Below, one piece after another: positions 1 through 64,000 of a stretch of DNA of 64,000 bases (position 1 is the stretch's first letter; each line of letters starts with the position of its first letter). The translations under genes were made by a program, and so were the position numbers. The notes under the pieces were generated by a model, which ran no database searches, was not told the DNA's origin, and saw only the letters and a list, made by a program, of their open reading frames with translations. The stretch covers positions 1 through 64,000 of the forward strand of contig JARBTJ010000015.1 in assembly GCA_029240245.1 (NCBI GenBank), written 5' to 3'. The DNA comes from Herbinix sp. Lineage in GTDB: Bacteria; Bacillota; Clostridia; Lachnospirales; Lachnospiraceae.

Positions 1-1
1 T

Positions 2-115
2 TCCTATGAAAATGGGCACACTTATCCGTACGGGAGTTCAACTAAAAATCCTAGAAGAAAAACTGAATGGGGCTTTGCCAATAAGTACTTGACACAAACT
101 AACAAATCACTGTAA
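2..115 (+). CDS. 3' end of an unidentified gene (partial)
   Basis: An open frame enters from the left edge and stops at TAA (113-115), leaving 37 residues of a C-terminus. The visible tail is polar and basic (NPRRKTEWGFANKYLTQ). I do not recognise a family. Support is only the open frame and its position before an intergenic region that ends in an intrinsic terminator. It could be a chance open frame. Confidence 0.35.
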   Translation, partial: SYENGHTYPYGSSTKNPRRKTEWGFANKYLTQTNKSL

Positions 116-116
116 T

Positions 117-144
117 TTACATATGCTCTATAAAATGGTATAAT
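117..144 (+). promoter_or_regulatory. putative promoter for ptsI
   Basis: A consensus -10 TATAAT lies at 139-144 with a weak -35 (TTACAT, 117-122) 16 bp upstream. A better TTGACA at 89-94 is too far away to pair with it. If real, the ptsI transcript carries a leader of about 200 nt containing the hairpin at 245-291. Confidence 0.35.
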
Positions 145-244
145 AATCAAGTAAATGATAAGAATACTTAAATGGATAAAGCAGATTTATCCACAGGATA
201 TTTCGAGATCAGAGATTGAAATTTCAATGATTAGACTGTCAATT

Positions 245-291
245 AGGTGTAACGAACTGCTGCTGAAAAGAGCAGTTTGTAACACCTTTTT
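245..291 (+). terminator. intrinsic terminator or attenuator in the ptsI leader
   Basis: AGGTGT and ACTGCT on the left pair with AGCAGT and ACACCT on the right around a short purine-rich loop, followed directly by TTTTT (287-291). It lies 68 bp upstream of the ptsI start. It could end transcription from the upstream gene or act as an attenuator of the putative ptsI promoter. Confidence 0.6.
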
Positions 292-358
292 CATAAGAAG
301 AATTCAGGCAACTTAGAAGGAGTGTGTCTGTTGCTTTAATAGGGAAAGGAGACCAACT

Positions 359-2002
359 ATGGAAATCTTTACGGGTATCGGAGGGAGCGGAGGATTTTCT
401 TATGGTAAGCTCTGCCTTCTGCGGAGAAAAACAGAATTGGTAAATAATCCGCGAAAGATTGAACCGGATATGGAAATACTTAGGTTTGAGGAAGCCAAAG
501 CAAGGACGGATCATCATTTAAAGCAGCTCTATGATAAAGCTATACAAGAAGTTGGGGAAGCAGGCGCAAAAATTTTTGAGGTACACAGGATGATGCTTCA
601 AGATGCCCAGTTTTCAGAGGCAGTGAAGGAATTGATAAGGTTCGAGGGGTTAAGTTCGGAAGCGGCCGTGGATCAGACGTCTCAAAAGCTATGTGGTATT
701 TTTACGGTCATGGATAATGAATATATGAAGGATCGGGTTTTGGATATCCTTGATATCACAAAAAAATTATTGTTATTTCTGCAGGGGGAGGAACAATCCC
801 TTATGAAGGTTTCACAACCTTGTATCCTACTTGCAGAGGATTTGGTGCCGAGCGAAACCATATCACTGGAACGGGATATGATCTTAGGATTTATAACACA
901 AAAGGGATCTGTGTGTTCCCACACCGCGATTATTGCACGTACGCTAGGATTACCGGCAATTGTAGGTGCGGCGATAGATTTACTTCCCGAATATGAGGGA
1001 AAGGAAGTTTTCCTCGATGGGTTTGACGGAAAAATATATCTTGAACCGGATGAGAGTACCTTTGCATATTTGATGGATTTAAGGCAAAAGGATAAGGAAA
1101 GAATGGAACTGCTTCGACAGTTTCGGGGAATGGAAAGCATTACTTTAGATGGTAGGAAAATATCCATCTACGCTAATATGGGAAGTCCGGAGGATATGAT
1201 GCAGGTGATCGCTCATGATGCGGAAGGAATCGGACTGTTCCGCAGTGAATTCCTATATCTTAAAGACCGCTATCCAACGGAACAGGAGCAGTTCGAGGCC
1301 TATAAGGCTGTTGCAGAGGGTATGTCGGGAAAGAAGGTGGTCATCCGGACACTCGATATCGGAGAGGATAAACAGGCAGATTATTTTAATCTTCCAAAAG
1401 AAGATAATCCGGCACTTGGGTACCGGGCAATCCGGATTTGCCTGGATCGTATCGAATTATTCAAAACACAGCTACGGGCTATTTACCGTGCGGCAGCTTA
1501 CGGCAGAATCGCTATCATGTTTCCGATGATCATCTCAATGGAGGAAATACTTCGTATTAAGGAAATTATCAAACAGGTCAAAGAGGAATTAACCAACGAA
1601 GGGATGAAGTATAGGGAAGCAGATCTGGGAATTATGATTGAGACTCCGGCAGCAGTTTTCATCAGTGACCTACTAGCGAAGGAGGTTGATTTTTTTAGTA
1701 TCGGAACCAACGACCTGACCCAGTATACGCTTGCTATAGACCGGCAGAATCAGAAACTTATGCAAAGGTATGATGCTCATCATCCGGCGATTCTGCGTAT
1801 GATAAAAATGGTAGCAGAAAATGCACATACGAATGGTATCTGGGTAGGAATCTGCGGTGAACTGGCGGCGGATTTGTCATTGACAGAAACATTTTTGGAG
1901 ATGGGAATCGACGAATTATCAGTAAACCCCGGAAAAGTACTGGAGCTTCGGAAGAAGGTTAGGGAGATAAACATAGAATTAACGAAAAGTTACTTGAAAT
2001 GA
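359..2002 (+). CDS. ptsI: PTS enzyme I (phosphoenolpyruvate-protein phosphotransferase)
   Basis: Transfers phosphate from PEP to HPr, the first cytosolic step of the sugar phosphotransferase system. The 547 residues match the usual enzyme I length (about 570). An N-terminal HPr-binding/phosphohistidine part carries the phosphorylated His188 in CSHTAIIAR. The PEP-binding barrel includes RTLDIGEDKQ, the IMIETPAA strand, the FSIGTNDLTQYTLAIDR signature and catalytic Cys499 in GICGELAAD. Oddities: the glycine-rich GG(R/K)xSH lead-in to the active His reads KGSVCSH, and the usual GGDK reads GEDK. The start is fixed by GGGAAAGGAG just upstream. It stands alone, with mgsA 98 bp downstream and no HPr gene beside it. 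A regulatory (PtsP-like) paralogue is possible, but there is no GAF domain. Confidence 0.9.
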   Translation: MEIFTGIGGSGGFSYGKLCLLRRKTELVNNPRKIEPDMEILRFEEAKARTDHHLKQLYDKAIQEVGEAGAKIFEVHRMMLQDAQFSEAVKELIRFEGLSSEAAVDQTSQKLCGIFTVMDNEYMKDRVLDILDITKKLLLFLQGEEQSLMKVSQPCILLAEDLVPSETISLERDMILGFITQKGSVCSHTAIIARTLGLPAIVGAAIDLLPEYEGKEVFLDGFDGKIYLEPDESTFAYLMDLRQKDKERMELLRQFRGMESITLDGRKISIYANMGSPEDMMQVIAHDAEGIGLFRSEFLYLKDRYPTEQEQFEAYKAVAEGMSGKKVVIRTLDIGEDKQADYFNLPKEDNPALGYRAIRICLDRIELFKTQLRAIYRAAAYGRIAIMFPMIISMEEILRIKEIIKQVKEELTNEGMKYREADLGIMIETPAAVFISDLLAKEVDFFSIGTNDLTQYTLAIDRQNQKLMQRYDAHHPAILRMIKMVAENAHTNGIWVGICGELAADLSLTETFLEMGIDELSVNPGKVLELRKKVREINIELTKSYLK

Positions 2003-2099
2003 TGATGTAAATCCGATATGATATGTTATATAATATTTTACCATTTTATCATAAAAGTGTATTGCATAAACCAGACTATTACAGAGGAGAGCGAGTATA

Positions 2100-2579
2100 A
2101 TGATTAAAGACGAATATATCAGCTTCACGATTGAAAAACAAAAGCATATCGCATTAATTGCCCATGATAGTAAAAAACAGGAAATAGTGGAATGGGTGGA
2201 GGCTAATAAAAATATATTAAAGAACCATTTTCTATGCGGAACCGGTACCACCGCACGAATGATTGCAGACCGCACGGAGCTTCCTGTTAAGGCATATAAC
2301 AGCGGACCGCTCGGTGGGGACCAGCAGATTGGTTCCAGAATTGTAGAGGGAAATATCGATTTTGTGGTGTTCTTCTGGGATCCGTTGGAGTCACAGCCTC
2401 ATGACCCGGATGTAAAAGCGTTACTTCGTATTGCTGCGGTTTATGATATTCCAGTAGCCAATAACAAAGCCTCCGCAGATTTCATGATTACCTCAAGATA
2501 CATGAACGAAGAATATGAAAGAAAGGTTATTAATTATAATAGGATCATACAGCAAAGAATTAAGGACTTAAGTAAATAA
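2100..2579 (+). CDS. mgsA: methylglyoxal synthase
   Basis: Converts dihydroxyacetone phosphate to methylglyoxal and phosphate, a bypass of lower glycolysis under phosphate limitation or sugar excess. The 159 residues match the family length. Visible motifs are IALIAHDSKK at the N-terminus, the phosphate-binding CGTGTTARMI (46-55), the catalytic Asp74 in GPLGGDQQIG and the FFWDPLESQPHDPDVKAL segment. The RBS is AGAGGAGAG. A terminator follows directly. Placement after enzyme I suits a link between sugar uptake flux and the methylglyoxal shunt, but the 98-bp gap leaves co-transcription unproven. Confidence 0.95.
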   Translation: MIKDEYISFTIEKQKHIALIAHDSKKQEIVEWVEANKNILKNHFLCGTGTTARMIADRTELPVKAYNSGPLGGDQQIGSRIVEGNIDFVVFFWDPLESQPHDPDVKALLRIAAVYDIPVANNKASADFMITSRYMNEEYERKVINYNRIIQQRIKDLSK

Positions 2580-2624
2580 TAGAGACGTACGTCAATAATT
2601 TATTGTAATAGTATAAATAAAATT

Positions 2625-2668
2625 AAGCTGCCTTTGTTGGTTATTCAACGAAAGGCAGCTTAGTTTTT
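2625..2668 (+). terminator. intrinsic terminator after mgsA
   Basis: A 15-16 bp stem (AAGCTGCCTTTGTTG pairing with CAACGAAAGGCAGCTT) with a short loop, followed by AGTTTTT. Confidence 0.85.
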
Positions 2669-2807
2669 CTCATCTATTCTGACAATATTAAATTCAAGTT
2701 AATATTTTCGGATGACCACTGGACAGTCATCTATTCTCAATTATTTGCCCGTGAAGTTACTCTTGCGTTGTCAGACAATTAACATCCCTAACTGCATCAT
2801 TCGTAGC

Positions 2808-3683
2808 CTATATTTTTAGGCTATCAATAAAATATCTTGCACCATCGGAAAGCGGGATATCATTATTATAAGCGGCTACCAACATACGGGTCGGAATTTC
2901 CTGCGTGGTATTGATTACAGCCAGATTACCCAATTCTTTAATACTAAAGTCCGGTATAAAGGCAATACCAAGTCCAATTCTGGCCAAATCAATCAGCAGG
3001 TCATTGCTGCTTAGCTCGATGGCAGGAACTAAGTCAAGGGAGTGTTCCAGAAATAAATTGTGAAGGAACATACTGGTGGTAGAACGTTTCTCAAGCATCA
3101 GAATCGGATGTCTCTGCAGCTCCTGCAGGGTAATCGCATGGTCATTCAAAGGGAAGGCATCCTTGTTGGCAATAAAGATATCACGGAACTCCTTGACCGG
3201 AATAATCTGCATCATATTATTAAGGGCGGAGTTCGGTGAGTTGGTTATGATGACATCCACCTCATTTCGCTCTAAAAGCTTTGCACACTGGAGGGAAGTA
3301 CCGTTTGTTACTTTGATATGAATATTTGGATACTGTTTATGGAAATTATTTAAGTAGGGCACCAGATAATAACGGCAAATCGTATCGCTGGCACCGATTC
3401 TTAACTGTACACCGCTTTTCGGATCGGCACAAAGCTGGTTTTCCCCCCGGCTGATTAAGTTAATAGCAGGCTCGATATGCTTTAATAATAATTCGCCCTC
3501 TTTCGTTAAAGCCACCCGTTTGGTACTGCGGATAAATAAGGGCTGGTTTAAGCGCTTTTCCAAGGTCTTTATGGATTGACTGACCGCCGACTGCGAAATG
3601 AATAACATATCGGCAGCCTCTGAAAAGCTTAAACTTTTTGCTACTTGATAAAAGACTTTATATAATTCGTAATTAATATCCAT
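2808..3683 (-). CDS. LysR-family transcriptional regulator
   Basis: A 291-residue DNA-binding regulator. The N-terminal winged helix (residues 1-60) reads YELYKVFYQVAKSLSFSEAA, then a recognition helix SQSAVSQSIKTLEKRL, typical of LTTRs. The remainder is a periplasmic-binding-like effector domain (LRIGASDTICRYYLVPYL, then DVIITNSP). The effector cannot be deduced. Overall form resembles CysL/CynR-type members. Transcribed divergently from purL, with a LysR box 22 bp upstream of its start, so autorepression is likely. Whether it also regulates purL is unknown. No obvious metabolic partner lies beside it. Confidence 0.9.
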   Translation of the reverse strand: MDINYELYKVFYQVAKSLSFSEAADMLFISQSAVSQSIKTLEKRLNQPLFIRSTKRVALTKEGELLLKHIEPAINLISRGENQLCADPKSGVQLRIGASDTICRYYLVPYLNNFHKQYPNIHIKVTNGTSLQCAKLLERNEVDVIITNSPNSALNNMMQIIPVKEFRDIFIANKDAFPLNDHAITLQELQRHPILMLEKRSTTSMFLHNLFLEHSLDLVPAIELSSNDLLIDLARIGLGIAFIPDFSIKELGNLAVINTTQEIPTRMLVAAYNNDIPLSDGARYFIDSLKI

Positions 3684-3705
3684 GATTGCTCCTTTTAGGC
3701 ATAAC

Positions 3706-3724
3706 TTATTAGTTAGTCTAATAA
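3706..3724. promoter_or_regulatory. LysR-type operator (T-N11-A box)
   Basis: A perfect interrupted palindrome TTATTAG-TTAGT-CTAATAA lies 22 bp upstream of the LysR start, between it and purL. The T-N11-A geometry is that of LTTR recognition boxes, so this is the probable autoregulatory site. Confidence 0.6.
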
Positions 3725-3744
3725 AAAGATTTACATATATTAAT

Positions 3745-3773
3745 TATGATTATAAGATATGCTATGCTATAAT
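3745..3773 (+). promoter_or_regulatory. extended -10 promoter for purL
   Basis: TGCTATAAT (3765-3773) is a full extended -10 (TGn-TATAAT). The -35 region (3745-3750) is poor. It would give a purL leader of about 155 nt, in which I could not find a purine riboswitch core. Confidence 0.5.
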
Positions 3774-3936
3774 GCAAGTACATACTGGATCAGAAGTATT
3801 TAAATTCGATTAATAACTCTATATTTTTATATATGTTAAATAGGTTTTTCCATAGTAATAATAATCTATCAAAGCAGCATTTAATCTAGAATTTCCACAC
3901 AGTGTAAATTTCATCAGAAGGATAAGGAGTATTGAA

Positions 3937-6900
3937 ATGAGTATTGTAAAAAGAATTTATGTTGAAAAGAAAGCACCATACGCGGTCAGAGCCAAGGAAT
4001 TATTGACGGAGCTTAGAAGCTACTTAGGCATGAAGGAATTGGAAGCAGTACGGGTCTTAATTCGATATGACATAGAAAATGTAAGTGAGTATACTTATAC
4101 AAAAGCACTCGGTACCGTATTTTCCGAGCCTCCGGTGGATATTCTGTACGAGGAAACCTTTGATAATAGGAACAGTGATAAAGTGTTTTCTGTAGAATTC
4201 CTTCCGGGACAGTTTGATCAGAGAGCAGATTCTGCTAAGCAGTGTGTTAAGCTGTTGAATGAGACGGAGGAACCGGAGATTCATACAGCTACCACCTATA
4301 TTTTATCAGGTAATATCTCTGAGGAAGATTTTGCACGAATTAAGGCTTACTGCATCAATCCGGTGGATTCCAAAGAAACGGATGAAGTGAAACCGAAAAC
4401 ACTGGTGACTGTCTTTGATGAACCGGAAGAAGTTACAATCCTTGAGGGCTTTTGTGAGGAGAAGGAAGAGGAATTATATCAAACCTATTCCTCCCTTAAT
4501 CTAGCTATGACCTTCCGGGATTTTTGCCATATCCAGAATTATTATAAGAAGGAAGAGAGACGCAATCCTTCCATGACAGAAATCAGAGTACTTGATACCT
4601 ATTGGTCCGATCATTGCCGACATACTACATTCTTAACGGAATTAAATGATATAAACTTTGAAGAAGGTTATTACTCAGAACCAATCAAAGCAGCTTATCA
4701 AAGCTATGTTACGGAACGGGATAAGCTGTATAAGGGAAGAGATGACAAATACATTTCCCTGATGGACATTGCTCTGCTTGCCATGAAGAAACTCAGAGCC
4801 GACGGAAAATTAGAGGACATGGAAGTATCCGATGAAATCAATGCCTGCTCCATCGTTGTACCGGTAGAAATAGACGAAAAAACCGAGGAGTGGCTTGTAT
4901 TCTTTAAAAATGAAACCCATAATCATCCGACAGAAATAGAACCTTTTGGCGGTGCTGCCACCTGTCTGGGTGGTGCCATCCGTGACCCGCTTTCGGGCAG
5001 GGGGTACGTGTATCAAGCAATGCGTGTGACCGGTGCCGGTGATCCGACAGTAGCAATTTCGGATACCTTAAAGGGTAAATTGGCGCAGAGGAAAATCTGT
5101 ACCGGAGCAGCTGCGGGCTACAGCTCCTACGGTAATCAGATTGGTCTGGCTACCGGCCTTGTGGATGAGGTATATCACCCGAATTATGTGGCGAAACGAA
5201 TGGAAATCGGTGCAGTTATGGGTGCTGCTCCAAGAAAAAATGTTATCCGTGAGAATTCCGATCCCGGAGATATCATAATTTTAATGGGTGGAAGAACCGG
5301 CCGTGATGGCTGTGGCGGTGCAACAGGCTCCTCCAAAATCCATACAACAGAATCCATTGAGACCTGCGGTGCAGAGGTTCAGAAGGGTAATGCTCCGACG
5401 GAGCGTAAACTTCAAAGATTATTCCGCAGAGAAGAAGTAAGCAGATTAATCAAAAAATGTAATGACTTTGGAGCCGGTGGAGTGTCCGTAGCAATCGGAG
5501 AGCTCGCGGCAGGCCTTAGAATAGATTTGGATCAGGTTCCGAAAAAGTACGCAGGTCTTAATGGAACAGAGCTGGCAATTTCCGAATCCCAGGAAAGAAT
5601 GGCAATTGTTGTGGATTCCAAGGATGTTAACCGTATGCTTGCTTTTGCGGAGGAGGAGAATTTAGAGGCAGTTGTCGTTGCTCAAGTTACCGAGTCCCCA
5701 AGACTTGTAATGACTTGGAGAGGCAAAGAAATTGTTAATATTTCAAGAGCATTCCTCGATACCAACGGTGCTCATCAGGAAGCTGCGGCCGTGGTTACCA
5801 TGCCTTCCAAGGAGGATAACTATTTCGCAAAGGGTGCTTTTGCAGAAAAGCTATCAAAGACAGATGTAAAGACCAAGTGGTTATCAGTTTTATCCGATTT
5901 AAATGTATGCTCCAAGAAGGGCTTAGTTGAGATGTTCGACAGCTCCATCGGAGCTTCCACCGTAACTATGCCATATGGAGGTAAATATCAGCTTTCACCA
6001 ATCCAAACGATGACGGCGAAGCTTCCTGTGCTTTCGGGCAAATGTGATACCGTATCCATGATGAGTTATGGATTTGATCCGTACCTTTCCAGCTGGTCAC
6101 CCTACCATGGTTCTGTATATGCTGTGATTTCGTCAGTAGCGAAGATTGTGGCGGCCGGTGGTGATTATACAAAGATCCGTTTTACCTTCCAGGAGTTTTT
6201 CCGTAGACTCGGCAATGATCCGAAGCGCTGGGGTGAACCGTTGGTAGCGCTGCTTGGAGCTTATGATGCACAAGTGAAGCTTAGTCTTCCTTCCATTGGC
6301 GGCAAGGACAGTATGTCCGGTACGTTCAATGATATTGATGTTCCGCCTACCCTGGTTTCTTTTGCCGTTGATATAGCAAAAACCGGAGATGTGGTTTCTA
6401 CTGAACTGAAAACACCAGGCCATGTGCTGGTGAAATTCGATATAAATAAGGATGCTTTTGATCTACCGGATTATCAGCAGATCAGTACACTTTATTCGAT
6501 GATAAATCAATTGAATCAAGAAGGAAAAATTGCAGCTGCATTTGCGGTTGGTTTTGGCGGAATAATTGAAGCGGTCAGCAAGATGGCCTTTGGCAATAAA
6601 CTGGGTGTACAATTGAATGAAACTATATCGGAGGAAGAATTAATCCTGCCCGGATATGGTGCAATCCTTGTTGAAATGACACAGGAGGATGCGGCTTCCA
6701 TAACGGAATATGGAAAAGTTATTGGTGATATTACCGAAGAACAAGTATTCCAATATAAAAATACCGTAATTGAAATGGAGGAAGCAATCGCTTCCTGGAT
6801 GAGTAAGCTGGAAAAGGTTTACCCTACTCGCACCAATGAGAAGAATGTATCGCTTGATATAAAGTTGTTTGAAGATAAAAATATTTATATAGCTAAAAAT

Positions 6901-7707
6901 CGTGTTGCCAAGCCAAAAGTATTTATTCCTGTATTCCCTGGTACCAACTGTGAATATGATTCTTTAAAAGCATTTGAAAATGCCGGTGCAGAGGTTAAGA
7001 CAATCGTATTTAAGAATCTGACTGCAGAAAACATTCGGGAATCTGTAGAGGCTTTCACAGAGGCGATTAAGGAAGCTCAGATTCTTATGTTCCCCGGTGG
7101 TTTTTCCGCCGGTGATGAACCGGACGGTTCGGGTAAGTTCATTGCTACAGCATTCCGTAACGAGAAGATTAAGGAGGCTGTAAATCAGCTGCTGAAGGAA
7201 AGAGACGGACTTGCGCTCGGTATTTGCAATGGTTTTCAAGCATTGATTAAGCTTGGGCTTGTTCCTTATGGTGAGATTACTCCTCAGAAAGCGGATTCGC
7301 CGACCCTGATTACCAACAGCATTGGTCGCCATGTCTCTAAATCAGTTTATACGAAAATTGTATCCAATAAGTCGCCTTGGTTAAAAAAGGCCGAGCTTGG
7401 CGGAATGTATACCATCCCAACTTCCCACGGGGAAGGACGTTTTGTAGCCAGTGAAGAATGGATTAGGAAGCTGATGGAAAACGGCCAGATTGCGACTCAA
7501 TATGTTGATTTAGGTGGAAAACCTACGATGGAGGGTGATTTTAATCCGAATGGATCTTATTGTGCAATTGAAGGTATCACAAGTCCGGACGGAAGAGTAC
7601 TTGGAAAGATGACTCATTCCGAACGAAGAGGTGACCGGGTTGCAATTAATATAACCGGTAATCAGGATCAGCTTATCTTTGAGTCCGGTATAGCATACTT
7701 TAGATAA
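3937..7707 (+). CDS. purL: phosphoribosylformylglycinamidine synthase, single-chain
   Basis: ATP- and glutamine-dependent conversion of FGAR to FGAM, step 4 of purine synthesis. At 1256 residues it is the long PurL form that carries the glutaminase domain in the same chain, unlike the split PurS/Q/L of Bacillus. In order: an N-terminal PurS-like part, two AIR-synthase-like catalytic halves (FFKNETHNHPTEIEPFGGAA and CTGAAAGYSSYG in the first; LSLPSIGGKDSMSGTF in the second), and a class I glutamine amidotransferase with nucleophile Cys1097 in GICNGFQ and the His1164/Glu1166 pair in TSHGEGRF. The RBS is AAGGAG. It stands apart from other pur genes. Confidence 0.96.
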   Translation: MSIVKRIYVEKKAPYAVRAKELLTELRSYLGMKELEAVRVLIRYDIENVSEYTYTKALGTVFSEPPVDILYEETFDNRNSDKVFSVEFLPGQFDQRADSAKQCVKLLNETEEPEIHTATTYILSGNISEEDFARIKAYCINPVDSKETDEVKPKTLVTVFDEPEEVTILEGFCEEKEEELYQTYSSLNLAMTFRDFCHIQNYYKKEERRNPSMTEIRVLDTYWSDHCRHTTFLTELNDINFEEGYYSEPIKAAYQSYVTERDKLYKGRDDKYISLMDIALLAMKKLRADGKLEDMEVSDEINACSIVVPVEIDEKTEEWLVFFKNETHNHPTEIEPFGGAATCLGGAIRDPLSGRGYVYQAMRVTGAGDPTVAISDTLKGKLAQRKICTGAAAGYSSYGNQIGLATGLVDEVYHPNYVAKRMEIGAVMGAAPRKNVIRENSDPGDIIILMGGRTGRDGCGGATGSSKIHTTESIETCGAEVQKGNAPTERKLQRLFRREEVSRLIKKCNDFGAGGVSVAIGELAAGLRIDLDQVPKKYAGLNGTELAISESQERMAIVVDSKDVNRMLAFAEEENLEAVVVAQVTESPRLVMTWRGKEIVNISRAFLDTNGAHQEAAAVVTMPSKEDNYFAKGAFAEKLSKTDVKTKWLSVLSDLNVCSKKGLVEMFDSSIGASTVTMPYGGKYQLSPIQTMTAKLPVLSGKCDTVSMMSYGFDPYLSSWSPYHGSVYAVISSVAKIVAAGGDYTKIRFTFQEFFRRLGNDPKRWGEPLVALLGAYDAQVKLSLPSIGGKDSMSGTFNDIDVPPTLVSFAVDIAKTGDVVSTELKTPGHVLVKFDINKDAFDLPDYQQISTLYSMINQLNQEGKIAAAFAVGFGGIIEAVSKMAFGNKLGVQLNETISEEELILPGYGAILVEMTQEDAASITEYGKVIGDITEEQVFQYKNTVIEMEEAIASWMSKLEKVYPTRTNEKNVSLDIKLFEDKNIYIAKNRVAKPKVFIPVFPGTNCEYDSLKAFENAGAEVKTIVFKNLTAENIRESVEAFTEAIKEAQILMFPGGFSAGDEPDGSGKFIATAFRNEKIKEAVNQLLKERDGLALGICNGFQALIKLGLVPYGEITPQKADSPTLITNSIGRHVSKSVYTKIVSNKSPWLKKAELGGMYTIPTSHGEGRFVASEEWIRKLMENGQIATQYVDLGGKPTMEGDFNPNGSYCAIEGITSPDGRVLGKMTHSERRGDRVAINITGNQDQLIFESGIAYFR

Positions 7708-7723
7708 TATTTAGATAATTCGA

Positions 7724-7753
7724 TTGATTATTAACAAACTTTCGTGCTATAAT
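7724..7753 (+). promoter_or_regulatory. promoter in front of the purL-downstream repeat region
   Basis: TTGATT (7724-7729), an 18-bp spacer and an extended -10 TGCTATAAT (TATAAT at 7748-7753). It starts 17 bp after the purL stop and points into the tandem repeats, which hold no convincing ORF. Confidence 0.5.
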
Positions 7754-7790
7754 AAAGCGAAGTAAGAAAGTGCAGCATGCTTGCAGCATA

Positions 7791-8026
7791 CGAGCGAAGC
7801 TTAAGATCGCGAACGAAGTTCATGAGATAATGAAAAGTGTAGTGAGCATACGAGCGGAGCTTAAGATTTTGAGCAAAGTGCATGAGATAATGAAAACGTA
7901 TTAAACTGAGTTTAAGATCATGAATGAAGTTCATGGTATAATGAAAACGTATTAAACGGAGTTTATGATCATGAACAAAGTTCATGAGATAATGAAAAGT
8001 GTAGTGACCGGAGTATGATTCAATAG
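7791..8026. repeat. tandem repeat, four units of 51-60 bp plus a partial fifth
   Basis: Units begin near 7791, 7851, 7906 and 7957, with a partial one at 8009. The shared core runs (C)GGAG-TTTAAGAT-CATGAAC-AAAGTTCATGAGATAATGAAAA, given here in pieces. The first and fourth units end in GTGTAGTGA; the second and third end in CGTATTAAA. The internal GAAC/GTTC arms are kept or compensated between units (GAAC-GAA-GTTC, GAAC-AAA-GTTC), and each unit carries a -10-like GATAAT or TATAAT. Confidence 0.8.
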
Positions 8027-8087
8027 ATAGATCGAACAGATATAAAGTAATAAAAGATGAATATGCTAATTTTCTTATTATTGGGGG

Positions 8088-8143
8088 ATTGGGAAAAGGT
8101 GTTCTAAATAAAATTAGGGCACCTTTCTCGTTGCCCCAATTTT
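8088..8143 (+). terminator. two-tier hairpin terminator
   Basis: Outer arms ATTGGG (8088-8093) and CCCAAT (8135-8140) enclose inner arms AAAGGTG (8095-8101) and CACCTTT (8120-8126). TTTT (8140-8143) follows. Confidence 0.55.
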
Positions 8144-8287
8144 GTCTATTTGAAATTAATACTCGGGTCCATAAGCCTATCTATTGTAATGGATAGGAAT
8201 ATTAATATATTTATAAATGATTTAGGTAGGATTTGGTATCCGAACCTTTATTATTTATCATAATCATTATACCTACATAGTATGAAT

Positions 8288-9214
8288 TCAAGTAATTGCA
8301 ACCTGACAGTCCAAGGGTTCCTTATCATTCCGAAAACCCCGGAATACCGGTTGTCGTAAGGTACCCTTATCATTTGGCATATATTGTACAATACAGACAA
8401 GCTCCGGATCTAACCATACCGCGTTTTCGTTGCCGGGTGGGGTGACTTTAAACGGAGAATGGTCTATTGTTTCCTGATTCTTTAAATCTCCGTACTTTAC
8501 CCCGAATGTGACATGACCCTGATAGATCAGTTCCGATCCTTTGTATTGGCCGAGTACGACACTGGTGATTCCCTTCTCTTTTACGATATATCCGCATACA
8601 ACAAAATCCTGATCCGCCAGAAATTTAAATTTAATCCAGTCCTTTGTCCGCTTATCAAAATAATATTTACTATTGTTCCTTTTCGCTACTACACCCTCCA
8701 AGGATTGTTGCTTCGCAACGGCAAATAATTCGATGCCCTTCTCCGGAAGGTATCTGCTGACTGCAAGTTGCGGATACTCAATTACTATGTCCGAAAGGAT
8801 CGCTTTTCGGTCCAATAAGGGCAAGTTGGTTAATTGCGTATCCTTTCGGTACAGGATATCATAGGCAACAAAGCAAGCAGGAAACTGCTCCGAGGATAAT
8901 TGGATTTTAAATCGGTTCGTGGTTAATGCACGTTTTTGCAGTTCAAAAAAATCGGGGACGCCATTTTTTAAGATGACCAATTCGCCGTCTAAGATGCAGC
9001 GATCCTTAACGTGCTTATAAATATCGGTTAGTTCCGGTACCTTAGGAAGCAGCCGGTCATTTCGTTTGTTTCGAAGTTCAGTATCCTCTCCGAGATATGC
9101 AATACACCGAATACCATCCAGTTTAAGTTCATAGATCCAGTCCGGATCGTTAAATGGTTCTGTCATTTCGGAAATCAACATGGGCTTAATATTTTTTTCC
9201 TCAAATAAGTCCAT
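8288..9214 (-). CDS. ligD: ATP-dependent DNA ligase (LigD ligase domain only)
   Basis: Seals double-strand breaks in bacterial non-homologous end joining with Ku. The 308 residues contain only an adenylation domain (about 1-195) and an OB-fold (about 205-300). The AMP-accepting Lys31 sits in ELKLDGIR, and later motifs include DGELVI, EGVVAKR and the WIKFKF lysine. The primase-polymerase and 3'-phosphoesterase parts of the Pseudomonas/Mycobacterium LigD are absent, so end processing would need other proteins. Its ATG overlaps the ku stop by one base (TGATG), so the two are translationally coupled. Confidence 0.92.
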   Translation of the reverse strand: MDLFEEKNIKPMLISEMTEPFNDPDWIYELKLDGIRCIAYLGEDTELRNKRNDRLLPKVPELTDIYKHVKDRCILDGELVILKNGVPDFFELQKRALTTNRFKIQLSSEQFPACFVAYDILYRKDTQLTNLPLLDRKAILSDIVIEYPQLAVSRYLPEKGIELFAVAKQQSLEGVVAKRNNSKYYFDKRTKDWIKFKFLADQDFVVCGYIVKEKGITSVVLGQYKGSELIYQGHVTFGVKYGDLKNQETIDHSPFKVTPPGNENAVWLDPELVCIVQYMPNDKGTLRQPVFRGFRNDKEPLDCQVAIT

Positions 9215-9996
9215 CAGGCAGTACCACTCAGCTTCTGATTCTGTGTCATGTCAATGGTGCGTTTCAATGCCTCCATTAGATCTATCACATTATTTGGAGC
9301 AGAGGTATCCACGGCAACAATATCCTCCCCGCGGATTTTCTGCAGAATGGCGTCCCGAAGTCTTTCCTGGTATTCATCCTTATACACAGCTGCATCGAAG
9401 GGTTTCGTCATGGAATCAACTAAGGTTTTAGCCATTGTGACCTCGGCCTCGCTTAATTCCACAAGAGGGAGCTGTTTTGGAACCACCATGATTTCATCGT
9501 GATAGAAGAGGGTTTTCGCAATGATTCCTTCCTCAGTTGGATACAGGACAATCAAGTTTTCCTTGGTTCCGATTACGGTCTTCGCAAGTGCAACCTTCTG
9601 TTCCTTAAGCATTGCACTGCGAAGTAGTTCAAAGGCTTTTTCTGCACCCGTTTCCGGAATCGCATAATAATTGCGTTCATAGTAAATTTGATTAATTTCA
9701 GACAGATTTACGAACTGAATGATATGAATGGTTTTATCTTTTTTTGTTTTTATCTTCTCAAGTTCTTCTTCAGTCATGATAACATACTTATCATTTTCAT
9801 ACTCATAGCCTTTGATAATTTCATCGGCTTTAACTTCTTTATTACAGCTGGGACAGATTTTTTTATATTTTACTCTTTCTCTGGTATCCTTACACAACTG
9901 ATTAAATTTAACATCATTATCCCTTGTCGTAGTATAAAGTCCGACCGGTATATAAAGAAGCCCCAGGGAAATAGCGCCTTTATGGGAAACGCCCAT
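9214..9996 (-). CDS. ku: NHEJ protein Ku
   Basis: A homodimeric ring that binds DNA ends and recruits LigD. At 260 residues it has the usual bacterial Ku length. It opens with GAISLGLLYIPVGLYT, then a CxxC pair (KICPSCNKEV) and the KGYEYENDKYVIMTEEEL segment typical of bacterial Ku. The start is set by GGAGGTGATTGT directly upstream. First gene of a two-gene operon with ligD. In endospore formers such a pair usually serves repair in the spore or at outgrowth. I searched for a sporulation sigma-G promoter and found no convincing one. Confidence 0.95.
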   Translation of the reverse strand: MGVSHKGAISLGLLYIPVGLYTTTRDNDVKFNQLCKDTRERVKYKKICPSCNKEVKADEIIKGYEYENDKYVIMTEEELEKIKTKKDKTIHIIQFVNLSEINQIYYERNYYAIPETGAEKAFELLRSAMLKEQKVALAKTVIGTKENLIVLYPTEEGIIAKTLFYHDEIMVVPKQLPLVELSEAEVTMAKTLVDSMTKPFDAAVYKDEYQERLRDAILQKIRGEDIVAVDTSAPNNVIDLMEALKRTIDMTQNQKLSGTA

Positions 9997-10301
9997 ACAA
10001 TCACCTCCGTTTAAGATGCAGCTTGATCTGTAAAATTGGTACCTATTTGGATATATTTAACCGTAGAATAAAATTAAGAAAATCATCAAAAATAGCCTTG
10101 ATCACCAAGACTTTCTTCTTTTGAATAGTATTGTTAATGAAGGAAGGAAAAATTCTTAAATTTGAAAGAGTTTTTTATTTATGCGAAAATAAATAAACAT
10201 TCCTTTAATAAGCCTTAACAAGGCGGACATAGATGATTATAATCTGGAAGGAATATAAGTTTTTACGCGAACCGGAGAGCCCGCGAGGCGTGTAACTTAG
10301 G
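9997..10301. other. intergenic region between ku and the cis-prenyltransferase gene
   Basis: About 300 bp, AT-rich. It holds the ku ribosome site and a TTATTTAT/ATAAATAA stem near 10172-10198. Close to 10295-10318 a weak CTTAGG/CCTAAG stem spans the stop codon of the downstream minus-strand gene. No coding frame with a ribosome site was seen. Confidence 0.5.
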
Positions 10302-10943
10302 CTATCCACCTAAGGTTACATCCTGTCTGCTATACCATTCCAGGGCTTTTTCAAACTGCTCCGGGCAAAAATCTGGCCACAGCTCTTCAACCACATAAAA
10401 ATCCGAGTAAACGGATTGAATGGGTAGGAAACCGGAAAGACGGCGCATATTGCCCCAGCGAATGATTAAATCAATTCTTGAGATATCACTGGAATGTAAC
10501 CGGGATAAAATCGGGTTGTTGTTATCACCGGTCGATACTATATGAGAAACATCCCATTCCCATCCGTAATTAACCAGAAAATTTACCCTAATTCCACCGC
10601 CGTTGATATCAGTTCTTTTCGTATAGGGTAACAATTCCTTGGGGAAGCATTTGGATTCGGTGTTACCAACCACCAATAGGGAAGTACCTTCTTTTGCAAT
10701 TAATTTTACAGCATCAACGCATGCTTTCTGAAAGGCATATTGTTGCAGGGAGGGTCTTTTACAGTTATCTACGGTAAATCCATAATAGGTTAATTCTTTA
10801 ATGTCATAGGTTTTTGCAAGACGTAATAATTCTAGTCCGGGCTTTAATCCAGAATCATAACCTTTTTCAGCACCTAGACCCTTGTTTTTTGCCCATCTTC
10901 GATTTCCGTCGGGTATGATTCCTATATGGTTCGGAAATTTCAA
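10302..10943 (-). CDS. divergent cis-prenyltransferase (undecaprenyl diphosphate synthase family)
   Basis: The family condenses isopentenyl diphosphate units on a farnesyl starter to make polyprenyl carriers. About 213 residues, short for UppS (about 245). The N-terminal signature is clear (HIGIIPDGNRRWAKNKG, catalytic Asp12), and the C-terminal YSDFYVVEELWPDF block is present. The substrate-binding RTSGExRxSNFLLWQ block reads RWGNMRRLSGFLPIQ, so the normal Thr/Ser-Gly-Glu is lost. I chose TTG at 10943 because GAAAGGA lies 10 nt upstream and the protein then begins with the conserved strand; an upstream TTG at 10967 is possible. Probably a paralogue rather than the housekeeping UppS, with altered chain length or specificity. 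Confidence 0.8.
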   Translation of the reverse strand: MKFPNHIGIIPDGNRRWAKNKGLGAEKGYDSGLKPGLELLRLAKTYDIKELTYYGFTVDNCKRPSLQQYAFQKACVDAVKLIAKEGTSLLVVGNTESKCFPKELLPYTKRTDINGGGIRVNFLVNYGWEWDVSHIVSTGDNNNPILSRLHSSDISRIDLIIRWGNMRRLSGFLPIQSVYSDFYVVEELWPDFCPEQFEKALEWYSRQDVTLGG

Positions 10944-11054
10944 TAATAGCACATCCTTTCTTGTCAAACATACTGCCCATTTATGGTGTGATTATACGGT
11001 TTATACACGATTAGTTAAGGATAACTCCTTCGCTCGCCTTTCTAACGTACAGCT

Positions 11055-11090
11055 AAAAAAACCAACCTATCAAACAATCTGATAGGTTGG
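11055..11090 (-). terminator. terminator of the sigma/anti-sigma operon
   Basis: CCAACCTATCA pairs perfectly with TGATAGGTTGG. On the minus strand a run of seven T follows (11055-11061). It sits just beyond the last gene of the operon. Confidence 0.85.
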
Positions 11091-11109
11091 TATATAGGAA
11101 AACGGGATA

Positions 11110-11418
11110 TTAAAAATTTACGGTCATTTGAGAAGCGGCATATTCGATGCAAAATTCAGTGACAGCCATGCCCATCGCAAAGAAAGACAGGAGGATAATT
11201 AGTGCAAAGGCCGTCTTATCATAAACCATTTTATTGTCTTCCTTTAATTTGAAATTCGCAGCTAAAACTTCAATTCCTAGAAAGATAAATACAACCGGCC
11301 ATAGCTTAAAGATGATATCATAGGATAGGTTTGGCAGGAAGATCCGAAGGAGAAACAGTAGTCCGAATACAATCAACATACCTCCAAAGGTTAGTGTGCC
11401 TACGCGATGTGTTTTCAT
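11110..11418 (-). CDS. small three-helix membrane protein (LiaF/DUF5668-like)
   Basis: 102 residues with hydrophobic helices near 8-28, 36-56 and 70-92. The GGMLIVFGLLFLL and WPVVFIFLGIEVL segments resemble the LiaI/LiaF-type transmembrane domain found in cell-envelope stress modules. Last gene of the ECF sigma operon; its start overlaps the stop of the previous gene by one base. A role in sensing or modulating the anti-sigma factor is inferred from position only. Confidence 0.75.
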   Translation of the reverse strand: MKTHRVGTLTFGGMLIVFGLLFLLRIFLPNLSYDIIFKLWPVVFIFLGIEVLAANFKLKEDNKMVYDKTAFALIILLSFFAMGMAVTEFCIEYAASQMTVNF

Positions 11419-11978
11419 TACTGGCTACCTCCTTTATCTTCAAGAAATATGTTCTGTTCTGCAGCATCCAGCTCCTTCTTTTTCCCCCGGATTAAGTAAA
11501 ATCCAAAAAGGATGATTGCAGATCCAATCAATAACTGAGGGAAATAATATCCTATATCATATAAAATATTGTCTATGATATTAGGCAGATAATCATTAAA
11601 TACTTTATAAATATTGTTCCAAAGAATTGAAAATCCAATGACAATTAATATGATTGCAAACACATTACGGTATTTGCTTTGCAGCATTCTGACATGGTCT
11701 TTGTTGATATCTGGAAACAGGATGTAATCATCCTCTAAAGCATAAAACTCTTCATCCGGTGTGGACCTCAGATTATGGGTATCGAAAAAGCTATAAAACC
11801 ATATGAGTGGGAGTGGTAATAATAAAAGGCCCATCGTTAGCCAAGCTCCTATAAATATGAAGAAGAAAAAGGCTGCCATCAAACTCAAACCTCGTTTCAT
11901 AAAGCCCATATACATTTCCCCTGCGCCGGGCATTAATGAGAATATAAATGTTAAAAAACTACTTTTCTTTCTAATCAT
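11418..11978 (-). CDS. multi-pass membrane protein of the ECF operon
   Basis: 186 residues. The N-terminus (SLMPGAGEMYMGFMKRGLSL) is the short first segment of TM2/LiaF-like proteins, which continue with paired helices. Helices lie near 27-60, 105-122 and 140-160, with an acidic loop between. It overlaps the anti-sigma gene by 8 bp and touches the next gene, so the operon is tightly coupled. Function unknown; likely an envelope component or sensor partner of the sigma/anti-sigma pair. Confidence 0.75.
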   Translation of the reverse strand: MIRKKSSFLTFIFSLMPGAGEMYMGFMKRGLSLMAAFFFFIFIGAWLTMGLLLLPLPLIWFYSFFDTHNLRSTPDEEFYALEDDYILFPDINKDHVRMLQSKYRNVFAIILIVIGFSILWNNIYKVFNDYLPNIIDNILYDIGYYFPQLLIGSAIILFGFYLIRGKKKELDAAEQNIFLEDKGGSQ

Positions 11979-12477
11979 CTTCTTTAACCTCCGTTTTGAT
12001 TATTGTGTTGGAAAAATCCAAAATATTGCTGCTTAAATGATTCATGTTGTCCCTGATTGCCAAGGTCAAGGAGAATTTATCTTCGTTGTCTTCCGTGCTT
12101 TTCTTGGGAATATCTGTTGTTTCCGGCCCGGAATTTACCATATTATTATTAAAATTCATAGCAAATATCAGTACGGCGAGAGCTCCTAGGGTAGCGGCTC
12201 CAACTTTTAAACTGTACAAAAGTAGCTGCATCTGCTTTGATGTTTCGTTAATTTTTTTAGCAATCTGTATTTCCGGTCGTCTTACTGCAGCTAATATATT
12301 TGCTTTCATATCGGCGGGGGCGGTGAATGACTCGTCAAGCATACCTTCTGCAAATTGTTCGGCACAATAATTACAGGTGCTGATATGTTCCAGGAATAAG
12401 GTTTTCTCCTGAGGATTCATGAGATTGTTTTGAAACTGAAGGATTTCTGCATGGGTAATGTGATTGTTTTTGGTCAT
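11971..12477 (-). CDS. membrane-anchored anti-sigma factor with ZAS zinc-finger motif
   Basis: 168 residues. The cytoplasmic N-terminus contains the zinc-binding HxxxCxxC motif (His31, Cys35, Cys38 in EHISTCNYC) that defines ZAS anti-sigma domains. A transmembrane helix spans about 86-108, and an external tail of about 60 residues follows. It would hold the adjacent ECF sigma factor inactive until a signal releases it. The AGGGGG ribosome site lies inside the sigma gene, whose frame runs 107 bp into this gene. Confidence 0.85.
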   Translation of the reverse strand: MTKNNHITHAEILQFQNNLMNPQEKTLFLEHISTCNYCAEQFAEGMLDESFTAPADMKANILAAVRRPEIQIAKKINETSKQMQLLLYSLKVGAATLGALAVLIFAMNFNNNMVNSGPETTDIPKKSTEDNEDKFSLTLAIRDNMNHLSSNILDFSNTIIKTEVKEDD

Positions 12478-12985
12478 TGTTATCTGCCCCCTTTCTATAT
12501 TTTTTCTGAAGCATTGCCTTCGCCCGGTAAATCTGCGTCTGGACCGTTTTTAAGTTTTTCCCGCTGCTTGAAGCTATTTCAACCGCCGACAGCTCGTGAT
12601 AGAAATAATCCAGTGCAATTTCGCGGTAAGGTGGTTTTAACAGGTTACATCGGTCAAGCAGCTGCTTTTTAACCTCGTTTTCCAGAACATTTTCCTCGGG
12701 TGAAGGTTCCTTATCCTGTTTGCTAATAAAATAGTCATCTTCTGTGGGTATACTCTGTCGGTCTGCTCTCTTAATATAATCAAGGCATTTGTTTGTTGCA
12801 ATCCGGCAGAGCCATGCTTTTTCGTGCTGCCGATCGAAGGTGGATAAATGCTTATAGGCGGAAAGGAAGGTTTCCTGGGCAAGATCCTCTGCTTCAAAAT
12901 AATCTCTTACGATTTTAAAGCAGATCGAGTATATTAAATTTTGATACGTATCAATTAAGTGTTCATAATATTGCTCGTTACTAAT
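12371..12985 (-). CDS. ECF-family RNA polymerase sigma factor with a probable ATT start
   Basis: The frame reads 204 residues. Region 2 (about 7-75) includes DYFEAEDLAQETFLSAYKHL and AWLCRIATNKCLDYIKR. Region 4 (about 112-165) includes LLKPPYREIALDYF and a helix-turn-helix ending VQTQIYRAKAML. Between the in-frame TGA at 13001-13003 and region 2 there is no ATG, GTG or TTG. The codon ATT at 12983-12985 has an ideal GGGAGG 8 nt upstream, so it is the likely start. The 3' end overlaps the anti-sigma gene by 107 bp; one extra base in the GGGGG run just before that gene would bring a TAA into frame. An ECF promoter at 13019-13046 suggests autoregulation. Confidence 0.85.
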   Translation of the reverse strand: MSNEQYYEHLIDTYQNLIYSICFKIVRDYFEAEDLAQETFLSAYKHLSTFDRQHEKAWLCRIATNKCLDYIKRADRQSIPTEDDYFISKQDKEPSPEENVLENEVKKQLLDRCNLLKPPYREIALDYFYHELSAVEIASSSGKNLKTVQTQIYRAKAMLQKKYRKGADNNDQKQSHYPCRNPSVSKQSHESSGENLIPGTYQHL

Positions 12986-13018
12986 TTTATCCGCCTCCCT
13001 TCACCCTTCATTATTTAG

Positions 13019-13046
13019 AACGAAATGAAATTCAATTTGTCTTCAA
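13019..13046 (-). promoter_or_regulatory. ECF-type promoter of the sigma operon
   Basis: Read on the minus strand: TTGAAGACAAA, 13 nt, CGTT. The -10-like CGTT ends 34 bp upstream of the proposed ATT start. The identical arrangement occurs at 13356-13383. A CGT-type -10 is typical of ECF sigma recognition. Confidence 0.65.
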
Positions 13047-13195
13047 CTTTTTAATTATTTTTAATTATTATCAATTTCTGTAGTCAGAATTGTTTATTTA
13101 TTCGGTGCGGGCTATAAAATCGTTCTTATAATTTAGCTTAATGTAATCCTTAATAGCATACACCATTGGCGAATAGGTCGTCCAGTGCAATGATA

Positions 13196-13318
13196 CTATG
13201 CACGGTTATCGTAGGTTGCAAAGTTGGGTTTATGAAAGAAGTGATAAAAACATAAACTCATGAATAGAAATGTGAGTATAGCAAAAATAGTTTTAAAACA
13301 TTTCCATAGCTTTTTCAT
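13196..13318 (-). CDS. 40-residue single-helix membrane peptide
   Basis: A short ORF with a near-perfect ribosome site (AGGAGG, 7 nt before ATG). The basic N-terminus (MKKLWKCFK) is followed by one hydrophobic helix (about 10-28, TIFAILTFLFMSLCFYHFF) and a short polar tail ending YDNRA. It lies upstream of and in the same direction as the ECF sigma operon and is preceded by its own copy of the ECF promoter, so it is probably a member of that regulon. Function unknown. Small membrane peptides in such positions often modulate a sensor or are envelope-stress effectors, but this is inference. Confidence 0.65.
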   Translation of the reverse strand: MKKLWKCFKTIFAILTFLFMSLCFYHFFHKPNFATYDNRA

Positions 13319-13355
13319 AGGGTACCTCCTTTCGTTTTGTGATTCAAATAATAAA

Positions 13356-13383
13356 AACGATCGTCCATGAAGTTTGTCTTCAA
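13356..13383 (-). promoter_or_regulatory. second ECF-type promoter, for the 40-residue peptide gene
   Basis: Minus strand TTGAAGACAAA, 13 nt, CGTT, identical in both boxes and spacing to the site at 13019-13046. Transcription would begin about 30 nt before the ATG at 13318, just enough room for the ribosome site. Confidence 0.65.
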
Positions 13384-13556
13384 TAATTTATAAATACATA
13401 AATTAATTGATTAGCCATGTGTTAATTCTTGACAGAGGACCCATATTTATGTTTATATTGAGTTGTTTCGTAATTGCTTAAAATGAGTAAAGCGAAATTA
13501 AGACAGTACTTAGAATATGGAGTCAAAAATATTTAAATTAAAGTGGGGGAGCTAAG

Positions 13557-15182
13557 ATGAAGTTAATTCTTAAATCAAAGAAAGTGTGGATTGCGGCTGT
13601 CATTTTATTGCTTATAGTCACAGGGATCATAGCAGCAGTCACAATAACAGGAAGCGATAAAGCAGGGACCGCATCAAAGCAGTTATCCTTAGGGGAAAAG
13701 TATCTATCCGAGTTGGATTACGAAAGCGCTGTCATTGCCTTTAACGAGGTAATAAAGATTGAACCAAAAAATGTTCGCGCTTATCTTGGTGGTGCGGATG
13801 CTTATCTGCATTTAGATAAACAAAAAGATGCCGCTGATTTACTCACCAAGGGGGTTGAAGCTACAGATAATAGTAATTTAAAGAGTGCTTTGATCGGAGT
13901 TGAGAAATCTATCATTGAAGGTTATATTGCTATATCTGAAGCATATGAAGCCGAAGGCTGGCACGATAAGGCGTTAGAGATATTACAGAGAGTATATAAA
14001 GAAACGGGCGAAGAGATGATCGGGAAAAAGCTTGGGATTATAATAGCAAGTAAGATTGAGTTCCGCGAGGATTATATTATTCAATGGAAAGATGCAGAAT
14101 TTGAACGTCTAATCCGTCAGTATCTTGGAAAGGAGGACGGTGGAGATATTCACTATGATGATGTAAAACTCATAGAAAAAATTGAAATATGGGGTGATAT
14201 CATTGCCAAGCAGAGTGATGCCGAATGGGATCCCTCCTGGAATTCATTAATAAGGATGTATTCGGAAGATTCATTTGGATTAAGTAATGGGGAAAACCAT
14301 GATAAAAACGGTGCTATAAAGACATTGGATGATATCGAGCACTTTACAAGTCTAATCAGGCTGACCGTTTGCCACCAAACTAATCTTGATATTTCCGCTC
14401 TAGGGGATACAGAGAGCAGTGAGTGCTTGCAGAGAATTGAACACCTTACTCTTATTAGTAATAACATTACTGATATATCGGTAGTTTCCAATCTGATTGC
14501 ATTAAAAACCTTAAATCTTGCTTATAATGGTATTAAGAATATTTCGCCAATTTCAATGCTAATAGAGCTGACGGACCTTCATATAAACGGTAATGGTGAA
14601 CTATCCTCTATTGATGAGCTGCGCGGATTAAGAAAAATGACAAATGTAAACCTTTCAAATTTTACTACCGCTGATTTGAGTATCTTTCTGGCTATGCCGG
14701 AGTTGAGTAGCCTGCATCTAATGGGACTTGGAGATGCTGATTATAGCGTTTTACCGCAACTGCCAAAACTGAGTTATCTCGAAATCTCATGCGATGATGA
14801 GATCTTCCAGTTCATTAAACAAATAAAGACCCTGAACAATCTACGCTTGCATGGCTTTGGTACGTGGGATAATGAAACAGGTAATAATACCGGTGGGCTG
14901 ACTGATATAGCAGGGATAGGTGCACTTTCAAGTTTAGTGAATTTAGACCTGTTAGCTCCGAACTGCTATGACATCTCCCCTTTGGCCACGCTTGGTGTTG
15001 AGACACTTGAAATCGATCTTCCAAAAGATTGTGACCTAACACCGTTAAAGAGTATAACAAGTCTTAAAACGGTGATAGTGAATGAACATAATTATGATCC
15101 TACTTTGTCAGAAGGTGAGAGTCTTTTGGAGACAATTAAAGGCCTATTACCGAAGGTTGAAGTGAAAACGGATAAGTACTGA
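13557..15182 (+). CDS. membrane-anchored TPR and leucine-rich-repeat protein
   Basis: 541 residues. An N-terminal signal anchor (about 9-30, VWIAAVILLLIVTGIIAAVTI) precedes a tetratricopeptide part (about 40-115, YLSELDYESAVIAFNEVIKIEPKN in form). The second half is internalin-like LRRs (LTLISNNITDISVVSNL, then LKTLNLAYNGIKNISPIS, about 22 residues per repeat). It likely sits outside the membrane and binds protein or glycan partners; the ligand is unknown. The RBS is GGGGGAG. Diverges from the ECF operon. The TTGACA at 13429-13434 gives a plausible but weak housekeeping promoter. A short TTAGAAAGCTTTTCTAA palindrome follows the stop. Confidence 0.8.
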   Translation: MKLILKSKKVWIAAVILLLIVTGIIAAVTITGSDKAGTASKQLSLGEKYLSELDYESAVIAFNEVIKIEPKNVRAYLGGADAYLHLDKQKDAADLLTKGVEATDNSNLKSALIGVEKSIIEGYIAISEAYEAEGWHDKALEILQRVYKETGEEMIGKKLGIIIASKIEFREDYIIQWKDAEFERLIRQYLGKEDGGDIHYDDVKLIEKIEIWGDIIAKQSDAEWDPSWNSLIRMYSEDSFGLSNGENHDKNGAIKTLDDIEHFTSLIRLTVCHQTNLDISALGDTESSECLQRIEHLTLISNNITDISVVSNLIALKTLNLAYNGIKNISPISMLIELTDLHINGNGELSSIDELRGLRKMTNVNLSNFTTADLSIFLAMPELSSLHLMGLGDADYSVLPQLPKLSYLEISCDDEIFQFIKQIKTLNNLRLHGFGTWDNETGNNTGGLTDIAGIGALSSLVNLDLLAPNCYDISPLATLGVETLEIDLPKDCDLTPLKSITSLKTVIVNEHNYDPTLSEGESLLETIKGLLPKVEVKTDKY

Positions 15183-15353
15183 TCTATTAGAAAGCTTTTC
15201 TAAGAATAACTTATACATTGAATTCTTTCATTCTATAATAAAGCATGAAGGTTTGGGTCGCTATAAATAACGAAGAAAATATTGTTCATATTGGAAAAGC
15301 AGAGAAAAAAGAAAAGAATCACCAACATACCACGTAATGTAATGTAAAAGAAA

Positions 15354-15503
15354 AGGCGATTGCGAAACTCAAAATCTGTATTAATTGCGCACACAACATA
15401 TACTACTCCGGAGCGGAAGTTAAACCCGTTGGAAGCGTTGGAGCGTAGGAATAGTATGTGTTGTGTGTGCAATAGCAAAAACTATATTGTTTCGTAAACG
15501 CCT
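15354..15503 (+). mobile_element. 150-bp MITE, copy 1
   Basis: The ends form a terminal inverted repeat (AGGCGATTGCGAAAC against GTTTCGTAAACGCCT, 13 of 15 matching). Inner arms ATTGCGCACACAACA and TGTTGTGTGTGCAAT also pair, so the whole element folds as one long hairpin. The 13-bp sequence TAATGTAAAAGAA lies on both sides (15340-15352 and 15505-15517), one base off the ends, and is read as a target duplication. It has no ORF of its own. The same element occurs in the opposite orientation at 62061-62210. It ends 29 bp before the M42 aminopeptidase start. Confidence 0.85.
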
Positions 15504-15532
15504 ATAATGTAAAAGAAGAGAAGGAGAATTAA

Positions 15533-16566
15533 ATGGATACCTTGGATTATATGATAAAAACTTTAGAAACCCTTGTGAATATACCAAGTCCGTCAGGATT
15601 TACCAAGGATGTTATGGATTTTGTTAAGAAAGAGGCAGAAGGGTTTGGGTATTCAACGGAGTTTAGTAATAAGGGCGGATTAATCATTACCGTGGAAGGC
15701 GAAAAAAACGATACTCTGGGGCTGTCAGCTCATGTAGATACTTTAGGTGCTATGGTGCGATCCATCGACAGTGATGGTTATTTAAAATTTACCCTAGTTG
15801 GCGGATTTACCATGCACAGTATTGAGGGCTGTTACTGCAAAATCCATACGAGAGAAGGAGGTACTTTTACCGGAACGATATTAATTAAAAGTTCCTCCGT
15901 ACATAGCTATGATGATGCCAAAACGATTGAACGCACTGACCGGAATATGCTGGTACGAATTGATGAACCGGTAAAAAGCAGGGAGGATGTGCTTGCACTT
16001 GGGATTAACAGTGGTGATTATATCAGCTTTGATGCAAAGTTTGAGTATACCCCCAAGGGTTATATTAAATCACGACATTTGGATGACAAAGCCTCCGTTG
16101 CAGTTTTACTGGGGTTGCTTAAGGATATGTCAGAGGATCAGGTAAAACCGAATCGCAGAATTAAAATAGTAGTCAGCAACTATGAAGAGGTCGGCTTTGG
16201 CGCAAGCTGGATACCGGAGGATATTACTGAATTTATCGCAGTTGATATGGGAGCGATCGGGGATGATTTAAACGGGAATGAGTTTGCAGTATCCATCTGC
16301 GCAAAAGATTCCACCGGTCCCTATGATTATGAATTAACGAATCAATTAATCACCCTTGCCAAAGAACATCAGCTTGATTATGTAGTTGATATTTTCCCTC
16401 ATTATGGTTCCGATGTCTCTGCCGCTTATCGTGGTGTAATAATATTCGAGGTGCGCTCATCGGCCAGGGTATTCATGCTTCACACGGAATGGAGAGAGCA
16501 CATGAAAAGGGCATCGTAAATACCTTAAAGTTAATTAAAGCATATGTAGGGGTGCCTGTTAAATAG
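15533..16566 (+). pseudogene. M42-family aminopeptidase with a C-terminal frameshift
   Basis: A metal-dependent peptidase of the PepA/FrvX/YsdC type. The first frame runs to 16519 (328 residues) and carries most of the dinuclear site: His67 and Asp69 (SAHVDT), Asp184 (HLDDKAS), Glu218/Glu219 (NYEEVG) and the VDMG strand. At about 16433-16436 one base seems to be missing: after CGTGGT another GGT is expected, but GT follows. Adding one base restores NNIRGALIGQGIHASHGMER in frame and continues to TAG at 16564-16566, recovering the last metal ligand His of HASHG. As read, that ligand is lost and the enzyme should be inactive, unless this is a sequencing error. The MITE sits just upstream. Confidence 0.85.
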
Positions 16567-16781
16567 CCTTGACTTCTTACGGAAGAGTAGATTCTATCAA
16601 TTTACAGAATTAATGTTAACGTAATTTGAGGGGATGTACACCGATTATCATCCGGATGGAAAAAGCTTTATGTATGCACTCACATTCAAATCATGAGATT
16701 ATCTATGTATATTATTAAAGTTACCGGGATGAAGGTTCACGTATGTTTGGCGCGAATAAAAGGGACATTCCGATGTTAAAA
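16567..16781. other. intergenic region without recognisable gene
   Basis: No frame here has both length and a ribosome site. Short His-rich readable stretches around 16640-16730 have frequent stops. Possibly decayed coding sequence; nothing firm can be said. Confidence 0.3.
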
Positions 16782-16826
16782 TGAACCTACTAGGTTAGAC
16801 AATAAATAATCTAGCCTAGTGGTTCA
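16782..16826 (-). terminator. terminator of the CAP-domain gene
   Basis: TGAACC...CTAGGTTAGA pairs with TCTAGCCTAGTGGTTCA around an AT loop (about 17 bp with one bulge and G-U pairs). On the minus strand TTTTAAC follows. Confidence 0.65.
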
Positions 16827-16912
16827 CTTCATAATCACAATGCCCTTTATCATCCTTCACAGGAGGTTTTCATCCTGTTGTAGGGTTTGTTTATATCCTG
16901 TTGGATTTGTTA

Positions 16913-18133
16913 TTAGTTTGTAAATAACTGAGCCCAGTAGATGGTTCCGTTACTTGCCTGATATACACCAACACCTAATTTGCCGAAGTTGCCATTTAAG
17001 ATATTTGCTCTGTGTCCCGGAGAATTCATCCATGCAGTTACTACTTCTTGAGGAGTTCTCTGACCGTAAGCAATATTTTCACCTGCGGATCGGTAAGAAA
17101 CACCTGCCTGCTGTAATGCTGTGGAGAAGGAACTTCCATCCGGTCTTGTATGAGAGAAGGATTGAACTGTTTCTTTTGCACGCACATTTGCGGCTGAAGT
17201 AAGTGTTGAATTTGTTGTTAAGGCAGATAATCCTGCTTTTGCACGTTCCTGGTTTACTAACTGAAGTACCTGGTTGGCATAGCTGCTGATACCGGTATTG
17301 TTGGTCGGTGCTTTCGTCGGGGTCGGAGCCTTAGTCGGGGTCGGAGCCTTAGTCGGAGTCGGAGCCTTTGTTGGTGTCGGAGCTTTTGTCGGAGCTGGAG
17401 TCTTTGTCGGAGTCGGAGCCTTTGTCGGAGCTGGTGTATTCTGACCGCTGTTACCGGTGTTGGTTCCCTGATTTTTATTTATTATAGCTAGGATGTCCTT
17501 TAAGCCAGTGAACTGTTGTATATTTCCACTGTTGATATTAATTCCGTTTTTCTGTAACTGGTTGATAACATCATTGGTGGACTTGCAGTTAGACAAGTTT
17601 ACATTCTTATAAACAATAGTCTGACCGTTGTTAGTATTAGAGGTATTGTAGTTCTTTGTGCTATTTGTATTAATAGAATTCTGAGTTTGACTGTTATTTA
17701 CTTTAGCTTTGGGAGCAGTATAGGCTACTGTTTTTGCAGTTGCCATGCTTTCCGGCTGGCTTGTGATATCAGTTCTTTCTACCTCTGCCTTAACAGGTTC
17801 CGTTTTTTCTGACTTAGTATCGTTGGTAGCTTCAACTACTTTAGTATCCGTAGTCTGGGGTGCCATATTATTGGTGTCTTCTTTGCTGACCTGGTTAGGG
17901 GTCACCTCTGCCTTATCAGTATCGGTTGCTTTTTCTATTTTATCTGTTACAGTAGTTTCGGTTTTAACCGGAAGATTTTGATCTTCTGTTTCTGTAACAA
18001 CTTGTTCTACGCTTGTAGTATTAGGATTTGTATTTAATGCATTACCCAAATCAAAAGAATTTGCGTTTGCGCTTAAAGCACCGATAAGTGACAACACTAG
18101 TGTACATGCTGATGCAATAATGTATTTCTTCAT
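16913..18133 (-). CDS. secreted CAP/SCP-domain protein (YkwD type)
   Basis: 406 residues from ATG 18133, chosen because AAGGAGG lies 9 nt upstream and a signal peptide follows at once (MKKYIIASACTLVLSLIGAL). Then a long Thr/Glu/Asn-rich linker, a spacer of Pro-Thr-Lys-Ala repeats (APTPTKAPTPTK) that probably crosses the cell wall, and a C-terminal CAP domain (about 285-406) with QLVNQERAKAGL, FSHTRPDG, AGENIAYG and SPGHRANILN. CAP proteins of this type are common in spore formers; their substrate is usually unknown. No lipobox or sortase motif was seen, so it is likely secreted or loosely wall-bound. Confidence 0.9.
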   Translation of the reverse strand: MKKYIIASACTLVLSLIGALSANANSFDLGNALNTNPNTTSVEQVVTETEDQNLPVKTETTVTDKIEKATDTDKAEVTPNQVSKEDTNNMAPQTTDTKVVEATNDTKSEKTEPVKAEVERTDITSQPESMATAKTVAYTAPKAKVNNSQTQNSINTNSTKNYNTSNTNNGQTIVYKNVNLSNCKSTNDVINQLQKNGININSGNIQQFTGLKDILAIINKNQGTNTGNSGQNTPAPTKAPTPTKTPAPTKAPTPTKAPTPTKAPTPTKAPTPTKAPTNNTGISSYANQVLQLVNQERAKAGLSALTTNSTLTSAANVRAKETVQSFSHTRPDGSSFSTALQQAGVSYRSAGENIAYGQRTPQEVVTAWMNSPGHRANILNGNFGKLGVGVYQASNGTIYWAQLFTN

Positions 18134-18860
18134 TGTTTGTACCTCCTTAATTGGTATCTGTTTGCTGCTCCCTAAGACTAACATATAGGCTATAGGGGTT
18201 CAATAGTTAGATACTGGATGTTCTACCTAAGTATTCATGTATTTTGTTATAATATGTAAGTTAAACTTCCAAAGAATGTATTAATAATTTCATATTATAT
18301 CCAGGATTTTATTCTGCTGATAATAAGATAAACCTTATAAAATAAGCATTTTACATGATATATTAATAATATAATTAAAAATTCCATTGCATCTAAAGGT
18401 GCTAAAAATCGTAGGGATAACCCTTGAAAACTGTTGCAAAAAATTTAATGAAATATTACAAAAATATTAAATATTCATCAAAATATGAGACCATAAAGCC
18501 ATTTTCGAGGAGAAAAATCGTAATGCAAATATAAAAGTAACACAAAAGGAGACCTGATTGACCTGTTGCATCACATTCTGATAGAAAAAGCTTAGTATCA
18601 CATTATAGAAATAATACTTGAGATATTATGACTGAGGGCAGTACTTAGAGCATATACTCCCAAAGAAGAACGAATCATCCTGTTACGCGATGCAGTTGCA
18701 ATACCCTTTTTTCTTGCGGCTGCTGCATTTTATAATAGTTTAGAAAGAGAGTTTACATTCCGCAACCGTTTGCAGATTAGAATGACAGGTTATGATCCAT
18801 GTTGAGATAGATGGAAGTTAAGAAGTTATGTTAAGTGTTTAGTGAGAAGGAGGCTTTATC
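18134..18860. other. 727-bp intergenic region
   Basis: Very AT-rich near the CAP gene. One 58-codon open stretch at 18632-18805 (ending MTGYDPC) has coding-like composition but no start codon or ribosome site until its end, so it may be a gene remnant. A GGGATAACCC-containing segment near 18410-18450 was compared with c-di-GMP and c-di-AMP riboswitch cores and does not match. Confidence 0.4.
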
Positions 18861-19157
18861 ATGAAGATAGACGGTAATTATGCAATAACGGCTAAGTCAC
18901 CGATTGGAATACAGAAAGGTATACTCACATTAAAGACAGAGGGTAATCAATTAAGCGGTAGTCTAAATAATGGATCGGACCATCTGACTATCCTAAATGG
19001 AAAGGCAAACGGAAATGAATATGAATTTACAGTACATATAAAGGGACCGATCGGAATGCTTAAAATCGTTGTAAAAGGAAGGGTGGATGGTGATAAAATT
19101 ACCGGATCTTCTAAGATCGCGTTTGGTAATATAACAATGGAAGGGGTTAGGCAGTAA
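18861..19157 (+). CDS. small beta-rich protein of unknown function
   Basis: 98 residues without signal peptide or membrane segment. It is built of short beta strands with repeated motifs: SPIGIQKGILTLKTEGNQLSG in the first half is echoed by GPIGMLKIVVKGRVDGDKITG in the second, so it looks like an internally duplicated small beta barrel. Similar about 100-residue proteins occur in clostridia beside or fused to flavin-dependent reductases, but none is adjacent here. The start is set by GAAGGAGG. It appears monocistronic, with the terminator at 19314-19381. Confidence 0.65.
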   Translation: MKIDGNYAITAKSPIGIQKGILTLKTEGNQLSGSLNNGSDHLTILNGKANGNEYEFTVHIKGPIGMLKIVVKGRVDGDKITGSSKIAFGNITMEGVRQ

Positions 19158-19220
19158 CTATATATAAACGATCGGAAGGAAAATGCGGTTAATTTAAGAA
19201 ACGGTGAATAACGGATTAAC

Positions 19221-19308
19221 ACCATATAAAAACCATATAAAAACCTTATAAAAACCATATAAAAACCATATAAACACTATATTAACATCATATAAAGACC
19301 ATATAATT
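19221..19308. repeat. 11-bp minisatellite, eight units
   Basis: Eight head-to-tail units of consensus ACCATATAAAA. Units 1, 2 and 4 are exact, 3 and 5 differ at one base, and 6-8 diverge progressively. An 11-bp period is close to one helical turn and keeps the A-tracts in phase, so the region may be intrinsically bent. It lies in the 3' untranslated region of the 98-residue gene. Confidence 0.9.
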
Positions 19309-19313
19309 AGCGG

Positions 19314-19381
19314 CCGGTGATTCATTCACTTTCTCAGATGTATTGAAACATTTGATGAAAGAATGAAATCACCGGTTTTTT
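19314..19381 (+). terminator. intrinsic terminator
   Basis: CCGGTGATT...CATTC pairs with GAATG...AAATCACCGG around an AT-rich loop with an internal ATGTATTGAAACAT hairpin. TTTTTT follows. Confidence 0.8.
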
Positions 19382-19470
19382 ATTTGCTGAAGGGGATAGT
19401 AGAATGGAACTTACCATAGTCTGAGCTACTGTTGGATAATAAAAAGATTAGAAAATTTTAGTATTTCATA

Positions 19471-19499
19471 TTGACACCTGCGTATCTAAATGCTATAGT
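19471..19499 (+). promoter_or_regulatory. sigma-A promoter of the GntR/ABC operon
   Basis: TTGACA (19471-19476), 17 bp, TATAGT (19494-19499), 46 bp before the GntR start. The operator palindrome begins at its last base. Confidence 0.8.
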
Positions 19500-19519
19500 G
19501 TATATAGTTAATATATACA
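19499..19519. promoter_or_regulatory. operator palindrome for the YtrA-type GntR repressor
   Basis: TGTATATA-GTTAA-TATATACA, a perfect 8-bp inverted repeat over the expected transcription start. It is suited to autorepression by the GntR gene at 19545. Confidence 0.65.
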
Positions 19520-19544
19520 ATATTGATATTTTAGAGGTGAAGGG

Positions 19545-19922
19545 ATGAATATACTGATTAGCAATTCCAGTGAAAAGCCGATTTACGAACAAATCACTTC
19601 CCAGATGAAGCAAATGATGATCAGTGGTGAGCTTGCACCGGGGAGTATGTTGCCCTCGATGAGGACACTTGCTAAGGAGCTTCGGATCAGTGTCATCACT
19701 ACAAAAAGAGCTTATGAGGATTTGGAACGCGACGGATTTATTTATACGGTTGTTGGCAAAGGTAGCTTTATTGCTGAAAAGAATATGGAGTTTGTTCGTG
19801 AAGAGCAATTTCGTATCGTGGAGGAATATCTCGGTAAAGCCGTCGAGGGGGCAAAGGCAGGCGGTATTGGACTCGATGAAATTCAGGAAATTATAAGGAT
19901 GTTATATGAGGAGGAGTCGTAA
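19545..19922 (+). CDS. GntR-family regulator, YtrA subfamily
   Basis: 125 residues: a winged helix (about 10-75; YEQITSQMKQMMISGELAPG, then LPSMRTLAKELRISVITTKRAYEDLERDGFI) with only a short C-terminal helical tail (about 80-125) for dimerisation. This is the YtrA layout, which normally controls an adjacent ABC transporter. The ABC genes begin 2 bp later. The RBS is GAGGTGAAGGG. It probably represses its own operon through the palindrome at 19499-19519 until an antibiotic or envelope signal releases it. Confidence 0.92.
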   Translation: MNILISNSSEKPIYEQITSQMKQMMISGELAPGSMLPSMRTLAKELRISVITTKRAYEDLERDGFIYTVVGKGSFIAEKNMEFVREEQFRIVEEYLGKAVEGAKAGGIGLDEIQEIIRMLYEEES

Positions 19923-19924
19923 AC

Positions 19925-20800
19925 ATGGTGAATACAGCAGTACAGAACGCAATTGAAATTAAGAACCTTACAAAACATTATAAGAATTTTTCTTTAGATA
20001 ATGTTAATTTTACAGTACCAATGGGCTCAATCATGGGCTTTGTAGGAGAAAACGGAGCTGGTAAAACCACAACGATCAAAGCACTTCTTGACATGATCCG
20101 AATAGACGGTGGTGAGATTAAGGTTCTGGGTGGAAAACCGGTGGATTTGAGCAGAGAGAAAAAGGCGGAAATTGGAGTTGTGTTTGATGGCAGTAGTCTA
20201 CATGATAACATGACAGCAAAGAATATTAATACCATAATGAAACATATATATCCTAACTGGGAAGTTAATGTATTCTTTGGATATTTAAAAAAGCTCCAAC
20301 TTCCCGAGGATAAAATCATCAAAGAATATTCCCGTGGTATGAAGATGAAACTTTCCATAGCGATAGCCCTGTCTCATAATTCCAAGCTATTGATTTTAGA
20401 TGAGGCGACCAGCGGTTTGGATCCGATGGTAAGAGATGAAATTCTGGATATTTTTCTTGATTTTATTCAGGATGAAGAGCATACGATTCTGCTTTCCTCG
20501 CATATTATCAGCGATATTGAAAAAATAGCGGATTATGTCACCTTTATTCATGGCGGAAAAATCATATTTTCTGAGAGTAAGGATAGTTTGATTTATCAAT
20601 ACGGCGTCCTTCACTGTCGAAAAGAAGAGATTGCGGAGATAGACCGATCCTATATCGTGGGAGTAAGGGAAAATAGTTTTGGCGCTGAGCTTATGATTCG
20701 TAATAAGGAAGAATTCCAGAGGCGTTTCCGCAAATTCGCCGTAGAAAAGACTTCGATTGAGGAAATCATGCTGTTTATCAGCAGGGGGAAGGAGAGGTAA
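19925..20800 (+). CDS. ABC transporter ATP-binding protein (YtrB-like)
   Basis: 291-residue cytosolic ATPase. Walker A is GENGAGKTT (41-49), the signature region is YSRGMKMKLSIAIAL (the LSGGQ place reads SRGMK), and Walker B is LLILDEATSGLD with the H-loop in LLSSHI. Partner of the following permease. By analogy with Bacillus ytr/bcr-type exporters it may act on cell-wall-active compounds; the substrate is not deducible. It overlaps nothing but is tightly spaced between the regulator and permease genes. Confidence 0.92.
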   Translation: MVNTAVQNAIEIKNLTKHYKNFSLDNVNFTVPMGSIMGFVGENGAGKTTTIKALLDMIRIDGGEIKVLGGKPVDLSREKKAEIGVVFDGSSLHDNMTAKNINTIMKHIYPNWEVNVFFGYLKKLQLPEDKIIKEYSRGMKMKLSIAIALSHNSKLLILDEATSGLDPMVRDEILDIFLDFIQDEEHTILLSSHIISDIEKIADYVTFIHGGKIIFSESKDSLIYQYGVLHCRKEEIAEIDRSYIVGVRENSFGAELMIRNKEEFQRRFRKFAVEKTSIEEIMLFISRGKER

Positions 20801-20801
20801 T

Positions 20802-21455
20802 ATGAAGGGATTGATTATCAAGGATTTTATTAATCTTAAGAAAAATATTAAAATACTGGGGGCTTTGACCTTGCTCTATGGTTTTATGTCATTTGCGCAG
20901 GAGGATGCAAGTTTTTTTGCCAGTATATTTTCCATGTTGTTTGCAATCTTGCTTTTAAGCACGTATTCGTATGATGACATGTCAAAGTGGGAGAGTTTTG
21001 CATTAACCATGCCTTTTCAGAGAGAGATGATCGTGCGTGGTAAATATTACGTAATGCTGCTTCTAACTTTGTCGGGAGCAGCATTCAGTGCGATTTTTAC
21101 AGTTATATTAAATGTGGTATTAAAGAAAGAGGATCTGCTAGGAGGAATACAGGTAAGTGCAGTAGGAGCTGCTATTGTCGTTCTGTATTATTGCATCTTA
21201 ATCCCGTTTATCACGAAGCTAGGAGTGGAAAAGGCCAGATATGTATTCTTTGCGATTTATGTGATACCATTCATAATCGGATATATGATTAATAAGAATT
21301 TACAAAATAATAGTCTTAAGATACCCGAAGCCTTGCTGGAGCTGGGCGACCTCATCATGAAAAATGTATATGTGATAGCTCCTCTGGCATTGATTGCTGC
21401 ACTTTTGATATCATATAACATATCAGTTAACATTTATAAGAAGAAAGAGTTTTAG
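20802..21455 (+). CDS. ABC-2 type permease subunit
   Basis: 217 residues from ATG 20802, chosen over an upstream in-frame ATG at 20757 because GGGGAAGGAGAGG precedes it. About six hydrophobic helices are visible (for example ILGALTLLYGFMSFA, FASIFSMLFAILLLS, AIVVLYYCILIPFI, YVFFAIYVIPFIIGYMI, VYVIAPLALIAALLI). Last gene of the GntR-ATPase-permease operon. No accessory protease-like or second permease gene follows, so the exporter is probably a homodimeric permease plus homodimeric ATPase. Confidence 0.85.
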   Translation: MKGLIIKDFINLKKNIKILGALTLLYGFMSFAQEDASFFASIFSMLFAILLLSTYSYDDMSKWESFALTMPFQREMIVRGKYYVMLLLTLSGAAFSAIFTVILNVVLKKEDLLGGIQVSAVGAAIVVLYYCILIPFITKLGVEKARYVFFAIYVIPFIIGYMINKNLQNNSLKIPEALLELGDLIMKNVYVIAPLALIAALLISYNISVNIYKKKEF

Positions 21456-21600
21456 TGATCGGATGACAAAGATAAGATACTTGTAATATATAGGGCGTTG
21501 CAGACTTTATTAAAAAGGGAGACTGAGATATCATTTGCATGGCAAGCAGATGAAATGTTATAATTGATACAATTAAAAAACAGGAAAAGAGGAAAATACA

Positions 21601-22431
21601 TTGAGCGAAATAAAGATAGCAGCACCTTTATATATTGTCCGTAAGGAATGTGAAACGGATTTGTTTGCGGTGTTAGAAAGAATAAGTCAATTAGGATTTG
21701 AAGGTGTGGAGTTTCTTGGTTTCTTCGGGAAAGCTCCGGCTGAGATTAAAGATAAAATGAAGGAGCTTAACTTAGTACCTGTCGGAAACCATGTTGATTA
21801 TTACGAGTTTTTACAGGACTCGGCATCCGTAATAAAGCTTCATAAGGAGATTGGTTGCAAATATATCACAATCGGAGGACTGCCGGAAGATATGATAAAG
21901 GATCGGGAAGAGCTCTCGGTTTATCTGGACAATGTTATCCGAATTGGTAGGGAGTGCCGTGAGCAGGGGATCACTCTTTTGTATCATAATCATGATAAGG
22001 AACTTAAGTATAATTTGGATGGAATATCTCTTCTGCAATATATGATGGATCGTTTACCGATGGAAAGTATTTCTTTGGAGCCGGATTTGGGTTGGATTAT
22101 GATAGGCGGCGGAGAACCGAAGCTTTTTCTGGAGCGCTACATGAACCGATGTCCAATTGTTCATCTGAAGGATTTTTATGCTGAGGATATTACGAAAATT
22201 GGGAATGTATCCGAATTAAACTCGCAAAAGGGCGATGAGGCACATAGTTATTTTGAATTTAGACCGGTTGGTTACGGAATAGGAAATCTGCCTGCACTTA
22301 TGAAAAGAATTCTGAATTGTAATCCGGAATGGATTGTGGCGGATCACGATTTGGCCTATGAACGAGACAGTTTTTTTGATTTGAAGGTTAGTTTTGATTA
22401 TATCAAAAATATGCTGGCGATTGTATCATAG
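21601..22431 (+). CDS. sugar phosphate isomerase/epimerase-type TIM barrel protein
   Basis: 276 residues, starting at TTG with AAAGAGGAAAA upstream. Xylose-isomerase-like (AP endonuclease 2) fold: ISQLGFEGVEFLGFFG near the start, LLYHNHDKEL in the middle, then SLEPDLGWIMIGG, PIVHLKDFYAED and WIVADHDLAYERDSF, which place the Glu/Asp/His metal ligands. Relatives act on keto-sugars or inosose-type compounds. It stands alone, far from the iol genes, so the substrate is unknown. Confidence 0.85.
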   Translation: MSEIKIAAPLYIVRKECETDLFAVLERISQLGFEGVEFLGFFGKAPAEIKDKMKELNLVPVGNHVDYYEFLQDSASVIKLHKEIGCKYITIGGLPEDMIKDREELSVYLDNVIRIGRECREQGITLLYHNHDKELKYNLDGISLLQYMMDRLPMESISLEPDLGWIMIGGGEPKLFLERYMNRCPIVHLKDFYAEDITKIGNVSELNSQKGDEAHSYFEFRPVGYGIGNLPALMKRILNCNPEWIVADHDLAYERDSFFDLKVSFDYIKNMLAIVS

Positions 22432-22620
22432 GAATAAAGTGTCAAAAGCACCTTGTGACACTTAAATCATCATAGCTTAGTGATGCAGCGGTTGCTGTGT
22501 TCATGCATCTTTGAGAAAATTAATAATTAACTTCTGGGTAATCATACACCGAATTATCACCTTTCATTATAATGTTCATAAAATGATATATGAAAAATTA
22601 TGCTGAAAGGAATTAAAAGT

Positions 22621-23211
22621 ATGAACAATGATAATTTCATACCGGACAATAAAGATGGCGAGCAATCCAATTCTTTAAAAAGCCAGCAATTTACTCCTGG
22701 CGGTTTTCCGAATATCCCACCGGGTAGACCTCCGATGGGCCGGGACCCTGATGGCAGAGATAGAGATGACAGAGACAGAGATAGAGACAGAGATAGAGAC
22801 AGAGATAGAGACAGAGACCGGGATAGGGATGATAGAGACGGTAGGGACCGGGATGATGGACGCAGACCTCCGTATGGCAGACCGCCGATCGGTATACCAC
22901 CGATCGGTATACCACCGTATGGCAGACCACCGATCGGTGTACCGCCTGCGGGCAGACCCCCGGTTGTTGCTCCCCCTAGAACAGCTCCGCCAAACTTTAC
23001 GCCTCAGTTCTCGGCGTGGCAGGGTGGACCAAGGGAATTCAGAGGATGCTTGAACCGCTTCACATTTATTTGGCTGGAAAATGGCAATAGTTTTTGGTTC
23101 TTCCCTATTTTCGCATCCAGACAAACAATAGAAGGCTTTCGCTGGAGACAGAACGGCTGGAGGTATGACAGTATTAATATAAGAAGAATTGCTTATTTCC
23201 GCTGCTTCTAA
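22621..23211 (+). CDS. low-complexity Asp-Arg / Pro-Gly-rich protein
   Basis: About 196 residues from ATG 22621 (GAAAGGAA upstream; an in-frame ATG at 22600 is less well placed). Three parts: a polar N-terminus, a run of about 13 DR/RD pairs encoded by 12-bp DNA repeats, then PPIGIPPYGRPPIGVPP-type proline repeats. A folded C-terminus of about 70 residues is rich in Phe, Trp and Arg (RFTFIWLENGNSFWFFPIF, then RIAYFRCF). No signal peptide. The C-terminal domain recurs in uncharacterised clostridial proteins, some possibly spore-surface proteins, but I cannot assign it. A terminator follows. Confidence 0.75.
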   Translation: MNNDNFIPDNKDGEQSNSLKSQQFTPGGFPNIPPGRPPMGRDPDGRDRDDRDRDRDRDRDRDRDRDRDRDDRDGRDRDDGRRPPYGRPPIGIPPIGIPPYGRPPIGVPPAGRPPVVAPPRTAPPNFTPQFSAWQGGPREFRGCLNRFTFIWLENGNSFWFFPIFASRQTIEGFRWRQNGWRYDSINIRRIAYFRCF

Positions 23212-23255
23212 TAATCGGCTAACTTATTTACCCATAGATACGAATACGATAATTA

Positions 23256-23287
23256 AAAAATCCCTTGGTCAAATTCAAGGGATTTTT
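23256..23287 (+). terminator. intrinsic terminator
   Basis: AAATCCCTTG pairs with CAAGGGATTT around GTCAAATT, with TTTTT at the 3' end. Confidence 0.85.
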
Positions 23288-23470
23288 CATTATGTTAACT
23301 ATGAAACAAATACGAACGGATGGCAAAAAAGCGAAGACTTCCCCCTTAGTAGAAAAATGTGATTTATGGACTTAAGCGGGATATAGTGAAAAGTATACCG
23401 GATACCTGACAAAGCTTTACTTATCTAAGAGGAATGATGAGAAATTAGTTGAATCTTAATTCTATACATA

Positions 23471-23500
23471 TTGACATATTTAATATATTTAATATATAAT
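23471..23500 (+). promoter_or_regulatory. promoter of the MFS transporter gene
   Basis: TTGACA (23471-23476), 18 bp, TATAAT (23495-23500). The leader is about 145 nt and contains the 18-bp palindrome at 23547-23564. Confidence 0.7.
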
Positions 23501-23546
23501 AATGTATATAATAAATACATTATGAACAAAAAATAAAACAATTTAT

Positions 23547-23564
23547 ACCGATAGTACTATCGGT
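23547..23564. promoter_or_regulatory. 18-bp perfect palindrome upstream of the MFS gene
   Basis: ACCGATAGTACTATCGGT without spacer, about 47 bp downstream of the -10 box and 87 bp before the ATG. Its perfect symmetry suggests a dimeric repressor site. No second copy was seen in the window. Confidence 0.5.
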
Positions 23565-23650
23565 TCATATCATACTAACTAATTGCTCGTTCCTATGGAT
23601 GAATTCAAAAATACGGAGTACTATTTAAAGACCAGAAATGGATAATAATA

Positions 23651-24919
23651 ATGAAGAAAAAATTACAGAATCCAAAAAGTATTCAAATTTTTGTGATGGT
23701 TTGCTGGCTCGCTTATTTTACTACATATTTGGGAAGGTTGAATTACTCAGCCTCCATGAATGAGATTGTACGTGTCGGCTTTCTGACAAAACCGGAAGCC
23801 GGTATGATAGGGACGGGCTTCTTTTTTTGCTATGGATTTGGACAGCTGATCAGCGGTTTTTTAGGGGATAAAATTCCTTCGAGATATATGGTGTTTGCTG
23901 GTATTGCAGGCTCTGCGTCGGTTAATTTCATGATGGCCTTTGCATCGGGAGGAAACACCATGCTTTTATTATGGTGTATCAACGGTTTTATCCAATCGCT
24001 GATATGGGCTCCGATTATTAAGATACTGTCGGACCGTTTGACGAGTGAACGATGCAAGAAGGCTTGCGTATTCATGTCTACAACGGTGGCTGTTGGAACG
24101 TTAACAGCTTATGTTATGTCGGCAGCAGTCATTGGATTGTCTGATTGGCGCAAAGTGTTCCTTGTTTCCGCGGGTGTGGTGGCCTGTATCTCCCTAGTAT
24201 GGTTTTTTGGTATGGGGAGATTGGAAAAAGAAGCTCAGGAGAATGGTATCCAGCCGGTGACTCCGGTATTGTCTGACTCGGTCAATACGGTGCAGCTTGG
24301 CTTATGGAAAGCTTTTCTGGTAATGGGGCTAATACCGGTGGCGTTCAGTGTGTTGATACAGGGCATACTAAAGGATGGTGTAACTGCATGGGTTCCTTCC
24401 TATATCTTTGAGGTGTTTCATCTGGGTTCGGTTGCCTCGATTTTGACAACGACCCTGCTTCCAATCGTCAATATTATGGGAGTGTATGCAGCAAACTATT
24501 TAAATAATCGCTTTTATAAAAATGAAATCAAAACCTCGGGCGTATGCTTTCTGGTTGCGTCCTTGTCGTTGGCGCTCATGATATTGTTTGGTAGATATCA
24601 TGTCATTATAACAGTGCTTCTGCTGGCTCTAATGACAACGGGCATGACGGGTGCCAATACCATGTTTACTTCGCTTTTGCCACTTTATTTTACCGGTATC
24701 GGTAAGGTTGCCTCAATTACTGGAGTATTAAACTTTATGGCTTATGCGGGTAGTGCGGTATCCACATATTCGATTGGAGTTATATCGCTTTTGTATGGTT
24801 GGGATACAACGATTGTGATTTGGCTGGTACTCGCAATGACTGGATCGAGTATTGGCTTTATTATGCAGAAAACATGGAAAACAAATCGAAATATGTTGAA
24901 TTTACATGAAATAGAATAA
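23651..24919 (+). CDS. MFS transporter, organophosphate:phosphate antiporter (GlpT/UhpT) type
   Basis: 422 residues with about 12 hydrophobic segments. The N-terminal YFTTYLGRLNYSASMNEI and GFFFCYGFGQLISGFLGDKI match the OPA family (glycerol-3-phosphate, hexose-phosphate carriers), including the Arg in helix 1 that binds the phosphate. It precedes a GntR-type regulator and the oligosaccharide transporter, so it may import a sugar phosphate. The RBS is weak. The next gene is 69 bp downstream behind its own promoter. Confidence 0.85.
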   Translation: MKKKLQNPKSIQIFVMVCWLAYFTTYLGRLNYSASMNEIVRVGFLTKPEAGMIGTGFFFCYGFGQLISGFLGDKIPSRYMVFAGIAGSASVNFMMAFASGGNTMLLLWCINGFIQSLIWAPIIKILSDRLTSERCKKACVFMSTTVAVGTLTAYVMSAAVIGLSDWRKVFLVSAGVVACISLVWFFGMGRLEKEAQENGIQPVTPVLSDSVNTVQLGLWKAFLVMGLIPVAFSVLIQGILKDGVTAWVPSYIFEVFHLGSVASILTTTLLPIVNIMGVYAANYLNNRFYKNEIKTSGVCFLVASLSLALMILFGRYHVIITVLLLALMTTGMTGANTMFTSLLPLYFTGIGKVASITGVLNFMAYAGSAVSTYSIGVISLLYGWDTTIVIWLVLAMTGSSIGFIMQKTWKTNRNMLNLHEIE

Positions 24920-24945
24920 TTCTTTTCATTTTATTAACATTGATG

Positions 24946-24966
24946 TATAATCTAAAAAGTATACTT
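24946..24966 (+). promoter_or_regulatory. promoter -10 and operator of the GntR/LacI-type regulator
   Basis: TATAAT at 24946-24951 is followed by the palindrome AAGTATACTT at 24957-24966, exactly where transcription should start. The same palindrome, in the same local context (AAAAAGTATACTTAA), lies at 26312-26321 ahead of the transporter operon. Confidence 0.6.
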
Positions 24967-24988
24967 AACATATAAGGGGTGTGGGACA

Positions 24989-26080
24989 TTGGCGAGAGAT
25001 AATTTTTTATATATGCAGTTATATGAGGATTTGAAGAAAAAGATAGAAGATAACGTATATGGGGAAGGAACCAAAATACCATCGGATGAAGAGTTGATGA
25101 ATAAATTCGGTGTAAGTATGATAACGGTAAAAAAAGCGTTAAGCATGCTTAAGGATGAAGGATTGTTGCAACGCATACCCGGAGTTGGTACTTATGTCAT
25201 TGAGAGAAATCCGGTAAATGAAGCAATTACCAGAGTAAACAATGGATCTGTGACTAAAATGATTGGGCTTGTACTAGAGCATGTTTCTAGTTCGTTTGGA
25301 CTAGATCTGCTGTATAAAATAGACCGTGAAGCAGAGGCAAACGGATATAAATTAATCACTCGATTTTCTTATTATAACAGAGATAAGGAAACGGAAGAAA
25401 TTGATTTTCTGGTTAAATCACAGATAGCTGGTCTGGTAGTTATGCCCTGTCACGGAGTGTATTATAATCCGAAGATACTTAAGCTTATATTGGAAGGATT
25501 CCCGGTCGTGGTAATTGATAAAAAACTGGAGGGTATTTCAGTGCCTTCTGTTAGAACGGATAATAAACAAGCAATTAAAACCCTGGTGCAGTACCTATAT
25601 GAACAAGGCTGTCGATGTCTCGGTTTTTTTTCCTCAGAAATCGTTGGCACTTCCTCCTTACAGGAGCGTAAAAATGGATTTTATGATGAGGCAGCGGAAC
25701 TTGGTATTGAGACTTTACCGGAATTTACACTTGCCTTTGATGAAAATATATATGAACATCCGCCCTGCGAAGAGAATGTGGAAAAAGCAGCGAAATATTT
25801 AACGTTGAATAAAGACAAAATTGATGGGATTATATGTGCTGAATATAGCCTGATGCCCGCCATCATGGAGGCTTCAAAAAGAGTATCCGCAGGCGTGGGT
25901 GAGAGTATAAGGATTTGCTGTGTAGATGGTCCGGAGGGGCTAGCTATATCCCATATGAAACAGAATGAGATAGAAATGGCCAGTAAGATTGTAAATCTGC
26001 TGATATCCCAGATTAACGGAACGAGTACAGAGACAGACTTTATGGTACCTGCTATATTGAGGATGGATCAGAGTTGCTAA
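24989..26080 (+). CDS. GntR-type regulator with a LacI-like sugar-sensing domain
   Basis: 363 residues. A GntR winged helix (about 1-75; LYEDLKKKIEDNVYGEGTKIPSDEELMNKFGVSMITVKKAL) is joined to a periplasmic-binding-protein-like sensor (from about 90; MIGLVLEHVSSSFG, then IAGLVVMPCHG and DGIICAEYS). This is the AraR layout, in which a sugar ligand releases the repressor. It starts at TTG with AAGGGGTG upstream. It probably binds AAGTATACTT at its own start site and before the ABC operon. The ligand is probably an oligosaccharide or monosaccharide from the adjacent pathway. A terminator follows. Confidence 0.9.
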   Translation: MARDNFLYMQLYEDLKKKIEDNVYGEGTKIPSDEELMNKFGVSMITVKKALSMLKDEGLLQRIPGVGTYVIERNPVNEAITRVNNGSVTKMIGLVLEHVSSSFGLDLLYKIDREAEANGYKLITRFSYYNRDKETEEIDFLVKSQIAGLVVMPCHGVYYNPKILKLILEGFPVVVIDKKLEGISVPSVRTDNKQAIKTLVQYLYEQGCRCLGFFSSEIVGTSSLQERKNGFYDEAAELGIETLPEFTLAFDENIYEHPPCEENVEKAAKYLTLNKDKIDGIICAEYSLMPAIMEASKRVSAGVGESIRICCVDGPEGLAISHMKQNEIEMASKIVNLLISQINGTSTETDFMVPAILRMDQSC

Positions 26081-26106
26081 AGAATATATAGAATGGTTGC
26101 TATAAC

Positions 26107-26151
26107 AAGGCAGCTTTGGATGAGAAAACAAGCTCATGCCAAAGCTGCCTT
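26107..26151 (+). terminator. terminator after the GntR/LacI-type regulator
   Basis: AAGGCAGCTTTGG pairs perfectly with CCAAAGCTGCCTT and an inner ATGAG/CTCAT stem extends it. The T-tract is weak (TTATTAT). Confidence 0.75.
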
Positions 26152-26311
26152 ATTATCATTCGGGGAAGCCGAGAGAGGATTCCCTCAAGTAATAAACATT
26201 CTATCTTTAGATCTGTTTCAAGAAGGATTTAGTGTGGAATGCGTACAGACACATACACGATTTGGAGAAACTTGTGAAGCGCGTTTCTCCGGGTTTGGAA
26301 AGAATTATAAA

Positions 26312-26321
26312 AAGTATACTT
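26312..26321. promoter_or_regulatory. second AAGTATACTT operator, upstream of the ABC operon
   Basis: A 10-bp palindrome in a 15-bp context identical to that at the regulator's own promoter. About 280 bp before the solute-binding-protein gene, which implies a long leader or a distant site. Confidence 0.55.
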
Positions 26322-26463
26322 AATATAATTAGTTTTAACATATAAAAAAATATAGATAAATATGCGAAAAATTGTATATAATGACGGTGTTGGTACATAT
26401 ACCACTATATAAAAGTGCTAATAATACACCGAATAAACAATAATTTTACATTAATATTACAAT

Positions 26464-26499
26464 AATTATGTTTACAAAACATAATTGATGTGATAATAT
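26464..26499 (+). promoter_or_regulatory. promoter with an overlapping 10-bp inverted repeat
   Basis: AATTATGTTT-ACA-AAACATAATT (26464-26486) is a perfect 10-bp inverted repeat. Its centre contains TTTACA (26471-26476), which with TAATAT (26494-26499) and a 17-bp spacer forms a promoter about 100 bp before the solute-binding-protein start. A regulator bound here would cover the -35 box. Confidence 0.55.
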
Positions 26500-26598
26500 G
26501 TATTTGCAGATAAATATATTTAATATAATATTATGCTTTACCGCCTGCTTTTCATGGGGTCATTACAAAGAGGCGGACAAAAAAAGGGAGGATTGATT

Positions 26599-28737
26599 AT
26601 GGGAAAAGTAAAAAGCATCAAAAAAGCAGTCGCATTATTATTAATTCTTGCATTGACGGTTGTAAGCTTTGCTGGTTGCTCCAACAACAAGAAAGATGGA
26701 GCAGATGACGGGAATAATACCGGGAATAATTCCGGTAATACCGACACCGACGATACTGACGCAGGTAACGATGCAAACGATGATACGAATTCTGATGCAG
26801 AAATTGTTAAAGAGGCACCGATGCTCGCTGAGCAGGTAGCAGCAGGAACACTTCCTAAATTAGAGGAGCGTTTACCAGTAGCAAGCGATGTAATGGTAGA
26901 AACCGATATTATGTCACTTGGTGAGTATGGCGGTAGTATTACAAGTAGTAGCAATGATTCCGCTCGTTGGGGCTGGGGCCCTTGGACAGAGCAGAGTATG
27001 TTCCGTTTCAAACAGGATGGTTCCGGTGAAGTGGAAGCGAATGTTTGTAAAGATTTCTATTCCAACGATGATGCAACCGTTTGGACCATCGAACTTCGTG
27101 AAGGTATGAAGTGGTCAGACGGACATCCGTTCACAGCGGACGATGTTATTTTCTATTATGATCATATGTCAACACCTGCATTAAATCCTGACCGTACGCC
27201 GGTTGCAGTTGATGCAGAGGGATACTATCCGGCCTATACATCAAAGCCTTATAACTGTTATCAAGTTATTAAAGATGGTGTTACATATTGGGCAAAATTT
27301 GATAAAGTTGATGATTATAAATTTACAGTAACTTTTGCGGCTCCGAAGCCGAACTTCTCGGTGGCTGCTGCTGTAGATAACAAATGGATGTTTTTACCGA
27401 AGCATTTCTATGTTAATTATGTTGCACGTAAAGATGGTGTAGCGGATGACGCTTCCTTCCCTCTGATTACACAGGAGCAAGCAATTGCGAATGCAAACAA
27501 AGATTTTGGAAGACAATGGGAAGATTACAGCACTATGGGTAAAGATATTGGTTATTATAACTGGGATTATGCAATTGTTCCTCAGTTAAGAAGCTTTATC
27601 GCTGTAAAAGATAACTGGAATACGGTTGGTGAAACCTACGAGTTAGTAAGAAATCCTTACTTCTGGAAGGTAGACAGCGAAGGACGTCAGCTACCTTATC
27701 TTGATAGTTTAAAATTCGTTATCATCAATGATGGTGACCAGGTAGTATTAAAACAGACCGCAGGTGAAATTGATATTTCAACCGTTGATGCAGCAAACTA
27801 CTCAACCGTTGTATCTGCAACACAGTCTACGCATTCCGTTGTTCCGTGGGTAAGACCGGAATGGCAGAGTGGTCCGGCACTTGCTTTATGTCAGACCGTT
27901 ATGGATTTAGACAAACGTGCGTTATTCCAGGATTTACGCTTTAGAGAAGCGCTTTCTATCGCAGTTGATAGAAATCTTGTAAACAACACATTGATGAACG
28001 GCCAGGCAGCTCTTTCGCAGGCAGCACCAATCGAAGGCGCCGGTGGTTATGATCCGGAATGGACATCAAAATGGACCGAATTCAATGTAGATAAAGCAAA
28101 TACATTACTGGATGAAATTACTGAGCCATGGGATCGTACAGAAGGTACCTACCGTAAGATGAAAGGTACAACAAAGGATGTAGAAATCGTTATTTCAACC
28201 TCCGATATAGCTGCTGACGGCGATGCAATTGCATTACTTCAGACAGCATACAAAGCAATTGGTGTTAAAGTATCCGATAAGGTTGATGCTGAAATATCGA
28301 AATCAATCCTTGTTAATAATATAGAAGCAAAATTTGAAGGTGTTGGTATCACCTCACCTGCTATCCGCCCTGATATTATTGTTCCTATGCGTAACTTCTC
28401 CTGCTGGTACGGTGCATATGGTAAATGGTATGAAGACGGAAAGACAACAACAAATGGCGGAATCGAACCTTCAGGCGATATGCTTGAACTAATCAATGCT
28501 TATGATGCTATCAAGACTGCTGCCGGTGCTAACAGGGACCAGGTCGTAGCTGAAAATGTTGAAAAGATTTATGATCTTCATCAGAAAAACATTTGGATCA
28601 TCGGTTTCCTTGCACCGTTGCCTTTGGATTGGGTTGTTAATAATAGAGTTAAAAACTATCCTTCCAATATCATATGGGCTGACGAATACAGATTCGCAAG
28701 CATGATGCGTCCGGAACAGTTATTTGTAACTGAATAA
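26599..28737 (+). CDS. ABC transporter solute-binding lipoprotein, family 5
   Basis: 712 residues from ATG 26599 (AGGGAGG upstream). The N-terminus is a lipoprotein signal with a lipobox ending at Cys27 (VVSFAGC). A Thr/Asn/Asp/Gly spacer of about 45 residues follows, then a family-5 (DppA/OppA) fold: WTIELREGMKWSDGHPFTADDV, ETYELVRNPYFWKVD and LRFREALSIAVDRNLV. Although the family is named for peptides, members beside glycosidases bind oligosaccharides, as seems likely here. First gene of a long operon. A hairpin between it and the permeases (28755-28803) may keep this protein in excess. Confidence 0.92.
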   Translation: MGKVKSIKKAVALLLILALTVVSFAGCSNNKKDGADDGNNTGNNSGNTDTDDTDAGNDANDDTNSDAEIVKEAPMLAEQVAAGTLPKLEERLPVASDVMVETDIMSLGEYGGSITSSSNDSARWGWGPWTEQSMFRFKQDGSGEVEANVCKDFYSNDDATVWTIELREGMKWSDGHPFTADDVIFYYDHMSTPALNPDRTPVAVDAEGYYPAYTSKPYNCYQVIKDGVTYWAKFDKVDDYKFTVTFAAPKPNFSVAAAVDNKWMFLPKHFYVNYVARKDGVADDASFPLITQEQAIANANKDFGRQWEDYSTMGKDIGYYNWDYAIVPQLRSFIAVKDNWNTVGETYELVRNPYFWKVDSEGRQLPYLDSLKFVIINDGDQVVLKQTAGEIDISTVDAANYSTVVSATQSTHSVVPWVRPEWQSGPALALCQTVMDLDKRALFQDLRFREALSIAVDRNLVNNTLMNGQAALSQAAPIEGAGGYDPEWTSKWTEFNVDKANTLLDEITEPWDRTEGTYRKMKGTTKDVEIVISTSDIAADGDAIALLQTAYKAIGVKVSDKVDAEISKSILVNNIEAKFEGVGITSPAIRPDIIVPMRNFSCWYGAYGKWYEDGKTTTNGGIEPSGDMLELINAYDAIKTAAGANRDQVVAENVEKIYDLHQKNIWIIGFLAPLPLDWVVNNRVKNYPSNIIWADEYRFASMMRPEQLFVTE

Positions 28738-28754
28738 GTCTTTAAAAGATAGTA

Positions 28755-28803
28755 GGGCTGCTGCAAAATATCAACCAAAAAATTGAAAAATTTGCAACAG
28801 CCC
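28755..28803 (+). terminator. hairpin between binding protein and permease genes (GGGCTG family)
   Basis: GGGCTGCTGCAAA pairs with TTTGCAACAGCCC (12 of 13) around an AT-rich loop. There is no strong T-tract, so it is a partial terminator or an mRNA-stabilising structure. Related hairpins lie at 36955-36985 and 41916-41965. Confidence 0.6.
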
Positions 28804-28847
28804 ATTTAGTAAATGAAACGTGAGAAGGGTTTTGATGGTGATGAATA

Positions 28848-29840
28848 ATGGATAAATGGAAATATGTCGGGAAGAGGTTAATTCTGGCCTCTTTCACATT
28901 GTTAATGATATCCTTTGTAGTGTTTTTTGTAATACAGCTGCCCCCCGGAGATTATGTAGACAGTCTGGTAACGGATATGATAGCTCAGGGTGAGACGGTA
29001 ACAACAGCAGATATTGCGAATTTAAGGACGATGTATGGTGTGAACCGGCCTTTTATCATTCAATATGCTGATTGGCTTAAGGGCATCGTTACCGGAGACT
29101 GGGGTACTTCCTTTTATTACAACCAAAGCGTTCTGGTTAAGATTGGTGAAACCTTAGGCGCAACTTTAATGATTTCCCTAATAACCTTATTGGTAACCTA
29201 TATGATTGCTATACCGATTGCCATCTATTCGGCAAAGCACCAATATTCCATCGGTGATTATATCTTCACCTTTATCGGCTTTGTTGGTATGGCCATACCA
29301 CACTTTTTGCTCGCTATATTATTGATGTTTATGTCTTATAAGATAACTGGTAAACCAATCATGGGTTTATTCCCGGAGGGTGGCGTTACCGATTGGGCGA
29401 GTTTCTTAGAATTTTTAAAACGACTGATCATACCTACCATAGTAATAAGTTTATCCGGAGCTTGCGGTTTAATCCGTAGTGTCCGTGCACAAATGCTTGA
29501 TGAACAGGAAAAACCTTATGTGTTATGTACAAGAGCTAAAGGTGTCAGTGAACAGACAATTACTAATAAATATGAAATGCGTGCGATACTTAATCCCATT
29601 GTCAGTGGATTAGGAGGAATGATTTCCGGTATTTTCAATGGTTCTACCATAACAGCTATCGTGTTGATGCTTCCGACCCAGGGACCTATCCTGTTGAAGG
29701 CGTTGCAGTCACAGGACGTATATCTGTCCGGCGGTATCCTGTTAATATCTGCTACACTTGTTGTATTGGGTACTTTAGTTTCAGACTTACTGCTGGCAGT
29801 ATTAGACCCAAGGATTAAATATCTAGAGGAGAGTAAATAA
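28848..29840 (+). CDS. ABC transporter permease, DppB/OppB type
   Basis: 330 residues with six membrane helices. The first ends in a DppB-like N-terminus (LTLLMISFVVFFVIQLPPGDYVD). The coupling-helix (EAA) region reads YVLCTRAKGVSEQTI and contacts the ATPase. TAATG overlaps the start of the partner permease by one base, so the two are translated as a pair. The RBS is poor (GGTGATG). Confidence 0.92.
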   Translation: MDKWKYVGKRLILASFTLLMISFVVFFVIQLPPGDYVDSLVTDMIAQGETVTTADIANLRTMYGVNRPFIIQYADWLKGIVTGDWGTSFYYNQSVLVKIGETLGATLMISLITLLVTYMIAIPIAIYSAKHQYSIGDYIFTFIGFVGMAIPHFLLAILLMFMSYKITGKPIMGLFPEGGVTDWASFLEFLKRLIIPTIVISLSGACGLIRSVRAQMLDEQEKPYVLCTRAKGVSEQTITNKYEMRAILNPIVSGLGGMISGIFNGSTITAIVLMLPTQGPILLKALQSQDVYLSGGILLISATLVVLGTLVSDLLLAVLDPRIKYLEESK

Positions 29841-31033
29841 TGAGCCAAGAGAAACAAACTATGAATTCTGCTCTTGAAAACTCCAATTTAAGCGAGAAAG
29901 AAAAAAGAGCCTTAGAAAAAAGGAGAGCGAAACAGGAAAAGTATTATACTTCCTCCCAGTGGCAGCTGATGTTAAGAAAGCTTATTAGGCACAAGCTGGC
30001 AGTCATTAGCTTTATTTTATTGGCTTTCTTATATACAGGAGCAATATTTGCGGGTTTTATTGCCCCACAGGGACTGGAAGATTATTCAGCTACCTATTCA
30101 AATGCGCCGCCAACAAAAGTTCATTATGTACATAACGGCGACTTCATAGGACCTTTTGTCTATAAATATGATATCACCTATGATAAATTCCGTAATAAGG
30201 TTTTTGTGGAAAATAAAGAAACACCGTATAAAATTGAATTCTTTGTTAAGGGTACTTCCTATAAAATATTAGGTTTTATTAAAGGCAATGTACATTTATT
30301 TGGTGTAGATAACTCAGATACACCGGCAGGTACAGATAAAGTCAGTGTCATGATTTTTGGAGCCGACCAGTTAGGCCGTGACCTATTCTCGCGAATACTG
30401 ATCGGTAGTCAGGTATCCTTAACAGTGCCTTTAATCGGAACTGTATTATCATTTATATTAGCGATCATCATTGGTGGTATTTCAGGATTTTATGGAGGCT
30501 TTATTGATACAGTGATACAACGTATTATTGAGGTAATCTCCTCCTTCCCGACACTGCCGCTGTGGATGGCACTGTCAGCAGCGATACCGGCAGGTATTTC
30601 GGTAACGAAGGTGTTTATCTTCATCACCATTATCATGTCGCTACTTAGCTGGCCGGGTTTGGCAAGAACGGTACGAAGCAAGTTCTTATCACTGAAGAAG
30701 GAAGACTTTGTTATGGCTGCCAAACTGGCAGGTGTTTCTGATTTTAAAATTATAGTAAAACATCTGGTTCCCGGCTTCATGAGCTATTTAATCGTAAGCC
30801 TGACACTGGGAATTCCCCACATGATTTTGGGCGAGACTTCCATGAGCTTTCTTGGACTCGGTATGCGAGCACCGGCTACCAGCTGGGGCGTATTACTCCA
30901 GGAATGCCAGAGTATCAGCAATATTGCAAACTGTCCATGGAAATTGATACCCGTTCTATTTGTTGGCGCAGCTGTATTAGCATTTAACTTTTTAGGTGAT
31001 GGTTTGCGTGACGCAGCAGACCCTTACAAGTAA
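29840..31033 (+). CDS. ABC transporter permease, DppC/OppC type
   Basis: 397 residues. A highly charged N-terminus (SEKEKRALEKRRAKQEKYY) precedes the OppC N-terminal helix (HKLAVISFILLAFLYTGAIFAG) and a long extracytoplasmic insert (about 75-155). The permease core carries the DQLGRDLFSRILIGSQVSL motif and an EAA loop FVMAAKLAGVSDFKI. The insert makes it longer than usual DppC (about 300), a feature of oligosaccharide-type members. Confidence 0.92.
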   Translation: MSQEKQTMNSALENSNLSEKEKRALEKRRAKQEKYYTSSQWQLMLRKLIRHKLAVISFILLAFLYTGAIFAGFIAPQGLEDYSATYSNAPPTKVHYVHNGDFIGPFVYKYDITYDKFRNKVFVENKETPYKIEFFVKGTSYKILGFIKGNVHLFGVDNSDTPAGTDKVSVMIFGADQLGRDLFSRILIGSQVSLTVPLIGTVLSFILAIIIGGISGFYGGFIDTVIQRIIEVISSFPTLPLWMALSAAIPAGISVTKVFIFITIIMSLLSWPGLARTVRSKFLSLKKEDFVMAAKLAGVSDFKIIVKHLVPGFMSYLIVSLTLGIPHMILGETSMSFLGLGMRAPATSWGVLLQECQSISNIANCPWKLIPVLFVGAAVLAFNFLGDGLRDAADPYK

Positions 31034-31045
31034 GCGAGGTATTGA

Positions 31046-32053
31046 ATGGAGAATAAAGTAGTTTCAGTTGAAGATCTTAATATAAAGATAAAATTGGATG
31101 AGGGCATCCTTACACCGGTTCGAGGCATAAGTTTTGCTATACGAGAAAACGAAACTCTAGGTCTGGTAGGGGAATCCGGATGCGGAAAGAGCCTTACAAG
31201 TAAAGCAATTCTGGGTATCAATGATAAAAAGTGCCTCACCTCAGGCAAAATCAATTTTAATGTGGATGGAAAGGTCATCAACCTTCTGGATTTAAAATTC
31301 GGCGGTAAGGAAATAAGAAGTATCCGGGGTAAAACAGTTTCCATGATATTTCAGGAACCCATGAGTTCCTTCTCACCGTTATTTACCATTGGCCACCAGA
31401 TAACAGAATTCGTACGTCTGCATCTGACTAAGGATAAGAATAAGGCAAAAGAGATAGCAATCGAAGCAATGCGAAGAGTCGGTATTGCTAATCCGGAGAA
31501 AAGATATAAACAATATCCTCATGAATTTTCCGGTGGTATGCTCCAAAGAGCGTTGATTGCCATGGCACTGGTATGTAATCCGAAGCTGTTAATTGCCGAT
31601 GAACCTACCACTGCACTTGACGTTACGATACAGGCGCAGATTTTGGAATTAATGAAAGAGCTACAAAAAGAATATAAGATGGCCATTCTTTACATTACAC
31701 ACGACTTAGGAACGGTTGCTAAAATCTGTGACCGGGTTGCGGTTATGTATCTTGGTAAAATAGTAGAAATAGCTCCGGTAGTGGATTTGTTTAAAAATCC
31801 TCAGCATCCGTATACAATAGGTCTATTAGGGTCGGTGCATAAAATCGGAGGAGGCCATGATCGTTTGTTCTCCATCGAGGGAACCGTGCCGCTGGCTATG
31901 AATCTTGAGAATAAATGCGGTTTTTATGACCGATGCATTTACCGTGATACGAAACTATGCTGTCAGGAAGAACCTGCCTTAAGAGAAGTAAAGGAAGGGC
32001 ATTTTGTTGCCTGCTACCGGGATGCTTCTACTTTTGAGAAGCAGAATAAATGA
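31046..32053 (+). CDS. ABC transporter ATPase, DppD/OppD type
   Basis: 335 residues. Walker A GESGCGKS (42-49), Q-loop in MIFQEPMSSFSPLF, signature FSGGMLQRALIAMAL, Walker B LLIADEPTTALD and H-loop ITHDLG. The C-terminal extension carries four clustered cysteines (CGFYDRC, then CCQEE), typical of the Opp/Dpp ATPase tail, where Fe-S binding has been seen in some members. It pairs with the next gene as a heterodimer. Confidence 0.94.
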   Translation: MENKVVSVEDLNIKIKLDEGILTPVRGISFAIRENETLGLVGESGCGKSLTSKAILGINDKKCLTSGKINFNVDGKVINLLDLKFGGKEIRSIRGKTVSMIFQEPMSSFSPLFTIGHQITEFVRLHLTKDKNKAKEIAIEAMRRVGIANPEKRYKQYPHEFSGGMLQRALIAMALVCNPKLLIADEPTTALDVTIQAQILELMKELQKEYKMAILYITHDLGTVAKICDRVAVMYLGKIVEIAPVVDLFKNPQHPYTIGLLGSVHKIGGGHDRLFSIEGTVPLAMNLENKCGFYDRCIYRDTKLCCQEEPALREVKEGHFVACYRDASTFEKQNK

Positions 32054-32069
32054 GTAAGGAGAGATTGTT

Positions 32070-33062
32070 ATGCCGGATATAATTTTAAAGGTTAAGGAAA
32101 TGAGCAAGACATTCTCCTCAAAAAAAGTAGACGTAAGAGCAGTCAATCATGTCAGCTTTGAAGTTAAAAGAGGTGAGACCGTAGGAATTGTTGGAGAGTC
32201 GGGCTGCGGAAAGACAACACTCGGACGTTGTATCGTGCGCGCCATTGAAGCAACCTCGGGTGAAGCTTTGTATGTTGGAGAAGATGGTAAAGAATACAAT
32301 TTGCAATCCATAGATAAAAAAGATATGAGGTCCATTCGTAAGGAGATTCAAATGATTTTCCAGGATCCTTACTCCTCTCTGGACCCTCGTATGACGGTAT
32401 ATGATATTATCACAGAGCCTTTAAGAGCTAATTTTAAATTAACAAAAAAGGAATTGGAAGATAGAGTGAAGGCAATAGCAGTGAAGGTTGGTTTGAATCC
32501 GAGTTACCTAAAACGTTATCCTCATGCATTTTCCGGCGGACAACGACAAAGAATTGGTATTGCAAGAGCCTTGGTTCTCTATCCGAGAATTATCGTTTGT
32601 GATGAAGCTGTGTCTGCGCTGGATGTTTCTGTGCAGGCTCAGGTAGTTAATCTTTTAAAGGATTTACAGGAGGAACTTAAATTAACCTACCTTTTTATCA
32701 GCCATGACTTATCCGTTGTCGAACACATTTCTGATAAAGTAGGCGTTATGTATCTCGGTAAAATGGTTGAATATGCGCCTACAGGGGATTTGTTTCGGAA
32801 TCCGCTGCATCCTTATACCGAAGCTTTGCTTTCGGCTGTACCAGTAGCAGATCCGACCATTGTGATCGAACGAATTCCTTTGGAGGGTGAGATTCCCAAT
32901 CCTGCGAATCCACCATCGGGATGCTTTTTCCACACCAGATGTAAATATGCTACAGACCAATGTAAAACTCAGGATGTTGAGTTTATAGAGAAGGAGCCGG
33001 GACATTATGTAGCGTGTCACCGCGCGGATGAATTAAAACTTAAGGGCATTATAACAGAATAA
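32070..33062 (+). CDS. ABC transporter ATPase, DppF/OppF type
   Basis: 330 residues. Walker A GESGCGKTT, Q-loop in MIFQDPYSSLDPRM, signature FSGGQRQRIGIARAL, Walker B IIVCDEAVSALD and H-loop ISHDLS. The C-terminal tail has GCFFHTRC with further Cys. 16 bp after the DppD-type gene, RBS AAGGAGAG. It completes a full five-protein importer. Confidence 0.94.
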   Translation: MPDIILKVKEMSKTFSSKKVDVRAVNHVSFEVKRGETVGIVGESGCGKTTLGRCIVRAIEATSGEALYVGEDGKEYNLQSIDKKDMRSIRKEIQMIFQDPYSSLDPRMTVYDIITEPLRANFKLTKKELEDRVKAIAVKVGLNPSYLKRYPHAFSGGQRQRIGIARALVLYPRIIVCDEAVSALDVSVQAQVVNLLKDLQEELKLTYLFISHDLSVVEHISDKVGVMYLGKMVEYAPTGDLFRNPLHPYTEALLSAVPVADPTIVIERIPLEGEIPNPANPPSGCFFHTRCKYATDQCKTQDVEFIEKEPGHYVACHRADELKLKGIITE

Positions 33063-33093
33063 GCGGACGGATAAAGGAGCGGAATAAACGATT

Positions 33094-33645
33094 ATGATAA
33101 AGGACTTAATTATTTTTATTGACAGCGGTGATACTTTAGTGGATGAATCCACAGAAATCAGGGATGAAACCGGTACCGTTATTCATGCCAGCTTATTTTC
33201 CGGAGCTCATGAAACAATGCTTGAGTTATATGAAAGCGGATATAAAATAGCTTTAGTGGCAGACGGGACGAAGGCCTCCTTTGATAATATATTTAAAGAG
33301 AATAATCTGGAGCACTGTTTTGCAGCCAGAGCGATCTCCGGAGAACTTGGCAAGGAAAAACCATCAGATATTATGTTCCTTCATGCAATGAAGGAGTTGG
33401 GTCTCGGTGATACAGATAAAAGCCGGATCGTCATGATTGGCAATAACCTAAAGAGGGACGTAGTCGGTGCAAACCGGATGGGAATTATCTCGATACTAGC
33501 CGGTTACAGTCCTCGATATGACATGCAGCCGAAAAATGACGAGGAAATACCGGACTATGTGATTGCGAACCCCAGCGAATTAATCGGATTATTAAATCAA
33601 TTAGACATACAGGTAAAAAACAGACGAATTTTAAACAATAATTGA
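33094..33645 (+). CDS. HAD-superfamily protein with altered catalytic motif
   Basis: 183 residues with the HAD Rossmann fold. Motif I reads IIFIDSGDTLVD: nucleophile Asp10 is present but the position two residues later, usually the acid/base Asp, is Gly12. Motif III Lys (GKEKPSD) and motif IV (VMIGNNLKRDVVGANRMG) are present. The normal Ser/Thr of motif II is replaced in LVADGTKA. It may be a sugar-phosphate phosphatase with an unusual mechanism or a non-hydrolytic relative. It lies in the transporter operon, 31 bp after the second ATPase. Confidence 0.75.
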   Translation: MIKDLIIFIDSGDTLVDESTEIRDETGTVIHASLFSGAHETMLELYESGYKIALVADGTKASFDNIFKENNLEHCFAARAISGELGKEKPSDIMFLHAMKELGLGDTDKSRIVMIGNNLKRDVVGANRMGIISILAGYSPRYDMQPKNDEEIPDYVIANPSELIGLLNQLDIQVKNRRILNNN

Positions 33646-33672
33646 CAAGAAAAATGATTGAGGAGATAGAAC

Positions 33673-34335
33673 ATGACGGACAGGGATTTAGCATTAAAAT
33701 ATGCTCCACATCTTTATTTTGATATAAATGAACCCATACCGATAAATAAAATCGGATTTCACATCATCCACAATTCGATGAAAAGCCCTTCCTCTGACCG
33801 TGACATATGGATTGACCCGGATCAAACTGCCTATGTGATTGAATATCAACTTTTTTATGATTTTGATATTCAACATATGTATGATTTAGAACATTTCTGG
33901 GTTTATGTGGATCATAACGGCAGTGTAGTCGATGGCGAGGCAAGTGAACACGGTAATTTTAAAAATTGTTACCGTTACACGATGACCTTAGAGGATGAAA
34001 CTCATATTCCACTATTTGTACAGCCTGGCAAGCATGCCATGCTGCCTGAGGGTAATATGTTTAAACTGTTTAGTAATTACCGGACAGTATGCAATAAGCT
34101 GGCCGGAATCGATGGCCTATTGGTTGCCGGTATGTTTCGGGACAGTATTTATAAGAATTCCCATATCGATTATCAGGTATGCAATTATATCAGGGAGCAT
34201 TTCACCTTTGAACCGAGCCTCGAATTTCAACTTATCCGATATTCGGAAGAAATTATTGTTCCCTGGGAAGAGCTTTATCGCTATATTCCGTTACGAATTA
34301 ATAAACTGCTTCAAAATCTGGATATAAAAGCTTGA
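33673..34335 (+). CDS. unidentified cytosolic protein of the transporter operon
   Basis: 220 residues, no signal peptide or membrane helix. The start is set by GAGGAG. Distinctive stretches are YAPHLYFDINEPIPINKIGF, LEHFWVYVDHNGSVVDGEASEHGN and PLFVQPGKHAML. The order Pro-x-hydrophobic strand, then (L/W)EHfxV/I, then an Ala/Ser-x-EsHG motif resembles the Vps62-type domain of the secreted protein at 40233-41744, so the two may share a fold. Function unknown. Between HAD and GH38-like genes, so a role in sugar processing is inferred only. Confidence 0.6.
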   Translation: MTDRDLALKYAPHLYFDINEPIPINKIGFHIIHNSMKSPSSDRDIWIDPDQTAYVIEYQLFYDFDIQHMYDLEHFWVYVDHNGSVVDGEASEHGNFKNCYRYTMTLEDETHIPLFVQPGKHAMLPEGNMFKLFSNYRTVCNKLAGIDGLLVAGMFRDSIYKNSHIDYQVCNYIREHFTFEPSLEFQLIRYSEEIIVPWEELYRYIPLRINKLLQNLDIKA

Positions 34336-34406
34336 AATAGAAACGATGGGATGAAACAGTTTTAGTTTGAAAGCGAATGGATAAAGAAGTGAAAAGAGAG
34401 GGTTCT

Positions 34407-36923
34407 ATGGTTAAGAAAATAATACTTGTTTTTAAAACACATTTTGATATCGGCTTTACTGATCTTTCGTCAAAGGTAATTGAAAAATATGCAAACTCCA
34501 TGTTGAAGGAAGTAATCGCCACATGCAAAGCTACTGAACACATGGGAAGGCAAAAATATGTGTGGACCATGCCGTCATGGCCTCTTAAGATTATTACCGA
34601 ACAGTGTGATACGCAGCTTAAAAAAGAATTGGACTATTTGATTGAAAATGATCAGATTGTTTGGCATGCGTTGCCTTTTACTTCCCATACGGATTTTTGC
34701 AGTGCGGAGGAATATATAGAAGGTCTTCGTTTTGGACGGATACTTTCGGAAACCTATCATAAACCATATCCTATCTCAGCAAAAATGACCGATGTTCCGG
34801 GGCATGGAATCATGCTACCGGCAATCCTAAATCAAGCCGGTGTAAAGTTTCTTCATCTGGGATGCAATGAATTTGCCAGTCCTCCTAAGGTACCGTTTTT
34901 ATTCCAGTGGGAAGCGAAGAGTGGGGAACGCATATTGACCATGTATAGTAAGGGTGGTTACGGAACCTCGCTTTTACCTCCGGATACCTGGGAGTATCCG
35001 GTGTGGATGGCTCTCATGCAGACCAGTGATAATTGTGGACCACAGTCCGCTGCTGTCATTGAGAAAATGGTGAAAAGCATTCATAAAAAATATCCTGAGG
35101 CCGAAGTGGTATGCGGTACGATGGATGAGTTTTATAAGGAACTAGCAGAATGTGATTTGAGCACACTTCCTGTGATTACAAAGGACTTAGCAGATACTTG
35201 GATTCATGGAGTAGGTGCATATCCGAAGGAAGTAGGCATCCTCAGAGAGGATAGAGAAAAAAGCAGACGTCTGCAGGCACTTTATGCTAAAAAAGTTCTG
35301 GAAGAAGAGAAAAACCAGGACGGAGCAATGGAAGTTCTGGACCGGTATTATGAGAATATCAGTCTTTTTGAAGAGCATACCTGGGGAGCAGATGTGAAAA
35401 CATGGTTGGGCCCTGACCGGGTATACCGGAAAAAAGACTTTATCAAAGCAAAACAGACAGAGAAGTATCGCTTTATGGAAGCCTCCTGGCAGGAGCAAAG
35501 AGACAGAGCGACACAAAGCAATAAGGCTTTGTCTGAAATGAAACTACTTCTTGAAAAAAATAATGATAATGAAATTTTATTGTTTAATCCAAATAGCAGT
35601 GAGTTTACTGGTTGGGTTAAGCTTGGTGAACTGAATATAGACTTTGTAGAGCATGGCTTACAGCTGGCAGGGGATTATCTGCCAATGACTAGGATTGACG
35701 GTGAATGGTCCTGCTATGTTAAGAATTTACCGACCTTCGTAACGGTATCTCTGCAGATAGCGGATAAACAACCCGCCACAAATCAACTGGTTATAACCGA
35801 AGAGGATTCTAATATTCGGGTAGAAAATCATAGGTACTCCCTTAAATTTTCGGCAATCACCGGCTCTATTACTGAAATTTTTGATAAGAAATTAGAAACG
35901 GTACTTTTACAGGAGCGAAATCATAAATCGGTCTTTTCTTATCAATATGACCGTTACGGCATAGAAGAGGTAACTACCTATTTAAAAGATTACGCTTATC
36001 GTTTTTCAACCTGGGGAATACAGGATTACGGAAGAGAGGCTTATCCGGAATGTAAGCATAAGACCTATCATCCGAAATTCAAGTGCTATTCCATTGAAAA
36101 TGATACGGTGCTATTCCATTATGAAGGCTCTGAGAGCACGGACAGATACGGCGATGCGAAACAGATTAAAATCGAGGTAACCTTGCCGCCGGAAGGAGAT
36201 GAGCTGTTTGTAGGTATCAACTTATCCAATAAGCAGGAAACCCCCTACATAGAATCCGGATCTATATTATTCCCGGTTGCAGGAGACGATCATCAATTTT
36301 TAATAAATAAATCAAATGCAGTTTTAGATCCGGAAAAGGATATAGAAGTTGATGCAAATCATGTGTTCTACTGTCTGGAGAATTATATATCGACGATGAA
36401 GGATAACATAGGATTATGTATAATTACGAAGGATTCTCCGTTGGTTTCTTTGGGTAACACGGGAATTTATAAATATCAAAATGATTATAAGACACCCGAG
36501 GAGCCAATCATATATTTTAATCTCTTTAATAATATGTGGGGTACTAATTTCCCGCAGTGGATTCAAGGGGATTTAAGTTACCGTTATATCCTGTACGGTT
36601 ATGACAAAGCGGATCAAGCTACGGTTACGGAACGGGCGGCTGCATTAAAAGAAGGTATTGAGATTACGCACAATCATTTAGCGAAAGAGATTGGCAAGTT
36701 CCCAGAGCATATGCAGCTTGTGAATGCACGAAAAGAAGGAATGGGAATTGTATTAAGGTTTAAGGATTTAGCCGGTGCAGTGGCTTTCAGAAAGCTTAGG
36801 GTCGAGGGTTATTCTATTACACCTGTTGATTTTCATAACCAGACGGTAGGGAAAAGTGTTCCTACAGAGCTGGAATTTGCGGTAAAGCCTTTTGGTATTT
36901 ATTCGTTCCTTATAACGAAATAA
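34407..36923 (+). CDS. GH38-like alpha-mannosidase family protein (DUF5054 type)
   Basis: 838 residues from ATG 34407 (AGAGAGGG upstream; an in-frame ATG 30 bp earlier lacks a good site). The N-terminal barrel resembles GH38 with HFDIGFTD (His12, Asp14, the zinc-binding HxD), the nucleophile region KMTDVPGHG (Asp129) and LFEEHTWGAD for a later zinc ligand. A large beta-rich C-terminus follows. The motifs deviate from classical alpha-mannosidase (HTHxDxxW, QIDPFGH), so the exact linkage is uncertain. No signal peptide: it likely acts on oligosaccharides inside the cell after ABC uptake. Confidence 0.78.
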   Translation: MVKKIILVFKTHFDIGFTDLSSKVIEKYANSMLKEVIATCKATEHMGRQKYVWTMPSWPLKIITEQCDTQLKKELDYLIENDQIVWHALPFTSHTDFCSAEEYIEGLRFGRILSETYHKPYPISAKMTDVPGHGIMLPAILNQAGVKFLHLGCNEFASPPKVPFLFQWEAKSGERILTMYSKGGYGTSLLPPDTWEYPVWMALMQTSDNCGPQSAAVIEKMVKSIHKKYPEAEVVCGTMDEFYKELAECDLSTLPVITKDLADTWIHGVGAYPKEVGILREDREKSRRLQALYAKKVLEEEKNQDGAMEVLDRYYENISLFEEHTWGADVKTWLGPDRVYRKKDFIKAKQTEKYRFMEASWQEQRDRATQSNKALSEMKLLLEKNNDNEILLFNPNSSEFTGWVKLGELNIDFVEHGLQLAGDYLPMTRIDGEWSCYVKNLPTFVTVSLQIADKQPATNQLVITEEDSNIRVENHRYSLKFSAITGSITEIFDKKLETVLLQERNHKSVFSYQYDRYGIEEVTTYLKDYAYRFSTWGIQDYGREAYPECKHKTYHPKFKCYSIENDTVLFHYEGSESTDRYGDAKQIKIEVTLPPEGDELFVGINLSNKQETPYIESGSILFPVAGDDHQFLINKSNAVLDPEKDIEVDANHVFYCLENYISTMKDNIGLCIITKDSPLVSLGNTGIYKYQNDYKTPEEPIIYFNLFNNMWGTNFPQWIQGDLSYRYILYGYDKADQATVTERAAALKEGIEITHNHLAKEIGKFPEHMQLVNARKEGMGIVLRFKDLAGAVAFRKLRVEGYSITPVDFHNQTVGKSVPTELEFAVKPFGIYSFLITK

Positions 36924-36954
36924 ACTTTATAACATAAGATTAAATTATCATAGA

Positions 36955-36985
36955 GGCTGTTGTAAAAGCTACTTTTACAGCAGCC
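36955..36985. terminator. hairpin of the GGGCTG family after the GH38-like gene
   Basis: GGCTGTTGTAAAAG pairs with CTTTTACAGCAGCC (13 of 14) around a 3-nt loop, 32 bp before the next gene. No T-run, so it may be a processing or attenuation structure. Confidence 0.55.
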
Positions 36986-37016
36986 CTATCATCTAGTGAA
37001 AGGATTGGAAGTAAAT

Positions 37017-37841
37017 ATGAAATTAACATATTATGGAACAGGAGCCGGGGAGGGCTGGCCCGGTTTATTTTGTAATTGTGAGCTATGTAATGAGGCACGT
37101 AAATTAAAGGGTAAAAACATAAGAACGAGATCACAGGCAATGGTAAATGATGATTTATTAATCGATCTGACACCGGATACCAATATGCATAGTTTGGTAT
37201 ATGGAATGGATTTAAGTAAAATAAACCATCTGTTGGTTACTCATAGCCATTCCGATCATTTTAATCCGCCGGATTTGGAGCTGCTTAGAGATCCTTTTGC
37301 ACATAACCGCCCAGAGGTATTTCATATATATGGCAACCGCAGGGTGAAGGAAAGAATCTGGGATGATGTGCCGGATGTTATGAAGGTAGCAGACCGTTTT
37401 ACCTTTCATGATGCAAAGCCGTTTCAGCCGGTTGTGATGAAGGATTATGTTGTTGTTCCTCTCAAGGCACTGCATGACAAAAGGGAAGAATGCCTGATTT
37501 ATCTGATTACACAGGGAAATAAAAGTATTCTGTACGCACATGATACCGGAGCATTTCCGGATGAGACCATCGAATATTTAAAATCAAGCAAAGTTCATTT
37601 GGATTTAGTGAGTCTTGATTGCACCACACAAAGTTCCGAGGATGGGAAGAATCATATGGGTCTTGTAGACGCGGTGAAGGAAAGAAAACGCTTAACGGAC
37701 CTTGGACTAGGCGATGATACTACGGTTTGGGTAGTAAATCATTTCTCCCATAATGGCTTGTGGCTGCATGATAAGATGGTGGAGGAAGCAGATAAATATG
37801 GTTTCTTGGTTTCCTATGATACCATGACAATAGAAATTTAA
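37017..37841 (+). CDS. metallo-beta-lactamase-fold hydrolase (PhnP-like)
   Basis: About 274 residues. The start at ATG 37017 begins the conserved MKLTYYGTGAGEGWP; an upstream GTG at 36996 would add seven residues. A Cys pair (CNCELCNEA, 20-28) as in PhnP and YcbJ-like phosphodiesterases, then the zinc-binding THSHSDH, YAHDTGAF and VVNHFSHNG. Possibly a cyclic phosphodiesterase or lactonase acting on a pathway intermediate. Between GH38-like and GH36 genes in the same direction. Substrate unknown. Confidence 0.8.
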   Translation: MKLTYYGTGAGEGWPGLFCNCELCNEARKLKGKNIRTRSQAMVNDDLLIDLTPDTNMHSLVYGMDLSKINHLLVTHSHSDHFNPPDLELLRDPFAHNRPEVFHIYGNRRVKERIWDDVPDVMKVADRFTFHDAKPFQPVVMKDYVVVPLKALHDKREECLIYLITQGNKSILYAHDTGAFPDETIEYLKSSKVHLDLVSLDCTTQSSEDGKNHMGLVDAVKERKRLTDLGLGDDTTVWVVNHFSHNGLWLHDKMVEEADKYGFLVSYDTMTIEI

Positions 37842-37884
37842 TTATTATTAATATACAGAAAATTAGGTACACACGGAGGATAGT

Positions 37885-40071
37885 ATGGGAATTCAATATA
37901 ATGAAAAAAGCAGAGTGTTTAAACTGGATACACCGAAATCATCGTATATGATCGGTATCGTGGATGAAGAGAATTTTATTGGTCATATCTATTTTGGTAA
38001 AAAGATAGCAGACTCGGATATGCGTTATTTAATGCGTCTTCCGGAACAGTTACCTTCCGAAAGGCCCAGGGACCGTGTTTCATTTTTGGATACCATACCT
38101 ATGGAATACTCCACGCATGGTGTGGGGGATTTCAGAGAGACCTGCTTAAGGGTAAGAACAAATTCAGGGCATTCGGCTTGTAGTCTATCCTATGTATCTC
38201 ATGTAATCTATAAGGGGAAACCGACACTTCCAGGACTTCCTTCCACTTTCGGTAAGGAGGAGGACTGCACAACACTGGAATTAATCTGCGAAGATGCTGT
38301 TTTGAAGCTTCGCGCGGTTCTGGTATATACGGTATTTGAGCACCTGGACGCTATTACAAGAAGTGTGAAGGTGATCAATGATTCCGAGGATACGATTTAC
38401 TTAACAAAGGTACTCTCAGCATGCCTTGACCTGGATAATAAAGATTATGATTTAATTACGCTCTACGGCTTATGGTCAAAAGAACGTATGATTAACCGCA
38501 GAAGAATAACGGACGGAAAGCAACGAATATCATCACTGCGGGGAGTGTCCTCTCATCAGGAGCAGCCGTTCATGGCAATCATGGAACATGATGCCAACGA
38601 AGACCGCGGTGAAGTTTATGGAATGAATCTTGTGTATTCCGGTAACTTTATGGCACAGGCGGAGATAACCCAGCTCACTCAATTGAGAGCGGTCATCGGA
38701 ATAAATCCGGAGGACTTTACCTGGAAACTGGAATCCAGCTGTGAATTTGTTGCACCGGAGGCAGTTCTGGTTTATTCCGCGGAAGGCATCGGCGAAATGA
38801 CCAGGACTTATCATGATTTATACCGCAATCATTTAATACGCGGTGAATATAAGGATAAGAAACGTCCGATTTTAATCAATAATTGGGAAGCTACCTATTT
38901 TAATTTTAATACAGATAAATTACTTGACATCGCGAAAGAGGCTGCAAGACTCGGTATTGAAATGCTGGTCATGGATGATGGTTGGTTCGGTAAACGCGAG
39001 GATGATAACAGTGGTCTCGGTGACTGGTTTGTGAACGAAAGCAAATTAAAAGGCGGCTTAAGTTACCTGGTGAATGAGGTGAACAAACTGGGTCTGAAAT
39101 TCGGTATCTGGTTTGAGCCTGAGATGGTTTCCCCGGATTCTGATTTATACCGGGAGCATCCGGATTGGGCGATTCATGTGCCCGGTCGTACCGGTGCTTT
39201 AGGCCGTAATCAACTTGTACTGGATATTTCAAGAAAAGAAGTCAGAGACGAAATTTATTCCCGTATGTATCAAATATTATCGGGTTCTAACATTGAGTAT
39301 GTCAAATGGGATATGAATCGTTCCCTTACTGATATCGGAAGTGTTAGTCTTGATGCAGATACACAGGGAGAATTGTACCATCGTTTTGTTCTCGGCTTGT
39401 ATGATTTGCAAGATAGGATGATTACAGATTTCCCGCATATCTTACTTGAGAATTGTTCCAGCGGCGGAGGACGCTTTGACCCGGGTATGCTTTATTACAG
39501 CCCTCAAATCTGGACCTCGGATAATACGGATGCGATTGACCGTCTGAAAATCCAGGAGGGAACCATGATGATTTATCCGTTATCTGCAATGGGGGCTCAT
39601 GTGGCGGTCTGCCCGAGTCATTCCAATGGACGCATTACTCCGTTTGAAACAAGAGGCTATGTGGCATTAGCCGGTACATTTGGATATGAACTCGATGTAA
39701 CCCGATTACCGGAAGAGGAAAGAAACCTGATTCCGGAGCAGGTTGCAATGTACCATAAATATAACGATTTAGTCCGCACCGGTGATTACTACCGAATTGC
39801 TTCCTATCAAAACAATCAGGAGTATGACTGTTATGAAGTCGTATCCAAGGATAAAAAGGAAGCACTAGTTACTTTCATTCAAGTTCAGTGCCGCCCGAAT
39901 TACAGAGCCAGAAGGATTTATGCAAAAGGTCTACTAGATGATTGCTTATACCGACTTGAAGAGACAGGAGAGGTATACAGCGGCGGAGCCCTGATGTATG
40001 CAGGCATTAACATTGATAATATGTGGGGTGATTACCTAGGTAAGCTGCTTCACATCATGGCTGTAAAATAA
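37885..40071 (+). CDS. alpha-galactosidase, GH36
   Basis: 728 residues, cytosolic. Hydrolyses terminal alpha-galactose from raffinose-type or galactomannan oligosaccharides. An N-terminal beta-supersandwich is followed by the barrel: INNWEATYFNFN, MLVMDDGWFG, GIWFEPEMV, nucleophile Asp476 in VKWDMNR and acid/base Asp546 in IWTSDNTDAIDR. GH36 enzymes in this length range are usually retaining alpha-galactosidases. RBS GGAGG. 43 bp after the metallo-beta-lactamase-fold gene, in the same operon. Confidence 0.95.
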   Translation: MGIQYNEKSRVFKLDTPKSSYMIGIVDEENFIGHIYFGKKIADSDMRYLMRLPEQLPSERPRDRVSFLDTIPMEYSTHGVGDFRETCLRVRTNSGHSACSLSYVSHVIYKGKPTLPGLPSTFGKEEDCTTLELICEDAVLKLRAVLVYTVFEHLDAITRSVKVINDSEDTIYLTKVLSACLDLDNKDYDLITLYGLWSKERMINRRRITDGKQRISSLRGVSSHQEQPFMAIMEHDANEDRGEVYGMNLVYSGNFMAQAEITQLTQLRAVIGINPEDFTWKLESSCEFVAPEAVLVYSAEGIGEMTRTYHDLYRNHLIRGEYKDKKRPILINNWEATYFNFNTDKLLDIAKEAARLGIEMLVMDDGWFGKREDDNSGLGDWFVNESKLKGGLSYLVNEVNKLGLKFGIWFEPEMVSPDSDLYREHPDWAIHVPGRTGALGRNQLVLDISRKEVRDEIYSRMYQILSGSNIEYVKWDMNRSLTDIGSVSLDADTQGELYHRFVLGLYDLQDRMITDFPHILLENCSSGGGRFDPGMLYYSPQIWTSDNTDAIDRLKIQEGTMMIYPLSAMGAHVAVCPSHSNGRITPFETRGYVALAGTFGYELDVTRLPEEERNLIPEQVAMYHKYNDLVRTGDYYRIASYQNNQEYDCYEVVSKDKKEALVTFIQVQCRPNYRARRIYAKGLLDDCLYRLEETGEVYSGGALMYAGINIDNMWGDYLGKLLHIMAVK

Positions 40072-40232
40072 CGATATACTGAATGCCTATTCTGTCATAG
40101 GACACCTTACTGTTACCTAAATTTTGCCTGTATAGACAAAAAGTAGTACTTACGATAACTTAAATCCTCATTTATTATGCTACAAATTACCAGTGAAACA
40201 TGTAAAGTATAATTAAAAAGGAGAGGTCGAAT

Positions 40233-41744
40233 ATGAAGAAAAGGAGTATAAAAAAAGGTATAACCTTATTCATGGTTTTTGCATTGTCTATGATAATGCT
40301 TGAAACAAATGTAAAAACAAAAGATGTGGATGCATCATCACAGTTTCCTGTCACCGTTTATACTAACTCATCCTTTACCGGAACAGCACAGGATTTTACG
40401 GTAGGTGAACATAATTTGGAGGCGCTCAATGTTCCCGGTGGAGTCGGGAATGATTCCATTGACTCCTTACGCGTAGCACCGGGATATAAAGTAACATTGT
40501 ACTCGGATCGAGATTTTTCCGGTAATACAGAAGTTATTACGAATAACCGTCCCGGCATTTCGTTGTATAACAATGTCTCCAGCCTTAGGGTGGAACAGTT
40601 ACCGGAACACCTACCCGTTGTACTTTATGCGGATGCAGAATGGAATGGTGCTTCAAAAGAGTTTGGCCTTGGTGATTATGACTGGGATGATCTTGGAATC
40701 GGAAATGACACACTAACATCTCTGCGTATTACACCGGGCTATCAGGTTACTCTGTACTGGGATGCAGGCTATGGCGGCTCTAGCGTGGTACTTACTCAGG
40801 ATATAGTGAACTTAAAAAGTATTAATTTTAATGACAGAACCTCAAGCTTTAAGGTTCAGGCAATTTCACCGCTTGATTCCTCGTGTATCGCCGTAACTTC
40901 GTTTGACGATACCACGAAGGCCTCTCTGCTGTCTGAATTTGCTCCGAGAATCTGGATGGCACAGGGAGAAACTTACTGGGCTTCCTCGGTTGAGTGGGCA
41001 ATGGATTATATGGAGAGGTATTATGATTACGGATGGGGTAAATATTGCTTACGTACCACAGAACCACTAAACACTCCGACGACAAAATTGCCGTTCTTTA
41101 GCGGTAATCAGGCAAGTGCACGCTGCTATGCCTTCTGGTCGGAGAAAGACTTTAATAATATAGATTTAAGCTACTGGCAGTATTGTCCTTATAATTACGG
41201 CAAGGTCGTATTGGGAATGGAATTTGGTGATCATGTGGGTGATTGGGAGCATGTAACGATTCGTTTATCGAAATTTACCTATCAGGGCACTACCTATGTA
41301 AAGCCTACGATGGTAGCACTACCTTATCACAGTAGTATCAGCCTATACCGGTTTGATGAGATGGCAAAGGTTACGGGAACGAATCATATTATCGCATATA
41401 GTGCGAAGGAATCCCATGGTATGTGGAAGGATGCGGGAAATCATGTATATCAGAATATCGTAATTGCACAGCTGACGGATGTCTGCAGCGCAGGAACAGC
41501 AATGGATTGCTGGAATATTCTAAATACGTATGAATTCTCTCCGACTTCCTTAACCGGCAGAGGACTTGGCTCTACCGCATGGCCCTCCTATTTTGATATC
41601 GATTATGAAAATTCATATAGTGACAGCGTATTCCGCTGGGGTAATCCAGGTCAGGGCACTGCTTTTGGGCAGCCGATACTTTCCAATGGCCCGGCAGGAC
41701 CGGAAGGGCACGATGCCCTATATGATACAGTTATTTTAAGATAA
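40233..41744 (+). CDS. secreted beta/gamma-crystallin and Vps62-domain protein
   Basis: 503 residues. Signal peptide (about 1-35, GITLFMVFALSMIMLE core). Two beta/gamma-crystallin-type repeats each in two halves (about 38-205): VTVYTNSSFTG, VTLYSDRDFSG, VVLYADAEWNG and VTLYWDAGYGG. Calcium-binding (N/D)(N/D)xx(S/T)S motifs read NDSIDS and NDTLTS. The C-terminal Vps62-like domain (about 225-500) has FAPRIWMAQGETYWASSVEWAM, GDHVGDWEHVTIRL, AYSAKESHG and GPAGPEGHDALYD. Function unknown; an extracellular, calcium-stabilised protein with a pseudo-enzymatic fold. It interrupts a run of intracellular glycosidase genes. RBS AAGGAGAGG; TATAAT upstream, so it has its own promoter. Confidence 0.75.
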   Translation: MKKRSIKKGITLFMVFALSMIMLETNVKTKDVDASSQFPVTVYTNSSFTGTAQDFTVGEHNLEALNVPGGVGNDSIDSLRVAPGYKVTLYSDRDFSGNTEVITNNRPGISLYNNVSSLRVEQLPEHLPVVLYADAEWNGASKEFGLGDYDWDDLGIGNDTLTSLRITPGYQVTLYWDAGYGGSSVVLTQDIVNLKSINFNDRTSSFKVQAISPLDSSCIAVTSFDDTTKASLLSEFAPRIWMAQGETYWASSVEWAMDYMERYYDYGWGKYCLRTTEPLNTPTTKLPFFSGNQASARCYAFWSEKDFNNIDLSYWQYCPYNYGKVVLGMEFGDHVGDWEHVTIRLSKFTYQGTTYVKPTMVALPYHSSISLYRFDEMAKVTGTNHIIAYSAKESHGMWKDAGNHVYQNIVIAQLTDVCSAGTAMDCWNILNTYEFSPTSLTGRGLGSTAWPSYFDIDYENSYSDSVFRWGNPGQGTAFGQPILSNGPAGPEGHDALYDTVILR

Positions 41745-41915
41745 CGGATAGCTCAGATCGATTACAAAAGCGATAACACTGAGTGTGAATTGGGTATTAG
41801 CCAGGTTATCTGAATAATCACTGGAAAATGAGGATTCTAAAGTGATCGTTTTATAATCAATCATATGACACCGGATTGCAGGCATGTTTTATAAGTTGTT
41901 TGAGGATTAGAATAT

Positions 41916-41965
41916 GGGGCTCATGCAAAATTGAATTTTAGAAATGATAATTTTGCATCAGCCCC
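41916..41965. terminator. hairpin of the GGGCTG family before the GH95 gene
   Basis: GGGGCTCATGCAAAATT pairs with AATTTTGCATCAGCCCC except for one C-C mismatch. A weak T-rich tail (TATTTAAG) follows. Third member of the family at 28755-28803 and 36955-36985. Confidence 0.6.
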
Positions 41966-42041
41966 TATTTAAGAAAATAAAGCAATCGTACCTAGTTAAG
42001 TTATGAAATTTACTTGAACATACGAAAGGAGTCACAGCACG

Positions 42042-44408
42042 ATGCCAAAGCAAAAGAACGATAATTTAACCTTATGGTATCAGAAGCCGGCACAAAAGTG
42101 GACGCAGGCATTACCTTTAGGGAACGGACGGATTGGTGCCATGATCTACGGAGGTGTCTTGAAGGAACGGATCTGCATGAATGAGGATACGTTGTGGTCG
42201 GGTTATCCCCGGGATACCGTAGATCCGGAGGCAGGGGAATATGTTACAGAAGCTATGAAATTAACGAGAGAAGGAAAGGCGGACCTGGCACAAAATTTAT
42301 TGGAAGATAAGGTGTTGGGAACCTGGGGACAGTCTTATATGCCCCTCGGTGATATACACCTAGCCTTTGAATATAAAGGTCCTTATGAAAATTATCATAG
42401 AGCATTGGATTTGACCCGTGCGGTATCCTTGGTAAAATATGATGTAGATAAGGTAACATACCAACGGGAATATTTTGTATCTGCTCCGGATGATGGTCTT
42501 GTAATCAGACTGACAGCTTCTGAACGAAAAAAGATTAATTTTATGGTGACGGTATCAAGTCTTCTTAAGAGTAGTGTCACAACGGAGGGAAATCACATGA
42601 TACTAAGTGGGGAATGCCCCGGTCAGGCTGCACCCAATTATGTCAATATAGAAAACCCCATTATATATAGTGATAAGGATGAGGAAAGAGGTATTTCGTT
42701 TTATGGCATTCTTAAAGTTACCCATCAGGGAGGTGAGCTGAGAGTAAGGGAAGATAGCTTACAACTTATGGATGCTGATGAAGCGACACTTTATTTCACG
42801 GTTAAAACAAGTTTTAACGGTTATGATAAGCATCCTTATCTTGAAGGGAAAGAAATAATAGCTCCTTGTATCAAAAATATGAAAGTACTTTCCTCAAAGG
42901 AGTACCAGAAACTGATGGATATTCATGTGGAGGATTATCAGAGTTTCTTTGACAGGGTTGATTTTAATTTATTCAGTAATCAAGAATCACCCATTCCTAC
43001 GGATGAACGGCTCCGGAGGTTTGAGAATGGAACTGCGGATGACGGCATGTACCCATTATTGTTTCAATTTGGCAGATATCTATTGATTTCCTGTTCCCGC
43101 CCAGGCACACAGGCTGCGAATCTACAGGGAATCTGGAATGAAGAACTACGCGCTCCCTGGAGTTCGAATTATACGGTTAATATTAATACCCAAATGAATT
43201 ATTGGCCTGCTTTCTTATGTAATCTCGGTGAGCTACAGGAACCATTGCTATCCTTGGTGAAAGATATTCGCCAAAACGGCAAAAAAACGGCAGAAGTATA
43301 TTATAATGCACGAGGCTTTTGTGCTCATCATAACATAGACTTATGGAGGATTACCACACCGGTCGGACCCAGAGGAACCAGAGGGTCCGCTAATTGGGGC
43401 TTCTGGAATATGGGCGGTGTCTGGTTGTGCCGTCATGTGTATGAACAGTTTGAATTCACGGGCGACAGACAGTATTTAAAGAATGAGGTTCTGCCGATTT
43501 TAAAGGATGCTAGTTTGTTCTGTCTTGATTTACTTACTCCGGATGGACAGGGAAACCTATGGGTTTGCCCCTCGACCTCACCGGAAAATTGCTATGAGAT
43601 AAATGGCAATGGGTATGGCGTAGCGGCTACATCTACTATGACTATGACCATGGTTCGCGATCTGTTTAAGAATACAATTGATGCGATTACCATATTGGGT
43701 GAGGAAGATGAGTTAAAGGAGCAGCTCACAGATATTCTGTCAAAACTGTATCCTTTCCGTATCGGAAGCAAAGGGCAGTTGATGGAATGGAATGGCGATT
43801 TGGAAGGAATAGATCCTCATCACCGCCACGTTTCCCATCTATATGGTCTGCACCCTGCTAATGAATTTACTTATGATAAAACACCGGAATTAGTAGAGGC
43901 TTGCAAAACTACCTTACAGGAGCGTGGGGACGACGGTACCGGTTGGAGTCTCGGTTGGAAGGTATGCCACTGGGCGAGACTTAGGGACGGAGATCATGCA
44001 CTCAAGCTAATCAAACGCCAACTAAAGCCGGTTGGAGATGATGCGGTCAATTATGAAAATCATGGTGGCACCTATGACAATCTATTTGATGCACACCCAC
44101 CTTTCCAGATTGACGGTAATTTTGGAGTGTGTGCCGGAATGGCTGAGATGTTCCTTCAGTCACATGAAGGATTCCTGCACCTTTTACCCGCGCTTCCAAA
44201 AGAATGGAGAGACGGACACATCACCGGTTTGGTGGGAAGGGGTAATATTTTTGTTAGTCTGTACTGGCAGGATGGAATACTGCAGAAGGCCATACTGAAA
44301 GCAAATCTGGATGGAGCAGTTAATATAAAATATCAGGATAACAAGATTACATGCTCAGTAAAAGCCGGGGAAACGATTACCTTAAATGCGAAACTACAAA
44401 GAGATTAA
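42042..44408 (+). CDS. alpha-L-fucosidase, GH95
   Basis: 788 residues without signal peptide, so intracellular. Releases alpha-1,2-linked L-fucose from galactose by an inverting mechanism. LWYQKPAQKWTQALPLGNGR at the N-terminus is the family opening. The (alpha/alpha)6 barrel contains NINTQMNYW (Asn380/Asn382, the pair that assists catalysis), the acidic residue Glu515 in CPSTSPENC and Asp691 in FQIDGNFG, in the order known for Bifidobacterium AfcA. RBS AAGGAG. The fucose released would go to FucI at the end of this window. Confidence 0.93.
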   Translation: MPKQKNDNLTLWYQKPAQKWTQALPLGNGRIGAMIYGGVLKERICMNEDTLWSGYPRDTVDPEAGEYVTEAMKLTREGKADLAQNLLEDKVLGTWGQSYMPLGDIHLAFEYKGPYENYHRALDLTRAVSLVKYDVDKVTYQREYFVSAPDDGLVIRLTASERKKINFMVTVSSLLKSSVTTEGNHMILSGECPGQAAPNYVNIENPIIYSDKDEERGISFYGILKVTHQGGELRVREDSLQLMDADEATLYFTVKTSFNGYDKHPYLEGKEIIAPCIKNMKVLSSKEYQKLMDIHVEDYQSFFDRVDFNLFSNQESPIPTDERLRRFENGTADDGMYPLLFQFGRYLLISCSRPGTQAANLQGIWNEELRAPWSSNYTVNINTQMNYWPAFLCNLGELQEPLLSLVKDIRQNGKKTAEVYYNARGFCAHHNIDLWRITTPVGPRGTRGSANWGFWNMGGVWLCRHVYEQFEFTGDRQYLKNEVLPILKDASLFCLDLLTPDGQGNLWVCPSTSPENCYEINGNGYGVAATSTMTMTMVRDLFKNTIDAITILGEEDELKEQLTDILSKLYPFRIGSKGQLMEWNGDLEGIDPHHRHVSHLYGLHPANEFTYDKTPELVEACKTTLQERGDDGTGWSLGWKVCHWARLRDGDHALKLIKRQLKPVGDDAVNYENHGGTYDNLFDAHPPFQIDGNFGVCAGMAEMFLQSHEGFLHLLPALPKEWRDGHITGLVGRGNIFVSLYWQDGILQKAILKANLDGAVNIKYQDNKITCSVKAGETITLNAKLQRD

Positions 44409-44492
44409 AAGTCAATTGTGAATTTTGATTCTATGGAAAGTTAAATTTGATTGATTGAAAATGATAAAGGAGTACTCAAATGAATCAATATT

Positions 44493-44622
44493 TTGAGCTT
44501 TCGTGTACCTTATGCGGTGGAGGCCTATCCGGAGGGTGATAAACGCCATCTACAGAATAGAATCAAACGGTAAGAAAATCAGCCGTGGAGATGCAGGTAA
44601 TCGTGTGACTGTCAGTTTTTAA
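44493..44622 (+). pseudogene. remnant of a six-hairpin-type glycosidase gene
   Basis: Two short in-frame pieces in different frames: SFRVPYAVEAYPEGDKRHL (from 44493, stop 44571) and, from 44542, NAIYRIESNGKKISRGDAGN ending RVTVSF with a stop at 44620. Both read like conserved parts of a glycosidase: the first of the YxMEAYPEGxxRHLS block, the second of a beta-sandwich C-terminus. Probably all that is left after internal deletions of a gene once following GH95. The family link is from memory and uncertain. Confidence 0.35.
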
Positions 44623-44642
44623 TGCAGGATGGAGGTAATGGT

Positions 44643-45323
44643 TTGCTGGAGGAAATATTAAATTTAAATATTTTAACTACCTGTTTACGTCTGGTATTGG
44701 CTCTTCTATGCGGGGGTGTCCTGGGCTTTGAGCGTGGCAGGAAAAAACGGCCGGCAGGGTTTCGTACCTATATGCTGGTTTGCCTGGGAGCAGCGCTGGT
44801 TATGATGACGAATGAATTCATCTGTGAAAAATATGAATTCGGAGACCCTGCTCGAATGGCTGCACAGGTAATCAGCGGTATCGGTTTTCTTGGAGCAGGT
44901 ACCATCATTGTCACCGGTCATAACCGGGTAAAGGGATTAACTACAGCAGCAGGACTATGGGCGGCTGCCTGTATAGGGTTGGCAATCGGAATTGGCTATT
45001 ACAGTGGAGCATTGATTGGCTGTGTTATGATCTTTTTAGCGATGGCTGCTCTGCATAATGTAGATGAACGGGTTATGTCGGTTACAAAGGTTTTGAATAT
45101 TTATATTGAGTTTGAAAAGTTATCGAATATCGGCCGTTTTATTGATTTTATCAAACAACGTGATATTAAGGTAAGTGATATAGAAATCGTACGATCCAAT
45201 GCGGTGAATGAGGTGGGGGTGGCTGCTTTAATTACTTTGAAGCTGCCGAAAAAGCAGGCGCATTCGTCGATTATGACATTGCTTAATAATGCCGAAGGGG
45301 TTAATTTTATTGAGGAAATCTGA
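44643..45323 (+). CDS. MgtC/SapB-family membrane protein
   Basis: About 226 residues. I chose TTG 44643 because GGAGG lies 7 nt upstream; an in-frame ATG at 44622 would have no site. MgtC core: LALLCGGVLGFERGRKKRPAG, RTYMLVCLGAALVM, ISGIGFLGAGTII and LTTAAGLWAAACIGLAIG form the first four or five helices with the conserved Arg/Glu/Asp. A cytosolic ACT-like C-terminus follows (about 140-226). MgtC proteins modulate ATP synthase or potassium and acid tolerance. Unrelated in function to the neighbouring glycosidases. Confidence 0.92.
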   Translation: MLEEILNLNILTTCLRLVLALLCGGVLGFERGRKKRPAGFRTYMLVCLGAALVMMTNEFICEKYEFGDPARMAAQVISGIGFLGAGTIIVTGHNRVKGLTTAAGLWAAACIGLAIGIGYYSGALIGCVMIFLAMAALHNVDERVMSVTKVLNIYIEFEKLSNIGRFIDFIKQRDIKVSDIEIVRSNAVNEVGVAALITLKLPKKQAHSSIMTLLNNAEGVNFIEEI

Positions 45324-45440
45324 TCGGCGTAAATCGGATAAACCGAAATCGAATACAAATTTCATACGGGGAATGAAAGGGAAATTTATTCAGGGAATTA
45401 ATAAAAGTGATTTACACAGAAATTTATGAAGAGATGATAC

Positions 45441-45670
45441 AGGAAATTAATCAGGAAATTAATCTGGAAAATAATCAAGAAAATTGTCAAGAAAATAATC
45501 AAGAAAATAATCAGGAAATGATCCAAGAAATGATCTAAGAAATTAATCAGGAAATTAATCAGGAAATTAATCAGGAAATTAATCAGGAAATTGATCAGGA
45601 AATTAATCAGGAAATTAATCAAAAAATTATCCATGAAATTATCCAAAAAATTAATCAAGAAATTGATAAA
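45441..45670. repeat. 12-bp minisatellite, about 19 units
   Basis: Head-to-tail units of consensus AGGAAATTAATC; the central run of seven is nearly exact and the flanks diverge (AAGAAAATAATC, AAGAAATGATCC). On the plus strand the frame from GTG 45407 to TGA 45701 encodes (Glu-Ile-Asn-Gln)n but has one internal TAA at 45536. On the minus strand it encodes (Asn-Phe-Leu-Ile)n without a stop. Neither frame has a convincing ribosome site, so this is treated as a repeat, not a gene. Confidence 0.85.
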
Positions 45671-45773
45671 GGAAATTTGCATAGGAATAGAATAAGAAAT
45701 TGATGAAGTAATTTAATACAAAGAATTATTACAGGTATTTAATGCCGGGGAATTTATAAATAAAAGATCAAAA

Positions 45774-45818
45774 ATTACGAAAGAGGTATCATGTAATGTG
45801 AGATACCTCTTTCGTAAT
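45774..45818 (-). terminator. terminator of iolG
   Basis: A perfect stem of ATTACGAAAGAGGTATC with GATACCTCTTTCGTAAT. On the minus strand TTTTGATC follows directly. It is symmetric enough to serve the plus strand too. Confidence 0.8.
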
Positions 45819-45852
45819 AATTTAAGAAAATTAATATTTTTGGGCATTAGGT

Positions 45853-45881
45853 AAGGGTACCTTAAAATTACAGGTACCCTT
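45853..45881. terminator. second hairpin between MgtC and iolG
   Basis: AAGGGTACCT pairs perfectly with AGGTACCCTT around TAAAATTAC. No clear T-tract on either strand, so a weak terminator or mRNA 3'-end structure. Confidence 0.45.
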
Positions 45882-45941
45882 TATTAGGGGAATATAGGAG
45901 ATGAACGCTAATAAATGTAGTGCTATAATGGGAGAATTCTC

Positions 45942-46955
45942 TTAAAATGCAATCTCGGATAGTAATACCGGGCGACCCTCATCAAGAGATTTTTTTGCTG
46001 CCTTTGCAATCAGGACAGGCTGTAGACCATCATTGATATTTACCGGAACCTCAGTATTTTTTATGATTGCTTGAACGAATAAGGAAACCTCTTTGGAGAA
46101 GGAAGCCATATAACGCTCTAAGAAGAAGTATAAAGGTTTTTCACCGGTAACACCCTCGGAGGTACTGATAACAGCTGTGGAGCTGGCATCGTTCGTTACA
46201 GCAACCTGGCCTTTGGAGCCGAAAACCTCGGCACGCTGATCGTAACCGTAGTCTGCTTTACGTGAATTGTCAATTACAGCGAGTGCGCCGTTAGCAAGCT
46301 TCATAGTAATGATCGCAGTATCAACATCACCGGCGTCTTTAATAGCAGGATTTACTAAACAGGTACCGTTTGCATAAACCTCGACAACATCACTTGCGGT
46401 AAGGTAACGAACCATATCAAAATCATGAATGGTCATGTCTAAGAACATGCCGCCGGAAACCTTAACATATTCAATCGGAGGAGCAGCAGGATCTCTCGAA
46501 GTAATCTTAACGATATGAACATCACCGACTTTACCAGCTGCTACAGCATTATGAACTGCTTCAAAGTTATGATCGAAACGACGGTTGAAACCAACCTGGA
46601 ATTTTACATTTGAACCCTTTAAAGCCTCCATAACCTCTTTGATTTTAGCTAAATCTTGAGAAATAGGTTTTTCACAGAATACATGTTTGTTCGCCTTAAT
46701 AGCTTCAATAGAAATATCAGCGTGTGTATCTGTGGAAGAGCAAATTAAAACCGCATCAATGCTGTCGTCTTTTAATATTTCTTTATAATCATGGTATACT
46801 TTGTTAATTCCTAAGTTGTTAGCCCAAGAAGTAGTAGCTTCATTCATTAAGGGATCTGCGATGGCAGCCACTTGAGCGTCTTTGATATGATATGTAATAC
46901 TTTCAGCATGAACTTTGCCGATTCTTCCTGCCCCGATAATACCGATATTTAACAT
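45942..46955 (-). CDS. iolG: myo-inositol 2-dehydrogenase
   Basis: 337 residues, NAD-dependent oxidation of myo-inositol to 2-keto-myo-inositol (scyllo-inosose), the first step of inositol catabolism. Rossmann GIIGAGRIGKVH (5-16), catalytic Lys96 in CEKPIS, and the GFNRRFD and MTIHDFDMVRYL blocks with Asp/His of the active site. Family length is 330-345. Divergent from iolR, with a strong promoter (47008-47036) in the gap. It may have relaxed specificity (scyllo-inositol), but its setting in a full iol cluster supports iolG. Confidence 0.92.
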   Translation of the reverse strand: MLNIGIIGAGRIGKVHAESITYHIKDAQVAAIADPLMNEATTSWANNLGINKVYHDYKEILKDDSIDAVLICSSTDTHADISIEAIKANKHVFCEKPISQDLAKIKEVMEALKGSNVKFQVGFNRRFDHNFEAVHNAVAAGKVGDVHIVKITSRDPAAPPIEYVKVSGGMFLDMTIHDFDMVRYLTASDVVEVYANGTCLVNPAIKDAGDVDTAIITMKLANGALAVIDNSRKADYGYDQRAEVFGSKGQVAVTNDASSTAVISTSEGVTGEKPLYFFLERYMASFSKEVSLFVQAIIKNTEVPVNINDGLQPVLIAKAAKKSLDEGRPVLLSEIAF

Positions 46956-47007
46956 AATTTTGATATCCTTTCGTTATTATATAGTATATTTTTATTAGAT
47001 TGATAGG

Positions 47008-47036
47008 ATTATAACATGTTTATCTAGCAATTTCAA
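47008..47036 (-). promoter_or_regulatory. promoter of iolG
   Basis: Minus strand TTGAAA (47036-47031), 17 bp, TATAAT (47013-47008) with TG one base before. A GTTAACAAAAAT element (47042-47053) lies just upstream of the -35 and resembles the TTTTAACAAAAAG element before iolJ. Confidence 0.75.
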
Positions 47037-47087
47037 TAAGAGTTAACAAAAATATATGCATAATTTAATAAATAATTCGAATGTGTA

Positions 47088-47115
47088 TTGATTTTTCGTT
47101 GGATTATGGTACTAT
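47088..47115 (+). promoter_or_regulatory. promoter of iolR
   Basis: TTGATT (47088-47093), 16 bp, TACTAT (47110-47115). About 65 bp before the iolR start. Confidence 0.6.
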
Positions 47116-47180
47116 AGTTGTATAGTGTTATCAGTTTGGATGACTACCTGTTATTATTAATGTAAATGGAGGAAGCTTTC

Positions 47181-47957
47181 GTGGGAATGAAATCATATCG
47201 GATCAAGGAAATGGAACAATTTATTTTGGAGCACGATATCGTATCCATGGAAGAATTACGTGATACTTTTCATATATCCATGAATACTGTTCGTCTAGAT
47301 GTCGCACAGCTTGTCAGTAAAGGGGCAATCCGGAAGGTCTACGGAGGCGTATGCAGTATTCAGAAGGAAAATTTAGTTCCCTTTAATGAAAGACAATTAA
47401 AGAATACACAAGCCAAGAGAGCGGTTGGAAAAGCAGCGGCAGCTTTGGTTGAAGATGGTGATATTATTTACATAGATTCCGGTACAACAACCATGAATAT
47501 GATGGATTACCTCGGTGAATGCACGAATGTAATCGTACTTACGAACAACCTGGATGCGATTAACCGTGCATTGCCATTGCCGAATATTAATGTTATATGC
47601 CTTCCTGGAACCCTAGAGCGGAAAACGAATTCCTTTGTTTCTGCTGATACTGTGCGAACCTTGGAAAAATACAATATAAAGAAAGCATTTATGGCTTCCT
47701 CCGGCATTGCTGACAGTGGGATTGTAACAAACTCCTCCCCGTTGGAATATGAGATCAAGAAGGCTGCACTTACAAGCAGTAAGGAGGTATATCTCTTAAT
47801 TGACTCTACCAAATATGGAAAAAGTGCATTGCTTACCTATGCCAATATTGTAGAGATGAGTAAAGTTATCGTTGATGATAGAGCTGATACGGGACTGGTT
47901 TCACTTTGTGAAAGAAACAATGTTGAGATTATTCTTGCGAAAACCTCGGATCTTTAG
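47181..47957 (+). CDS. iolR: DeoR-family regulator of inositol catabolism (IolR-like)
   Basis: About 258 residues from GTG 47181, chosen because TGGAGG lies 8 nt upstream; an in-frame ATG at 47166 overlaps the ribosome site. N-terminal DeoR helix-turn-helix (YRIKEMEQFILEHDIVSMEELRDTFHIS, then MNTVRLDVAQLVSKGAIRKVYGG). The C-terminal DeoR sensor has IYIDSGTTTMNMMDYL and the ELKKAALxSSKEVYLLIDSTKYG block that binds a phosphorylated intermediate, by analogy 2-deoxy-5-keto-gluconate 6-phosphate. Divergent from iolG and upstream of iolJCBDEA, so probably their repressor. Confidence 0.88.
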   Translation: MGMKSYRIKEMEQFILEHDIVSMEELRDTFHISMNTVRLDVAQLVSKGAIRKVYGGVCSIQKENLVPFNERQLKNTQAKRAVGKAAAALVEDGDIIYIDSGTTTMNMMDYLGECTNVIVLTNNLDAINRALPLPNINVICLPGTLERKTNSFVSADTVRTLEKYNIKKAFMASSGIADSGIVTNSSPLEYEIKKAALTSSKEVYLLIDSTKYGKSALLTYANIVEMSKVIVDDRADTGLVSLCERNNVEIILAKTSDL

Positions 47958-47991
47958 GTACACAAAGCCTTTCCTAATAAAAATCAAGAAG

Positions 47992-48039
47992 CTCCCCTGA
48001 CAACCTGACGGTTTTTCGTTTGTGCGTCAGGGGAGTTTT
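47992..48039 (+). terminator. terminator of iolR
   Basis: CTCCCCTGAC pairs perfectly with GTCAGGGGAG, followed by TTTT. Confidence 0.85.
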
Positions 48040-48214
48040 CGTTTGCCTTTATATTAGGCCTGTAGTATAAAGAGCGTTTAGCTGCTTACATGAGATGAAG
48101 AATCAGGTGCGACATAAACTAAGAAAAGGAAACAATAGTAAAAGAAGATGAGTAATAGTGACCAGAAGTATTTGACTTAAAGTGATATTTATGTTAAGTT
48201 ATTGTTAAAAGATG

Positions 48215-48250
48215 AATAAGTTTTAAATAAGTTTTAACAAAAAGTTAACT
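48215..48250 (+). promoter_or_regulatory. candidate IolR operator region before iolJ
   Basis: Two perfect 11-bp direct repeats AATAAGTTTTA (48215-48225 and 48226-48236) run into ACAAAAAGTTAAC, which contains the TTAACAAAAA-like element also present at 47042-47053 in the iolG/iolR gap. The region lies 35-70 bp before the iolJ start. Assignment to IolR is inference. Confidence 0.45.
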
Positions 48251-48284
48251 AGTCTATTGTTAATGATGAAAGGTGAGTGTTTGA

Positions 48285-49175
48285 GTGCCATTAATTAATA
48301 TGAAGTCTCTTTTAGAAGGAGCTGTTCAAGAAAATTATGCCGTTGGTGCTTTCAATGTTGCGAATATGGAGATGATTTTAGGAGCTGTCAGAGCGGCAGA
48401 AGAAACGAATTCTCCGATAATTTTACAGATAGCACAGGTACGGCTTCCCTACTCACCACTTGATATCATTGGTCCGATGATGATTGCCGCAGCCAAGAAG
48501 GCAACCGTTCCGATTGCTGTACATTTTGACCATGGTAAAGATAGTTCGGTCATCATGCAAGCTTTGAAGCTTGGCTTCACCTCGGTCATGATTGATGCGT
48601 CTCATCTTCCCATTGAGGAAAATATTGAGATTGTACATAAAGTAAAGGCGATGGCTGATGAGTACGGTGCTTCCATAGAAGCAGAGGTTGGTCAGATCGG
48701 TGGAAGTGAAGGGGGTACAGAGGATAACGGAATGTTTTATTCGAATCCGTTGGAGGTAAAAAGGCTCTATGATAGTACAAAGGTTGATGCAATCGCTCTT
48801 TCCATCGGAAATGCCCATGGGTTATATAAAATGGAGCCGAAACTTAAGTTTGATCTGCTTACGGAAACGACACGACTTGTGGAGGTACCATTGGTATTGC
48901 ATGGCGGTACGGGTATTTGTGATGAGGATTTTAAGCACAGTATTGCACTTGGAATCCGGAAGATCAATATAGCAACAGCAAATTTCCTCGCAGTTGAAGA
49001 GGAAGCAAGAAAATATTGCAGCGGTGAAAAAAGGGATTATTTTAAACTTAGTTCCGAAATGGAAGCAGGTATGTATCAAAATGTTGTTAAGCATATCCGG
49101 GTTTTTGGCAGCAGTGGTAAAGCAGGCAGCCGGGCTACCGATGAAAAATTAGAGATGGCTTGCCACAATGCTTAG
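48285..49175 (+). CDS. iolJ: 6-phospho-5-dehydro-2-deoxy-D-gluconate aldolase
   Basis: 296 residues, class II (zinc) fructose-bisphosphate aldolase family. In the iol pathway it splits 2-deoxy-5-keto-gluconate 6-phosphate to DHAP and malonate semialdehyde. Zinc ligand His83 in FDHGKD, EAEVGQIGG, DAIALSIGNAHG with a second zinc His, LVLHGGTGI with the third, and KINIATANFLA for phosphate binding. It starts at GTG with AAAGGTGAG 7 nt upstream. First gene of a six-gene plus-strand operon. A general FBA cannot be ruled out from sequence alone, but the position argues for IolJ. Confidence 0.9.
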   Translation: MPLINMKSLLEGAVQENYAVGAFNVANMEMILGAVRAAEETNSPIILQIAQVRLPYSPLDIIGPMMIAAAKKATVPIAVHFDHGKDSSVIMQALKLGFTSVMIDASHLPIEENIEIVHKVKAMADEYGASIEAEVGQIGGSEGGTEDNGMFYSNPLEVKRLYDSTKVDAIALSIGNAHGLYKMEPKLKFDLLTETTRLVEVPLVLHGGTGICDEDFKHSIALGIRKINIATANFLAVEEEARKYCSGEKRDYFKLSSEMEAGMYQNVVKHIRVFGSSGKAGSRATDEKLEMACHNA

Positions 49176-49207
49176 TCGGCAGCCAGGAAGAAAGGTGCAG
49201 GTAAACA

Positions 49208-50224
49208 ATGTCATATATAAAATTTGAAGAGGATAGACCCCTTGATATTATACCAATCGGAAGAGTAGCCATTGATTTTAATCCGGTTGATTATTACAAA
49301 CCACTTTCGGAAAGTACCACCTTTAAGAAATACCTGGGAGGGTCACCGGCTAATATAGCAGTAGGAATGGCGAGACTGGGAAGAAAGGTTGGATTTATTG
49401 CCAGAGTATCGGACGATCAGTTTGGAGAGTTCGTAGTGAATTACTTTGATAAGGAAGGAATTGATATCAGCCAGATCAAACGTTGCACAAACGGAGAAAA
49501 ATTAGGGCTTACCTTTACTGAAATATTAAGTGAGACACAAAGTAGTATATTAATGTATCGGGACGGTGTAGCGGATCTACAGCTTGACGTTGACGATATT
49601 GATGAAGAATACATAAAGAAATCGAAAGCAATATTAATCTCAGGAACCGCACTATCTAAAAGTCCCAGCAGGGAAGCCACTCTTAAAGCCTTGGCACTGG
49701 CCAAGAAAAACAACACGGCGGTTATATTTGATATCGACTACCGTCCGTATAGCTGGAAAAATAACGATGAAATAGCAATTTATTATAATGCGGTAGCCAT
49801 GCAGAGCGATATTATCCTTGGCTCCCGGGAGGAATTCGACTTAACACAGAAATTAACCTATCCGAATCAGAAGGATGAAGCTACGGCTGCCTACTGGTAT
49901 GGTTACGGTGCTAAAATTGTTGTCATAAAACATGGAAAAGAAGGCTCAACGGCATATACAAGTGATGGAAATCATTATACAATCAAACCATTTCCGGTGA
50001 AGTTGCTAAAATCCTTCGGTGGTGGGGACGGGTATGCTTCCGCGTTCTTATATGGCTTATTCGAGGGATGGGAAATCATAGATTGTCTGGAATTTGGTAG
50101 TGCCTCCGCAGCACTTTTGGTCGCCAGCCATGCTTGCTCCGAGGATATGCCTTCCGTTCAGAAGGTGAAGAATTTTATTAAGGAAAGTAAAGAAATATAT
50201 GGTGATATGATAGCCAGAGGATAG
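49208..50224 (+). CDS. iolC: 5-dehydro-2-deoxygluconokinase
   Basis: 338 residues, PfkB/ribokinase family. Phosphorylates 2-deoxy-5-keto-D-gluconate at C6. IPIGRVAIDFNP near the N-terminus, the substrate motif YLGGSPANIAVGMARLGRKVG, and the C-terminal catalytic motif FGGGDGYASAFLYG with base Asp274 (usual GAGD reads GGGD). 32 bp after iolJ. The family is recognised by the SPANIAVG signature seen in IolC proteins. Confidence 0.92.
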   Translation: MSYIKFEEDRPLDIIPIGRVAIDFNPVDYYKPLSESTTFKKYLGGSPANIAVGMARLGRKVGFIARVSDDQFGEFVVNYFDKEGIDISQIKRCTNGEKLGLTFTEILSETQSSILMYRDGVADLQLDVDDIDEEYIKKSKAILISGTALSKSPSREATLKALALAKKNNTAVIFDIDYRPYSWKNNDEIAIYYNAVAMQSDIILGSREEFDLTQKLTYPNQKDEATAAYWYGYGAKIVVIKHGKEGSTAYTSDGNHYTIKPFPVKLLKSFGGGDGYASAFLYGLFEGWEIIDCLEFGSASAALLVASHACSEDMPSVQKVKNFIKESKEIYGDMIARG

Positions 50225-50244
50225 GTATATAATGGGAGGTTCTT

Positions 50245-51027
50245 ATGTTTGAGTATTTAGAATTTACTTCTAACGGTAAAAAGGTAATATCCTGCATGGA
50301 TGGTATCAATAAAGATATGCTGATGGATATCACAGCTTACCGTATGAAACAGGGAGAGGTATTGGAATTCATCCAGTCGGATAAGGAAACCGCAATTCTT
50401 CTGTTAGAGGGAAAGATTACTTATCAGTGGCTTGGGTTTACGGAAACGGCAGCAAGAAAGGGTGTATTTTTGGAGCCCCCGTATTGCCTGCATTCCTGCA
50501 AGGGCATTACGATGAAAATAACCGCCATTGAAGATAGCGAGATATTATATCAGTCAACCGAGAACGATAAGCTATTTGAAAGTCATTTTTATAAACCCGA
50601 GGAATGTAAAATTGAACTTATGGGTGAGTCTCAATGGGAGGGTACAGCAAAAAGGGAAGTGCTTACCATATTTGACTACAAGAATGCTCCTTATTCCAAC
50701 ATGGTAATCGGTGAGGTAATCACGAAAGCTGGCCGCTGGTCCAGTTATATTCCTCACAGTCATCCACAACCGGAGGTTTATTATTATAAGTTTGATAAAC
50801 CGCAGGGCTTTGGAGCAGCCTTTATCGGAAATAATGTCTATAAGGTGGCAGACGGAAGTGCAGCCTCCATTCCAGGAGGGTTAACGCACCCCCAGACTGC
50901 TGCTCCCGGATATAATATGTATTATTGCTGGATGATTCGCCATCTTCCAAATAATCCCTGGACGACCCGCGACAATGATCCGGCTCATGAATGGTTATTA
51001 AATGAATCGAGGGAGGAAAAACAATGA
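50245..51027 (+). CDS. iolB: 5-deoxy-glucuronate isomerase
   Basis: 260 residues, bicupin family. Converts 5-deoxy-glucuronate to 2-deoxy-5-keto-gluconate. Metal ligands are visible in the C-terminal cupin: [23 protein letters not shown] (His pair and Glu) and a later [17 protein letters not shown] with the third His. The usual C-terminal block HDPAHEWL reads [12 protein letters not shown] overlap with iolD, so the two are translationally coupled. Confidence 0.92.
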
Positions 51028-52955
51028 ATAGATTAACAATAACGGTAGGTCAGGCATTGGTTAAATTCCTGGATAACCAATATGTCAGCTTTGACGGTAA
51101 GGAAGAGAAATTTGTAGATGGTATTTTCACCATCTTTGGCCACGGTATTGTCTGTGGCCTAGGCCAGGCGCTCGATGAAAATCCTTATGGATTAAATATA
51201 TATCAGGGTCGTAACGAGCAGGGAATGGCCCATGTAGCTGCGGGCTTTGCGAAACAGAGCAATCGCAGAAGAATTATCGCCTGCGCATCCTCCATAGGAC
51301 CGGGTGCTGCAAATATGGTAACAGCAGTTGCAGACGCAACGGCGAATAATGTACCACTTTTAGTATTTACCGGAGATACCTTTTCAACAAGGCAACCAGA
51401 CCCAGTACTTCAACAGATTGAACAGTTTCATGATGCGTCACTGACTACCAGTGATGCGTTCCGTCCCGTATCCCGTTATTGGGACAGAGTAAACCGTCCG
51501 GAGCAGCTCATGAGTGCCATGCTGAATGCGATGCGGGTATTGACCGATTCAGAAAGAACCGGTGGTGTATGCATTACACTTCCGCAGGATGTGCAGGGTG
51601 AGAGCTTTGCTTTTCCGGAGTATTTCTTTGAAAAGCGTGTACACAGAATCAGCAGAACAACACCCGATGAGCTGGAAATTGCGGAAGTACTTAAGCTGGT
51701 AGTGAATAAGAAAAAACCGTTGGTAATTGTGGGCGGTGGCGCAAGATATTCGGAAGCAGGGGATGACATACGGGTCTTCTGTGAAAAATATACGATTCCT
51801 TTTGCGGAGACTCAGTCGGGTAAGAGTGTAATTGCCTCTTCCCATCCGCTCAATCTTGGTGGAGTCGGAGTTACCGGTAACAGCGCAGCAAATTCTATTG
51901 CCTCAGAAGCAGATCTAGTCATTGGTGTCGGAACAAGACTGACCGACTTTACCACCGGATCGAAGGAATTATTCCGAAATCCCAAAGTGGATTTTGTATT
52001 GGTCAATGTATCAAGATTTCATGCGGAGAAGCTAGATGCTTATCCGGTAGTTGCGGATGCGAAAAAGGGTATTCAAGCGTTACAGCTGGGGCTTGAAAAG
52101 GTAGATTATCATTCTGCTTATACGAATGAAATAAAAGATGCAAAATTCCTTTGGAAGAAGGAAATGGATTACCTGACCAATACCGTATTTGATGAAAAAT
52201 ATGAATCCTTAGTAAAAGCAAAGGAACCGGGCGTAGAAGAGGAATTTGTTAAGGCAACGGGCGGTGTCCTTACCCAGACAACAGCAATCGGAATCATCCG
52301 CGGTATTATTGAGGAGGATGCTATCGTGGTAGGAGCCTCCGGAAGCTTGCCGGGAGATTTACAGAGAATGTGGACGACGGATGCAAAGGATTCCTATCAT
52401 ATGGAATACGGATATTCCTGTATGGGATATGAAATAGCAGCTACTCTTGGCGCAAAGCTTGCATTTCCTGATCGGGCCTGCTATTCGATGCTGGGGGATG
52501 GCTCTTTCATGATGCTGCATTCCGAGATTTCCACCGCATTACAGGAGAATAAGAAGATTACAGTATTGCTGTTTGATAATTGTGGTTTCGGTTGCATTAA
52601 CAATCTACAAATGGGTAAAGGTATGGGAAGTCTTGCGACCATGTTCCGGTATCGCTCTGAGGATACGGGCAAACAAAGTGGTAATCTAATCGTTACCGAT
52701 TTTGCTATGATTGCCCGAGGTTATGGCTTGACTGCGTTTACAGCCAAAACTCAGGAGGAGTTAAAGGCAGCCTTAGAAGCAGCGAAGGAGGAAAAAACAT
52801 CCGTCTTAATTGATATCAAGGTATTGCCAAAATCCATGACGGACGGGTACGGCTCCTGGTGGCATGTTGGAATTGGAAATCATGATAAGAATGAAAAGAT
52901 AAAGGCTGCATTTGAAGATAGAATTCAACACTTAGACCATGCACGGCCGTATTAG
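51024..52955 (+). CDS. iolD: 3D-(3,5/4)-trihydroxycyclohexane-1,2-dione acylhydrolase
   Basis: 643 residues, thiamine-diphosphate dependent. Opens the ring of THcHDO to 5-deoxy-glucuronate. N-terminal PYR domain with [18 protein letters not shown] and the catalytic Glu in [17 protein letters not shown]. Central domain (about 200-340). C-terminal PP domain with [20 protein letters not shown], which carries the ThDP/Mg motif GDGS...(N). Full family length. RBS GGGAGG inside the iolB 3' end. Confidence 0.95.
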
Positions 52956-53063
52956 AAATGAAATGAAATGCTTCTCCCGATTAGGGAGTTCCTGTGTAAA
53001 GCCCGCAAAAAGACAGGGCGTTTGCCCAGGTAAATAAAAATATCATAGCGGAGGAACGTAACA

Positions 53064-53960
53064 ATGTTGAATAAGGAAAAAATCAAATTAGGTATTGCAC
53101 CGATTGGTTGGACGAACGATGATATGCCTGCACTGGGAGGAGAGAATACCTTCGAACAATGCATCAGTGAAATGGCACTTGCCGGCTTTACCGGGTGCGA
53201 AGTAGGCAACAAATATCCGAAGGACACAGCAGTCTTAAAAGAGGCACTGGACCTAAGAGGAATGAGAATTGCAAGCAAATGGTTCTCCTCCTTCTTAGCA
53301 ACAAAACCCTATGAAGAAACAGAAAAAGAATTTGTGAAAGAACTTGACTACCTGGAAGCACTTGGTGCTGACCGTATCAATGTATCAGAACAAAGCTACT
53401 CGGTACAGGGAAATGAGGAACTATCCATTTTTGATAACAAGGTTTATTTTACAAAGGAAGAATGGGATAAACTTTGCGATGGTTTAAATAAACTCGGAAA
53501 GCTTGCGAAAGCACGTGGTTTTAAAGTATGTTTCCATCATCATATGGGAACCGGAGTTCAGACCGTGGAAGAGACAGAGCGGTTAATGGACAATACCGAT
53601 AAGGAGTATGTGTTCTTATGCTATGATACCGGTCACTTTACCTTCTCCGGTGGAAATCCTGTTTCCATATTACAAAAATATCCCGATCGAATCGGACACG
53701 TACATCTAAAGGATGTTCGTGCAGATGTACTTAAAAAAGCAACGGAAGGAAAATGGTCCTTCTTGAAATCCGTTCGTGAAGGTACCTTTACAGTTCCGGG
53801 AGACGGCTGTGTTGATTTTAAGGCTGTGTTTGCTGAATTAGAGAAAATGGGATACGAAGGCTGGTTATTGGTTGAAGCTGAGCAGGATCCTGCGAAAGCG
53901 AATCCTTTTAAATACGCGAAAATGGCACGCGGGTTCATCAGAGAGAGCATTCAAATCTAA
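53064..53960 (+). CDS. iolE: inosose dehydratase
   Basis: 298 residues, xylose-isomerase-like TIM barrel. Dehydrates 2-keto-myo-inositol to 3D-trihydroxycyclohexane-1,2-dione. Typical opening IKLGIAPIGWTNDDMPALGG, then GFTGCEVGNKYP, CFHHHMGTGVQT, CYDTGHFTFSGG and RIGHVHLKDVR, with the metal ligands Glu/Asp/His, and LLVEAEQDPAKANP at the end. RBS GGAGG. 108 bp after iolD. The unrelated epimerase-like gene at 21601 has the same fold but lacks these blocks. Confidence 0.95.
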   Translation: MLNKEKIKLGIAPIGWTNDDMPALGGENTFEQCISEMALAGFTGCEVGNKYPKDTAVLKEALDLRGMRIASKWFSSFLATKPYEETEKEFVKELDYLEALGADRINVSEQSYSVQGNEELSIFDNKVYFTKEEWDKLCDGLNKLGKLAKARGFKVCFHHHMGTGVQTVEETERLMDNTDKEYVFLCYDTGHFTFSGGNPVSILQKYPDRIGHVHLKDVRADVLKKATEGKWSFLKSVREGTFTVPGDGCVDFKAVFAELEKMGYEGWLLVEAEQDPAKANPFKYAKMARGFIRESIQI

Positions 53961-53986
53961 GTTGCACAAATTCAAAGGAGGGCATT

Positions 53987-55489
53987 ATGGAAAAGTTAAA
54001 ATATTACGCTAACGGTCAATATGTTGATTCAAAAACTGATAAATTCAATGAGGTATACAACCCAAGTACCGGTGAGGTTACTGCTTTGGTTCCCTGCTGT
54101 ACACAAGAAGAAGTAGAAGATGTGATTGCGATAGCAAAGAAAGCATATGAAAGCTGGTCAAAGGTTCCGATTGTGAAACGAGTCCAGGTATTATACAAGC
54201 TACGTGGGCTCATCGACGAGCATATGGAGGAATTGACTTATCTGGTAGCACAGGAGCATGGCAAGGTATGGGAAGAAGCCATGGGTGATGTGCTAAAGGC
54301 AAAAGAAGGAACTGAGCTTGCTTGTTCCGCACCAAGCTTAATTTTAGGAGAGGCTATGATGAATACCTCCAACGGTTTTGACACCGTATTATACCGGGAA
54401 TCCATAGGTGTCTTTGCGGGAATCGTACCCTTTAATTTCCCGGCAATGATCCCGATGGGCTGGATGTCACCGATGTGCATTGCAGCAGGAAATACGATTG
54501 TACTTAAGGTTTCCAGCTCCACACCAAGAACCGCACTACGTTTTGCCGAGCTTTACAAGGAAGCAGGGCTTCCGGACGGTGTATTAAATATCGTGACCTG
54601 CAGCAGAAAAGAAGCTGAAATTTTCTTGACTCATCCGGATATAAAGGGTATCTCCTTTGTCGGAACCACCGGCGTGGGCAAGCACATCTATTCGGTGGCA
54701 GCAGAGCACGGCAAGAGAGTTCAGGCCCTATGTGAAGCAAAGAATCATGCCTTGGTTATGAAGGATGCTCCGATTGATCGTACCGCAGCTGGAATTATCA
54801 ATTCTGCCTTTGGTTGTGCCGGTGAACGCTGCATGGCATTGCCGGTAGTGGTAGCAGAAGAAGAGATTGCGGATGCGCTGGTAGCAAAAATTGTTGAGCT
54901 GGCAAAGGATCTAAAGATTGGGCCTGCTTACGATAAAACCTCAACACTGGGACCGGTTATTAACTTAGAGCATAAAAACCGCGTTTTAACTTGGATTCAA
55001 AAAGGCATCGAGGAAGGAGCAACCTTAGTTCTGGATGGAAGAAATGTTAAGGTGGATCAGTTTGAAAACGGTTATTACTTAGGACCTACGATTTTTGATC
55101 ATGTATCTGAAGATATGACCATCGGTGCTTCCGAGATTTTCGGGCCCGTGTTATGTATCAAAAGAGTGAGGAATTTTGAAGAAGGTCTTGAGATCATGAA
55201 CCGCAATCAATTTGCCAACGGTTCCGTTATTTATACACAGAATGGTTTCTTTGCCAGAGAGTTTACGGAAAGAACCCATGGTGGTATGGTAGGTGTCAAT
55301 GTAGGTATTCCGGTTCCGATCGGCGTATTCCCGTTCTCAGGCCATAAGAATTCCTTCTTTGGGGATCTGCATTGCCTGGGTAAAGATGGCATCCGTTTTT
55401 ATACGGAAAGTAAATGTGTTACCACCCGTTGGTTCACGGAGGAGGAAAAGAAAAACACCGTGGTAAACACCTGGGATGGTACGATTTAA
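53987..55489 (+). CDS. iolA: (methyl)malonate-semialdehyde dehydrogenase (acylating)
   Basis: 500 residues, CoA-acylating aldehyde dehydrogenase. Converts malonate semialdehyde to acetyl-CoA and CO2, the last step of the iol pathway (MmsA family). NAD-binding FVGTTGVGKHIY, catalytic Cys282 in GCAGERCMALPVVV, EIFGPVLCIKRV and the family tail INVGIPVPIGVFPFSGHK-like NVGIPVPIGVFPFSGHKNSF. The standard-ALDH catalytic Glu of the ELGGK motif is replaced, as in MmsA (LCEAKNHA). RBS AAGGAGGG. 26 bp after iolE. Confidence 0.94.
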   Translation: MEKLKYYANGQYVDSKTDKFNEVYNPSTGEVTALVPCCTQEEVEDVIAIAKKAYESWSKVPIVKRVQVLYKLRGLIDEHMEELTYLVAQEHGKVWEEAMGDVLKAKEGTELACSAPSLILGEAMMNTSNGFDTVLYRESIGVFAGIVPFNFPAMIPMGWMSPMCIAAGNTIVLKVSSSTPRTALRFAELYKEAGLPDGVLNIVTCSRKEAEIFLTHPDIKGISFVGTTGVGKHIYSVAAEHGKRVQALCEAKNHALVMKDAPIDRTAAGIINSAFGCAGERCMALPVVVAEEEIADALVAKIVELAKDLKIGPAYDKTSTLGPVINLEHKNRVLTWIQKGIEEGATLVLDGRNVKVDQFENGYYLGPTIFDHVSEDMTIGASEIFGPVLCIKRVRNFEEGLEIMNRNQFANGSVIYTQNGFFAREFTERTHGGMVGVNVGIPVPIGVFPFSGHKNSFFGDLHCLGKDGIRFYTESKCVTTRWFTEEEKKNTVVNTWDGTI

Positions 55490-55631
55490 TAAGGATAATA
55501 TCCTATAATTTAATACTGAATTGAGAAAAATACGCCAAGAATAAACATTTAATTACCCGACAAAAAATGGTATTATTTAGATGCTTCATAAAGGATAATT
55601 GTTGTTACTTTTGTAGCTGCCCAATTATATT

Positions 55632-55684
55632 AGGTGATTGCGAAACTCCGCAATAGCGATAACTATATTGTTTCGCAAACACCT
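55632..55684. mobile_element. 53-bp internally deleted MITE derivative
   Basis: AGGTGATTGCGAAAC and GTTTCGCAAACACCT pair 14 of 15 and match the ends of the 150-bp element at 15354 and 62061. The piece ACTATATTGTTTCG is shared with its right end. The middle of the element is gone. No flanking duplication was recognised, which suggests an old insertion or rearranged copy. It lies 75 bp before the chemoreceptor start. Confidence 0.75.
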
Positions 55685-55759
55685 AAAAATGATATGGTTG
55701 AAAGGAAAATATGATTTATCTGGCAGATAAGTCATAGGGTATCATGCATGGGGGATAAA

Positions 55760-57913
55760 ATGAAAAAGAACGCTGGATTATTAACAAAGCAAAAGAAAGA
55801 TAAGAAACAGAGCAAAATTAATACTATTATTAGTGGAAAAGTGAAACAAATTCATGGGAAAGATTTTCTTAAGATTTTTACTTTCATACGGGCGAAACTG
55901 ATCCTGGCTTTTATGGTGCCGGTAATCTTCATTATTGCGTTGGGGATGGTATCCTATTTCAAATCTTCCAAAGGCTTGATTGGAAGCTATGAGAATAACA
56001 CCTTATCAAATATGTCCAATATAACAAAGTATCTCAATTTTGGCTTTGAGGTAGTATCGGGGAAAGCAACCTTATTATCCTCCGATACGGTATTGCAGAC
56101 TTATTATTCAGGCAATTACAAGAGTAATTATTTTGAGGAAAATAAAAAATTTCAAGAGGTCCAAACTACGGTTAAGAGAAATGTCCTATCGGAAGCATAT
56201 ATCGATAACATTTATCTTTTAGCAGATTACGGAACAGCTATTTCAGGTAATGGTACTTCGGGAGCCAGATTGCTTTATAAGGATTTTATGGAGAAGGGTG
56301 AAGGAGCAGTTCTAGCAAAAGAAGGTATCACAGACTTTTGGATCGGAACACATCAGTACCTGGATGCTCAAGCTCTTACCACGAATGAAGCATACGCAAT
56401 CAGTTATATCAGATATTTATACAGCGCAACACATAAGCCAATCGGCAGTATTGTATTGGATGTTTCCTACGATTTTGTTTATGAATCCCTGGCCGACAGT
56501 GGTTTACCAGAAGGTAGTGTAATTGCTTTCGTCACAAAGGACGGCAGGGAAATTATTGATGGTACAGTCCCCGAAAACTTTAAAATTACAGATCAGAAAT
56601 ACTATACGAAGGCAATTGAGGCTGGGGAGAAAACTCTCGATTTTGAGTATGTAGACTTCAATAAGGATAATTATTTATTCGTATATTCGAAGGTAAAAAC
56701 CGGTGACAGTCTTTTGTGCGCTTTAATTCCAAAGGCATTGATTGTAAAGCAGGCGAATGATGTAAAGAATATTACACTAATTGTAATATTGATAGCTTCC
56801 GTCCTTGCAATCGCATTCGGTACCTATATGGCTTCCGGGTTTAGTAATGCAATACATAAAATAATACATGTACTTCAAAAGGCAGAGGCAGGAGATCTGA
56901 CAGATAAGACCTCTATTAAGAGAAAAGATGAGTTTAGCATCCTGGGGAAAAGCATCAATGATATGATCAGCAGTATGATGAAGCTGATTAAAAAGATGGC
57001 AAGTATCAGTAATACGGTATCACAGTCAGCGAATGTTGTTTCCGATACCTCGTCCATATTAGTAAGCGCTACGCAGAACATCACGCAAGCGGTGGCAGAT
57101 ATTGAACAAGGGGTAACACAACAAGCAGTAGATTCTGAAAACTGTCTGCATCGAATGGCTGATCTGGCAGACAAGATTAATGCAGTGTATGACAGTACTC
57201 ATAATATAGAATTGATAGCCAATAATACGAAGGATATCGTAAACAATGGTATGAGTATTGTTGATAACCTTAGTCTGAAAACGAAGGATACGACGAATAT
57301 TACAAGGAATGTTATCGAGGATATTGAGCATCTGGAGAAGGAATCCGGAGCAATTATCGGAATTATTCGTACAATTAATGAAATTGCCGAGCAAACCAAT
57401 CTTCTTTCCCTGAATGCTTCCATTGAAGCTGCGAGGGCAGGGGATGCAGGAAGAGGTTTCTCTGTCGTTGCCGGTGAAATCCGTAAGCTGGCGGAGCAAT
57501 CGGTTACAGCAGCTGCAGAGATTGGAAAAATTATTCACAAGATTGAAGAACAGACCCAAAAGACCGCGAAGACCGCAAGACATGCCGAGAGCATAGTCAT
57601 CTCTCAGGAAAGTGCTCTAAACAGTACAGTTAATGTATTTACGAATATCAATAAGCATGTCGAGAATTTGACGGAAAACTTAAACCAGATAGCAGTCGGA
57701 GTTGTAGGTATTGAGCAAGCGAAGAATGAAACCTTAGGTGCAATAGAAAGCATTTCGGCTACGGCTGAAGAGACAGCGGCAGCAGCCGAACAGCTCAGTG
57801 TTACTGCAGAAAAACAACTCGAGGAAGTAAATAAATTAAATGATGTGGTAGGGCAGCTTGGCACTGATGCAAACAACCTGGAAGATTCTGTGAGTGTATT
57901 TAAGGTAGATTAA
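55760..57913 (+). CDS. methyl-accepting chemotaxis protein (dCache sensor)
   Basis: 717 residues from ATG 55760 (GGGGGATAAA upstream; ATG 55748 lacks spacing). Lys-rich start, TM1 (about 42-65, [21 protein letters not shown]), an extracellular double-Cache sensor (about 66-335), TM2 (about 337-360, [21 protein letters not shown]), HAMP (about 362-415), and the signalling coiled coil with tip [34 protein letters not shown]. dCache sensors bind amino acids, sugars or acids directly. Monocistronic and next to glycan genes, so attraction to a sugar is possible. Confidence 0.93.
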
Positions 57914-57942
57914 GCGATAATAGGAATAAGAATCATAATAGG

Positions 57943-57992
57943 ATGTTGCATAACAAGGTTATTCGTATTATATTTGTTATGCAACATTTTTT
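57943..57992 (+). terminator. terminator of the chemoreceptor gene
   Basis: ATGTTGCATAACAA pairs perfectly with TTGTTATGCAACAT, followed by TTTTTT. Confidence 0.88.
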
Positions 57993-58043
57993 ATTTCATA
58001 GTGTGTTAAAAATAAAAATACGAAAACATGGAGAGAAATGATA

Positions 58044-61010
58044 ATGAAATTAGAATTTTTTCATGAAAATCTTGATGTATTACATGTGAATACATGTGAG
58101 AACCGTAGTTATTACATTCCATATGATCTTAATAATAAGGAAAAGAGAAGGATGCTAAACGGAACATGGTTTTTCCGGTATTATCCTAATATAAATGAAG
58201 CTGAGAATTTCCTTGCTGAGGAATTTTCACCGGAGACCTCAGGCGAGATTGATGTTCCGTCCAGCTGGCAGTTCCAAGGCTTTGACCAGCACCAATATAC
58301 CAATGTGCGTTACCCGATTCCCTTTGATCCGCCCTATGTTCCGGTGGATAATCCCTGCGGACTTTATATGAAAAAGGTGGATTTTTCGAAAGATGAGCTA
58401 GGTAAAAAGCTGTATCTTAATTTTGAAGGAGTAGATTCCTGCTTTTATGTATGGATTAATAAAACCTTTGCAGGCTACAGCCAGGTATCCCATTCAACAA
58501 GTGAATTCGATATCACGGATATGGTGAAGGAAGGGGAAAACTTTATCTATGTATTAGTATTCAAATGGAGTGATGGAAGCTACCTTGAGGACCAGGATAA
58601 GTTCCGTTTATCCGGAATCTTCCGTGATGTATATATAATGGAAAGACCGTTTGACAACATCCGGGATTATACGCTTAAGACGGAGCTTAACAATACGCTT
58701 GAAAGCGCTGTATTAACGGTTGATTTTGAATATGCAGGTCACCCTGAGGTTATGTGCATCGTTCGTGATGCTTCTGGAAATATCCTGGATCAATCCGCTG
58801 TATCGGAGGGGCATTACAGCTTTACAATGAATCATCCGATTCTATGGAATGCGGAGCAGCCCTACCAATACAATATTGAATTCAGAACAAACGAAGAGGT
58901 TATTACACAGAGATTTGGTATCCGAAAGATCGAGGTTAAGGATAGTGTTATCTATGTAAATAATACTCCGATTAAGATAAAAGGTGTTAATCGTCACGAC
59001 AGTAGCCCGTACACGGGAGCCGCAATATCAAAGGAGCATGCGCTGACTGACTTAAGACTGATGAAGGAGCATAATATTAACGCTATCCGTACCAGTCATT
59101 ATCCAAATTCACCCTGGTTCCTTGAAATGTGTGATGAATACGGTTTTTATGTGGTTGGTGAAACAGATTTGGAAACCCATGGCTGTTGTGAAATCTATGC
59201 AAATGGTGATCCGGATTCTGTATCCTTTATTGCGAAGGATAAGCGCTTTAAGAAAGCAATTATCGACAGGGTACAGCGGAATGTCATCCGTGATAAGAAT
59301 AGAACAAGTATATTATTCTGGTCCCTTGGAAATGAATGTGGTTATGGAGAAAACTTTGTAGAGGCAGGCCGCTGGGTGAAACAATACGATCCTACCAGAT
59401 TGCTGCATTATGAAGGAAATACCTGGCAGGAATGGCAGAAGCATGACCTTTCGATGTTGGATGTAGTTAGCCGTATGTATGCATCCTGTGAGTGGGTTCA
59501 GGAATACTGCGAAAATCCGGAGAACAAGAAGCCCTTCATTCAATGCGAATACTGTCATGCCATGGGAAATGGCCCCGGGGATTTAGAAGAGAATATGGAA
59601 CAAATGTACCGTTATGATAATTATGTCGGAGGCTTTATCTGGGAATGGTGTGATCATGCGGTCTATATGGGTAAAGCGGAAAATGGTAAAGATAAATTCT
59701 ATTACGGTGGTGATTCCGGCGAATTCCCTCATGACAGCAATTTCTGTATGGATGGCTTGGTATATCCGGACAGACGTGTTCATAAGGGATTACTGGAATA
59801 TAAAAATGTAATTCGCCCGGTAAGAGTGAGCGAAGTACATTTTGATCAGAACCTGATTACTTTAGAAAATAAATTAGACTTTACGAACCTTAAGGACTAT
59901 GTGAAGCTTTATTATGAATTAAAACAAGACGGTGAGCTTCTTGCAGCAGGTCTCGTAGAGGATTTAGATATTGAACCTCATCAGAAGGTTCAGATTACGC
60001 TGGATTATCCTATTGTTAAAGAAGGAAATGTCTACTTGAGGCTGGAATATGTTCAAAAGAAGGATGATACGTTAACCCTCGCGGGTAATGTTCTGGGCTT
60101 TGACCAGATATGCATATCAGAGACCCATGTCATACCGGAGGCAGACAATGCGCATGCGGATTCATTAACTCTGGAGGAGACCAATACCTTATTTAAGATT
60201 ATGGGTAATGGATTTCTTTATGAGTTTTCGAAGATCAAAGGTTGCTTTACCACCATGACGAAAAAGGAGGTTAACCTTCTGGCAGCGCCGATGGAATACA
60301 ATGTATTTCGGGCACCGACGGATAATGACAGAAATATTATACATGATTGGCGTAGAGCCGGTTATGACAGAATGATTCCCAGGGTATACAGCTGCGAAGC
60401 TCTCAAGGAGGAGATGGAAATATCAATTTCCTGCAGTATGTCGTTAGGCGCAATCTTTATGATGAATTTTATGGAATTTAAAACGACCTGGAAAATTGGA
60501 GCAGACGGCTCTGTACGTTTGAAGTTAGATGGTAACTTTAATACCGTATTCCCGTATCTGCCTCGTTTTGGAATAAAGTTAGCATTACCGAAGAACTACC
60601 GGAATGTTGATTACTTTGGTTATGGACCTCATGAGAGTTATCAGGATAAGCACCGTAGCAGCTATGTGGACAGCTTTTCTGCAACCGTTTCCGAATTACA
60701 TGAGGATTATATCAAGCCTCAGGAAAATGGAAGTCACTATTACTGCAATTATGTAAAATTATCCGATGATCGGAATGTACTGAGTGTATATGGCAGCAAG
60801 CCCTTCAGCTTTAATGCTTCCAACTACACGATTGAAGAACTTGCTAAGAAGCAGCATAACTATGAGCTTGAAGAAGCAGATTATGTCACACTCTGCATCG
60901 ATTATAAGAACAGTGGTATCGGCTCTCACAGCTGCGGACCTGAATTAATGCAGAAATACAGACTGAATGAAAAAGAGATTTCATGGGAAATCGGAATGTT
61001 TTTTGAATAA
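58044..61010 (+). CDS. beta-galactosidase, GH2
   Basis: 988 residues from ATG 58044 (GGAGAG 8 nt upstream; ATG 58038 is too close). LacZ-like order: sugar-binding jelly roll (VPSSWQFQGFDQHQYTNVRYP), immunoglobulin-like domain, TIM barrel with GVNRHDSSPYTG, acid/base Glu431 in WSLGNECGYG and nucleophile Glu502 in IQCEYCHAMGN, then a bgal_small C-terminal domain (EYNVFRAPTDNDR, YFGYGPHESYQDKH). Cytosolic. It would remove beta-galactose exposed by GH95 and GH36. No lacY-like gene adjoins, so the substrate likely enters through the ABC transporter. Confidence 0.95.
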   Translation: MKLEFFHENLDVLHVNTCENRSYYIPYDLNNKEKRRMLNGTWFFRYYPNINEAENFLAEEFSPETSGEIDVPSSWQFQGFDQHQYTNVRYPIPFDPPYVPVDNPCGLYMKKVDFSKDELGKKLYLNFEGVDSCFYVWINKTFAGYSQVSHSTSEFDITDMVKEGENFIYVLVFKWSDGSYLEDQDKFRLSGIFRDVYIMERPFDNIRDYTLKTELNNTLESAVLTVDFEYAGHPEVMCIVRDASGNILDQSAVSEGHYSFTMNHPILWNAEQPYQYNIEFRTNEEVITQRFGIRKIEVKDSVIYVNNTPIKIKGVNRHDSSPYTGAAISKEHALTDLRLMKEHNINAIRTSHYPNSPWFLEMCDEYGFYVVGETDLETHGCCEIYANGDPDSVSFIAKDKRFKKAIIDRVQRNVIRDKNRTSILFWSLGNECGYGENFVEAGRWVKQYDPTRLLHYEGNTWQEWQKHDLSMLDVVSRMYASCEWVQEYCENPENKKPFIQCEYCHAMGNGPGDLEENMEQMYRYDNYVGGFIWEWCDHAVYMGKAENGKDKFYYGGDSGEFPHDSNFCMDGLVYPDRRVHKGLLEYKNVIRPVRVSEVHFDQNLITLENKLDFTNLKDYVKLYYELKQDGELLAAGLVEDLDIEPHQKVQITLDYPIVKEGNVYLRLEYVQKKDDTLTLAGNVLGFDQICISETHVIPEADNAHADSLTLEETNTLFKIMGNGFLYEFSKIKGCFTTMTKKEVNLLAAPMEYNVFRAPTDNDRNIIHDWRRAGYDRMIPRVYSCEALKEEMEISISCSMSLGAIFMMNFMEFKTTWKIGADGSVRLKLDGNFNTVFPYLPRFGIKLALPKNYRNVDYFGYGPHESYQDKHRSSYVDSFSATVSELHEDYIKPQENGSHYYCNYVKLSDDRNVLSVYGSKPFSFNASNYTIEELAKKQHNYELEEADYVTLCIDYKNSGIGSHSCGPELMQKYRLNEKEISWEIGMFFE

Positions 61011-61022
61011 GATTTTATAAGG

Positions 61023-61052
61023 CGAGGGACTAACATTTAGTTCCTCGTTTTT
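61023..61052. terminator. terminator between GH2 and AraC genes
   Basis: CGAGGGACTAA pairs with TTAGTTCCTCG around CAT (one G-T pair), followed by TTTTT on the plus strand. The convergent AraC gene ends 18 bp later. Confidence 0.85.
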
Positions 61053-61069
61053 CTTCGGTTAGCCAGAAG

Positions 61070-61933
61070 TTAAATTGGCTCTGAGTTATTCATGCGGTAT
61101 CTTGCAGGTGTAATTCCTTTCTGCTGTTTGAAGGTTTTGATAAAATAACTTAGATCGTTAAAGCCACAATTAAAAGAGATATCAGTGATGGAGGTATCAG
61201 TACTCGTAAGAAGGAAGCAGGCACGTTCAATTCGGTAGTAATTAAGATAACTCATAGGACTTTTATGGGTCATCTGCATAAAGAACTGACAGAAGTATTT
61301 GGGTGACATCCCAGCAGCCTTGGATAACTGGCTTAAGGATAGCTGTGTGGCATAGGAATTTTCAATTAGTTCAAATACCTGCTTTAATTGAAGAATCCGT
61401 TTGTGATTCTGGGGAGTCTGCAGGGTATCGGTAATAAAGTGATTGCTCCCTAACAGTACGCCGAGCAGTTCATAAAGGCAGCCATAGGTGATGAGCTGAT
61501 AACCGTGTTTCTTTTCCTCCAGGATATCAAATAAGCGCCATACGGTCTGGTGAAATTCTGTGGATTCCAGTGGGAAGTATTCCTTGAACAGAATGGTCTG
61601 ATTTAAAATTGCTTGGATAAATTTATTACAGATGCTATCCTTCTTGGCAAGCATATTCATATCAAAAACGATGCATTCATAAATACAGTTTTCCGGGATA
61701 CCGGCATGCAATATGCCGCTGTTAATGAAGATAATATCCCCTTCTTTTGCAAGTAACTCTTTCTCGTCTAAGGAAACCGCCAAATCCCCCTCTAAAATAC
61801 GAATAATTTCATATTCCATATGCCAATGATAGGGCATCTCATAGCGAGGATGCTGGCTGTTCACATGATAGAATTCTATTGGAAAATCGAAGGTTCCGCG
61901 AATTTTACTCTCATTATATTCAATGTATTGCAT
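61070..61933 (-). CDS. AraC-family regulator with cupin sensor
   Basis: 287 residues. N-terminal AraC-type cupin (about 15-120: PYHWHMEYEIIRILEGDLAVSLDE, then GDIIFINSGILHAGIPEN). C-terminal double helix-turn-helix (about 185-285) with LSLSQLSKAAGMSPKYFCQFF and TDISFNCGFNDLSYFIKTFKQQKGITPARYR. Transcribed toward the GH2 gene and divergently from fucI, so it probably responds to a sugar and controls one or both. Promoter and MITE lie in the 308-bp gap to fucI. Confidence 0.93.
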   Translation of the reverse strand: MQYIEYNESKIRGTFDFPIEFYHVNSQHPRYEMPYHWHMEYEIIRILEGDLAVSLDEKELLAKEGDIIFINSGILHAGIPENCIYECIVFDMNMLAKKDSICNKFIQAILNQTILFKEYFPLESTEFHQTVWRLFDILEEKKHGYQLITYGCLYELLGVLLGSNHFITDTLQTPQNHKRILQLKQVFELIENSYATQLSLSQLSKAAGMSPKYFCQFFMQMTHKSPMSYLNYYRIERACFLLTSTDTSITDISFNCGFNDLSYFIKTFKQQKGITPARYRMNNSEPI

Positions 61934-62060
61934 AGGTCACCTCATTGTTAAGGAATCTGAATATTGTTATATTTTTAGCCATTATAACACAAGTATTCCC
62001 AAAACTTCAATAGTATACTGAAAGTGATTATAAGGGCCAACCCTTATTATAAAATAATAT

Positions 62061-62210
62061 AGGTGATTGCAAAACGATATAGTTTTTGCTATTGCGCACA
62101 CAACACATACTATTCCTCCACTTAAGCGTTTACTACGGGCTTAACTTCCGCTCCGGAGTAGTATATGTTGTGTGCGCAATTAATACAGGTTTTGAGTTTC
62201 GCAATCGCCT
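62061..62210 (-). mobile_element. 150-bp MITE, copy 2, in the fucI leader
   Basis: Same element as at 15354-15503, in opposite orientation (about 90 percent identical by eye). The ends AGGTGATTGCAAAAC and GAGTTTCGCAATCGCCT form the terminal inverted repeat. It is flanked without gap by a perfect 14-bp direct repeat TTATAAAATAATAT (62047-62060 and 62211-62224), which fixes the element ends and shows transposition. It ends 31 bp before the fucI ATG, leaving only the ribosome site between. Confidence 0.92.
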
Positions 62211-62241
62211 TTATAAAATAATATTTATGGAGGTAATTATT

Positions 62242-64000
62242 ATGGCAAAGAGCAGATTAATTGGTGACTATTCGGTTATCGGAATCAGACCGACGATTGA
62301 CGGACGCAGAGGAGTTCTTGGTGTCAGAGAATCCTTAGAAGTGCAGACAATGAATATGGCAAAAGCGGCAGCAGAGCTATTTACAAAGAACCTGAGATAT
62401 TCCAACGGAGAGCCGGTAAAGGTAGTGATTGCCGACACTACCATCGGACGTGTAGCTGAAGCAGCTGCCTGTGCGGACAAATTTAGGAAAGCAGGAGTGG
62501 ATATTACCCTAACCGTAACTCCTTGCTGGTGCTACGGTTCCGAGACCATGGATATGGACCCGATGACAATTAAGGGTGTATGGGGCTTTAACGGAACAGA
62601 ACGACCGGGAGCAGTTTATCTGGCTGCTGTACTTGCAGGTCATGCCCAGAAGGGGCTACCTGCCTTTGGCATCTATGGACATGATGTTCAGAATGCAGAT
62701 GACACCTCCATACCTGAGGATGTGAAGGAAAAACTATTACGTTTTGGCCGTAGTGCAGTTGCTGTAGCAACCATGAGAGGAAAATCTTATCTGCAAATCG
62801 GTTCCATCTGTATGGGTATCGCAGGCTCCATTATCAGTCCGGAATTCTTTGAGGAATATCTTGGAATGCGTGTTGAGTCTGTAGATGAGGTAGAGATTAT
62901 CCGCAGAATGACCGAAGAGATTTACGATAAAGATGAATTCGAAAAAGCATATGCATGGACGAAAGCAAATTGTCCCGAAGGCTTTGACAAAAATCCTATA
63001 AGTCTTCAGAAGACATCGGAGCAAAAAGAAGAAGAGTGGAAATTTGTTGTTAAAATGATGTGTATTATCAAGGATTTATTTAACGGTAATTCCAATCTTC
63101 CTGATTATGCAGAAGAGGAAAAGGTGGGACATAATGCAATTGTTGGCGGTTTTCAGGGTCAGCGTCAGTGGACGGACTTTTATCCGAACTGTGATTTCCC
63201 GGAATCAATGTTAAATTCCTCCTTTGACTGGGAAGGTGCAAGAGAACCGTATGTCTTAGCAACTGAGAATGATACCTTAAACGGAGCTACTATGTTATTC
63301 GGTAAATTACTGACCAATACCGCTCAGATCTTCGCAGACGTAAGAACCTACTGGAGCCCTGAGGCGGTTAAGATGGCTACCGGCTATGATTTAGAGGGAA
63401 TTGCGAAGGAATCCAAAGGCTTCATTCATTTAATCAATTCCGGTGCTGCCTGTATCGATGCCTGTGGTGAAGTAAAAGATGAGAACGGAAACGGTGTGAT
63501 CAAACCTTTCTGGGAAATGACTGAGGCTGACCAGAAATCCTGCTTGGATGCAACCACTTGGAATGCAGCAGATACAGGATATTTCCGCGGAGGTGGCTAC
63601 TCCTCCAGATTTGTAACCAGAAGCGAGATGCCGGTTACCATGATGCGTATCAATCTGGTGAAAGGAATTGGCCCTGTGATGCAGCTGGTAGAAGGCTATA
63701 CGGTTAATCTGCCTGAGGAAGTATCGGATCAATTATGGAAGAGAACAGACTATACTTGGCCTTGCACCTGGTTTGCTCCAAGACTTACCGGCGAAGGTGC
63801 ATTTAAATCCGCATATGACGTTATGAATAATTGGGGCGCTAACCATGGTGCCATCAGTTACGGACATATCGGAGCCGATGTGATTACGCTTTGCTCTATG
63901 TTAAGAATTCCTGTTTGCATGCACAATGTTCCGGAGGAAAAGGTTTTCCGTCCGGCTTGCTGGAATGCTTATGGAATGGATAAAGAAGGACAGGATTACA
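62242..64000 (+). CDS. fucI: L-fucose isomerase (3' end beyond the window)
   Basis: Interconverts L-fucose and L-fuculose, first step of fucose catabolism. 586 codons are visible; the family has about 590, so only a few residues are missing. Start ATG with GGAGG 8 nt upstream. Family blocks are [52 protein letters not shown] and a C-terminal [12 protein letters not shown] region. The Mn-binding Glu/Asp fall in the central domain. Next to the GH2 gene and AraC regulator; supplied with fucose by GH95. A MITE occupies most of its 5' leader. Confidence 0.93.

Follow-up and report, generated by a model that had tools for sequence, protein, structure and literature searches.

Bacterial IS elements with a known target preference mostly insert at short sites that are AT-rich or palindromic, or at special loci, and Tn7 and the class C group II introns prefer places where coding sequence is spared. 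Bacterial MITEs are in general short and non-coding, with IS-shared inverted repeats, target duplications, and a high copy number; according to PMC3852290, they can share only their borders with their IS. Among the members of IS1182, some target palindromes, and IS1272 takes the place of a stem-loop, a mode that differs from transposition with duplications (both from PMC5678879). Herein, we describe a MITE in front of the fucose isomerase gene fucI that shares the general traits of bacterial MITEs and that, unlike these, belongs to a type sitting just upstream of a Shine-Dalgarno (SD) sequence. In a search of the open full-text literature, none of the papers listed describes, by its title and opening abstract, an IS aimed at Shine-Dalgarno sequences.

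The window, by which we mean the whole analyzed stretch of 64,000 nucleotides, belongs to a genome (G000) of 3.78 Mb in 147 contigs that is 77% complete. Near its right edge, the first-pass annotation had described perfect 14-bp repeats around a 150-bp hairpin with no coding capacity, and both the sequence and the coordinates of these repeats are correct (Table 1). The two TTATAAAATAATAT copies are the sole matches at up to one mismatch in the 64-kb window (chance expectation 0.31), and the terminal repeats (AGGTGATTGCAAAAC vs the reverse-complemented AGGCGATTGCGAAAC) are identical at 13 of 15 positions. The 178-nt strand has a folding energy of -61.4 kcal/mol vs -32.6 on average for shuffled sequences (z -7.1), which none of 200 shuffles equaled. 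The lack of coding capacity is a fair description as well, the only ORFs overlapping the element being mechanical ones of 20-39 aa. The downstream product scores above the NCBIfam cut-offs as an L-fucose isomerase, and the insertion leaves the ribosome site and the ORF of fucI intact.

Table 1. Positions of the MITE copies and of the features around fucI in the 64-kb window
Feature	Position	Strand	Remark
Second 150-bp MITE copy	15354..15503	-	13-bp duplication; adjoins an SD-like sequence
Short form of 53 bp sharing these ends (end matches at 55632 and 55670)	55632..55684	-	
Left target duplication copy, TTATAAAATAATAT	62047..62060	+	12-14 bp depending on the chosen element start
150-bp non-coding MITE	62061..62210	+	imperfect terminal inverted repeats of 15 bp; inner inverted repeat of 26 bp
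Left terminal inverted repeat, AGGTGATTGCAAAAC	62061..62075	+	
Inner 26-bp inverted repeat of the MITE	arms 62091-62116 / 62155-62180		
Promoter-like match TTGAGT, 16 nt, TAAAAT	62192..62219	+	9/12 consensus match only; spans element and duplication
Right terminal inverted repeat, AGGCGATTGCGAAAC	62196..62210	-	read on the - strand
Right target duplication copy, TTATAAAATAATAT	62211..62224	+	
fucI Shine-Dalgarno core GGAGG	62229..62233	+	presumed insertion address; 4 nt from the 14-bp repeat
fucI, L-fucose isomerase	62242..64000	+	ATG at 62242; runs past the window end

The window's genome holds at least 40 near-full copies of the fucI MITE (40 of 121 candidates scored), and the right-end pattern GAGTTTCGCAAWYGCCT has 117 matches there at two mismatches vs 3 for a reversed control. 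The proposal of a MITE with target duplication, for which a copy count had been suggested as a check, is thus borne out. Pairing of the ends in the fetched loci of G000 gave 53 elements, 52 of which were analyzed after removal of an overlapping row (L031, 212 bp). Their lengths range from 36 to 186 bp (148-151 bp in 30/52), with the short forms keeping the ends and missing much of the central palindrome. Exact repeats of at least 5 bp flank 24 of these 52 copies, and 21 of them measure 10-14 bp (14 bp in five, taking the longest over four boundary choices); 28 copies are without any. Around the short form in the window, no exact duplication was found. The commonest left end in G000, AGGCGTTTGCGAAAC (13/52), is also the usual left end of the autonomous IS described below. 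In short, the feature is non-coding, short, and multi-copy, carries terminal inverted repeats with a target duplication, and has ends common to an autonomous element; classified by these traits, it is an ordinary copy of a MITE.

Two larger candidates were discarded, namely a supposed 1.3-kb element (L047), which is a complete 303-aa gene (LysR-like by look) between two MITE copies, and a supposed 1-kb autonomous copy in G000 (C7/C103), the ends of which are separate short elements or solitary and the enclosed genes of which do not have a transposase look. In the neighborhoods of L053, L003, and L031, two elements of the family adjoin or overlap, suggesting repeated insertion at the same leader.

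A very stable hairpin in a leader could also be a fixed regulatory RNA of fucI. The gene was found in 11 of the 34 genus genomes searched, and the element is missing from the 260 nt upstream of it in 10/10 other genus genomes read (nine orthologues at 80-88% protein identity and one at 60%). No Rfam family matched the element above its gathering score (best 24.9 bits vs 100), and for that reason a riboswitch or RNA-family reading was dropped. Against these absences and the copies spread over G000, a fixed RNA leader has a very slim chance; since the element is multi-copy in G000 and absent from the other fucI leaders read, we take it for a MITE. The relatives' leaders rule out an ancestral RNA feature, and a role may have been acquired later. 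In G015 (fucI protein 88% identical), the surrounding leader aligns without the element and the short target itself has diverged; by this alignment, the leader is orthologous and empty but does not reproduce the empty site letter for letter.

A likely parent group was found. The sequence AGGCGNTTGCGAAAC is present at one mismatch in 23/34 genus genomes, and some of its matches near contig ends continue into a common sequence leading to an ORF (MIPYKQLSLADIF...). The IS end leading to this ORF occurs in 7/34 genus genomes, in some over part of its length, and a relative of the transposase in 5/34; none was detected in the 77% of G000 that is available. Several contigs (G000:C6, G024:C2, G025:C43, G026:C144, and G031:C305 among them) end inside such elements, so their number may be underestimated in draft genomes, where autonomous ISs may also go unseen. 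Three transposases were aligned and used to scan species genomes, which brought up 176 relatives; the best 80 were kept as loci, picked by transposase and not by flank. By their record titles, these stem from Lachnospiraceae and other Clostridia, including Roseburia inulinivorans and Blautia massiliensis, with one bin labelled Bacteroidales. An autonomous IS with the kind of end that had been predicted exists in the same genus and at 80 loci in Lachnospiraceae and other Clostridia. A phage collection contained no match to the transposase, and a plasmid collection contained six matching records, the best being a 'hypothetical protein' of Roseburia sp. 831b (95.7%) and two distant ones being annotated as transposase.

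The IS copies vary little in length: both ends are present in 58, and 54 of these measure 1735-1810 bp. An open reading frame spanning 483-495 aa occurs in 46 of the 51 loci examined. Immediately outside the left end there is a T in 69/69 copies, and outside the right end an A in 65/65; with this invariant outer base included, the commonest ends are TAGGCGTTTGCGAAAC and GTTTCGCAATTACCTA. Because of this invariance, the element is probably one base longer per end, and the fucI duplication would probably read as 12 bp (TATAAAATAATA), with the remaining bases of the 14 agreeing by chance. Among the 52 MITEs of G000 the outer bases vary (left T 37, A 15; right T 34, A 12, G 6), so the 14-bp reading may still hold.

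With the outer base counted as part of the element, exact duplications flank 38 of the 58 two-ended IS copies, measuring 9 (1), 10 (5), 11 (16), 12 (10), or 13 (6) bp, and were not seen in the other 20. The first-pass annotation had taken a fixed 14-bp duplication as a sign of a mobilizing family that is not obvious; this is not supported, as the length varies (9-13 bp for the IS, 10-14 bp for the MITEs) and the likely parent is IS1182-related. Casposon Cas1 and the IS1 and IS4 types make duplications of about 14 bp, and duplication length alone would speak for one of these machineries. Such an origin is nevertheless highly improbable given the varying lengths and given that an IS of the same genus has matching ends and the same address.

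Some copies appear to bridge the IS and the MITEs. L122 (G024) is an internally deleted copy of about 1.1 kb that retains its two ends around a truncated transposase and is flanked by a duplication of 10-11 bp, and L105 (G009) is a 226-bp element keeping about 43 nt of the IS left end; as internally deleted intermediates, both support the kinship of IS and MITE. Among the same-genus matches to the IS end, L123 has no left end at four mismatches, and L128 and L127 repeat L105 and L113. The transposase of L143 (1-2103, G015) lies in two overlapping frames of 186 and 298 aa, which may reflect decay or a frameshift. Separately, L095, L116, L118, and L098 (G007, G001) represent a different hairpin MITE family of about 200 bp with similar ends (AGGCAATTGCGAAAC and the like) and a common inner stretch around GGTACTCTGAGACCG.

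At E<=0.1, DUF772 is found in 33/33 and DDE_Tnp_1 in 31/33 transposases, in that order (for L147, the DDE match stays under the Pfam cut-off with 18 of 23 bits), an architecture collinear with that of IS1182 (N-terminal DUF772 and C-terminal DDE_Tnp_1). The NCBIfam model of IS1182 (NF033551) is likewise matched by all 33 at E<=0.1, with scores that miss its 270-bit cut-off (72.2 bits for L147 and 23.7-32.2 bits for others). As they score below this cut-off, we classify the group by its sequences as IS1182-related and not as a member of IS1182. The IS5 models (NF033578-NF033581) match more weakly than IS1182: IS5_2 is found in 21/33 members (best 2e-07) and IS5_4 in 15/33 (best 8e-08), and L147 scores 25 and 22 bits, below the cut-off of 140. 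A Y-(2)-R-(3)-E-(6)-K signature marks DDE transposases of the IS4/IS5 kind and is present here (YKKRAVVEQTIQHLK in P0002), with Y420, R423, E427, and K434 invariant in the 33 aligned proteins. A structure model of L147 (mean pLDDT 76.5, moderate confidence) has the Tn5 transposase (E 2.5e-3, TM 0.35) and piggyBac as best Foldseek matches, none below 1e-3; these matches are compatible with a DDE core, and the resemblance to the Tn5 transposase is weak. Among PDB sequences, a profile search hit just one (E 0.27). Compared with the IS1182 members described in PMC5678879, the group is marked by duplications of 9-13 bp and by facing GAAAGGAG, its target being AT-rich DNA beside this octamer that is directly duplicated.

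The IS leaders have a feature of their own. In 31/33 of them, an exact complement of the transposase SD region (6 nt or more if GGAG is included, otherwise 7 nt or more) is found some 60 nt inward of the left end; the anti-SD and SD arms vary together (AGGAGTTGT, AGGAGATAT, AGGAGTTATT, AGGAGATGT, and AGGAGTTATAT; examples are L147, L148, and L102). In IS10 and IS50, transcripts entering from outside hide the transposase ribosome site. The anti-SD arm likely hides that site on such transcripts here, thus blocking read-through translation. Within the first 50 nt of the L147 left end, a palindrome (GGCGTTTGCGAAACGCC) overlaps the end; a GCCGCATAAATACGGC hairpin with a T run behind it is terminator-like toward the transposase.

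An unexpected property of the group is where its left end lies. Usable left flanks extend over 60 nt in 69 of the 80 loci (all 69 differing) and over 205 nt in 63. Facing the left end, the Shine-Dalgarno octamer GAAAGGAG is matched at 8/8 in 37, at 7 or more in 51, and at 6 or more in 61 of these 69 flanks, leaving eight below 6/8. The corresponding values are 0.08%, 1.4%, and 11.9% at random positions of the same loci (n=12000), and 0, 1, and 7 in the right flanks (n=65). The octamer sits 16-19 nt outside the left end in 53/61 flanks. An SD 5-mer starting 10-24 nt out occurs in 58/63 left and 6/62 right flanks (control 9.6%; p ~3e-53), and an SD combined with a start codon and an ORF of 50 aa or more in 34/69 left flanks, 2/65 right flanks, and 4.1% of random positions. 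Among 180 other SD genes of the same loci (chosen by a simple ORF rule and searched in a window that differs from the one for the IS flanks), the octamer is complete in 9 (5%) and matched at 7 or more in 32 (18%); with 8/8 in just 5% of these, it is not simply the usual SD.

Spacing is equally strict. In 33 copies with both an exact duplication (9-13 bp) and an octamer match of at least 6/8, the gap between the two is 4 nt in 30, 1 nt in two, and 11 nt in one. As this gap is constant while the duplication length varies, the joint on the SD side would be fixed and the far joint would float. In 392 genomes of the order, which may share species with the 80 loci, the exact 19-base left end occurs 52 times; 15 of these, a minority, have the complete octamer CTCCTTTC 13-17 nt before the end, and none has its mirror image there. 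Of the same-genus left ends, 13 distinct ones were inspected by eye, and each of them faces an SD-like sequence, including the left end AACCGTTTGCGAAAC of a 41% identical relative in G030.

Loose AT-rich targeting, followed by purifying selection that leaves copies in harmless leader positions, would fit the AT content of the duplications (78% vs 58% in the flanks) and the tendency of intergenic survivors to be upstream of genes anyway. However, it leaves unexplained why the spacing is fixed to one nucleotide in 30/33 copies of differing duplication length, why GAAAGGAG occurs in 54% of the IS left flanks vs 5% of other genes, why the IS is oriented to one side, and why some octamers have no clear gene start behind them (e.g., L154, L198, and L225). 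We therefore regard selection as an improbable explanation. The simplest reading of the observed copies, ends, and duplications, of the location statistics, and of the one-sided orientation and constant 4-nt spacing of the IS is that the transposase itself would read the octamer. Such an IS group resembles Tn7 and the class C group II introns in sparing coding sequence and differs from them in its mark, a short ribosome-site octamer with a 4-nt spacing at many genes.

The MITEs follow this address less exactly. An SD 5-mer lies 10-24 nt from one end in 44/52 G000 copies (control 19.4%, either side), and eight copies have no SD-like 5-mer on either side. The SD-facing end is the left one in 31, the right one in 12, and both in one, whereas for the IS it is almost always the left. 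The gaps of the MITEs are scattered from -3 to 5 (commonest 1 and 3; 21 rows), and an exact rule by which the T-type end of a MITE faces the SD was not established (p 0.05). At fucI, 4 nt lie between the 14-bp repeat and GGAGG (6 nt with the 12-bp reading), fewer than the 8 nt before GGAG under the IS rule. This closer spacing could come from the age of the copy, from divergence of the transposase, or from AT-rich duplications having been extended by chance. The fucI copy is presumably an ordinary, less exact case. The first-pass annotation was right that the element fills the leader up to the ribosome site; this position is probably not incidental, the Shine-Dalgarno sequence appearing to mark the insertion address.

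Very probably, the fucI MITE was moved in trans by the IS1182-related group, with a transposase that reads GAAAGGAG and joins one end 4 nt upstream of it. An IS of about 1.75 kb with a single DDE transposase, at home in Lachnospiraceae and other Clostridia, would mobilize the MITE in trans and would also have moved its relatives in G000. Its transposase would recognize the Shine-Dalgarno DNA octamer in the target, join one element end at the fixed point, and join the other 9-13 bp further upstream, yielding a duplication of variable length. Landing just upstream of the ribosome site would spare both this site and the coding sequence.

Whether the fucI copy now acts on its gene is a separate matter. 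The first-pass annotation had suggested that it could supply or block transcription: a -35 box in the element may join a -10 box in the duplication (the promoter-like match of Table 1), or RNase III may cut the long stem, for which the 26-bp inner stem would be suited. We consider such an effect rather doubtful. The 401 bp scanned contain eight promoter-like sites vs 1.6 expected; since most of these lie at other places or on the opposite strand, a single match says little, and no terminator-like site was found in the same 401 bp. Moreover, the right end of the MITE is not always TTGAGT; many copies read TATGAG rather than TTGAG, so that the idea of a hybrid promoter common to all MITE right ends was rejected.

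The main interest thus lies less in the fucI MITE than in its likely parent, an IS group with a one-sided, nucleotide-exact preference. A ribosome-site address is unusual for a bacterial transposon. It is likely that a group of transposases uses the SD octamer as a DNA address, with a 4-nt measure and a set orientation, and has thereby placed ISs and MITEs upstream of ribosome sites across Lachnospiraceae and other Clostridia, changing leaders and leaving genes unbroken. Targeting of this kind would explain high-copy leader hairpins that could otherwise be mistaken for riboswitches or small RNAs, and it would raise the question of how a transposase finds a Shine-Dalgarno sequence. If true, an IS aimed at ribosome sites would place mobile DNA upstream of many genes with their coding sequence spared, making the rewiring of expression easy.
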